In this document: positions 1 to 33,846 of the stretch, in pieces
How the letters are laid out: every line of letters starts with the position of its first letter
Numbering within the stretch: position 1 is the first letter of the stretch
DNA from: Deltaproteobacteria bacterium
Lineage (GTDB): Bacteria; UBA10199; JADFYH01
Length of the DNA stretch: 33,846 bases
NCBI GenBank assembly: GCA_015233135.1
Contig: JADFYH010000031.1
Coordinates: forward strand, 1-33,846
Direction of reading: 5' to 3'
Position numbers and translations under genes: made by a program
The notes under the pieces: generated by a model
The model's database searches: none
What the model was told of the DNA's origin: nothing
The model's input: the letters and a program-made list of their open reading frames with translations, nothing else

Positions 1-125
1 AGATCCGTCGCTATTTTTTAGAGGAAAAAGTGGGTCCCTATCCTTGCGAACCACCGGGTCCCTATCATGCGTACAGGTGGGGCCCTATCATGCGAACTCC
101 AGGCTCCCTGTCATGCGCGCTGACA
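1..125. mobile_element. End of an IS21-type insertion sequence (partial, runs off the left edge)
   Basis: No gene is visible here. The stretch holds four degenerate 23-24 bp tandem repeats and ends in TGACA at 121-125. The complement of that end begins TGTCA, and the terminal 17 bp (109-125) is itself a TGTCA..TGACA inverted repeat. Multiple short repeats next to a TG..CA terminus are known for IS21-family elements (istA/istB), where they bind the transposase. The boundary at 125/126 is supported by the host gene: base 126 (T) would be the third base of an Asp codon before Cys127, the residue found at that place in most other repeats of the protein. The transposase genes and the other end are outside the window, so the family name is an inference. 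Confidence 0.5.
32..124. repeat. Four degenerate 23-24 bp tandem repeats
   Basis: Copies start at 32, 56, 79 and 102. The shared core is GGGTCCCTATCATGCG; copy 1 has CCTTGCG in place of CATGCG, copy 3 has GGGGCCC at its start, and copy 4 has GGCTCCCTGTC. Each core is followed by a variable stretch of about 7 bp. The spacing is close to two helical turns, which suits repeated binding of one protein. They are best read as the subterminal repeats of the mobile element that ends at 125. Confidence 0.7.
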
Positions 126-126
126 T

Positions 127-1653
127 TGCAAGCTCCCCTCCTGCGGAAATGGAATTGTGGACATCGGAGAACAGTGCGACGATGGGAATACAAATAATAA
201 CGATGCTTGCAAAAACGATTGCACACTGAACGTGTGCGGAGATGGAGTTGTTGGCCCTGGCGAACAATGCGACGATGGCAACCGCAATAACGATGATGGT
301 TGTGACAACAACTGCCGAGCTTGTCCACGCTGTGGTAATGGCGTGCTCGAACCTGGAGAGCAATGCGACGACGGCAATGACATCAACACCGATTCTTGCA
401 AGAATGACTGCACCTTTAACGTGTGTGGTGACGGTATCGTGGGGCCTGGTGAAGAATGCGATGACGGAAATAAAGATGACCACGACACCTGCAGGAATGA
501 TTGCAAATTGAATGTTTGCGGGGATGGTTCCATTTTGACGGGTCGTGAACTTTGTGACGATGGAAACACCATCAATCACGATGGTTGCAGCGCAGATTGC
601 CTGACCTGTACCAACATTCTCTGCGGTGACGGTATTCCAGAAGGGAATGAACAATGCGACGATGGAAACACCGACAACAATGACGCCTGTAAAAATGACT
701 GCACGGACAATGTTTGCGGGGATGGTGTGATCAACGTAGGCGTGGAGCAGTGTGACGATGGAAATACGGTGAATGGCGATGGATGCAGCAGCACCTGTCA
801 GATTGAGACTCCTTCCGCTCCGGTCTGCGGAAACGGGAAAGTTGAGGCAGACGAACAATGCGATGATGGAAATCAGGTGAATACGGATGCCTGCAAAAAT
901 GACTGCTCCAATAATGTCTGTGGGGATGGTGTAATCAACACAGGCGTTGAACAGTGTGACGATGGAAACAGGGTGGATGGCGATGGATGCAGCAGCACCT
1001 GTCAGCTTGAAGCTCCCGCTCCAGTCTGTGGAAACGGTGTTCTCGAAGCAGGCGAACAATGTGACGATGGAAACCTGGTGAACGGCGATGGATGCAGCAG
1101 CACCTGTCAGACAGAACCTCCGCCTCCAGTCTGTGGAAATGGAGTTCTCGAAACAGGCGAGGAATGTGATGACGGAAACCTGGTCAATGGTGATGGATGC
1201 AGTGACCAATGCCTGGACGATGGAAACAACGATTGCCCTGCTCCGGGACCGATTGGAGCATGCGACCCGGATCACAAATCGTTTGTCTGCCATATCCCTT
1301 CGGGAGATCTGCAGAATGCCCATACCATCTGTGTGGACAACCATGCCGTCGCTGCTTACATCAGTAATGGTGACACTTTAGGTGAATGCATTGCGGAGTG
1401 TAATGCCCCAACGGCAGATCTGTCTAACGAAACTTCCAGTGGGACATCCGGGGACAGCTCGGGTAGCACAAGTCAGTTTTCCATGACTGGCTCTGGAAGT
1501 GCTCCTGTGGCGGGTGGAGCTTGTTCCTTGATGACAGGTGGAGGATCTACAGACTTGAATCTTTTGGGTCTTAGTCTTACTCCATTTGCGCTAGCAGTAG
1601 TGAATCTGTGGTATAGAGCTCGTCGTAGGAGCAGCTATAGGAGGGATGTTTAA
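127..1653 (+). CDS. DUF4215 Cys-rich repeat surface protein, 5' end cut off by an insertion
   Basis: The frame encodes 11 consecutive copies of a DUF4215 (Myxococcus Cys-rich) repeat of the form CGNGxxExGEQCDDGN followed by DxCxxxC. After them comes a small Cys/His segment (VCHIPSGDLQNAHTICV, then GDTLGEC) seen in many secreted bacterial proteins. Next is a Ser/Gly/Thr-rich spacer, then a tail of Ala-Cys-Ser, a hydrophobic span and RARRR. That tail resembles MYXO-CTERM/GC-TM-RRR sorting signals, so the protein was probably anchored at the outer surface. The first repeat is complete only if read from base 127, and a stop lies at 121-123 in sequence belonging to the mobile element. The true start and signal peptide are therefore missing. 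A GTG at 157 is available but would give a protein without a signal peptide. Probably a 5'-truncated remnant; pairing of the many cysteines as disulfides is expected from the family. Confidence 0.8.
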   Translation, partial: CKLPSCGNGIVDIGEQCDDGNTNNNDACKNDCTLNVCGDGVVGPGEQCDDGNRNNDDGCDNNCRACPRCGNGVLEPGEQCDDGNDINTDSCKNDCTFNVCGDGIVGPGEECDDGNKDDHDTCRNDCKLNVCGDGSILTGRELCDDGNTINHDGCSADCLTCTNILCGDGIPEGNEQCDDGNTDNNDACKNDCTDNVCGDGVINVGVEQCDDGNTVNGDGCSSTCQIETPSAPVCGNGKVEADEQCDDGNQVNTDACKNDCSNNVCGDGVINTGVEQCDDGNRVDGDGCSSTCQLEAPAPVCGNGVLEAGEQCDDGNLVNGDGCSSTCQTEPPPPVCGNGVLETGEECDDGNLVNGDGCSDQCLDDGNNDCPAPGPIGACDPDHKSFVCHIPSGDLQNAHTICVDNHAVAAYISNGDTLGECIAECNAPTADLSNETSSGTSGDSSGSTSQFSMTGSGSAPVAGGACSLMTGGGSTDLNLLGLSLTPFALAVVNLWYRARRRSSYRRDV

Positions 1654-1682
1654 TCAAGAGAGTCCCCCTCCCTCTCACCTCA

Positions 1683-1714
1683 CCCCCCACACCTTACAAG
1701 TGTGGGGGGTTTTT
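1683..1714 (+). terminator. Rho-independent terminator after the DUF4215 gene
   Basis: A perfect 10-bp stem (CCCCCCACAC at 1683-1692 with GTGTGGGGGG at 1700-1709) closes a 7-nt loop and is followed directly by five T (1710-1714). It lies 30 bp after the stop codon at 1653. Confidence 0.92.
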
Positions 1715-1842
1715 ACTCCTGCCATGAAGTGGACTAGGTAAATCCTCCACCCTAAGCAAGTCCGAAATCTCCGAAATCACAGGGAAAGGCCCTACAAAAA
1801 AACAAGGTGCTTTAAACGCTTGATTTGCGCTATTAGACGACT

Positions 1843-2367
1843 ATGAAGAAATACATTCTCACTTTAGTAATCCTGCTTTGCACTTATCCATCTTATTCCC
1901 TGCATGCTTTTACTTCCACGGAAGGAGGCTTTAGTATCAAGATGCCAGGCGACCCCACGCTTCAAAAAGTGGATCACAAAAGCGTGGTAGGGAAGGTAAA
2001 AGAAAATACTTACACTCTTAAAACAGCTACAGAAGAATGGAGCGTCAGCTATACTCCACTCCCTAAAATCGCCCTCTCCCTAGAAAGCAATAAGGCCCTG
2101 CTCAATAAAGCAAAGGAAGGCTTCCTTAAAGACACGGGCGCTCAAGTTATCCGCTTTGAAAAGATTAAATTCCAAGGGAAAGAAGCAAGGGATCTCACTT
2201 TTCAAATCCCTGCCCAAGACGACGAAAGCGCCAGGGTGGGAAAGGCACGCTTTATGCTTTCGGATGGAAAGATTTATGTCCTTGTAGGAAGCAGTAGCAA
2301 AAAAGTAGAGATGGCAGCGGATCTCATCGAAAAGTATTTAGATTCCTTTCAATTTCTTGCTCAATAA
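1843..2367 (+). CDS. Exported protein with a PsbP/Mog1-like fold, function unknown
   Basis: A 174-residue protein. It begins with a clear signal peptide (MKKYILTLVILLCTYPSYS, probable cleavage near residues 19-22). The mature part starts with 'FTSTEGGFSIKMPGDPTLQ', the opening seen in many small secreted bacterial proteins of the PsbP/Mog1-like type, and ends with 'LIEKYLDSFQFLAQ'. There are no Cys residues in the mature part and no recognisable catalytic motif. The gene is 20 bp upstream of a Crp-family regulator on the same strand and may be cotranscribed with it. No strong ribosome binding site is visible before the ATG. The fold is a guess from pattern only. Confidence 0.75.
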   Translation: MKKYILTLVILLCTYPSYSLHAFTSTEGGFSIKMPGDPTLQKVDHKSVVGKVKENTYTLKTATEEWSVSYTPLPKIALSLESNKALLNKAKEGFLKDTGAQVIRFEKIKFQGKEARDLTFQIPAQDDESARVGKARFMLSDGKIYVLVGSSSKKVEMAADLIEKYLDSFQFLAQ

Positions 2368-2387
2368 AATTAAAAAGGCAGCTTTAA

Positions 2388-3086
2388 ATGAAAACCCTTT
2401 CTTTTGATGCCCACAGTCTTAAAAAAGTTCCCATCCTAAAAGGCCTCCACGATAGCGATTACACGCGCATTTTTTCTTTGGGAAAAATCAAACACTTTCA
2501 AAAAAATATTAGCCTCTTCAATCAAGGCGATGAAGCCGCCGCGGTTCTCATCATCCTGGAAGGAAAAATCAAAATTTCACAAATTGGTGAAGATGGAAAC
2601 CAGGTGCTCTTAAGAGTCTTAGGCCCGGGGCAACTGCTGGCGGGAGTGGCTGTGCTCGAAAATGGGACTTACCCTGCTACTGGCAACACGCTTGAAAAAA
2701 CCACGCTCTTTTGTTTGGACAAAACAGCCTTGCTGCTCTTGATGTCTCAGTACCCCCCAATAGCATTAAGCATAATTCAACTGCTTTTGAAGAGGATTGA
2801 AGAACTACAAAAACGCTTTCGCGAAATTGCAACCGAGAGGGTGGAAATTCGAATCGCAAGAACCCTGCTACACTTTGCCTCTCAGCATGGAATCAAAAAG
2901 CCCGAAGGAATTCTCATCGATTTTCCCCTCACCCGACAAGATCTGGCGGAGTTTACAGGCACCACTCTTTTTTCTGTAAGCCGACTGCTCAAAACCTGGG
3001 AGAGAGAAGAAATTTTGGAAAGCGGTCGAAAAAAAGTCACGCTGCTTCAAGTTGAAAAATTAAAATCAATTTTAAAAGAAGACTGA
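2388..3086 (+). CDS. Crp/Fnr-family transcriptional regulator
   Basis: 232 residues. An N-terminal cyclic-nucleotide-binding-type beta barrel spans about 15-135 (FNQGDEAAAVLIILEGKIKI, then 'LLRVLGPGQLLAG'). A long dimerisation helix spans about 125-165, and a Crp-type winged HTH about 178-225 (LTRQDLAEFTGTTLFSVSRL). There is no N-terminal Cys cluster, so a 4Fe-4S sensor is unlikely; a haem/NO sensor of the DNR/NnrR kind is possible. The recognition helix reads LFSVSR, with Phe where Crp and Fnr carry the base-contacting Glu, so it should read a different half-site. The gene sits 70 bp upstream of the nnrS-like gene, with a palindrome in between, which makes nnrS its likely target. Confidence 0.88.
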   Translation: MKTLSFDAHSLKKVPILKGLHDSDYTRIFSLGKIKHFQKNISLFNQGDEAAAVLIILEGKIKISQIGEDGNQVLLRVLGPGQLLAGVAVLENGTYPATGNTLEKTTLFCLDKTALLLLMSQYPPIALSIIQLLLKRIEELQKRFREIATERVEIRIARTLLHFASQHGIKKPEGILIDFPLTRQDLAEFTGTTLFSVSRLLKTWEREEILESGRKKVTLLQVEKLKSILKED

Positions 3087-3091
3087 GTTTC

Positions 3092-3105
3092 TTGCTTTCG
3101 CGCAA
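3092..3105. promoter_or_regulatory. Candidate Crp/Fnr-type operator (TTGC-N6-GCAA) before nnrS
   Basis: TTGCTTTCGCGCAA is a 14-bp palindrome with four symmetric bases in each arm, the size of an Fnr site. Its centre is about 58 bp before the nnrS start, which allows an activator position with a -10 near 3128-3133 (TACATC, a weak match). Binding by the adjacent regulator is an inference. Confidence 0.4.
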
Positions 3106-3156
3106 AGAACAATCTCTGCAGTTTTGCTACATCTTGCTAAACAACGAGGAGATTCT

Positions 3157-4413
3157 ATGAAACCACAAAACTGCCCCCTACACACCGCCGCCCATCACAT
3201 TTCCGGTTTTTTCATCGAACCTTATCGTCCTTTTTTTGCCCTGGGTGTCATTTATAATGTGGTCGTGATGGGACTGTGGTTCACCTGGCTGCATGGCCTT
3301 GAAATGCAGAGAATTTATCTCCCCTTTCAGATCTCTCCGCTACAAGCTCATTTTCACTGGATGATCTTTGGTTTTTCCAGTTTCTATATCTTCGGTTTTC
3401 TTCTGACGGCCTTTCCAAAATGGGTGGCTGCACCACAAACCAAAGGTCCACATAATATTTTTTTGGCCTTGATGCTTTTTTTATCCCAGGTCTTGATCTT
3501 GCTGGGCAGTCTTTTTTCAGCCTTGCTGCTTAAATTTGCCTTGTTGCTTGAACTTTTTTTAATGCTCAATCTCTTGCGGATACTCCTCAAGTCTTATCTT
3601 TCCTGCACCCAGAAAAAACTTTTTGATCAGAGTTCTATGGTACTCCTTGCCTTGGGCTTTGGCATCCTTGCTCAAATTTTATTTCAGTTCAGCATTTGGA
3701 AAAGTTTTGTGCCTTATTATGGGCTAAGTCTTTACCTGGCTCAATATCCTTACCTGCTCTTCTTGATGATGGGCATTTCTTATCGTATTCTGGCTTTTTT
3801 TACGTCTACGCTTCCGCCCACAACAGAAGTGCAAAGAGGCCCCTTTACTCTACCTCTCGCCTTGGCCTTGATCTTTTTGTTGGGCCTCTTCAAATTTATT
3901 CCTTCCTTAAGCAGCCTCCCTTACGTGCAAGGATCACTGCTTATTATTTTAGGACTGCTGTGGTTAAAAGAGTTGCAGTACTGGAAGTGGAAAAAATCTT
4001 TTTCCAACTTTCTACTTTTCTCTCATTATCTGGCTTTTTTTTGGACGATATTATTCTTGGGGATCCTGGGCGTTCAAGCAATATTCCCTCATTCTTTCTT
4101 TCAAGATCGGAGCCTCTCTCTAGCCCTTCAGCACCTGTTTTTTCTAGGAGGGATTTCCACCTTGCTTTTGGGAATCAGCACCCGCGTGACACGCGGGCAT
4201 GGAGGGCTTGGATTTGCCTTAGGGAAAATAGATTATACCGTCTTTGGCCTGCTCCAAGGGGCGGTGCTGCTTCGAGTGTTCTTCCCCTTCCTTGAAATAA
4301 AATTCTCCCTATTGAAAGGACAGTCTTTTCATTCTGCTTTTCTTTGGTGGCTGGCTTTTTTGTTGTGGGGGATACGTTATCTGCCGGTTTTATCGAGAAA
4401 CCCTGGGAAATGA
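3157..4413 (+). CDS. nnrS: NnrS-family haem-copper membrane protein (NO-stress related)
   Basis: 418 residues with about 12 hydrophobic segments. NnrS signatures are visible: 'FFIEPYRPFFALG' near the start, 'HFHWMIFGFSSFYIFGFLLTAFPKW' (about 60-90), 'GISYRILAFF' in the middle, and 'LGGISTLLLGISTRVTRGHGG' near 345-365. Conserved His in the first and third of these are the likely haem/copper ligands. NnrS proteins are linked to nitric oxide tolerance and are normally controlled by NO-responsive Crp-family regulators, matching the gene just upstream. The ATG at 3157 is chosen because GAGGAG (3146-3151) sits 5 bp before it; the TTG upstream at 3124 has no such site. The stop is only 7 bp from the converging gene at 4421. 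Confidence 0.85.
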   Translation: MKPQNCPLHTAAHHISGFFIEPYRPFFALGVIYNVVVMGLWFTWLHGLEMQRIYLPFQISPLQAHFHWMIFGFSSFYIFGFLLTAFPKWVAAPQTKGPHNIFLALMLFLSQVLILLGSLFSALLLKFALLLELFLMLNLLRILLKSYLSCTQKKLFDQSSMVLLALGFGILAQILFQFSIWKSFVPYYGLSLYLAQYPYLLFLMMGISYRILAFFTSTLPPTTEVQRGPFTLPLALALIFLLGLFKFIPSLSSLPYVQGSLLIILGLLWLKELQYWKWKKSFSNFLLFSHYLAFFWTILFLGILGVQAIFPHSFFQDRSLSLALQHLFFLGGISTLLLGISTRVTRGHGGLGFALGKIDYTVFGLLQGAVLLRVFFPFLEIKFSLLKGQSFHSAFLWWLAFLLWGIRYLPVLSRNPGK

Positions 4414-4420
4414 AGAACAA

Positions 4421-4744
4421 TTAAGAAAGAAGTTCCATTTTGGGTAGAAAGAGAAATTCGGCATCACTCAAGATCTGGGCATGGCAGGCATAAGAAGATT
4501 CTTCTAAAAAAGACTTTAGACACACAAGCTTGGTCTTCTGAAAATTCCATAGATGCTTCTCCTCACAAGACTTTCCTTGATGAGTAAATCGAATCTCGCC
4601 TTTGAGCAAAACGAAAAGCCCACAGGGCTGATGCCCTTCATAGAAAAGCACCTGATCTTTACGGTAAGAGATAGGATGGGCCTTAGGCCCCAGTTCTTCC
4701 CATCGCTTTTCCAAATCCAAAAGAAATTTTTCTTCAGTTTGCAT
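4421..4744 (-). CDS. Lone cyclic-nucleotide-binding (Crp-type) domain protein
   Basis: 107 residues forming just the first part of a Crp-type cNBD: 'ISYRKDQVLFYEGHQPCGLFVLLKGEIRFT', then a shortened second half ending FLFLPKMELLS. There is no dimerisation helix and no HTH, so it cannot bind DNA by itself. The wording of the barrel ('VLFYEGHQ.CGLFVLLKGEI') resembles that of the Fnr-like protein next to it ('VIFYEGNQSLGLYCIFSGRV'), so it may derive from a duplication. It could act as a decoy or partner for the neighbouring regulators, or be a decayed gene. An Fnr-like palindrome lies 45 bp upstream of its start. Confidence 0.65.
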   Translation of the reverse strand: MQTEEKFLLDLEKRWEELGPKAHPISYRKDQVLFYEGHQPCGLFVLLKGEIRFTHQGKSCEEKHLWNFQKTKLVCLKSFLEESSYACHAQILSDAEFLFLPKMELLS

Positions 4745-4788
4745 AAAATATTACTTCGATGCCTAACGCAAAAAAAAACCTGAAGCTA

Positions 4789-4800
4789 TGATGCAGATCA
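4789..4800. promoter_or_regulatory. Candidate Fnr-type site (TGAT-N4-ATCA)
   Basis: TGATGCAGATCA matches the inner part of the Fnr/Crp-family consensus TTGAT-N4-ATCAA on both arms. It lies between the lone cNBD gene (start 4744, minus strand) and the end of the Fnr-like gene at 4809. No good -10 is evident downstream, so activity is uncertain. Confidence 0.42.
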
Positions 4801-4808
4801 TCCAAAAC

Positions 4809-5513
4809 CTAAATATCCATACTTGCGGCATCCAGTAAGGCTTCCATGTCACAGAGCGTAATACTTCGTTCTTGCACTTCAATGATTCCTTCTTTTTTGA
4901 ATTCGGAAAGTAAACGAATGCTCGTTTCCTGAGTTGTTCCTATCATCTCTGCCATCTCTTGACGGGAAAGCTTCAGCACAATCTGCACTCCCTTTTTCAC
5001 GGGCGTCCCATAGGCCTCCTTCAGCATCAAAAGCAGCTCTGCCATTCTTTCCCGGGCTGTTTTATGGGTAATACTGATGGCCAAATTTTCAGCTACACGG
5101 AGCTCCCGCGATATTTTTTTAAACAAACTCAATGCAAGGTCCGGATTTTTACTTAAAACAGAAAAAAAGGCATTTGAATCGATGTAACAAATCTGCGCAT
5201 TTTCCATGGCCTCTGCGCTGGCGTGGTAACATTCCCCCGCAAATAAGGAACGATACCCCAATAGATCACCAGGGCTGGCAATACGCACAATTTGCTGGGC
5301 CCCGTTGGCAAGGGACTTATAAAGCTTCACTCTCCCGGAGAAAATGCAATAAAGCCCTAAGGATTGGTTCCCCTCGTAGAAAATTACCTGTCCCTTCTTG
5401 TAGGTATTACTGATCTTGTAATTCTCGAGTTCCCCCAACGCTAAGTCCTCCAGCTGGCAAAACACCCCCACGGGGCGGGCAGAACAAGTTTTACAACTTG
5501 GAAAACTAGTCAT
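4809..5513 (-). CDS. Fnr-like Crp-family regulator with an N-terminal Cys cluster
   Basis: 234 residues. The N-terminus carries C7-x2-C10-x8-C19, and further Cys lie at 95 and 109. This layout resembles Fnr (three N-terminal Cys plus one central Cys) that holds an oxygen-labile 4Fe-4S cluster, although the last spacing is longer than in E. coli Fnr. The cNBD barrel covers about 25-125 ('KGQVIFYEGNQSLGLYCIFSG', 'IVRIASPGDLLGYRSLF'), a dimer helix about 125-165, and the HTH about 180-215. Its recognition helix reads QETSIRLL, keeping the Glu and Arg that in Fnr contact TTGAT half-sites. It is a good candidate to bind the TGA(T/C)-N4 palindromes found upstream of neighbouring genes. A non-FeS redox role for the Cys residues is the alternative. 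Confidence 0.88.
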   Translation of the reverse strand: MTSFPSCKTCSARPVGVFCQLEDLALGELENYKISNTYKKGQVIFYEGNQSLGLYCIFSGRVKLYKSLANGAQQIVRIASPGDLLGYRSLFAGECYHASAEAMENAQICYIDSNAFFSVLSKNPDLALSLFKKISRELRVAENLAISITHKTARERMAELLLMLKEAYGTPVKKGVQIVLKLSRQEMAEMIGTTQETSIRLLSEFKKEGIIEVQERSITLCDMEALLDAASMDI

Positions 5514-5684
5514 AATGAAAGCCTACTAAATTCTCGCGGTTAGCCCGAAGGAAAGATGAAAAGTCCCCTCCACTCCTACAGAAGGACCCTCTCCCCTCGC
5601 GATAGGAATGGCATAGGGCGTAAGCAGTTTGGGATCAAGATAAAAAATGGGATTATAATCGCCCGTGACGTTTTTAGAGGTGCC

Positions 5685-5852
5685 CTATCCTCTCTTGTGA
5701 TTAAACGTCCTCTGCCTCACACTTCGATCCTCCCAAATATCTTTGGATTGAGAAAAATTGCTGTCGAGCTTTTTTTTCTTCATAGCCAGCTCATTGCGAT
5801 TCGCGCCATACTTATGCTGATGCACTCTTTCTTTGTTCTCTTTTTGATTCAT
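5685..5852 (-). CDS. Small hydrophilic protein downstream of the universal stress gene
   Basis: A 55-residue frame starting at ATG 5852, 14 bp after the stress-protein stop and preceded by a purine-rich AAAGGGGGG (4 bp spacing), a plausible ribosome binding site. The product is rich in Lys, Arg, Asn, Gln and Ser, with no hydrophobic segment and no recognised motif. Position and the binding site favour a real small gene in the stress-protein operon; length and composition also allow a chance frame. The 171 bp after it (5514-5684) show no further gene. Confidence 0.35.
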   Translation of the reverse strand: MNQKENKERVHQHKYGANRNELAMKKKKLDSNFSQSKDIWEDRSVRQRTFNHKRG

Positions 5853-5866
5853 AAAACCCCCCTTTA

Positions 5867-6820
5867 TTAGTCTCCCACTCCCAACTCTTGATAAGAAAGA
5901 TCTTCCTCTTCCATCATTTCTTCTAGCAGCTTCTTGCGGTAAGCAAAGCCTTGCTGGGGGCAAAAACTCAGCACTGAACAGGGGGCATAGCGAACGACCT
6001 GCCCTGCAACACTCCCCATAAAAAGGTAATTCAGACCTGAGCGACCATGCGTAGGGATTAAAATCAGATCGGCCCGTACCTCTTTTGCCAGGTGACAGAT
6101 TTCTGTGACCGCCAACCCCGTTGAAACGTGGGGGGTGATTTTGGGTGAGGAAGGATGCTGATTGATAATCCTTGTCAGGCTCTCCAGGGATTCCTTTTCA
6201 AGAGTGGCAGGATTCATGAGCACCAGACCTTCAACATAAGCAGGCGTTATGATAGGAAACGGAAGCACATAGAGGGCATGGGCTTGTAAAAAAAGTGAAG
6301 AAGAAAGTCTTGTTAAGAAATCGAAAGTTTCCTCCACAGGTTCAGACTCATCAATAGGAAGGAGAACACTTTTGGGAGGCCAGGCGGAGGGAGAACGGAC
6401 CACCCATACAGGAGAAGGAGAATGACGAAGCACTTTTTCCGCCACACTCCCTAACAACAGATGGGACAACCCAGTTCTGCCATGAGTGCCTATTACCACG
6501 AGATCCGGTAAGGTTGATTGGATTTCATTCAGAATAACAGACGTCGCTTTGCCCGGCTTTACCTCTATTTCCAAACTCTTTAACTCTTTCGAGGAATGTG
6601 AAAAAATTTGCCGGACGTCTTGATCAATCTGCTCACGAATCTGCTGTAAAATTTCAGCTTGGTACTTTAAAAAGTCATTTTTGCTAACCGTGGAGGGACG
6701 GGAAAACACCTGCAATACCCGCAGACTCGAATGAAAATGCTGCCCCAACCTCAAGGCCCATTCCAAGGCGATCTTACTCGGTGGAGAAAAGTCGTACAAG
6801 GCAAGGATCTCAGCAAACAT
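5867..6820 (-). CDS. Tandem-domain universal stress protein
   Basis: 317 residues made of two UspA domains, about 1-145 and 150-285. Each ends with the nucleotide-binding signature G-x2-G-x9-G-S: 'GTHGRTGLSHLLLGS' (111-125) and 'PTHGRSGLNYLFMGS' (256-270; the first Gly is Pro). ATP binding is therefore likely in the first domain and somewhat less certain in the second. A charged tail (LLEEMMEEEDLSYQELGVGD) follows. The ATG at 6820 is preferred over one 12 codons upstream because GAGGAGGG lies just before it. An Fnr-like palindrome sits about 90 bp upstream. In other proteobacteria such stress proteins are often induced under low oxygen by Anr/Fnr, which would fit the surrounding regulators. 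Confidence 0.9.
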   Translation of the reverse strand: MFAEILALYDFSPPSKIALEWALRLGQHFHSSLRVLQVFSRPSTVSKNDFLKYQAEILQQIREQIDQDVRQIFSHSSKELKSLEIEVKPGKATSVILNEIQSTLPDLVVIGTHGRTGLSHLLLGSVAEKVLRHSPSPVWVVRSPSAWPPKSVLLPIDESEPVEETFDFLTRLSSSLFLQAHALYVLPFPIITPAYVEGLVLMNPATLEKESLESLTRIINQHPSSPKITPHVSTGLAVTEICHLAKEVRADLILIPTHGRSGLNYLFMGSVAGQVVRYAPCSVLSFCPQQGFAYRKKLLEEMMEEEDLSYQELGVGD

Positions 6821-6908
6821 ACATTCCCTCCTCTTAAAGCACTGATAAAGGCGCACAAGGCCTCACGTACTGCCGCTGGACAGTAAAGAAATTGCTTCAA
6901 AAGAAAAA

Positions 6909-6920
6909 TGACTTAAGTCA
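6909..6920. promoter_or_regulatory. Candidate Fnr-like operator (perfect TGACTTAAGTCA palindrome)
   Basis: A perfect 12-bp palindrome of the form TGAC-N4-GTCA, lying 88 bp before the universal stress protein start. About 31 bp closer to the gene the minus strand reads TTTACT (6883-6888), where a -10 would sit for a class II activator site. It also lies just beyond the 3' end of the receiver-Crp gene, so only the stress gene can be its target. Confidence 0.45.
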
Positions 6921-6953
6921 GTTTTTGGAATGATTAAACGGGTCGTCTCGAAG

Positions 6954-8009
6954 CTATTGGATTTGCTGCAAACCCTCAAAATCTAGCACCACAATTTCTC
7001 TACCATTGACCTCAATCAACTTATCCATCTTCAATTCACTGAGGCATCGAATCACCGTTTCAGCAGCGGTGCCCACCATGCCTGCCAAATCGTCACGGGT
7101 GACCATCACTCGGGCTTTTTTCTTCCCTTGTTCTGCAAAACGCCTTGCTAAAAGCGAGAGGGTTTCGGCCACTCGTTTGCGTACCGTATCGTAAGCAAGG
7201 CTCAGTAATTGTTTTTCCCGTTCAATAATACGGTTGGATAGCATCTTGATAAATTTGCTGGCAATATCCCGATTTTGATAAAGCAATGAAAGAAAAACTT
7301 CCTTTGGAATTTTACACAACTCACAATCTTCCAAAGCAATGGCAGAATCCGAATAAGCCACATTTTCAAGCATCGAGGTATATCCAAAATAATCTCCCTC
7401 TTTATACAAACTTGTCACATATTCTTTGCCATCATCATGAATTTTATAAGTTTTAATTTTTCCGAAGTTTAGCAAGAAAAGATGAGTGGGACTGTCTCCT
7501 TCATGAAAAATCACCTCTTTCCTTTTGTAGTGGAGGACGGGCGTGTTATATGCCAGCAGATCGAGGCCCACCATTCCTTTGGCCTCATCCAAAAACTGAT
7601 GCAAGCCCTCGATGTTTTGCGCATACTCATTTTTTAGCATTTCATTTTTTTTGAGTCGGCACTCAATCGCTGCCAGAAGTTCTGTTTCTTCAAAAGGCTT
7701 GGTAAGATAATCGTCCGCTCCCAGTTCCATCCCCTTTCTTAATTCGCTTTTTTCGGCCTTGGCAGTAAGAAAAATAAAAGGAATCGAAGCGGTTTCTCTA
7801 TCTTTCGAAAGGATATGCAAGACCCCATAACCATCCAACTCGGGCATCATGATATCACACACAATGAGATCGGGGTGAAACAGCTTAACCATTCGCAAAG
7901 CTTTTTTGCCGTCCTCTACGGCAAGAACCTCATACTGAGACAGCTCGAGAATTTCAGTGGTATTTTGTCGCATCACCAAATCATCCTCGACCAGCAGAAT
8001 TTTTTTCAT
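6954..8009 (-). CDS. Response regulator fused to a Crp-type DNA-binding regulator (REC-cNBD-HTH)
   Basis: 351 residues. An N-terminal receiver domain (1-120) has the acidic pair E8/D9/D10, the phospho-acceptor D52 (VCDIMMPE), T82 (FLTAK) and K104 (YLTKPFEE), so all residues needed for phosphorylation are present. A linker is followed by a Crp-type barrel (about 160-270, 'KEVIFHEGDSPTHLFLLNFGKIKTY') and a winged HTH (about 285-345, 'TRDDLAGMVGTAAETVIRCLSELK') that keeps the Glu and Arg of Fnr-type recognition helices. A phosphorelay can thus be wired directly to a Crp-type DNA site. No histidine kinase gene lies nearby. ATG 8009 is chosen for AGGGAGA five bases upstream. Confidence 0.92.
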   Translation of the reverse strand: MKKILLVEDDLVMRQNTTEILELSQYEVLAVEDGKKALRMVKLFHPDLIVCDIMMPELDGYGVLHILSKDRETASIPFIFLTAKAEKSELRKGMELGADDYLTKPFEETELLAAIECRLKKNEMLKNEYAQNIEGLHQFLDEAKGMVGLDLLAYNTPVLHYKRKEVIFHEGDSPTHLFLLNFGKIKTYKIHDDGKEYVTSLYKEGDYFGYTSMLENVAYSDSAIALEDCELCKIPKEVFLSLLYQNRDIASKFIKMLSNRIIEREKQLLSLAYDTVRKRVAETLSLLARRFAEQGKKKARVMVTRDDLAGMVGTAAETVIRCLSELKMDKLIEVNGREIVVLDFEGLQQIQ

Positions 8010-8140
8010 GATTTCTCCCTGAATAAGGCCTGAAGGAAGTAATTGTAGAGCTGCATTCGGGGCTTTTCCATGATCTTTTTCAAAAAACACTGACTTGAAT
8101 CATAATTACCGAATTTATTTGAGCAAAACCGCAGCATTCC

Positions 8141-8152
8141 TGATTAAGGTCA
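8141..8152. promoter_or_regulatory. Candidate Fnr-like operator (TGATTAAGGTCA)
   Basis: TGAT-TAAG-GTCA is an imperfect palindrome of the same type as the one at 6909-6920. It lies 132 bp before the receiver-Crp start, with an AT-rich stretch (8112-8118) at the distance expected for a -10. It could mediate autoregulation. Weak evidence on its own. Confidence 0.32.
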
Positions 8153-8264
8153 CATTTTTTTCTGACACATCTCATGGTTTCAGAATAAATATTCCCTTAT
8201 AAACTTGCTATCTTCACAGCTTGGGCTTCTCGTTTTCAAGGCCGTTCTCTCCCCGCTCCCCTCC

Positions 8265-8329
8265 CCCACAGAAAGATTATGCCCAGATCGTTCTGTGGGA
8301 GCTCCCTCCTTCATTCGTTTCAGGAGGGA
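8265..8329. terminator. Two hairpins at the end of the CaiB-like gene
   Basis: The 310-bp gap 8010-8319 holds no gene. Near the CaiB-like stop there are two perfect stems: CCCACAGAA (8265-8273) with TTCTGTGGG (8291-8299), and TCCCTCCT (8303-8310) with AGGAGGGA (8322-8329), the second spanning the stop codon. Neither is followed by a T-run on the minus strand, so they may slow or stabilise transcripts rather than act as classical terminators. Confidence 0.35.
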
Positions 8330-9204
8330 TATTTTTTTACTTCACTGACGCAGAAATCGGGATGTGCCAATTCTTTCAACCAAAAAGCAAGAGGGTGTAA
8401 AAGAAAAAGTTTTTTAAGGTGGTTTTTTATTGCCGATTCACCGCTATCCAAAAGCTGTTGTGGAATTTTTAAGTGTTGAATGAGGGCCTGCCAAAATTTT
8501 TCTTCCAGGGCGGCAACGACTAAAAATTTTTTATCGGCGGTTTTATACACCTGATAACGGGCGAGCCCCTCTGAAAAAAGAGGTGCCACAGCCTGCTTCA
8601 CTCCCTCGAAGGGATGTAGAAATTTTTGAACACTTTCATAAATAGAAAGATTTAAATGCAAGGCCTTCTTTTTACTCTTCACTTCATGCAAGGCAGAAAC
8701 AATCTGAAAGGCCGCCTGTTGGCCCGCAATCAAATCCCCCAAAGGGAGGCCTGGCACCTGAGGGTCTTTATTTAAATACAAATCACTTAAAAATCCAGAT
8801 TCCGCCAAAAAATTAAGATCATGCCCTGCCCTGGCCTCTTCTTTTTGTCCAGGCTCACTGCCATAACCACTAATAGAACAATAAAGGATCTCTGGATTTA
8901 TCTTTTGAACTCGATCAAAGGAAAGCCCTAAACGCTGCATTACACCAGGGCGGAAGCCTTCCAACAACACTTCACTTTTTTGAATAAGCTTCTCAATTTT
9001 TTGAAAAGATTTTTTTTCTTTCAGGTTTAATGAAATTTGTTTTTTGTTTTTTTGGAGATTTGGAAATTCTAAAATTTTTTCAAGAAAAGGAGCTTCCACC
9101 ACCGTCACTTTTGCCCCCAACTCGGAAAGTAAATGAGAACAAAAAGGGCCAGGAAGTAGACGTGAAAAATCGAGGATATGAATATTTTTGAGAGGAGCGT
9201 ACAT
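8320..9204 (-). CDS. CaiB/BaiF (class III CoA-transferase) family protein, alpha-methylacyl-CoA racemase-like
   Basis: 294 residues. The opening 'ILDFSRLLPGPFCSHLLSELGAKVTVVE' is the family's CoA-binding start, followed by 'LLEGFRPGVMQRLGL' (81-94) and 'GYGSEPGQKEEARAGHDLNFLAESG'. His128 (GHD) and Asp157 (LGDLIAG) match the positions of the His/Asp pair that acts in bacterial alpha-methylacyl-CoA racemase, so a racemase-like reaction on a branched acyl-CoA is more likely than CoA transfer. The protein stops at 'DFCVSEVKKYPS', well short of the usual 350-400 residues, so the C-terminal part of the family fold is missing; activity is uncertain. The gene lies alone between repeats. Confidence 0.85.
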   Translation of the reverse strand: MYAPLKNIHILDFSRLLPGPFCSHLLSELGAKVTVVEAPFLEKILEFPNLQKNKKQISLNLKEKKSFQKIEKLIQKSEVLLEGFRPGVMQRLGLSFDRVQKINPEILYCSISGYGSEPGQKEEARAGHDLNFLAESGFLSDLYLNKDPQVPGLPLGDLIAGQQAAFQIVSALHEVKSKKKALHLNLSIYESVQKFLHPFEGVKQAVAPLFSEGLARYQVYKTADKKFLVVAALEEKFWQALIQHLKIPQQLLDSGESAIKNHLKKLFLLHPLAFWLKELAHPDFCVSEVKKYPS

Positions 9205-9240
9205 AAGGCGCGGTCTCTAGCCGCAAGCAAAGAAAATAGT

Positions 9241-9336
9241 TTGGTCATCCTGATGCAGATCAGGATCTTCACAGACTTTTCACTCGGATCCAATTGTATC
9301 CGTGGAGATCCCGTTCTTCGACGGGATGACGACCAA
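9241..9336. repeat. 96-bp cloverleaf-like palindromic element
   Basis: Outer stem TTGGTC (9241-9246) with GACCAA (9331-9336) encloses three hairpins. Arm 1 is ATCCTGAT/ATCAGGAT (9247-9254, 9259-9266). Arm 2 is CGGAT/ATCCG (9285-9289, 9298-9302). Arm 3 is ATCCCGT/ACGGGAT (9308-9314, 9321-9327). It lies in the 373-bp gap 9205-9577, just upstream of the CaiB-like gene. It may be a dispersed palindromic repeat or a structured leader RNA; no other copy was noticed in this window. Confidence 0.6.
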
Positions 9337-9370
9337 CGGAAGTTCCATGGGACAAAATGGAAAATGTAAT

Positions 9371-9510
9371 AGATCTCTTTCATAAATCGCTGCACGACCC
9401 AATTGCGGCGTTGCGGTATCCAAAAAATCCTCATTTGCAGTAGCAAACTCCGGTATTTTGGACCCTCCGCGTCTTGCACTTGGACCGTTCGCTGATTTAT
9501 GAAGAGATCT
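9371..9510. repeat. 140-bp foldback (inverted-repeat) element
   Basis: The left end (9371-9390) and the complement of the right end (9491-9510) both read AGATCTCTT, CATAAATC and GC, differing by two single-base indels. The match continues imperfectly inward to a centre TTTGC-AGTA-GCAAA (9435-9448). This is the shape of a MITE or large REP-type element. A smaller hairpin TTCCAT/ATGGAA (9343-9362) joins it to the cloverleaf element. Short frames across it are explained by the repeat and are not called as genes. Confidence 0.65.
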
Positions 9511-9539
9511 AATGAAAAAGGGCCACATTTCTGCAGCCC

Positions 9540-9574
9540 TTATACCTTATACCTTAAACCTTACACCCTAAACC
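9540..9574. repeat. Five tandem degenerate heptamers (consensus TTAWACC)
   Basis: TTATACC, TTATACC, TTAAACC, TTACACC and CTAAACC follow each other without gaps from 9540 to 9574, ending 3 bp before the stop of the SCP2 gene. Looks like a product of slippage. No function is evident. Confidence 0.75.
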
Positions 9575-9577
9575 TAA

Positions 9578-9904
9578 CTAAAGAATCGTTCCCAACTTCA
9601 AAGCCAATCCCATGTCCCCCTTCACTTTTAATTTTCCGCTCATAAAAGCCATCTGCGCATTAAGTTTTCCGTCAATCAAATCGACAAAATTCTCTGCCGC
9701 AATAGTCACCGTACACTTTGCATTTTCTGAAGCCCCTGTACTCACTTTCCCACCTGGTTGAGTGAGGTCGATAGTCCACTCGCCCGCTTCTGCACCTGTA
9801 ATATTGAATTGATAAATGGCATTAAGATTCGCGATTTTTTCAGCTCTTTGTTGAAGACGCTCGGGAATACGTTGTTCGAAAATCTCCTTCACCGTTAAAG
9901 GCAT
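9578..9904 (-). CDS. SCP2 sterol-binding domain protein
   Basis: 108 residues, a single SCP2-like domain: 'EIFEQRIPERLQQRAEKIANLNAIYQF' at the start, a beta-rich middle ('AEAGEWTIDLTQPGGKVSTG', 'CTVTIAAENFVDLIDGKLNAQMAFMSGKLKVKGDMGLALKLG'). The last part is the family's best conserved stretch. SCP2 proteins hold fatty acyl or other lipid ligands in a hydrophobic tunnel. The ATG at 9904 has AGGAGGATTT directly before it, which rules out the longer frame. It is the last gene of the alaC-to-SCP2 run, 62 bp after the DUF2752 gene. Confidence 0.88.
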   Translation of the reverse strand: MPLTVKEIFEQRIPERLQQRAEKIANLNAIYQFNITGAEAGEWTIDLTQPGGKVSTGASENAKCTVTIAAENFVDLIDGKLNAQMAFMSGKLKVKGDMGLALKLGTIL

Positions 9905-9966
9905 AAATCCTCCTAAAAAAATGTTAAATTGAATTTGTGGACGGATACACAAGAAGTAATTTTGGG

Positions 9967-10362
9967 TCAAACTAAAAAAGCTTTACAAAGCTTGAAAATC
10001 CATTGCCCCCAAAAAAGGAAGGCAAAACTGTAATAAGAGAAGGGATTTTGAAAAAGTGGCTTTTGCAGATATTGAATCCAGCTTGAAGAAAAAAAAGCAA
10101 ATAAGGCCTTAAAAAAATATAAAAGGAACAAAAGATACACGACTGGACCCAATGCATTGTGGCGGATGGCGCCCAGAAAATGGCCATGGGAAAGACTCAG
10201 AAAGGAACGACTTAAGCCACAACCCGGGCAATCAAAATGGGTAAGGGTTTTAAAAATACACAGGGGGACGGAATCCAGACTATTCAATGGGGCGACAAAG
10301 CTGAAAAGAAACAAAGAAAACAGAAAAAGGAGGGCGACGATTTCAAACTTTTTCTTTGTCAT
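9967..10362 (-). CDS. DUF2752 membrane protein
   Basis: 131 residues. The DUF2752 signature is clear: 'CIFKTLTHFDCPGCGLSRSFLSLSHGHFLGAIRHNALGP', with the CPxCGLxR core. It sits between an N-terminal membrane span (about 6-25) and two further spans after it. Function is unknown; the paired Cys could be a metal or redox site. The start ATG 10362 is 7 bp after the stop of the preceding gene. Longer frames would overlap that gene by about 80 bp and begin with a charged, unlikely sequence. Confidence 0.82.
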   Translation of the reverse strand: MTKKKFEIVALLFLFSLFLFSFVAPLNSLDSVPLCIFKTLTHFDCPGCGLSRSFLSLSHGHFLGAIRHNALGPVVYLLFLLYFFKALFAFFSSSWIQYLQKPLFQNPFSYYSFAFLFWGQWIFKLCKAFLV

Positions 10363-10369
10363 ACTGCTA

Positions 10370-10708
10370 TTACGACTTGAAATGAAGACGCACTTCTTTT
10401 CCGTCTTTCTTTTTATTTTTTTGACTGAAGCTGATGGTGGCATCCACATGGATGTTTAAATTGGTGAGAGTTTTTTGAATTTCTTCGTGGACTTTGATGC
10501 GGGAAAAAAAACTCGAAACTTCGTTGGCGACGGCCAAAATCAAATCATCTTTCTGCTTTTTGGCTTGATCCAATAAAAAATTGACTGCTTCTTTGGGCAA
10601 TTTCAGGTCTCCCAACTTTCCCCGAATGGATTCCTCGGTAAGGGAGAGGGCTCCCAAACCGGTCATTAAAAATTTCTTGGCAACCTCTGAAAAAACCGAA
10701 TTACTCAC
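10370..10708 (-). CDS. Helical, phasin-like protein of unknown function
   Basis: 112 residues. The first 40 residues ('FLMTGLGALSLTEESIRGKLGDLKLPKEAV') resemble the start of phasin-like and PHA-granule-regulator-like proteins, with an amphipathic helix, then a helical middle ('LLDQAKKQKDDLILAVANEVSSFFSRI'). A short beta-like, Lys-rich tail closes the protein. It starts 8 bp inside the SRPBCC gene, so the two are translationally coupled. A role in binding a lipid surface or membrane is a guess from the helices and the SRPBCC and SCP2 neighbours. Confidence 0.7.
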   Translation of the reverse strand: MSNSVFSEVAKKFLMTGLGALSLTEESIRGKLGDLKLPKEAVNFLLDQAKKQKDDLILAVANEVSSFFSRIKVHEEIQKTLTNLNIHVDATISFSQKNKKKDGKEVRLHFKS

Positions 10709-11132
10709 TCATGGCCTCCGCTCGATCTTTGAATTCTTTCATCATGGCTGGAAGATTTTTACCCACCAGGATGTTAGCGATGTTGCCCGGTACCAGCAAG
10801 CCAAAACCGATTTCGATTTCATAGTTCGCTTCGGTGATTCCTTTTTTAACTTCTTTCAATTTCCAGGAACCCGTGTTGGATTTCATGAAATCTCCCTTCA
10901 CTAAAGTCCAACTACATTCTTTAGGAGCAACGAGTTTAAAATCCAGGGTGTAAGAAATGGTTTTGATAAGGTCTACCTTGAATTCTACCTGCAGAGATCC
11001 TGTTTTTTTGGACAGAATTTTTACTCCCTTGGAGCCACTCAAAAACTCAGGGTAAGATTCAAAGTCGGTCACCACTTCGTAAACGGTTTTTATAGGGGCG
11101 TTGATGGTAACTTTGCTTGTGGTGGCAGCCAT
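10701..11132 (-). CDS. SRPBCC (START/COQ10-like) ligand-binding protein
   Basis: 143 residues of a single SRPBCC domain. It opens with 'TTSKVTINAPIKTVYEVVTDFESYPEFLSGSKGVKIL', the form typical of the polyketide cyclase/COQ10 group, and ends with the long C-terminal helix 'NLPAMMKEFKDRAEAMSE'. Such proteins bind a hydrophobic ligand; COQ10 relatives bind quinones. AAGGATG lies seven bases before the ATG. It begins 13 bp after the glpX stop and overlaps the next gene by 8 bp. Confidence 0.88.
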   Translation of the reverse strand: MAATTSKVTINAPIKTVYEVVTDFESYPEFLSGSKGVKILSKKTGSLQVEFKVDLIKTISYTLDFKLVAPKECSWTLVKGDFMKSNTGSWKLKEVKKGITEANYEIEIGFGLLVPGNIANILVGKNLPAMMKEFKDRAEAMSE

Positions 11133-11145
11133 GATTCATCCTTAC

Positions 11146-12102
11146 TCAATAAATAGGTTTTGTTTCAAAATGATGTACGGCTTCAATAAATCGAATGGTT
11201 TTTGTTTTACTTCTCATCACCACCGAATGAGTTTCCGCACCACCTGCAAAGAATCTTACCCCTTTGAGGAAATCTCCCGTGGTAACCCCTGTGGCGGCAA
11301 ACATGACATCGCCTGCGGCGAGTTCATCGATTTGAAAAACTTTGTTCAAATCTTTGATTCCCATTTTTAAAGCACGCGCTTTTTCTTCGTCATTTCTAAA
11401 AGCGAGACGCCCCTGCATGTCTCCTCCCACGCAACGCAGAGCCGCTGCAGCCAAAACGCCTTCAGGAGCACCACCGGTACCGATGAGCATATCGATGCCC
11501 GTTTCTTCGGTGCAAGTCGCGATTGCAGCAGCCACATCTCCATCCTGAATTAATTTAATGCGAGCACCGCAGCGTCTTACTTCGGCGATAATATCACCGT
11601 GGCGGGGTCTATCTAAAATAATGACCGTCAAATCATCCATATGACAGTTTTTCGCCTTTGCCAGTCGTTGCAAATTCCAGGAGACAGGTTGGTTAATATC
11701 TATTTTACCACTCCCTATGGGACCCACTGCAATTTTCTCCATATAAGTATCGGGGGCATGTAAAAATTGTCCGTGTTCGGCAATGGCAACTACCGAGATA
11801 GATCCGGGCGAACCATAAGCACAAAGGTTGGTGCCTTCCAAAGGATCGAGGGCAATATCGACTAACACACTCCCATTTCCGCAACCCACTTTTTCACCGA
11901 TATAAAGCATGGGGGCTTCGTCGCGTTCGCCTTCCCCAATGACCACAGTGCCATCGAAGGGAATGGAATTGAGCGCGCGTCGCATCGAATCGACAGCGGC
12001 TTGATCCGCGGCCATGCTGTCTCCGCGTCCCATGAGTCGTGCGGAAGAGAGGGCTGCGGCTTCGGTGACACGAGCCATTTCTAGGGCTAGGTTTCTATCC
12101 AT
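11146..12102 (-). CDS. glpX: Class II fructose-1,6-bisphosphatase
   Basis: 318 residues, close to the family's usual length. It removes the 1-phosphate from fructose 1,6-bisphosphate, the committed step of gluconeogenesis. Visible signatures: 'LMGRGDSMAADQAAVDSMR' near the start (metal-binding Asp), 'VVIGEGERDEAPML' (about 53-66) and 'VDIALDPLEGTNLCA' (about 81-95) with the metal-binding Asp/Glu and the nucleophile-activating Thr. 'DRPRHGDIIAEVRRCGARI' and 'MLIGTGGAPEGVLAAAALRCVGG' follow. It is separated from thrC by 63 bp holding a hairpin. Confidence 0.96.
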   Translation of the reverse strand: MDRNLALEMARVTEAAALSSARLMGRGDSMAADQAAVDSMRRALNSIPFDGTVVIGEGERDEAPMLYIGEKVGCGNGSVLVDIALDPLEGTNLCAYGSPGSISVVAIAEHGQFLHAPDTYMEKIAVGPIGSGKIDINQPVSWNLQRLAKAKNCHMDDLTVIILDRPRHGDIIAEVRRCGARIKLIQDGDVAAAIATCTEETGIDMLIGTGGAPEGVLAAAALRCVGGDMQGRLAFRNDEEKARALKMGIKDLNKVFQIDELAAGDVMFAATGVTTGDFLKGVRFFAGGAETHSVVMRSKTKTIRFIEAVHHFETKPIY

Positions 12103-12125
12103 ACTATTAGATCCTCTTCATCATT

Positions 12126-12148
12126 TCCCCCTCTTAAGATAAGAGGGG
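12126..12148. terminator. Hairpin between thrC and glpX
   Basis: Perfect 10-bp stem CCCCCTCTTA (12126-12135) with TAAGAGGGGG (12139-12148) and a 3-nt loop. On the minus strand, the direction of both genes, no T-run follows, so it is more likely an attenuating or mRNA-stabilising hairpin than a full terminator. Confidence 0.45.
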
Positions 12149-12165
12149 GAAGGGGGCGTTATGAA

Positions 12166-13227
12166 CTATATCGAAATAACTTTTTCCAACTCCTGCATCG
12201 AGGCATTAATCAACTTTGGTTTTGGCGAAATTTTTATCGCATTATCCGGATCTTTCAGGCCATGCCCGGTAAGGGTACAGACAATCACCTCTCCCGCTTT
12301 GAAGAAATTATTTTGCCTGGAAATTTTAAACAGCCCCGCAACGGTTGCAGCCGAAGCGGGCTCGCAAAAATATCCTTCTTCACGCGCTAAAAATTGATAG
12401 GCCTCGAGTATCTCTTCGTCGGTGACACTGTCAATCAAACCCTGGGATTCTCGCTGGGCCTCCAGGGCATACTGCCAACTGGCAGGGTTTCCAATTCGAA
12501 TGGCCGTGGCCAAGGTCTCTGGATTTTCTACCACATGACCCAACACAATGGGCGCTGCCCCCGCGGCTTGAAAGCCCAAGAGCTTTGGCAATTTTTTGGA
12601 TTTTTTTTCTTCGAAATAAGTTTTGTAGCCCCCCCAATGCGCCGTGATGTTTCCAGCGTTTCCTACCGGCATCACATGATAGTCAGGCGCTTCTCCCAAT
12701 TCGTCCACCACCTCGTAAGCCAGGGTGCGTTGGCCTATCAGACGAAAAGGATTCACCGAATTTACCAGGGTGACTTTTCCGCTTTGCGAAAATTCTTTCA
12801 CCATGCGCAAGGCATCGTCAAAATTTCCTTTGATCTGTAACACCTCAGCCCCATGCATCATGGCCTGCGAAAGTTTTCCGAGAGCGATTTTTCCATCGGG
12901 AATCAAGACAATGCAACGCAGCCCCGAACGAGCCGCATAAGCCGCCGCCGACGCAGAAGTGTTACCTGTGGAGGCACAGATGATGGCTTTTGATCCTGCT
13001 TCGTGGGCCTTGGAGACCGCATAAGTCATCCCTCGATCTTTAAAAGAGCCTGTGGGGTTTAGGCCTTCGAGCTTCAAATAAATGGTGGTGCCCGGACAAA
13101 GGCGCTCCGCCAGCTTGGGAGCCTCCAGCAAAGGGGTGGCCCCTTCGCACAACGATACAATGGATTTTTCTTGTACGGGTAAATATTGAGGATAGGCCTT
13201 AATAATACCTTGATAGTGATTAGCCAT
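12166..13227 (-). CDS. thrC: Threonine synthase
   Basis: 353 residues, the short form of the enzyme. It turns O-phosphohomoserine into threonine using pyridoxal phosphate. The PLP lysine is K63 in 'LNPTGSFKDRGM', preceded by 'LCEGATPLLEAPKLAERL'. The phosphate-binding loop is 'VMPVGNAGNITAHWGGYK', and 'GYFCEPASAATVAGLFK' closes the active site. The ATG at 13227 lies inside the end of hom (8-bp overlap), which fixes the start and couples the two steps. A TTG two codons upstream is less likely. Confidence 0.96.
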   Translation of the reverse strand: MANHYQGIIKAYPQYLPVQEKSIVSLCEGATPLLEAPKLAERLCPGTTIYLKLEGLNPTGSFKDRGMTYAVSKAHEAGSKAIICASTGNTSASAAAYAARSGLRCIVLIPDGKIALGKLSQAMMHGAEVLQIKGNFDDALRMVKEFSQSGKVTLVNSVNPFRLIGQRTLAYEVVDELGEAPDYHVMPVGNAGNITAHWGGYKTYFEEKKSKKLPKLLGFQAAGAAPIVLGHVVENPETLATAIRIGNPASWQYALEAQRESQGLIDSVTDEEILEAYQFLAREEGYFCEPASAATVAGLFKISRQNNFFKAGEVIVCTLTGHGLKDPDNAIKISPKPKLINASMQELEKVISI

Positions 13228-14545
13228 GTTCAATTCGAATCCTTAAGGTTTTTTCTTTAATGAACGACAATCGATCAATTTTTTTCAACGCCTTCTGCAT
13301 TTTTTCTTCACTCGAAGGATGAGTCAACAAAACCACCGGAACTTTTTTACCCAGATCTAATTCATGTTGATACACCGAGGCAATGCTAATTCCTTCTTTT
13401 CCCAAAAGACCCGTAATTTTCGACAAGGCCCCGGGCCGGTCCAAAACAGAAAAACGCAAATAATAAGCCGAATTAATTTTTTCCAGCGCTTTCAATTTTC
13501 CATTTTGCAGCGCTTCCCGGACAAAACCCAGAGGGGGCGTAATCACAGGAGATCCACTCACCAGGCGTCGCGCAATCTCCACCACATCGCCCATCACCGC
13601 AGAGGCCGTGGGCCCCCTGCCCGCTCCACGTCCATAGAACAACGATCGCCCCAAGGGCGTGCCTTCAATCAGAATGGCGTTAAAGACATCTTTTACAGAA
13701 GACAGCGGACTCGTTAAGGGGATCATTGTGGGATGCACTCGGGCTTCCAAACCATCTTGGTTCTTTTTTGCGATGGCCAGCAACTTGATGCAATAACCAA
13801 AACGATTGGCACATTCAAAATCCAGAGGGCTGAGTTCGGTAATCCCCTGAGTATAAATTTGTTTTAGGGGCACAAAAACACCGAAGGCCATAGAAATGAG
13901 GATGCAAAGCTTGTGGGCGGCATCGATGCCTTCGATATCAAAGGTAGGATCTTGTTCTGCGTAACCCAGGCGCTGCGCCTCTTTCAGGGTTTGTTGAAAT
14001 CCGGCCCCCTTATCGGCCATTTCACTGAGGATATAATTACAGGTGCCATTGATGATGGCTTGCAAGGAGTTAATTTCACAAGCCGCAAAGGCCTCGCGCA
14101 AGGCTCGCAAAACGGGGATGCCACCTCCCACCGAAGCCTCAAAACAAACTTGCGCTTCATGCCTGGCGGCCAAATCAAAAATTTCTTTTCCGTGCATGGC
14201 AAGCAAGGCCTTATTGGCAGTGACCACCTGTTTTTTATTCTGAATGGATTGACAGATAATTTCTTTTGCAACGCCAGTCCCCCCGATGAGCTCAATCACG
14301 ATATCAATTTCGGGGTCATTCACGATATCTTTCCACGAAGCAACGATTTGAGATTTGTTGACTCCCAAGTGCTGCGCTTCAGTAGGAACCAGGGTGGCAA
14401 CCTTCTTAATTTCCAAATCAAAACCCAATTTGTTTTTTAAAAACTTTTTTTGATCTCGCAAAATTTCCAACACCCCACCGCCGACGGTACCAGTTCCGAT
14501 GAGGCCTAGGGAGATTTTGGATTTTTTAGCTTTGGAAAAATTCAT
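13220..14545 (-). CDS. hom: Homoserine dehydrogenase with C-terminal ACT domain
   Basis: 441 residues. It reduces aspartate semialdehyde to homoserine with NAD(P)H. The Rossmann loop 'LGLIGTGTVGGGVLEIL' is at 13-29, the catalytic region has 'VVTANKALLAMHGKEIF' and 'GGGIPVLRALREAFAACEINSLQAIINGTCNYIL', and a C-terminal ACT domain begins at 'RFSVLDRPGALSKITGLLGKEGISI', the usual site of threonine feedback. The ATG at 14545 is used; a TTG five codons upstream would overlap the DUF2442 stop. Gene order alaC-hom-thrC is common in related bacteria, but here two small genes are wedged between alaC and hom. Confidence 0.96.
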   Translation of the reverse strand: MNFSKAKKSKISLGLIGTGTVGGGVLEILRDQKKFLKNKLGFDLEIKKVATLVPTEAQHLGVNKSQIVASWKDIVNDPEIDIVIELIGGTGVAKEIICQSIQNKKQVVTANKALLAMHGKEIFDLAARHEAQVCFEASVGGGIPVLRALREAFAACEINSLQAIINGTCNYILSEMADKGAGFQQTLKEAQRLGYAEQDPTFDIEGIDAAHKLCILISMAFGVFVPLKQIYTQGITELSPLDFECANRFGYCIKLLAIAKKNQDGLEARVHPTMIPLTSPLSSVKDVFNAILIEGTPLGRSLFYGRGAGRGPTASAVMGDVVEIARRLVSGSPVITPPLGFVREALQNGKLKALEKINSAYYLRFSVLDRPGALSKITGLLGKEGISIASVYQHELDLGKKVPVVLLTHPSSEEKMQKALKKIDRLSFIKEKTLRIRIEHG

Positions 14546-14552
14546 GAGAGTT

Positions 14553-14822
14553 TTAAGCAACTTTTGAATGGGTTAAGCCTAAAAACATAGATTCAATACT
14601 TAAATGATAATCCAAATCTGGCCATTCTATGCCAGTCTCTTTACAAATAAAGTGATAACGAGCAAGCTGTTGCAGAGATGCTTTTTGAAGCGGTTTGTAC
14701 CACTTTAAAGGAGTAGAAATCATACGACCATCTTTCAAAAGAACATGGAGATATTCTTCATCAAAGCGGACAGATTTACCTTTTAAAGAAATGCTTCCAT
14801 TTTTGTTTAAATTCTTTTTCAT
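14553..14822 (-). CDS. DUF2442 protein
   Basis: 89 residues. The DUF2442 core is visible: 'VRFDEEYLHVLLKDGRMISTPLKWYKPLQKASLQQLARY' and 'GIEWPDLDYHLSIESMFLG'. Function is unknown; the fold is small and beta-rich. It starts 47 bp inside the end of the DUF4160 gene, an unusually long overlap, and stops 7 bp before hom. DUF4160/DUF2442 neighbours are widespread and have been suggested to be toxin-antitoxin-like; that is a hypothesis only. The pair looks richer in A and T than the genes on either side. Confidence 0.85.
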   Translation of the reverse strand: MKKNLNKNGSISLKGKSVRFDEEYLHVLLKDGRMISTPLKWYKPLQKASLQQLARYHFICKETGIEWPDLDYHLSIESMFLGLTHSKVA

Positions 14823-15006
14823 ATTCTTTTGTAATTGCTAGCGCACTACTTAATTCCTTTTTACTGAGAGTATTTTGAAAAACTCCAAAGTGATTCAAAT
14901 CGATTTTAGCGAAATTACCTGCTTTGACCACATGAATGTGCATTGGCTCATGTTCATTTGCGTAGAAGAAAAATTGAAATCCATTTTTTCTAAGTAAAGT
15001 CGGCAT
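14776..15006 (-). CDS. DUF4160 protein
   Basis: 76 residues matching DUF4160: 'MPTLLRKNGFQFFFYANEHEPMHIHV' with the conserved His-x-His (H23, H25) at the end of the second strand, then 'AKIDLNHFG' and a basic helix 'EFKQKWKHFFKR'. Its ATG is only 3 bp after the alaC stop, so it is translated from the same message. The role is unknown; its usual partner DUF2442 follows directly. Confidence 0.85.
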   Translation of the reverse strand: MPTLLRKNGFQFFFYANEHEPMHIHVVKAGNFAKIDLNHFGVFQNTLSKKELSSALAITKEYEKEFKQKWKHFFKR

Positions 15007-15009
15007 AGG

Positions 15010-16179
15010 TCAAAGTTTCAAAGCCCTTTTTATCCCCTTCGCCGCCTGCTTAATGCGTTTCTCATTCTCCACCAAAGCGAAGCGCACATAGCCCTCTCCG
15101 TATTCCCCAAAGCCAATCCCCGGAGCTACCGCAACCCCTGCCTCTTTTAAAAGTAATTTTGAAAATTCAAAGCTTCCTAACGCTTGGTGAGATTCTGGAA
15201 TCTTTGCCCACACAAACATCGTGGCTTTTGGTTTTTCTATAGGCCAGCCCTGCTTGGTAAATTCCTCACAAAGCACATCGCGTCTCACTCTATAAGTATC
15301 GCAGATCTCCCTCACACAGGATTGAGGGCCATTCAGTGCCACAGTTGCTGCTATCTGGATGGGTTGAAAACTTCCATAATCGAGATAACTTTTTATTCGA
15401 GCGAGTGCGCCCACCATTTCTTTGTTTCCACTACAAAAACCCACTCGCCAACCAGGCATCGAATAACTTTTGGAAAGCGTGAAAAATTCTACCGCCAGAT
15501 CTTTGGCCCCCTTTACCTGCAAAATGGAGGGAGCCACATAACCATCAAACACCAGATCGGCATAGGCAATATCGTGGATCACTCTGATATTATTTTCTTT
15601 GGCGAAGGCGACAATCTTTTCCAAGAAAGGCAAGTCCACAGTCATCGTACTGGGATTCGAAGGAAAAGAAATGACAAGTAACTTGGGCTTAGGCCAAATA
15701 CTTTTAAAGGCTCTCTCCAGATTTTCTAAAAAACCATTTTCCGAACTCGCATGAATAGAGCGGACATCCGCCCCTGCAATCACGACCGAATACGTATGAA
15801 TAGGATAAGTAGGACTTTGTACAAACACCACATCCCCCGGCGAGCACATGGCCATCACCAAATGGCTGATTCCCTCTTTGGCCCCAATGGTGCTAATGGT
15901 CTCGGTTTCCGGATCGAGACTCACCTGAAAACGACGCGCATACCAATCGGAAAGGGCCTGGCGTAATTTGGGAATTCCCTTGGTGAGTGAATAACGATGA
16001 TTGATGGGCTTGGCAGCGGCTTCAATTAATTTTTGGACGATGTGAGGAGGTGTGGCGAGATCGGGATTTCCCATCCCCAAATTGATGACATCTTCCCCTT
16101 TACGGCGAGATTCCAGCATCAGCTGGGTAATCGCACCCAAAATGTAGGGAGGTAAGCGTTGAATTCGTTCGTAAGTCAT
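15010..16179 (-). CDS. alaC: Alanine aminotransferase, AlaC type
   Basis: 389 residues of a fold-type I aminotransferase. Close in wording to E. coli AlaC throughout: 'RIQRLPPYI', '[17 protein letters not shown]', '[10 protein letters not shown]', 'SFPSNPS', '[21 protein letters not shown]', '[19 protein letters not shown]' with the PLP lysine K237, and '[23 protein letters not shown]'. It makes alanine from pyruvate with glutamate as donor. First gene of the run that continues into DUF4160, DUF2442, hom, thrC and glpX. No good ribosome binding site is seen before the ATG. A related LL-diaminopimelate or methionine-type specificity cannot be excluded. Confidence 0.9.
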
Positions 16180-16234
16180 GAAAGAAGGTTATTTCATGCG
16201 GAAGAAAATATTGTAAAGGGAAAAGATGAAGCCC

Positions 16235-16270
16235 CATCTCCCCGTGAGGGAGAGGGTCGGGGTGAGGGGA
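16235..16270. repeat. Dispersed 'CTCCCCGTGAGGGAGAGGG' hairpin element
   Basis: Part of the 213-bp gap 16180-16392, which holds no gene. Its reading CTCCC..GGGAG followed by AGGGTCGGGGTGAGGGG matches the elements at 27351, 27483 and 31796. These are short imperfect hairpins with a TGAGGG tail, a kind of extragenic repeat seen in many Gram-negative genomes. Confidence 0.7.
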
Positions 16271-16392
16271 TAAATTGAATAAACTGAACTTCAAGCAGAC
16301 GTACTCACTTTTTGACTTTTCCTGTAAGCCGGAGAATATTTTTGAATTTGCTGCATTGCTTCACGGCGGCATTGCCCCCCTGATTGGAGAGT

Positions 16393-18549
16393 TTAAAAAT
16401 TTGAGTTCTCGGAAACAGCAGCTACAACGACGCGAAACCCAAAAAAATTGGTGCGTATATCAGGTAGGTTGAAGCTCCGACTGGCCGCCCCCGCGTTCCC
16501 GCCACCATCGTAGTTCCAGGAAACACCACGCAGCTCTCTTGAACCAAATTCAGGATTTAAAAACCCTGCTATTGTTTCGGATAACCCTTTTAAACTTGTT
16601 CTATACCAACCATTACACCATTCCCATACTCCGTTAATTCTTATTCCCAATCTATTGACCAAAGTCGCATCTACATCCTTCGGGCCTTCATCATAGCGTC
16701 TATTAAAATCTGCATTGCTTCCATCGGGGGCTTTGCCATCACTGGTTCCATATTTATTATTGCGGCATTGTTTTGTTTGAGGATCAATCCCTCCTCGTCT
16801 TACAAGCTCACTTTCAGCCGCTGTGGGAAGGCGGCCCGGGAGCCCTTTTAATATGCGCCCCAGCCAATCAGCGCAACCCAAGGCCTCGAACCAATTGATT
16901 TCGACGGCGGGTTGATTGGGTCTGTCAAAGTTTTCTCCACTTTTATATTTTTTTGGCACTGCTTCAACAATCTGCAACCCGTTTAGATTCGTTTTTGGGT
17001 CAAACAAACCCTGTACAAACTTTCTACCTCTAAAAAAATCCTGCTCCCTGATGTCATTTCCAAAAGATTCACTTTCCAGCATCTCTCCAATTGTGTTTTC
17101 ACTTCCTCTACCTACAAATGTCTTGGCCTCCACTTCTGTTGCAAAGCGGGCTATCACCCAACAATAGGGACTTTCTGCTTGGGTCGCGATCACCGCAAAG
17201 GGTCTTTCTTGCATCGCGGCCCTATACTGATCAAGCACTGAATTCGTCACCACCGTTTCACTCATTTCAAAGTCGGGCAGAGTGATCTCTTGAGCAGTGC
17301 CTTCATTACCCTCTGCACCCATTCTGAATCTGCCGCCTTGTACGTAAACCATATTCACTAAGGAGGCGATCGGATTTGATTTTCCAATCTCTTGAATACC
17401 TGCTTTCTCAATGGCAGAAATCTTTTGTTGTAAGTAGTAAATTACCTCCCTAAAAGCGCCTTGATCTGTTGTTGCATCTCCTCTTCCTTCAGCATCACGC
17501 AATCGATTGCAAGCATGTTCAAGGTCGGCCCTTAATCCTTCAAGCTCCGACGTCATACTTGGACGAGACCTGGCTCCTCTTCCCACCGCCCCCATCGCCA
17601 GCATCAAGGTTTGCAGCTGTGTTTGATGCCAAATCTCTGGGATTCGGCCTGCAAACTCGATGAAGTCTTGGCAGCTGGGGGATTCTACCGTAGGGGCGGC
17701 CCTCTGTGGCCGCCCGTCACCATTTGCGGTCGGGCACGGAGGCCCAACCCTACGAAGAAGATGACTTCCAACTGCAAACATCCCATGCCCCACACAAAAA
17801 GCCGCATCCGTTACACTATTTTTGACAAGCTCTCGCCAGTTCAAGGCATCTCTCCAAACTTCTCTTTGCTCCACGGCTTCAAACAAATTGCGATGTAAAA
17901 TCTGGCGTGAGACTTTATTGATTTGATGTCCCGCAAAGATCTCTAGTCCTGTTGCCACACAATTCGTCGCTCCACCGATCAATCTTCCCAAAATAAAGCT
18001 ACCTGTGCTTCCGCCCAGCGCATGGCCCAGCACCTCCGCGGCTCCCAGGTTACCCATGCTGAGTAAATCTTGGGCCGAAAATGAGTTGGACGAATAGGAC
18101 TGATGGGACAAATAGGCCTGGATGTTTCCGGAAAGATATTGATTCACCAGGTGCGTGACGGGAATACGAATACAGAATGCGGCCACTCTACCGAGTGCGT
18201 TATTGCCGACAAAGGCAATCAGACCTTGGCCGGCAGCCCTTCCTGCGAAGCCGGCGGGGATTCCGGCAGCCACCGCTATCCCCAGCTGTAGAGCAAAAGA
18301 TTGGGTACAGATTTCCTGATCGAAAAACTCCAATACCGGTCGGGCACAGAGACCCGACCCTACGGAGGAATAGAGGGAGGAAAAAATTGAATGTTTGATT
18401 TCGTGCAAGGCAGCAACGGCTTGGCTCAAATGGGGAAATTGAGATGGGCTAATATTTGGTGGGGACGCTTCAGCGGCAGGATGAGGCGACAAGCGGGAAT
18501 CGTTTATAGGTAAAGCTAAAGATTGGATGGTTCTGTTAAGGGTTACCAT
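16393..18549 (-). CDS. Large protein with glycine/alanine-rich hydrophobic domain and C-terminal SUMF1-type (FGE-sulfatase) fold
   Basis: 718 residues. Residues 80-215 are hydrophobic and rich in Gly/Ala (GIAVAAGIPAGFAGRAAGQG, 'GHALGGSTGSFILGRLIGGA'), like a glycine-zipper membrane segment. A helical region (335-385) follows. From about 398 to 712 there is a SUMF1 fold: 'MVYVQGGRFRMGAEGNEG', 'PAVEINWFEALGCADWLG', 'RLPTAAESELVRRGG', 'INGVWEWCNGWY', 'ELRGVSWNYDGGG', 'FFGFRVV'. The copper cysteines of true formylglycine-generating enzyme, expected after the GVSW motif, are absent, so it is not an active FGE; a structural or ligand-binding role is more likely. Residues about 62-72 and 265-289 are encoded by dispersed palindromic repeats. 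No ribosome binding site is seen; a hairpin abuts the start. No close family is recognised for the N-terminal half. Confidence 0.75.
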   Translation of the reverse strand: MVTLNRTIQSLALPINDSRLSPHPAAEASPPNISPSQFPHLSQAVAALHEIKHSIFSSLYSSVGSGLCARPVLEFFDQEICTQSFALQLGIAVAAGIPAGFAGRAAGQGLIAFVGNNALGRVAAFCIRIPVTHLVNQYLSGNIQAYLSHQSYSSNSFSAQDLLSMGNLGAAEVLGHALGGSTGSFILGRLIGGATNCVATGLEIFAGHQINKVSRQILHRNLFEAVEQREVWRDALNWRELVKNSVTDAAFCVGHGMFAVGSHLLRRVGPPCPTANGDGRPQRAAPTVESPSCQDFIEFAGRIPEIWHQTQLQTLMLAMGAVGRGARSRPSMTSELEGLRADLEHACNRLRDAEGRGDATTDQGAFREVIYYLQQKISAIEKAGIQEIGKSNPIASLVNMVYVQGGRFRMGAEGNEGTAQEITLPDFEMSETVVTNSVLDQYRAAMQERPFAVIATQAESPYCWVIARFATEVEAKTFVGRGSENTIGEMLESESFGNDIREQDFFRGRKFVQGLFDPKTNLNGLQIVEAVPKKYKSGENFDRPNQPAVEINWFEALGCADWLGRILKGLPGRLPTAAESELVRRGGIDPQTKQCRNNKYGTSDGKAPDGSNADFNRRYDEGPKDVDATLVNRLGIRINGVWEWCNGWYRTSLKGLSETIAGFLNPEFGSRELRGVSWNYDGGGNAGAASRSFNLPDIRTNFFGFRVVVAAVSENSNF
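17691..17753. repeat. Dispersed 'TAGGGGCGG' palindromic element inside a coding sequence
   Basis: A left arm TAGGGGCGGCCCTCTGTGG and CCGCCC (17691-17715) and a right arm GGGCACGGAGGCC-CAACCCTA (17732-17752) form an imperfect inverted repeat. It is the same family as the 26131/26208 pair. Here it is in frame and encodes about 22 residues of the SUMF1-type protein, rich in Gly, Pro and Arg. Confidence 0.7.
18336..18363. repeat. Second, shorter copy of the palindromic element in the same gene
   Basis: CCGGTCGGGCACAGAGACCC then GACCCTAC, a GTCGGG/CCCGAC hairpin with the same CCCTAC end as the other copies. It encodes the stretch VGSGLCARP near residue 65 of the SUMF1-type protein without breaking the frame. 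Confidence 0.6.
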
Positions 18550-18599
18550 ATAAGTTTTAAGCCTCGGAGACTTAAGCTCTCTCAGGCTTTAAAACTTAT
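18550..18599. promoter_or_regulatory. 50-bp hairpin abutting the start codon of the SUMF1-type gene
   Basis: ATAAGTTTTAAGCCT (18550-18564) pairs with AGGCTTTAAAACTTAT (18584-18599) with one bulged base; the inner part adds GAG/CTC around CTTAAG. The element ends directly at the ATG (18547-18549, minus strand), where a ribosome binding site would be expected. In an mRNA it would hide the start region, so it may control translation. It is also placed to end transcription from recG, but no T-run follows. Confidence 0.5.
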
Positions 18600-18646
18600 C
18601 GGTATAAATTAGAAATAGTTGTGTGGTTTTTTTAGATTTTTTTACA

Positions 18647-20764
18647 CTACCCCACCTGCGTCAAGCCCAGTCTCCCTTTCCAGCGATGAAATAAAACTTC
18701 TTTTATATCTTTGGATTTCTCCTGGCTCAAATGGGGATCACTTTCAATCCAAGCATCCGCTTCTTTTTTTGCCTTTTCTAAAATCGGCAAGTCGCGCACC
18801 AAATTGGCAATTCTGAAATCCGGCAAACCGGATTGGCGGGTGCCCATGAAATCACCCGGGCCGCGGATTTCCAGGTCGGCCTCGGCAATTTTAAAACCGT
18901 CGTTCGTTTTACTCATCATCTGCAAACGTTGGAGTGCCGTTTCACTGCGAGGCCAGGAGGCCACGAGGAAGCAATAGGATTTTTCGGAACCTCTCCCCAC
19001 ACGTCCTCTCATTTGATGCAGCTGAGACAGGCCAAAACGCTCGGCGTGCTCCACCACCATGAGGGTGGCGTTTGGCACGTCGATGCCGACTTCAATCACG
19101 GTGGTGGAAACTAGAATTTGAATTTTGTTTTCCAAAAAATTGTGCAGCACCTCTTCTTTTTCTTCCGACTTCATTTGCCCGTGAACTAGACCCACTTTGT
19201 ATTCTCTAAACACTTCCTGAAGATGGGCGGCACTTTGCGTGGCGTTTTTCAAATCTTGTTTTTCACTTTCGTCTACCAAGGGATAAATAAAATAAATCTG
19301 TCGCCCCTGGGCGATAAGCTTTCGAGCGAACTCATAAATGCGTGGCAAATCTTTTTCGGAATAAACCCGCGTGTCGATGGGCTGGCGGCCTTTGGGAAGC
19401 TCATCGATCGTCGAAATTTCCAAATCACCATAGACGGTCATCGCCAAGGTACGCGGGATGGGCGTTGCCGTCATAATCAGGATATGAGTCCCGTCCCCTT
19501 TTTTCTTCAGCTCCGCTCTTTGCATCACGCCAAAGCGATGCTGTTCATCGATAATCGCCAGGGCTAGATTTTTAAATTCTACTTCGTCTTCAATTAAGGA
19601 GTGAGTGCCCACCAGAAAATGGATTTCTCCGCTTTTAATTTTTTCGAGCACTTCTCTTTTATCAGCGGCCGACATCGCACTTTTGAGTAAGGCGATTTTG
19701 ATCGGATAAGGCTCTAAAATTTTCTGGATATTCCGCGTGTGTTGCTCCGCCAGAATTTCAGTCGGCGCCATGAGGGCGACTTGATAACCCGTTTGGATCA
19801 CACCCAAAGCCACCGCTATCGCGACCAGAGTTTTTCCACAGCCCACATCTCCCTGAACTAGTCGAGACATGGCTTTGCGGGCGCTTAAATTTTTTAGAAT
19901 TTCCTGAATCACCTTTTGTTGTGCCTGGGTGGGAGTAAAAGGAAGCGTGCTCAGAAACTGCTGAATCAAATTTTGGTCGATCTGCAACGCGACTCCGCTT
20001 GGGACTTGTTCTGCTTGCCCCTGCCCTGCCTTTTTAAGGGCCAGCCCCAAAGAAAGATAGAAAAATTCTTCAAAAATAAGCCGCTGATGCGCGCGGCTGG
20101 CATAGGCATTCAAATCTTGTAGGGCGGCAGGATCTACAGGCTGATGAATGCTTTCAAAGCTTTCGGAGAGTGCGGGTAATTGATATTTTTCTAACAATTC
20201 AGCGGGAAGAGTTTCTTGTTGTTGCTTTGAAAATTGGATCAGCAAATTTTCTCTAAAACGCAGCAGCATTTTATTATTCAATCCTTCAGTCAGCGGATAC
20301 ACGGGAATAATTCCCGCTTCCTCTAAATCTTCTTCCTCTTCTAACCACTGAATCTGCGGATGCACCATTTGCCACTGCGCCCCGAAGCGGGAAAGCTCAC
20401 CTTGGAGGATAGCCCAACGACCTTTTTTAAATTGTTTGGTAAGCGAGGCATAAAAACGAAAAAATTTTGTCTCTAAAATTTCGAATTTATTTTGAAAGAG
20501 GGCAGAAAAAACTTTTTTTCGGGAACGCGAACTCACTGCCTCTGTGTAATCCAGAAGCTTGGCCTTAAACATCACCTGCTCGCCGATTTGCGCCTGGCTT
20601 AAGCTCTCAATGGCCTTGAAATCGATATAGCGATGAGGGATGTGATAGAGCAGATCTTCGAAGGTTTTGATATTCAATCTGGCCAGCAAATCCGCCAGAC
20701 GCGGGCCTACACCTTTTAAGTATTGAATGGGAGTTTCCAGAAACTTGAGAAAATTCTGCATCAT
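18647..20764 (-). CDS. recG: ATP-dependent DNA helicase RecG
   Basis: 705 residues, normal length. RecG remodels stalled replication forks and branched DNA. The N-terminal wedge domain has 'PIQYLKGVGPRLADLLARLNIKTFEDLLYHIPHRYID'. Helicase motifs follow in order: Walker A 'GDVGCGKT', 'MAPTEILAEQH', 'DEQHRFGV' (motif II, DEQH), 'MTATPIPRTLAMT', 'VHGQMKSEEKEEVL', 'VSTTVIEVGIDVPNATLMVVEHAERFGLSQLHQMRGRVGRG', and the RecG C-terminal 'GFKIAEADLEIRGPGDFMGTRQSG'. It starts 6 bp after the E2-like gene; the two consecutive ATG codons (20764 and 20761) cannot be told apart and neither has a clear ribosome binding site. Confidence 0.97.
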   Translation of the reverse strand: MMQNFLKFLETPIQYLKGVGPRLADLLARLNIKTFEDLLYHIPHRYIDFKAIESLSQAQIGEQVMFKAKLLDYTEAVSSRSRKKVFSALFQNKFEILETKFFRFYASLTKQFKKGRWAILQGELSRFGAQWQMVHPQIQWLEEEEDLEEAGIIPVYPLTEGLNNKMLLRFRENLLIQFSKQQQETLPAELLEKYQLPALSESFESIHQPVDPAALQDLNAYASRAHQRLIFEEFFYLSLGLALKKAGQGQAEQVPSGVALQIDQNLIQQFLSTLPFTPTQAQQKVIQEILKNLSARKAMSRLVQGDVGCGKTLVAIAVALGVIQTGYQVALMAPTEILAEQHTRNIQKILEPYPIKIALLKSAMSAADKREVLEKIKSGEIHFLVGTHSLIEDEVEFKNLALAIIDEQHRFGVMQRAELKKKGDGTHILIMTATPIPRTLAMTVYGDLEISTIDELPKGRQPIDTRVYSEKDLPRIYEFARKLIAQGRQIYFIYPLVDESEKQDLKNATQSAAHLQEVFREYKVGLVHGQMKSEEKEEVLHNFLENKIQILVSTTVIEVGIDVPNATLMVVEHAERFGLSQLHQMRGRVGRGSEKSYCFLVASWPRSETALQRLQMMSKTNDGFKIAEADLEIRGPGDFMGTRQSGLPDFRIANLVRDLPILEKAKKEADAWIESDPHLSQEKSKDIKEVLFHRWKGRLGLTQVG

Positions 20765-20770
20765 GAGGAG

Positions 20771-21586
20771 TTATAAAATTTTTTCCGGCGATTCAATCAG
20801 TTCGCGGAATGCCTTTAGAATCTGAGCCGCAGCGGCTCCATCCATAAAACGATGATCAAAGGTGGCACCCATCTCGAGGATAGGACGGGCAACTACTTGT
20901 CCATCCACCACCCAGGGACGCAGCTGAATTTCACCCACACAGAGGATCAGCGGAACCCGACTCATCGGAGTGATGGGGGCAAAGCCCGCCGAACTCCCGA
21001 GCGAACCAATGTTGGTTACCATCGCAGAACCGAAGGGATCCTCGGGCAGACCCAAGACCCGTGAATGGAGGCGCAGATCGTGGATCAGAAAGCTGATGAG
21101 GCGAAGAGTAAAAGGGAGCAAACAAGCGGGAATCCATTTCAAGAGGCGCAGGGTTGCGGTGAACTGAGGGTCTTTTCTGGCGTGGATTTTTTCACTCTTG
21201 TCGCGCAGCTCCCTGGCAATCTCTCCAATAGTTTTACGATCACAAGAGTCAATCTTGGCCCCCGAGAGATCGTGGCGCCCGCCCTCTTCCCGGGTTGCCA
21301 TCTGCAGAAAAATATCCACCGTGTTTCGAAGATAGATCTTTCCCCAACGAATGATTCCATTCATCTCGGGAAATTGGCGAAGCGTGAGCGCTGCTGCCCT
21401 GGCGACCAGATGAGTCACCGTGATCTTCCCTGCCCCTTCCGCCCGCAGTCTTTCCAGAAAGGCAAGGCCCTGGGTGAAGTCGAATTGCAGCAACCCATAA
21501 ACAGTCGGATCGTTCGGCGCCCGCCAACTTGCGACAGCAATACGTCTCCAGGGGCTTGGATTTTGAAGAGCTGTGAATTTTGTCAT
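20771..21586 (-). CDS. 2-oxoacid dehydrogenase E2-type acyltransferase without lipoyl domain
   Basis: 271 residues forming only the catalytic CAT-like domain of E2 acyltransferases: 'KITVTHLVARAAALTLRQFPEMNGIIRWG', 'IGEIARELRDKSEKIHARKDP', 'AMVTNIGSLGSSAGFAPITPMSRVPLILCVGEI', and the catalytic 'ATFDHRFMDGAAAA' (His-x3-Asp-Gly). No lipoyl or E1-binding domain precedes it, so it cannot be a standard pyruvate or oxoglutarate dehydrogenase subunit; such solo domains may transfer other acyl groups. Its ATG follows the fumarase stop directly (TAAATG), so the two are coupled. Confidence 0.88.
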   Translation of the reverse strand: MTKFTALQNPSPWRRIAVASWRAPNDPTVYGLLQFDFTQGLAFLERLRAEGAGKITVTHLVARAAALTLRQFPEMNGIIRWGKIYLRNTVDIFLQMATREEGGRHDLSGAKIDSCDRKTIGEIARELRDKSEKIHARKDPQFTATLRLLKWIPACLLPFTLRLISFLIHDLRLHSRVLGLPEDPFGSAMVTNIGSLGSSAGFAPITPMSRVPLILCVGEIQLRPWVVDGQVVARPILEMGATFDHRFMDGAAAAQILKAFRELIESPEKIL

Positions 21587-23212
21587 TTACAACCCCAACT
21601 GTTTAAAAAAATCATTCCCCTTGTCATCCACCAAAATGAAGGCCGGAAAATTCTCGACTTCGATCCTCCAAACGGCTTCCATGCCCAATTCGGGAAAGTC
21701 GATGCATTCGACTTTTTTGATGTTCTCTTCGGCCAGCACCGCCGCCGGGCCTCCGATGGAGCCCAGATAAAATCCACCGTACTTCTTGCAGGCCTCCGTC
21801 ACCTGCTGGCTCCGATTGCCTTTGGCGATCATGATCAGGCTGGCGCCTTTGCTTTGCAGGAGGTCCACATAAGAATCCATTCGACCCGCCGTGGTGGGAC
21901 CAAAAGAACCAGAGGCCTTGCCCGTCGGAGTCTTGGCCGGACCGGCATAATAGATGGGATGTTTTAAAAGATATTCAGGCACTTGTCTTCCACTGTCTAT
22001 AATTTCCTTAAATTTTGCGTGGGCGATGTCTCGACCCACCACGATAGTGCCGGTCAGTAAGAGTGGAGTGGAAACCGGATGTTTGGAGAGCTCAGCCAGG
22101 ATCTCCTTCATGGGATGGTTGAGATTGATCTTCACACCATGGCCATGCTTTTCACGATATTCGTCGGGAATGAGTCGGGCAGGATTGCGATCCAATTCTT
22201 CGATGAAAATTCCGTCCCGCGTAATCTTGGCCTTGACGTTACGATCGCCCGAGCAGGAAACCGCCATTCCTACCGGGCAGGAGGCTCCGTGGCGCGGCAA
22301 GCGGATAACGCGGACGTCATGCGCGAAATACTTGCCCCCGAACTGCGCGCCAACGCCCAGATCGTAAGCCTCTTCCAGGAGTTCTTGTTCCAGCTCCACA
22401 TCACGAAAGGCCTGGCCATGTTCGTTTCCCTGGGTCGGAAGTTCATCCAGATATCGGGTGCTGGCAAGCTTGACCGCCTTCAGGCAGGCATCCGCACTGG
22501 TTCCGCCGATGACAAAGGCAATGTGATAAGGTGGGCAGGCGGCGGTCCCCAAAGTCTTCATCTTGCCAACGAGGAATTTGACTAAGTTGCCCGGCGTCAA
22601 CAAGGCCTTGGTTTCCTGAAAGAGATAAGTCTTGTTGGCTGACCCCCCTCCCTTCGCCATAAAGAGAAATTTATAAGAGTCCCCCTCCACGGCCTGGATG
22701 TCGATCTGGGCCGGCAGATTGGTGCCGGTATTGATTTCATCGTACATGTTTAGAGCCACGGTTTGGGAGTAGCGAAGATTTTCTTCCGTGTAGGTTTTGT
22801 AAACGCCCAGAGAAAGCGCTTCTTCATCTCGCCCGCCGGTCCAGACCTGCTGTCCTTTTTTGGCAATGATAGTGGCCGTGCCGGTATCCTGGCAGAGGGG
22901 AAGTTCAAAGTTTGAGGAAATTTCGGCATTGCGCAGAAAGGCCAGTGCCACACCTTTGTCGTTGGCGGAGGCCTCTGGATCTTTGAGGATCTTGGCCACC
23001 GATTCGTTGTGTTCAGCTCTAAGCAGAAAGGAGACATCCTTCATCGCCATGTTGGAGAGCAGAGTTAGCGCCTCAGGCTGGATGCAAAGCATCTCCTTGC
23101 CCGCAAAAGATTCGACAGTCACATATTTTTCGGAGCCATCGATCTTCCGGTATTTCGTCTGTTCTTTTCCAAGGGGATAGGGATTTTGATAAACAAAGGG
23201 CTTGGTGGCCAT
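21587..23212 (-). CDS. Class I (iron-sulfur) fumarate hydratase
   Basis: 541 residues with the alpha and beta parts fused, as in FumA/FumB. It interconverts fumarate and malate using an oxygen-sensitive 4Fe-4S cluster. The three likely cluster cysteines are C107 (LPLCQDTGT), C226 (GTAACPPYH) and C320 ([13 protein letters not shown]). The beta part shows '[19 protein letters not shown]', '[25 protein letters not shown]' and '[21 protein letters not shown]'. AAGGAGA lies before the ATG. It is 9 bp after the hydrolase gene and directly before the E2-like gene. Confidence 0.95.
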
Positions 23213-23221
23213 AAATTCTCC

Positions 23222-24037
23222 TTACACTGTGAAATGAATTGAATGGGTAGAGGTTTCTGGAACATCAAAAAAATCAAAGGGATCATGGGAACAAAAGATT
23301 TTCATCCTTTGTTCTCTTTTCAACTCTCGCAATCGTTCCTGATTTTCCAGCCGCTTTTCCCTGTTCCACTGAACAATATTTTGAAAGAAACGCAGCCCTA
23401 TCGGGCATTGGGCTTGATTCTCCGAGATTTCTTTGTGATGAAAAAAAGCATCTCCGGCATGAAGAATCCAAGTCGGACCAGTTTTTATGGCCACACCGCA
23501 ATGCCCACGAGAGTGGCCTGGGAGAGGGATTAATAGAATTTCGGACAAGCGATCCAAAGCCTGTACCGATTGGAAACCGAACCAAGCTTCTCCCTCCGAG
23601 GGATGACACAGCCATTGGGGTTGCGACGCCCACTGGATGGGCCGGTAACCATGCCTCTTTGTGGTCATGGCCTCTTGATATTCGGATTTAAGGACATGCA
23701 CCTGGGCCTTTGGAAAATCACCAATCCCTCCGGCATGGTCCAAATCCAGATGTGTCAGCACGATATGGCGAACCTCTTCTACTTTGAATCCAAGCCGTTC
23801 TATCTGCCACCGGGCGGTCTCTTCGGGATCTAACTTTGGTCTCACCAAGGTCATGAAAAGACGGCCCAAACGACTCGAGGGGTTTTGGATGTCTTGGGAA
23901 CCTAAGCCCGTATCGACCAGCACAAGGCCTTGCGAGGTTTCGATCAGGAGGCAACGACAGACCATGTGTGAACTTCCAACGGACAGGGATGCCGCAACAG
24001 GACACAGGGTGCCACAATTCAGAGGGTAAATTTTCAT
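23222..24037 (-). CDS. Metallo-beta-lactamase-fold hydrolase, lactonase-like
   Basis: 271 residues. 'LVLVDTGLGSQD' (38-49), then 'VLTHLDLDHAGGIGDFP' (93-109), 'LIPLPGHSRGHCGV' (169-182), 'ILHAGDAFFH' (191-200) and a final 'CSHDPFDFF' give the metal ligands His96, Asp98, Asp100, His101, His175, Asp196 and His in SHD. The second His of the usual HxHxDH is Asp98 here (HxDxDH), a variant seen in some lactonase-like members. The layout is nearest to the AttM/AiiA lactonase group, but the substrate cannot be read from sequence. It precedes fumarase by 9 bp. Confidence 0.88.
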   Translation of the reverse strand: MKIYPLNCGTLCPVAASLSVGSSHMVCRCLLIETSQGLVLVDTGLGSQDIQNPSSRLGRLFMTLVRPKLDPEETARWQIERLGFKVEEVRHIVLTHLDLDHAGGIGDFPKAQVHVLKSEYQEAMTTKRHGYRPIQWASQPQWLCHPSEGEAWFGFQSVQALDRLSEILLIPLPGHSRGHCGVAIKTGPTWILHAGDAFFHHKEISENQAQCPIGLRFFQNIVQWNREKRLENQERLRELKREQRMKIFCSHDPFDFFDVPETSTHSIHFTV

Positions 24038-24105
24038 GACATTTCGTTAGGGCGATATCTACTGCAATAGTGTTTGTCTACTTTTTTATTGTTTTTGAAC
24101 GATCC

Positions 24106-25278
24106 CTAAATACTCCTCTGTATCAACTGCGCCCCCGGGAAATAATGCTGCAGAATCTCCTCAAATTTTTTCCCCTGTTCTGCCATCCCCTTGGCGCCCC
24201 ATTGGCAAAGGCCTACACCGTGGCCTAGGCCATGGCCTTTAAAAATCAGACCATTGTCTTTGGGCTCCATTTCAAACCAGTTGCTTTTGAGCTGACTCCA
24301 GCCCAGGTACTTTCCGATTTGAGATAAAAAAGCAGTCGCTGAAATGAGAGTTTTTTTGTTTCCCTCTAAGGCCAATTCCAAGACACGACCGGCTTCTTCC
24401 TTTTTGGAAATGGAAACATTCTTTAAATCTCCGCTCAATTTTATCGGATCTTTGCTTAAAACCTCCTTCAAAATATTAAGCGAAATAAAATCTTCCCATT
24501 TGTAGTGTGGGGATTTTTTGCAATAGTCTTCGTCACTCACCCCCTTCAGATAAGGGATCTCAGCGCCTCCAAACACATCCGAGGCCGCGCTGGTATGGCC
24601 TCCGCAGGTGGAGTGGTAAAACACTTGTGCGGGTTTTAGATTGTAGGCGAGCATCAGCCCTTGGGTGGCTTGTGCGGCTTCGGCGTGACTTCTGTGGTTC
24701 AGTTGGCGACCAGCGTAGGCCTGGCAATGGGTGAGATCGCACAAATCAAAACCTTCCTGCTGATGACGACCGGCATTCACAAAGGCATAGGTGCGAATGA
24801 GGATCGCCTGGGCCTTCAGCGCTTCGGGCGGAAAGCCATTGGGCATCTCGGATTCCAGAACATCCTGCACATAATCTTCCAAAGGAATTTCTTCAATAAA
24901 GGACAACTGCCCCTTGAGGCTTCGAATCGTCAGAGCTCCCACAAATTTTCGTTCCAACTCCCCCGATTTGATTTTCAAAAAAGAGCCTCGGGGGCTTTCC
25001 ATCTGAAGACTTTGCAGAGTCCGAATATTTCTGCCGATAATCACTTCAACTTCTTTTCCCTTTGCCTTGAGGATGACAGGAGTTTCCGGAGAGATAAGGA
25101 TTTCCTGGATTTGATTTCCGCTCGGCACCTTCATTTTAGACAAACTGGAAATGACCTGAACTTCTTCGAGGGCGTAGCGGGAAAGCACTTTGACATGGAT
25201 GATTTTTTCGAGGGCAAAAAGAGGAGGGTTGAATAAAAAAAGAAAAGTGAGAAAAAATGGAATTATTTTTTTGATCAT
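24106..25278 (-). CDS. SpoIID/LytB-domain exported lytic transglycosylase-like protein
   Basis: 390 residues with a signal peptide or anchor (residues 4-22). A SpoIID domain covers about 110-385: 'IPLEDYVQDVLESEMPNGFPPEALKAQAILIRTYAF' with the probable catalytic Glu144 (SEMP), 'LCDLTHCQAYAGRQ', 'FYHSTCGGHTSAASDVFGG', and 'GHGLGHGVGLCQWGAKGMAEQG'. SpoIID cleaves stem-peptide-free glycan strands in Bacillus spores; in Gram-negative bacteria relatives act on peptidoglycan in the periplasm. The start is 3 bp after the stop of the transpeptidase-like gene. Confidence 0.92.
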   Translation of the reverse strand: MIKKIIPFFLTFLFLFNPPLFALEKIIHVKVLSRYALEEVQVISSLSKMKVPSGNQIQEILISPETPVILKAKGKEVEVIIGRNIRTLQSLQMESPRGSFLKIKSGELERKFVGALTIRSLKGQLSFIEEIPLEDYVQDVLESEMPNGFPPEALKAQAILIRTYAFVNAGRHQQEGFDLCDLTHCQAYAGRQLNHRSHAEAAQATQGLMLAYNLKPAQVFYHSTCGGHTSAASDVFGGAEIPYLKGVSDEDYCKKSPHYKWEDFISLNILKEVLSKDPIKLSGDLKNVSISKKEEAGRVLELALEGNKKTLISATAFLSQIGKYLGWSQLKSNWFEMEPKDNGLIFKGHGLGHGVGLCQWGAKGMAEQGKKFEEILQHYFPGAQLIQRSI

Positions 25279-25281
25279 AAA

Positions 25282-26106
25282 TTAAAGCATCCCCAACACT
25301 TCATTCATCAAATCGACCGGTTCTCTAAAACCATAAGCCTCTCTAAAAAACACCAAAAAGACATAACGAGGGTTTTCTTGCGGATAGGCCCCCAACAACC
25401 AGGCATCGGTTTTATACGATTTTTTTAGTGAATCTGCGGTACCACTTTTTCCTATAATTTTAAAGCGCAGTCTTTTTAAAGTTCCTTCTTCCGAAGAACG
25501 CTTCAGGGCCTGCAGAATATCGGCATAAGGAGCGGTTTGAATGTCTTTTAAATATTTTTGCCAAAAACTAAAAAGCTCGCGGGGAGAAAGTTTTAAAGCG
25601 GCATCGTCACCCAAACTCAGGTAATAATATTGAAGAGCATTCGAATCCATCGAGGGCAGCCCTGAAGAAAAATATTGCTCAAAGTTTGCCTTCCAATCTT
25701 TGAAACTCAGTTGAGAAAGCAGCTTCAAAAAATATAAATTACAAGATTTCGCCAAGGCAGAAACCAGATTCAAATCGCCATGGCCCTTGCGAGTCCAACA
25801 ATAAAATTTGTGGGGACCTATTCTGGATCTTCCTACACATTTAAAAGAGGGATTTAGTTTTTGATCCACTGCCAGCTTGGCTGTAATTAATTTCATGAGT
25901 GAACCCGGAAGAAATTTTTTCTCCAAAAAAGCGCTGTCCCCTGCTACCCATTCTTGCGAAGTGGAAAGGTCTTTAATCATCAGGATTCCAGGATGCTGCT
26001 GGGTGATGCGCTCAAGGGCTTGGGCGGCTTTGCCTTCAAATTGAGGCGAAAAGGCGTGGAGGATAGGGGAAAAGAAAAAGATTATGAGGAGGATAAAATA
26101 GTTCAC
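25282..26106 (-). CDS. Penicillin-binding transpeptidase-like protein (small, membrane-anchored)
   Basis: 274 residues from the GTG at 26106. One N-terminal membrane span (3-17) or signal peptide is followed by a transpeptidase/class D beta-lactamase-like domain with S69-x-x-K72 (PGSLMKL), S121-C-N123 (AKSCNLYF) and K220-S-G-T (KSGTAD). 'DAWLLGAYP' and 'RYVFLVFF' follow, as in the transpeptidase end of PBPs. All three active-site motifs are intact. The frame stays open 18 codons upstream to a GTG at 26160, but those codons are formed by a dispersed repeat (26131-26155) and would spoil the signal sequence, so the inner GTG is chosen. No clear ribosome binding site. Confidence 0.85.
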   Translation of the reverse strand: MNYFILLIIFFFSPILHAFSPQFEGKAAQALERITQQHPGILMIKDLSTSQEWVAGDSAFLEKKFLPGSLMKLITAKLAVDQKLNPSFKCVGRSRIGPHKFYCWTRKGHGDLNLVSALAKSCNLYFLKLLSQLSFKDWKANFEQYFSSGLPSMDSNALQYYYLSLGDDAALKLSPRELFSFWQKYLKDIQTAPYADILQALKRSSEEGTLKRLRFKIIGKSGTADSLKKSYKTDAWLLGAYPQENPRYVFLVFFREAYGFREPVDLMNEVLGML

Positions 26107-26130
26107 GTTACATATTAATATTTGATCCGA

Positions 26131-26232
26131 TAGGGGCGGTGCCTCCGTGCCCGCCCGCACATGGATGTACTTTGATTCTTTAATCCCAATTGAAAAGCAA
26201 GATTGCAGGCGGGCACGGAGGCACCGCCCCTA
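26131..26232. repeat. Perfect 25-bp inverted repeat pair of the 'TAGGGGCGG' family
   Basis: The left arm (26131-26155) begins TAGGGGCGGTGCCTCCGTG, and the right arm (26208-26232) is its exact 25-base complement, 52 bp apart. The pair lies between the membrane-protein stop and the transpeptidase start. In RNA it would form a strong hairpin. Each arm matches the start and end of the elements inside the SUMF1-type gene. Confidence 0.8.
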
Positions 26233-26250
26233 CGAAAAACGTGGGACATA

Positions 26251-27270
26251 TCATCCCCGCCTCTTCCACACCCCATACAACAGCGCCGAATACACAGAAA
26301 TCACCACGACCCCTCCACTTAAAATTGCCAGGCTCATCCCTCGTGTAAAAGAAAGGGACTCTTTAAAGAAAGTCATCCCCAAACCTGTCGTCACAAAGGC
26401 CAGCAAGGCCACCAGAATAAAATCTTCATTTTGATTTTCAGACAAACCCAGCCAGTAAGCGGCACAAACAAGGCCCATGAGGAAGCCGGCCATGGGGCGT
26501 ACATGAAAGATAAAGCCAAGCAAGAGAGGAATCATCAAACCCAATAAAAACACCGAGCCAAGATGCGGAAATTTTTCTTCGCGGGCACAAACACTATAAA
26601 TAAAAGGCAAACTGATTCCGGCAAAGAGGGCCGCAAAGCTATAAGGATTGCTAATCACCACGCCCAAGGCATCATAGCCACTCTCCAAAAGATAATATTG
26701 AAGGGCTGCGCGACCCACAAACAACAAGCCCCAAAAACTTAAAATCTTCACAAAAGCAAAGCGCTGGGCCTCCGGAACAATTTTCAAACCCAGAGGCAAT
26801 AGATTTAAAAAAAGAAGCGAAGAAAAACAGGCGGCAAAAACACCTCCCACACGTAGGCTTATCGTTAAAGCCAAGGCTCCCAACACAACGCTGACTATGC
26901 TTTGCAAAAAAGCAGGTAATTTTGGCAACAGACAAACGGCCAGCAAGCCCAATAAGGCAGAGGCCACAAAGGCAACGCCATAAAGAGCGGGCAGGCGGAA
27001 GATGAAATAGGAAAGCGAAAAAGTAAGAGTCACTTGAATGATTTGAAAAACCAGAACGAGCAGACAATCGAAAAATCCCCCCAGAGAAGCTCCCAAAAGT
27101 TTTAAGAGCAAACTGAGCACAGAACTCAGAACGATTCCAATTCCACCCACCACTAACACCAAATAAAAGACGGGATAGAGGGCCTTTACGCCTTTGCAAA
27201 AAAGAAAGCTGGCAATGAGGTTGGAGATGAAAAGCAGCAGGCAGTAGAAAATTATTTTTTTTGTTTGCAT
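26251..27270 (-). CDS. Polytopic membrane protein of unknown function
   Basis: 339 residues with about ten hydrophobic spans and very few charged residues between them. The loops are short; the only long polar ones are near 'VPEAQRFAF' and 'CAREEKFPH'. No transport, glycosyltransferase or lipid-flippase motif is recognised. ATG 27270 is preferred because GAGGACA lies a few bases upstream; the frame is open 12 codons further. It lies in the alpha-2-macroglobulin to SpoIID run, so a link with cell-wall growth is possible but not shown. Confidence 0.75.
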   Translation of the reverse strand: MQTKKIIFYCLLLFISNLIASFLFCKGVKALYPVFYLVLVVGGIGIVLSSVLSLLLKLLGASLGGFFDCLLVLVFQIIQVTLTFSLSYFIFRLPALYGVAFVASALLGLLAVCLLPKLPAFLQSIVSVVLGALALTISLRVGGVFAACFSSLLFLNLLPLGLKIVPEAQRFAFVKILSFWGLLFVGRAALQYYLLESGYDALGVVISNPYSFAALFAGISLPFIYSVCAREEKFPHLGSVFLLGLMIPLLLGFIFHVRPMAGFLMGLVCAAYWLGLSENQNEDFILVALLAFVTTGLGMTFFKESLSFTRGMSLAILSGGVVVISVYSALLYGVWKRRG

Positions 27271-27350
27271 AGGTTTGTCCTCATATACGTTCCCTTTCCT
27301 CACCAAGACTATATATTACCCATAAGTTCAGGTAAGCATTTGCCGTCAAT

Positions 27351-27523
27351 TCCCCTCTCCCTCGAGGGGAGAGGGCAGGGTGAGGGTGATAGTGGATACA
27401 ATTTGTATTCTTTTTTCTACTTTCAGTTCATTCCTTCCTTATAAAACTAGAATAGTCTAGAAAACCAAATTAAATCCAATTACCCCCTCACCCTGGCCCT
27501 CTCCCCCGCTGGGGCGAGGGGAC
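27351..27523. repeat. Inverted pair of 'CCCTCTCCC' hairpin elements
   Basis: Copy 1 (27351-27388) and copy 2 (27483-27523) are the same family in opposite orientation: one ends GGGTGAGGG, the other begins CCCTCACCC. Between them lies about 95 bp of AT-rich sequence with CTAGA-ATAG-TCTAG (27447-27460), a small perfect palindrome, and TATAAG on the minus strand next to it. This is where a promoter for the membrane-protein gene would lie, but no good -35 was found. The 300-bp gap 27271-27570 holds no gene. Confidence 0.7.
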
Positions 27524-27570
27524 TTCTTCATGAACATCCAAGTCTAAGAAATCGTAAGGAAGGAGAGATT

Positions 27571-28107
27571 TCACTTCCCCCACACTTCCACTTTTAATTC
27601 TTCATTCTTAATCATCGAAACAATCTTCAACGGAAACTCAAAAGGATTTTTAATTTTCAAATCCGAGAGCCCATAAACCAGCGTGGCATCTTGCCCCCAG
27701 GGAACGGACTGCACCGGCCGCGAATGCTGCGTGCGCTCTTCAATTTCTAAACCAGCCTGGAGTGCCGCGTTATACAAAGTACTGGCCAGCTGGCACACTC
27801 CCCCTCCCGCTTTGAAAGCAAACGCTTCCTTTTCAAAAGTTCTTTCTTTTAAAAACCCTTCCTCACTTGCATAAGGGCCTGCGCCTTCATTGAGAGAAAA
27901 AACTTTTCCGGGATAAATAATCACCCCATTTATTTTGCTGGCCGCCAAACCAATATTCTTCTTTTGTGCTGCGCTTCTGGAAGAAAGCAAAGTAAGAAAA
28001 CTTGCACGGCGCAGCGAAAAATTGCGTTCGCGATACAAGGCCTGGGCGGCCCAGGAGGTGAAGCCCAGCAGTACAATCAGGATGAGGAAGAAATATTTTT
28101 TTCGCAT
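27571..28107 (-). CDS. VanW-domain exported protein
   Basis: 178 residues. An N-terminal membrane anchor or signal peptide (5-24) is followed by the VanW domain: 'NIGLAASKINGVIIYPGKVFSLNEGAGPY', 'GGGVCQLASTLYNAALQAGLEIEERTQHSRPVQSVPWGQDATLVYG' and 'DLKIKNPFEFPLKI'. VanW was named for a gene in some vancomycin resistance clusters, but its activity is not known; the fold is thought to act on the cell wall. It starts 6 bp after the alpha-2-macroglobulin gene, so they form one message. Confidence 0.93.
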   Translation of the reverse strand: MRKKYFFLILIVLLGFTSWAAQALYRERNFSLRRASFLTLLSSRSAAQKKNIGLAASKINGVIIYPGKVFSLNEGAGPYASEEGFLKERTFEKEAFAFKAGGGVCQLASTLYNAALQAGLEIEERTQHSRPVQSVPWGQDATLVYGLSDLKIKNPFEFPLKIVSMIKNEELKVEVWGK

Positions 28108-28113
28108 GGGAAG

Positions 28114-31100
28114 TCACTCCACCCTCAACCTCGCCTCAGCCCCAGTCCCTCGCACACTGGGTTCATACATCGGATAAATCTGCGCAGGCATCACATGAAA
28201 ACTGCCCGCCAGCTCAGGTCGCAAGGCGTAGGTCATTACACTCTTTCCCTTGGGAAGCAGGCTGACAAACAGAGAGATCTTTTCATCTCTCAGCTGAGTT
28301 TGATTTACCCACAAAGAATTCCCTTCAAAACGAAGCGCATCAAACACCTCAAAACCCGCCGGTAAGGGATCTTCTACAATCACATAAGGCCGATCTTGAT
28401 CGGTCTCGAAGCTCAATCTCACTCCCAACACCTCGCCTTTTTTCAGAGTACCCGAAAGCGGGCTGGCTTTATAGAGAGTCTGCCCCTCATTGTTCTGACC
28501 ATTGGCTTCCAAACGAAGATACTCTCGCGTGATGCTAATTCCCTGCTTACTGGCCGCTAAATCTTCCTCATTTGAAAATTGAGAAAATTCGTTTTGGTAA
28601 TACAAGTTGGAGGCTGTGAGATTGGTGATTTCCAAAAGGTTAGTCCCCGCATTGAGTTCCAGCTTTGAAAGCTTTCTCACAAAATGGGGATTGGCCACCG
28701 TTATATTTTTCACTTCTTTCCCGTTGATCAAAATCTTGCCCTTCACGCCTACATGAACTGAAGTCAGACTTTTTGCATAATCGAGTAAGGCAGAAAGGGC
28801 GATGGCCGTCTCCCGCGTGTGAGCCCAGCTGGAATTTTTTATTTCCGACAAAAGGCCATTCGCTATTTTTTCTTCGAGTGCCGTATTTGGCGAGGCCTGT
28901 TGAATCATGGCCTTGAGGGCCCAGGCAGAAGTTTCTACAGAGCCCAATTTATCATACATCCAATAGCCCTGATCCAGTTTGGGATAGAGACAAGCATTGT
29001 TGGGACAATTCGCCTGGCCTTCCAGCTTGCTTAAGAGCTCAGCGGCCTTTGGTTTTTGACCTTGAGTAAAAAGAGTGAGACTCTTCAAAGCCAAGTCATA
29101 AGCCGTTTGGGGAACTTGTGCCGAAGACATTTTCTGATGATTTTGAACTTCCACATATTGAGCAAAATTTAAAAGTGAAGAAGAAACCGTTGTATTTTTT
29201 TGTGCGGCTTCGATGAGCTTCGTCAAGGCCTCCGAGGCTTGAGTGAGCGTTTGATCCTTCACCTCATAGCCTGAATTTTTGAGCATATTCAAAGTATAGA
29301 GCGCATAAGAGCTCATGAACAAATCGCCCTGCTCCCCTTTCCACCAGCCCCAGCTGCCGTCGTAACTCTGCATCTTTTGCAGACGTCGTATTCCCTTGGG
29401 GATAAAACTATTCGCCTTCTTTTCAATCGCAGGATCCTGCTGCCCCAACACCTGCAGCAGATCTTTCGAATAAGCCGCCGCCAGCAAACGGCTGGAAGTC
29501 TGCTCCACACAGCCATAAGGATAATCGATCAGATAAGACAAAGGACCCAAAGTTTGACCTAGCGCTGAGCTGTCTAAACTGAGCTTGAGTTTTGATTTCG
29601 CGACATCACTTTGAGGCATTACGTTTAAATGGATCTTGGTCGCCGGGTTTTCATTTTCCGGGCTGGAGGCCGCAATCTCACCTCTTTCAAAACTTTTCTG
29701 TTCGATGCCATGCGCCAAGATGGGAATCTTTAATTCGACACCATCAGAAATTTTATCGTTCTTGGCGAGCAGGCTCAGCTTGGCTTCTCCGGCTTGAGTC
29801 GCTTTCACGGTGAATTCAAAAGTACGACTTTCTTTGGGCGCCAAATCGATTAGCCTGTTTTTGGCGTCTTCGGCATTACTTAAACTCAGCCCTTCGACAG
29901 ACACAGCCAGGTTCAGCTTTTGAGGAGACTCCGTAAAGTTTTGAACAATCGCCTTCACCTTGGCTTCATCCCTTTCGGTAAAAAATCGCGGGATGGCTAG
30001 ACGCGCCACTAAATCTTTGGAAGAAACTATTTTGGAAATTTCCTGACCAACATCCGTCGTGGCATCGTGAGCCACGACCGTGGCTTGCCAGGTAGTGAGG
30101 TTGTCCGGCAGTTTCACCTCCACCTTGGCTTCACCCTGGGCATCCGTCAGCACTTGGGGCAGCCAGACTGCCGTGTCTTTAAAATTACGCCGCAGCAGAT
30201 TTTTATCTTCTTTTTCTATGCCGCCACTCAAGTAACCCGAGAAGGAATACAGGCTGCTCACACGGTTAGGTTTGGCTCCCCAAAAGAAATCTTTAATCTG
30301 GGTACTATCGGCCTTGAGGGCATAGATACTTTCATCGACCAGGCCCAACGAGACTTCGGCAGGAACCCCCTGACCTTGATCGTTCAAGGTTTTGATGGCA
30401 TATTGCAGCGTATCACCGGGATGTACTTTGTCAGACGAGGCCTGCACTTGCACTTTCAAAAAATGTTCGGCAGGAGAAATTTTCACTTCACTAGAAGCTT
30501 CGTAATATTCTTTTTTGCCGATCAAGCCCACACTCACAAACACATTGGGCACCCACTCTCTTTGTAGCGGAATTTCTATCATCCCCGAAGTTCCCGAAAT
30601 ATTCTGCACAAAATATTGATGAATTTTTGGCCCTTCTACCGTCACCAACACCTTTGCATTTTCGATGGGATTAATGAGCATCAGGCGCAAAAGCTCACCA
30701 GACTTGTATTCGAGCTTCTTTTTCTCGGGCAAAAGCACTAACTGTTTTTGCTCGGCATAATCTTCCACCTCCGCCTTTCCCGACACCCAAACAAAATCGT
30801 GATACAGCACTTCGCGGCCCGCGCTGTCTTTTGCGGAAAGAGACAAACGATAATGCCCGCCCTCTTTAAAGTTGAGCGCCGCCTGCACTTGGCCCTGGGC
30901 CGTCGTTTGCAGACTCAAGTCTTCCACTTTAGAATAATCGTATTGGCCTTTGCGTTTACTCCATTTTTCTTTCTCAATTTTTATTTCAAAATTTTTAGCC
31001 AGAGGAGTTTCGGGATAGCCCAGAGTTTTCACGGTGTAAGCAAAAGGCTTTCCAACGACCGCAAAATACTGAAGCCACTCGGGCGCAAAATAAAAATCCC

Positions 31101-32937
31101 CGGCCACCACGTGGGCATCGCCTTCTACCGTCACTTGTCTTTCAGTCAAATCTTTGGCGACCACACGCAAGGTATAGCGGGCCCCTAGAGGATCTTTTTC
31201 GCTCTTGAAATTCAGATTAAAATTTCCCTGGGCGTCCGTCTTTCCTTTTCCCTCTTCCACCACCTCGCCATAACCCCCAGCGACTGCATCTGCTGGCTCG
31301 GCCTCTCCGTAACTCTCGCTACTCAAAAACTCATTCTTGCTTTTATAGAGCGTGTATTCCAGATTTGCGGGAACCGGAGATCCAAAATAATATTGGGCAT
31401 TCACATTAAAGCGGATATTTTCACCCGAAAAATAACGCTCTTTTTCTACCTTCACTTCTACCTTAAATTCTGGCTTGCGATATTCCTGAACCTCAAATTC
31501 TTTTTTGACGGTCTTTCCGGCAAGACTTGCCTGCAAGCTGTAAAAACCCAATTCCGCTTCTTCTTCCAGATCAAACTCACCCGCAAAAGAGCCCATGCTG
31601 TTCGTCTGCAGCGGCAAGGTATTTAAAAAATTTCCTTGAGGATCTTGTAATGTGACCTCAATCGGTTGAGCAGTAGGCAAGAGGTAAGAACCATTCTCCA
31701 ACTCATCCCTTAAAATCCCCTTGAAATAAACTTTTTGCCCAGGCCGATAAAGAGGGCGTTCGGTATAAAGAAAGATTTTCGCTTTACCCGTTAATCCCCT
31801 CTCCCTTGAGGGGAGAGGGTTAGGGTGAGGGTGGGAAGTCATCTCGGACCCTTCTGTTTCGGCAACTGCGCCTTCTCCTTCAGCCTCTGCAACTTCCTCT
31901 CCGCCTTCACTTCCCCCATCGCCTCCCTCTCCCTCATAGACACTTTCATCGTCTGCCGTGGAATACAAATGCGGTGCCCAAGCGAAGGCCACTTGTTCAC
32001 CCAAACTCAGCACCACAAAAGGAAGAGGAGCAGTATTATTATCGGCCTGCTCACTGAGAGGAATTTCCACTAAACCTTCGGAAGAAGTTTTCGCCTGAAT
32101 CGGATTTTGCCCCGCACTAAATAAATACACCTGGGCATCTTGAACTGGAGCTTGTTTGGAAAACGAAGAAACATAAAGCAGTAATTTGGAAGTATCGCGT
32201 TTTGCGATAAAACCGATATCGGTTTTTGAAACCAGACTATTCGATTCAAAAATTTTCTGTCGATCGATACTAGACGCAAGGGAGTGAATCAAAAAAACAC
32301 CCGCCCCATTTAAATCGGCGGGGAGGCGCTGATCAAACTCCAGGGCATCTTCTTCGGCAATGGACGTATTCCATTCCTTGATCATTTTTATCGCAGCATT
32401 ATTTTTGGGATTAAATTTTGAATTTTGCAGCTCTTGAACAGAGCCCCCATTTTTTAGATAGCTGACTAGGTCGATCTGAAAGGCCGAAAAAGAAATTTCT
32501 TTGATGCGCGAACCATTGATATTCACCAGCACTTTTTCATCCGGCATTTTCGTCATTTGATTGATAGAAACCGACAGATAGGGCTCAGATTCTTTGAGCT
32601 TTAGCTCCCCCAGCTGTACATGCTGGCCTTCCTTTACTTCAGTCACATTGGGGAAATAATAATATTGATAGCCCTTGGCAGAAACACTCACATGATAGGA
32701 GGCGAGGGGAATTCCATCCAAATGAAAGTAACCCTGCTCATCGCTAAAGGCCTTCAGATAACGAGGATAGGCATCCGCAGAAATTCGCGCTTTTTTTAAG
32801 GGATGCCCCTGGTCATCCAAAACCCGTCCTTCAATAAAACCGGAAGGTTTTTGAAGCAGGATGACTGCAGCAGAAAAGAAAAAGATAAAAAAGAAACTGA
32901 GCAATAGAGCAAGCCAGGAGTTTTTGTTTTTTTGCAT
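28114..32937 (-). CDS. Bacterial alpha-2-macroglobulin with intact thioester motif
   Basis: 1607 residues. An N-terminal anchor (8-28) is followed by a carboxypeptidase-regulatory-like domain (about 33-115), macroglobulin beta domains ('LYTERPLYRPGQKVYFKGILRDE' at about 388-410, 'AVWLPQVLTDAQGEAKVEVKLPDNLTTWQATVVAHD' near 930-965), and a thioester domain with 'YPYGCVEQTSSRLLAAAY' (Cys1143, Gln1146). Toroid repeats ('SSWAHTRETAIALSALLDYA') and a receptor-type C-terminal domain ('VIVEDPLPAGFEVFD') follow. Such proteins trap proteases in the periplasm. Between the first beta domains lies an acidic low-complexity stretch (about 335-367) and then a 13-residue run (369-381, HPHPNPLPSRERG) encoded by a dispersed repeat. 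In E. coli the partner is PbpC; here the partner genes are VanW, a transpeptidase-like protein and SpoIID. Confidence 0.95.
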   Translation of the reverse strand: MQKNKNSWLALLLSFFFIFFFSAAVILLQKPSGFIEGRVLDDQGHPLKKARISADAYPRYLKAFSDEQGYFHLDGIPLASYHVSVSAKGYQYYYFPNVTEVKEGQHVQLGELKLKESEPYLSVSINQMTKMPDEKVLVNINGSRIKEISFSAFQIDLVSYLKNGGSVQELQNSKFNPKNNAAIKMIKEWNTSIAEEDALEFDQRLPADLNGAGVFLIHSLASSIDRQKIFESNSLVSKTDIGFIAKRDTSKLLLYVSSFSKQAPVQDAQVYLFSAGQNPIQAKTSSEGLVEIPLSEQADNNTAPLPFVVLSLGEQVAFAWAPHLYSTADDESVYEGEGGDGGSEGGEEVAEAEGEGAVAETEGSEMTSHPHPNPLPSRERGLTGKAKIFLYTERPLYRPGQKVYFKGILRDELENGSYLLPTAQPIEVTLQDPQGNFLNTLPLQTNSMGSFAGEFDLEEEAELGFYSLQASLAGKTVKKEFEVQEYRKPEFKVEVKVEKERYFSGENIRFNVNAQYYFGSPVPANLEYTLYKSKNEFLSSESYGEAEPADAVAGGYGEVVEEGKGKTDAQGNFNLNFKSEKDPLGARYTLRVVAKDLTERQVTVEGDAHVVAGDFYFAPEWLQYFAVVGKPFAYTVKTLGYPETPLAKNFEIKIEKEKWSKRKGQYDYSKVEDLSLQTTAQGQVQAALNFKEGGHYRLSLSAKDSAGREVLYHDFVWVSGKAEVEDYAEQKQLVLLPEKKKLEYKSGELLRLMLINPIENAKVLVTVEGPKIHQYFVQNISGTSGMIEIPLQREWVPNVFVSVGLIGKKEYYEASSEVKISPAEHFLKVQVQASSDKVHPGDTLQYAIKTLNDQGQGVPAEVSLGLVDESIYALKADSTQIKDFFWGAKPNRVSSLYSFSGYLSGGIEKEDKNLLRRNFKDTAVWLPQVLTDAQGEAKVEVKLPDNLTTWQATVVAHDATTDVGQEISKIVSSKDLVARLAIPRFFTERDEAKVKAIVQNFTESPQKLNLAVSVEGLSLSNAEDAKNRLIDLAPKESRTFEFTVKATQAGEAKLSLLAKNDKISDGVELKIPILAHGIEQKSFERGEIAASSPENENPATKIHLNVMPQSDVAKSKLKLSLDSSALGQTLGPLSYLIDYPYGCVEQTSSRLLAAAYSKDLLQVLGQQDPAIEKKANSFIPKGIRRLQKMQSYDGSWGWWKGEQGDLFMSSYALYTLNMLKNSGYEVKDQTLTQASEALTKLIEAAQKNTTVSSSLLNFAQYVEVQNHQKMSSAQVPQTAYDLALKSLTLFTQGQKPKAAELLSKLEGQANCPNNACLYPKLDQGYWMYDKLGSVETSAWALKAMIQQASPNTALEEKIANGLLSEIKNSSWAHTRETAIALSALLDYAKSLTSVHVGVKGKILINGKEVKNITVANPHFVRKLSKLELNAGTNLLEITNLTASNLYYQNEFSQFSNEEDLAASKQGISITREYLRLEANGQNNEGQTLYKASPLSGTLKKGEVLGVRLSFETDQDRPYVIVEDPLPAGFEVFDALRFEGNSLWVNQTQLRDEKISLFVSLLPKGKSVMTYALRPELAGSFHVMPAQIYPMYEPSVRGTGAEARLRVE
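31796..31834. repeat. Dispersed hairpin element inside the alpha-2-macroglobulin gene
   Basis: CCCCTCTCCC then TTGAGGGGAGAGGG and TTAGGGTGAGGG, the same family as at 16235, 27351 and 27483. It keeps the frame open and adds HPHPNPLPSRERG to the protein, at the edge of an acidic linker. Confidence 0.85.
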
Positions 32938-32951
32938 AGAATTTAAGGGAA

Positions 32952-33335
32952 TTACCAAACAGCCCGCTTATAGTGATCTGCAATTTTTCTATCTTTAGTA
33001 ATCAGACTTGCCTTATAGAGAGAAGCTTGGGCAACTATTAATCGGTCAAAAGCATCTCGCGTCCAGTGGATATGTGACGCCTCATTTATAATCGCTAAAA
33101 AAGAATCATCTTTAATTTCAATGGCAATCACAGCGGAAACCCCACGAAAAATATCCTTGCCTTTATAAGTGATTTTTTTGACCTCGTAGAGGTAATCGAT
33201 TTCAAGAATCGAGAGCGGGCTTAGCCAAAGCTGAACATTTTTGATCAGTTCAATCACTCGAGGCGAAATCAGATGTGTTTTACCTTCGAATAGCCAGATA
33301 AGAACATGGGTATCTATAAAGGGCCTGGATTCCAT
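32952..33335 (-). CDS. PIN-domain ribonuclease toxin (VapC type)
   Basis: 127 residues. The PIN acidic residues are in place: D8 (FIDTHVLIWL), E45 (SILEID), D94 and D97 (WTRDAFDRLIVAQA) and D115 (TKDRKI). VapC toxins cut RNA with a metal held by these residues. ATG 33335 is preceded by AGAAGGA; a TTG four codons upstream is less likely. Its start overlaps the antitoxin end by 22 bp, the usual coupling of toxin-antitoxin pairs. The stop is 14 bp before the alpha-2-macroglobulin start. Confidence 0.92.
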   Translation of the reverse strand: MESRPFIDTHVLIWLFEGKTHLISPRVIELIKNVQLWLSPLSILEIDYLYEVKKITYKGKDIFRGVSAVIAIEIKDDSFLAIINEASHIHWTRDAFDRLIVAQASLYKASLITKDRKIADHYKRAVW

Positions 33336-33577
33336 TCCTTCTCCCAACTTATATTTAAAAGTTCTTCATCGCTACAAAGCAGCGCCTTGCGTTTTTTAAG
33401 ACGGCTAATGTCATTCATAATCTGAACTTGTTTGGCTTGCTTTTTTGGGACAATTTGCAGAATGACCCCATCCCGATTAATTTCGAGTGTCTTTCCCTTT
33501 TTTGCAACTTCATCCAAATATTTGTAAATATTTGCTCGAAATTGAGAGGGAGTGATCAGATTTATATTTATTTTCAT
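33314..33577 (-). CDS. Phd/YefM-type antitoxin
   Basis: 87 residues. The N-terminal half, 'PSQFRANIYKYLDEVAKKGKTLEINRDGVILQIVPKK', is the Phd/YefM DNA-binding fold; the C-terminal half is charged and probably binds the toxin. Phd-type antitoxins partner with several toxin folds, including PIN. GGAG lies 7 bp before the ATG. It is expected to repress its own promoter through the inverted repeat at 33605-33635. Confidence 0.9.
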   Translation of the reverse strand: MKININLITPSQFRANIYKYLDEVAKKGKTLEINRDGVILQIVPKKQAKQVQIMNDISRLKKRKALLCSDEELLNISWEKEWNPGPL

Positions 33578-33604
33578 AAGAGCTCCATTTTTTTGTTTCT
33601 CATA

Positions 33605-33635
33605 AACGTACGAGTAATGTCAAGAAGCGTACGTT
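33605..33635. promoter_or_regulatory. Operator-like inverted repeat upstream of the toxin-antitoxin pair
   Basis: AACGTACG (33605-33612) and CGTACGTT (33628-33635) are perfect complements, and each contains the self-palindrome CGTACG. Their centres are 23 bp apart, about two helical turns, and the set lies 28-58 bp before the antitoxin ATG. This is the usual place for an autoregulatory site bound by an antitoxin dimer pair. A TTGACA on the minus strand (33623-33618) lies in the spacer. Confidence 0.72.
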
Positions 33636-33729
33636 AATTTTTTGTATCTTCGCATAAGCCAATGTCTAGCCTTGTCCTAATTTGTTAAAAAGCAAAAAAA
33701 ATTTCTTTCTTTTTTTTTAATAGATGCAT

Positions 33730-33846
33730 TTAATTACTGGGGGTAGTTTTTTTTGATAAGGCGAGAAGTTTCTTGATTTCTATTTTTTTCCCTTTGCCTT
33801 CTTCTTTTCTAAAGTCAATCACTTCTTGTTTGGGGTGTTGTTTTGA
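33730..33846 (-). CDS. C-terminal tail of an unknown protein (runs off the right edge)
   Basis: An open frame enters from the right edge and ends with TAA at 33730-33732, leaving 38 residues, Lys-rich ('EVIDFRKEEGKGKKIEIKKLLAL'), with no recognised motif. It may be the end of a longer gene on the minus strand; the short length means it could be chance. The stretch 33636-33729 after it is AT-rich and holds nothing that could be recognised. Confidence 0.4.
   Translation of the reverse strand, partial: SKQHPKQEVIDFRKEEGKGKKIEIKKLLALSKKTTPSN

Follow-up and report, generated by a model that had tools for sequence, protein, structure and literature searches.

The window, by which is meant the whole stretch of 33,846 nucleotides analysed here, contains between positions 2388 and 8009 a block with four cNMP/Crp-type barrel proteins, three of which also carry a Crp HTH, whereas the fourth is a 107-amino-acid protein lacking one (Pfam). 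An earlier note on this DNA had placed four such barrels, an NnrS protein and a universal stress protein in 2388-8152, and the Pfam matches agree with it. The genes and the candidate regulatory sites are as follows.

2388..3086, forward strand: CrpA, a regulator with barrel and HTH_Crp (Pfam; alignment)
3092..3105: palindrome TTGCTTTCGCGCAA upstream of NnrS, at chance level (shuffle count) and outside the regulon on present evidence
3157..4413, forward strand: NnrS membrane protein (PF05940, E=2.8e-57)
4421..4744, reverse strand: HTH-less single-barrel protein, companion of Fnr and predicted target (Pfam; relatives)
4789..4800: predicted operator ATGATGCAGATCAT (palindrome TGATGCAGATCA of the earlier note), 50 bp before the HTH-less gene, kept in 12/12 genomes
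4809..5513, reverse strand: Fnr orthologue (Pfam; alignment)
5867..6820, reverse strand: double universal stress protein (Usp), predicted target (PF00582; conserved RR-site-Usp order)
6909..6920: predicted operator ATGACTTAAGTCAG (TGACTTAAGTCA of the earlier note) in the RR-Usp gap, 94 bp ahead of Usp
6954..8009, reverse strand: RR, with response-regulator receiver, Crp barrel and HTH (Pfam; alignment)
8091..8102: predicted operator CTGACTTGAATCAT, intergenic, 87 bp upstream of RR
8141..8174: predicted tandem operator TGATTAAGGTCA-N10-TGACACATCTCA, a 22-bp pair with one mismatch, upstream of RR

The Crp/Fnr block and its palindromes

A profile search of the organism's own genome (2.61 Mb, 98% complete) returned these four PF00027 matches alone, together with three matches to PF13545/PF00325 above cutoff, all of them in the block, and the entire Crp/Fnr complement found in the organism lies in this one 6-kb block. 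Synteny of the whole block was not found in relatives, in which genes were called with our own simple caller; only the RR-Usp and Fnr/HTH-less pairs are conserved.

The four palindromes pointed out before are all present (at 3092, 4789, 6909 and 8141), and three of them look like real operators. The one upstream of NnrS follows a motif different from TGAY-N4-RTCA, namely TTGC-N6-GCAA, of which the window has one copy where 1.49 are expected; by itself it is at chance level and lacks support as an operator. On the other hand, the window has seven copies of TGAYNNNNRTCA where 1.73 are expected, a count that none of 100 dinucleotide shuffles reached. From the genome-wide total of 195 TGAY-N4-RTCA sites, 0.44 would be expected in the block, where five are observed (Poisson P about 1e-4), and 0.07 in the 937 intergenic bases of the block, where there are four (Poisson P about 1e-6). 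The enrichment check proposed in the earlier note was thus borne out, with sites concentrated between genes.

Several further copies had been overlooked, namely the intergenic site at 8091-8102, another copy at 9251, and the site at 8163-8174 that pairs with 8141 at a distance of exactly 22 bp. A half-site TGAT also lies at 6931, 22 bp from the 6909 operator. The match at 7007, inside the RR coding sequence and with T/A flanks, is probably due to chance. The 864 copy falls in a repeat-rich ORF and the 9251 copy in partly repeated sequence; both are probably non-functional and were not counted as parts. In the window, no conserved operator was found directly before fnr. When stretches were taken around sites of the own genome, 31 of the 50 single sites seen fell in coding sequence, so that a single site alone is a poor predictor.

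Operator sequence and the 22-bp tandem

Each of the 12 genomes compared within the class, the window's own among them, has a TGAT-N4-ATCA palindrome (TGAC in one copy) upstream of the HTH-less barrel gene, and its flanks are always A or C on the left and G or T on the right; sites are therefore kept in relatives, as the earlier note had asked of real operators. The predicted operator reads [AC]TGAY-N4-RTCA[GT], which is unlike the classical FNR box, and often comprises two palindromes 22 bp apart. Of the TTGAT-N4-ATCAA form put forward previously, the TGAY-N4-RTCA core stands, but the outer T and A give way to A/C and G/T, often within the 22-bp tandem.

Among 29 loci of relatives, selected because of their Fnr or RR and irrespective of sites, this motif falls 36 times in intergenic and 3 times in coding sequence, about 12 of the 36 being themselves the source of the flank rule. 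In the same loci, ten alternative spacer lengths account in sum for 9 intergenic and 48 coding matches, and classical TTGAY-N4-RTCAA gives 2 and 5; this box was rejected as the operator on these counts and on 15 own-genome copies inspected elsewhere, all 15 of which lie in long open frames. An independent set of 79 RR loci in named genomes, mostly Bacteroidota, holds 145 intergenic and 21 coding sites, against 3-12 intergenic for each other spacer. Related genomes are not independent samples.

The spacing of the pairs is equally sharp. Of 55 sites scanned with a matrix trained on the sites of relatives, 30 have a second one exactly 22 bp away (a pair contributes both of its sites when both are strong), and every other offset between 10 and 65 bp turns up at most twice. 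The literal pattern TGAYN4RTCA-N10-TGAYN4RTCA, which needs no matrix, has 131 copies with at most one mismatch in 38 of the 46 genomes of the phylum, and its reversed control has one. Six perfect tandems are present in the own genome, where about 0.01 would be expected, as well as two with one mismatch, including that of 8141-8174 before RR. At RR loci, in Bacteroidota and elsewhere, the distance within pairs is 22 bp (22 cases) or 23 bp (7 cases), the next value having 2. As 22 bp makes about two helical turns, a pair of dimers would share one DNA face, where they probably bind cooperatively. One genome (G013) has five tandem matches, and a barrel protein was not found in it.

Regulators, kinase and predicted targets

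The Fnr orthologue matches PF00027, PF13545 and PF00325 above cutoffs and keeps four cysteines, three as C-x2-C-x8-C and a fourth in the barrel, in columns conserved in 11-12 of 12 orthologues. The fourth aligns with C122 of E. coli FNR, whose N-terminal cysteines are spaced by x5 instead of x8. By homology, a 4Fe-4S cluster on these residues would allow Fnr to report oxygen. The RR protein combines a PF00072 receiver, with the phospho-acceptor Asp present in 89 of 89 homologues, and an HTH_Crp_2 output domain, and would report a kinase signal as a two-component response regulator with Crp/Fnr-type output.

The recognition helices of both proteins are alike. That of Fnr is QETSIR in the window, with QE[TS]xIR in 11 of 12 orthologues, and that of RR is AETVIR, with E and R in 89/89 homologues and I in 82/89. 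With respect to E209, S212 and R213, the corresponding residues of E. coli FNR, Fnr keeps E and R and has Ile in place of S212. Given the common E-x-x-I-R helix, Fnr and RR should read the same site, most plausibly [AC]TGAY-N4-RTCA[GT], and Ile would go along with the A/C that stands where the classical box has its outer T. The crosstalk between Crp-type proteins suggested in the earlier note is plausible. Moreover, the operator is present in four genomes with an Fnr orthologue where RR was not found (G002, G009, G011 and G017, with perfect tandems, some upstream of respiratory genes) and in one genome with RR and no close Fnr orthologue (G007), from which we infer that both proteins read it.

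In seven relatives of the class and one Bacteriovoracaceae genome the gene order is kinase-RR-operator-Usp, of which the window keeps RR, the 6909 operator and Usp. Here RR is split from its kinase, but the orthologue of the RR-adjacent kinase of relatives lies on another contig (C19), with 54% identity against 30% for the next match, and is a reciprocal best hit by a wide margin, which makes it the candidate kinase for RR phosphorylation. This contig has six operator sites in 12 kb. The predicted sites elsewhere in the genome include the following.

C19:26848, tandem upstream of the RR kinase
C19:29391, tandem upstream of a HisKA_3 sensor kinase
C19:30266, tandem upstream of Hsp20
C19:32426, tandem between GlgA and a nucleotidyl transferase
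C41:11930, 5' of a phosphoribosyltransferase
C6:17099, 5' of a KdpD/Usp-type protein
C16:7261, 5' of a small ORF resembling a cold-shock protein (our reading of the sequence)

A single site also stands between MalQ and the glycogen phosphorylase gene. The sites found in relatives, tandem or single, stand before COX1, COX2, molybdopterin oxidoreductase, ApbE, a CBS protein and hemerythrin, as well as MoaA (named by its sequence start), and several tandems at Bacteroidota RR loci lie upstream of genes whose sequence starts, rather than HMM matches, resemble a CcoNO-type oxidase or a FixI-type ATPase. Enrichment and conservation thus uphold the idea of an Fnr-type regulon with a TGAY-N4-RTCA operator and with Usp and regulator genes as targets; its local character does not hold, as operators are spread genome-wide, the C19 cluster being an example.

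Altogether, the block is likely the regulatory island of a low-oxygen/stress regulon that spans the genome, in which Fnr and RR, the latter downstream of the C19 kinase, would act on one operator, commonly bound as two sites 22 bp apart centre to centre. The predicted targets are RR, its kinase, Usp, Hsp20, the second sensor kinase, glycogen enzymes and the HTH-less barrel protein, to which relatives would add cytochrome oxidases, molybdopterin oxidoreductase and MoaA. Activation is the presumed direction of regulation, and RR and its kinase, which carry their own operators, are likely autoregulated.

A division of labour, with RR alone binding the tandems of a stress branch and Fnr restricted to single sites, in separate regulons with little crosstalk, seems rather unlikely. 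The own-genome tandems do go with RR, the RR kinase, Hsp20 and glycogen genes, the Fnr-linked HTH-less gene has a single site, and the tandem is present at Bacteroidota RR loci; however, perfect tandems, some of them before respiratory genes, occur in the four Fnr-bearing genomes in which RR was not found, and the recognition residues of both proteins are identical. Still less probable is a local oxygen/NO regulon in which CrpA would sense NO, read TTGC-N6-GCAA and control NnrS, with the block mainly regulating itself. CrpA and NnrS are adjacent and co-directional, and the CrpA recognition helix (LFSVSR) differs from those of Fnr and RR, with F and S at these positions, the F at the place of FNR Glu209, so that it probably reads another site. 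Yet the one palindrome behind this NO branch of the earlier note is at chance level; among relatives NnrS adjoins a CrpA homologue in none and the Fnr orthologue in three, and TGAY-N4-RTCA operators reach across the genome. That the palindromes are chance or low-complexity matches can be given next to no credence, since the shortness of a single site, the coding location of 31 of the 50 own-genome sites seen and the two probably non-functional copies are outweighed by the 12/12 conservation before the HTH-less gene, the exact 4-base spacer, the exact 22-bp period and the phylum-wide count of 131 versus 1.

The gene for the HTH-less barrel is an immediate neighbour of Fnr, tandem or divergent, in 9 of 11 relatives, about 3 kb from it in L136 and on another contig in G001, and L153 adds a tandem case. 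All 12 proteins match the barrel family alone, with no HTH in profile searches, and alignment shows Y35, H38, G42, G49 and F99 to be invariant; an invariant His stands at the position of an Fnr Asn. A truncated pseudogene was rejected as an explanation, given the conservation in 12 genomes with an operator, and the gene looks like a target instead of one for a DNA-binding regulator. A simple mixed dimer through the dimerisation helix is unlikely, because the protein lacks this helix along with the HTH. More speculatively, and with the odds rather against it, the protein may be a new type of regulatory partner, made from an Fnr-type operator, that senses a ligand or redox state and feeds back on Fnr or RR. 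If so, output at the shared tandem operators would depend on oxygen (Fnr), a phosphorelay (kinase-RR) and the HTH-less protein as a third sensor.

Relation to known systems

For an uncultured phylum, these data offer a low-oxygen/stress regulon in concrete and testable form, a precisely defined 34-bp operator with which other genomes can be scanned, and a conserved HTH-less barrel gene exposed as a core target. Searches of the open-access literature found no description of a [AC]TGAY-N4-RTCA[GT] operator, nor of any receiver-Crp regulator that acts through it, a silence that is weak evidence for novelty.

NnrR and DNR are nitric-oxide regulators of the Crp family, and CrpA resembles them in being a Crp-family gene beside nnrS, although it has no supported binding site. 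In the DosR/DevR dormancy regulon of mycobacteria, which has a role in hypoxia (PMC5069765), the analogy is that a kinase drives the control of stress-type genes, Usp and Hsp20 among them, whereas the DNA-binding fold and the operator are different. In the FixLJ-FixK system of rhizobia, FixJ, with a LuxR-type output, activates a separate FixK. The common points are two-component control of Fnr/FixK-type operators and, at the Bacteroidota loci, cbb3-oxidase-like genes; here, by contrast, the receiver of RR is fused to a Crp-type output, with neither a LuxR-type FixJ nor a separate FixK step.

The receiver-Crp hybrid regulators that have a PAS histidine kinase as neighbour, mostly from Bacteroidota (L013-L091), share 45-58% identity with RR over nearly its full length, and no characterised member was found in the open-access literature. 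Most have the kinase directly upstream, and they have the operator and the 22-23 bp tandem in common with the window, in which RR is instead away from its kinase and beside Fnr and CrpA. A two-component regulator and an Fnr-type sensor thus seem to meet at one site, in a fixed 22-bp tandem that extends to Bacteroidota.

Finally, E. coli FNR and FnrL are 4Fe-4S oxygen sensors that read TTGAT-N4-ATCAA. The present system is like that of E. coli FNR in the barrel and HTH fold, the four cysteines in equivalent positions, the retained Glu209 and Arg213, the TGAT-N4-ATCA core and, in relatives, the respiratory targets. It differs in the A/C that replaces T outside the half-site, in Ile for Ser212, in the frequent 22-bp tandems and in the conserved HTH-less companion gene, and the Ile-for-Ser change in the recognition helix may be tied to the altered outer base of the FNR box.

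NnrS and the Fnr branch

An Fnr orthologue adjoins NnrS in three relatives (loci L153, L160 and L161; genomes G027, G032 and G014). This is a weak hint that the branch of which NnrS is part is that of Fnr, not that of CrpA.

Tandem operators in other genomes

In Bacteroidota (loci L015, L017, L021, L042-L044, L051, L060, L077 and L090), the paired palindromes (22-23 bp apart) precede genes with CcoNO-type cbb3 oxidase-like starts, and for further tandems the downstream gene is that of a FixI-like ATPase, a PAS kinase or Usp, or an ORF resembling truncated haemoglobin; the CcoNO-type and FixI-type names are our own reading of the sequence starts, not an HMM result. Five tandem operators, with at most one mismatch, occur in G013, a genome of the same class as that of the window, and no cNMP_binding protein was found in this 96%-complete genome. 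Either the gene is missing, or the sites are read by another protein.

Repeats and a Cys-rich ORF

Three other features were seen in the window:
1-126, a repeat at the contig end
157-1653, an ORF with Cys-rich CGDG...GEQCDDGN repeats
9205-9545, a stretch of inverted-repeat look, upstream of a CoA-transferase gene

The last contains a single operator-like copy (at 9251), and part of it recurs elsewhere in the genome (63 bases, 89%, in locus L187). All 126 bases of the contig-end repeat have an identical copy at the end of another contig of this genome (C14), with a partial copy near the end of a second (C2). The ORF ends in a hydrophobic stretch with an Arg-rich tail, and its product, as we read the sequence, resembles anchored surface proteins of the myxobacterial type.
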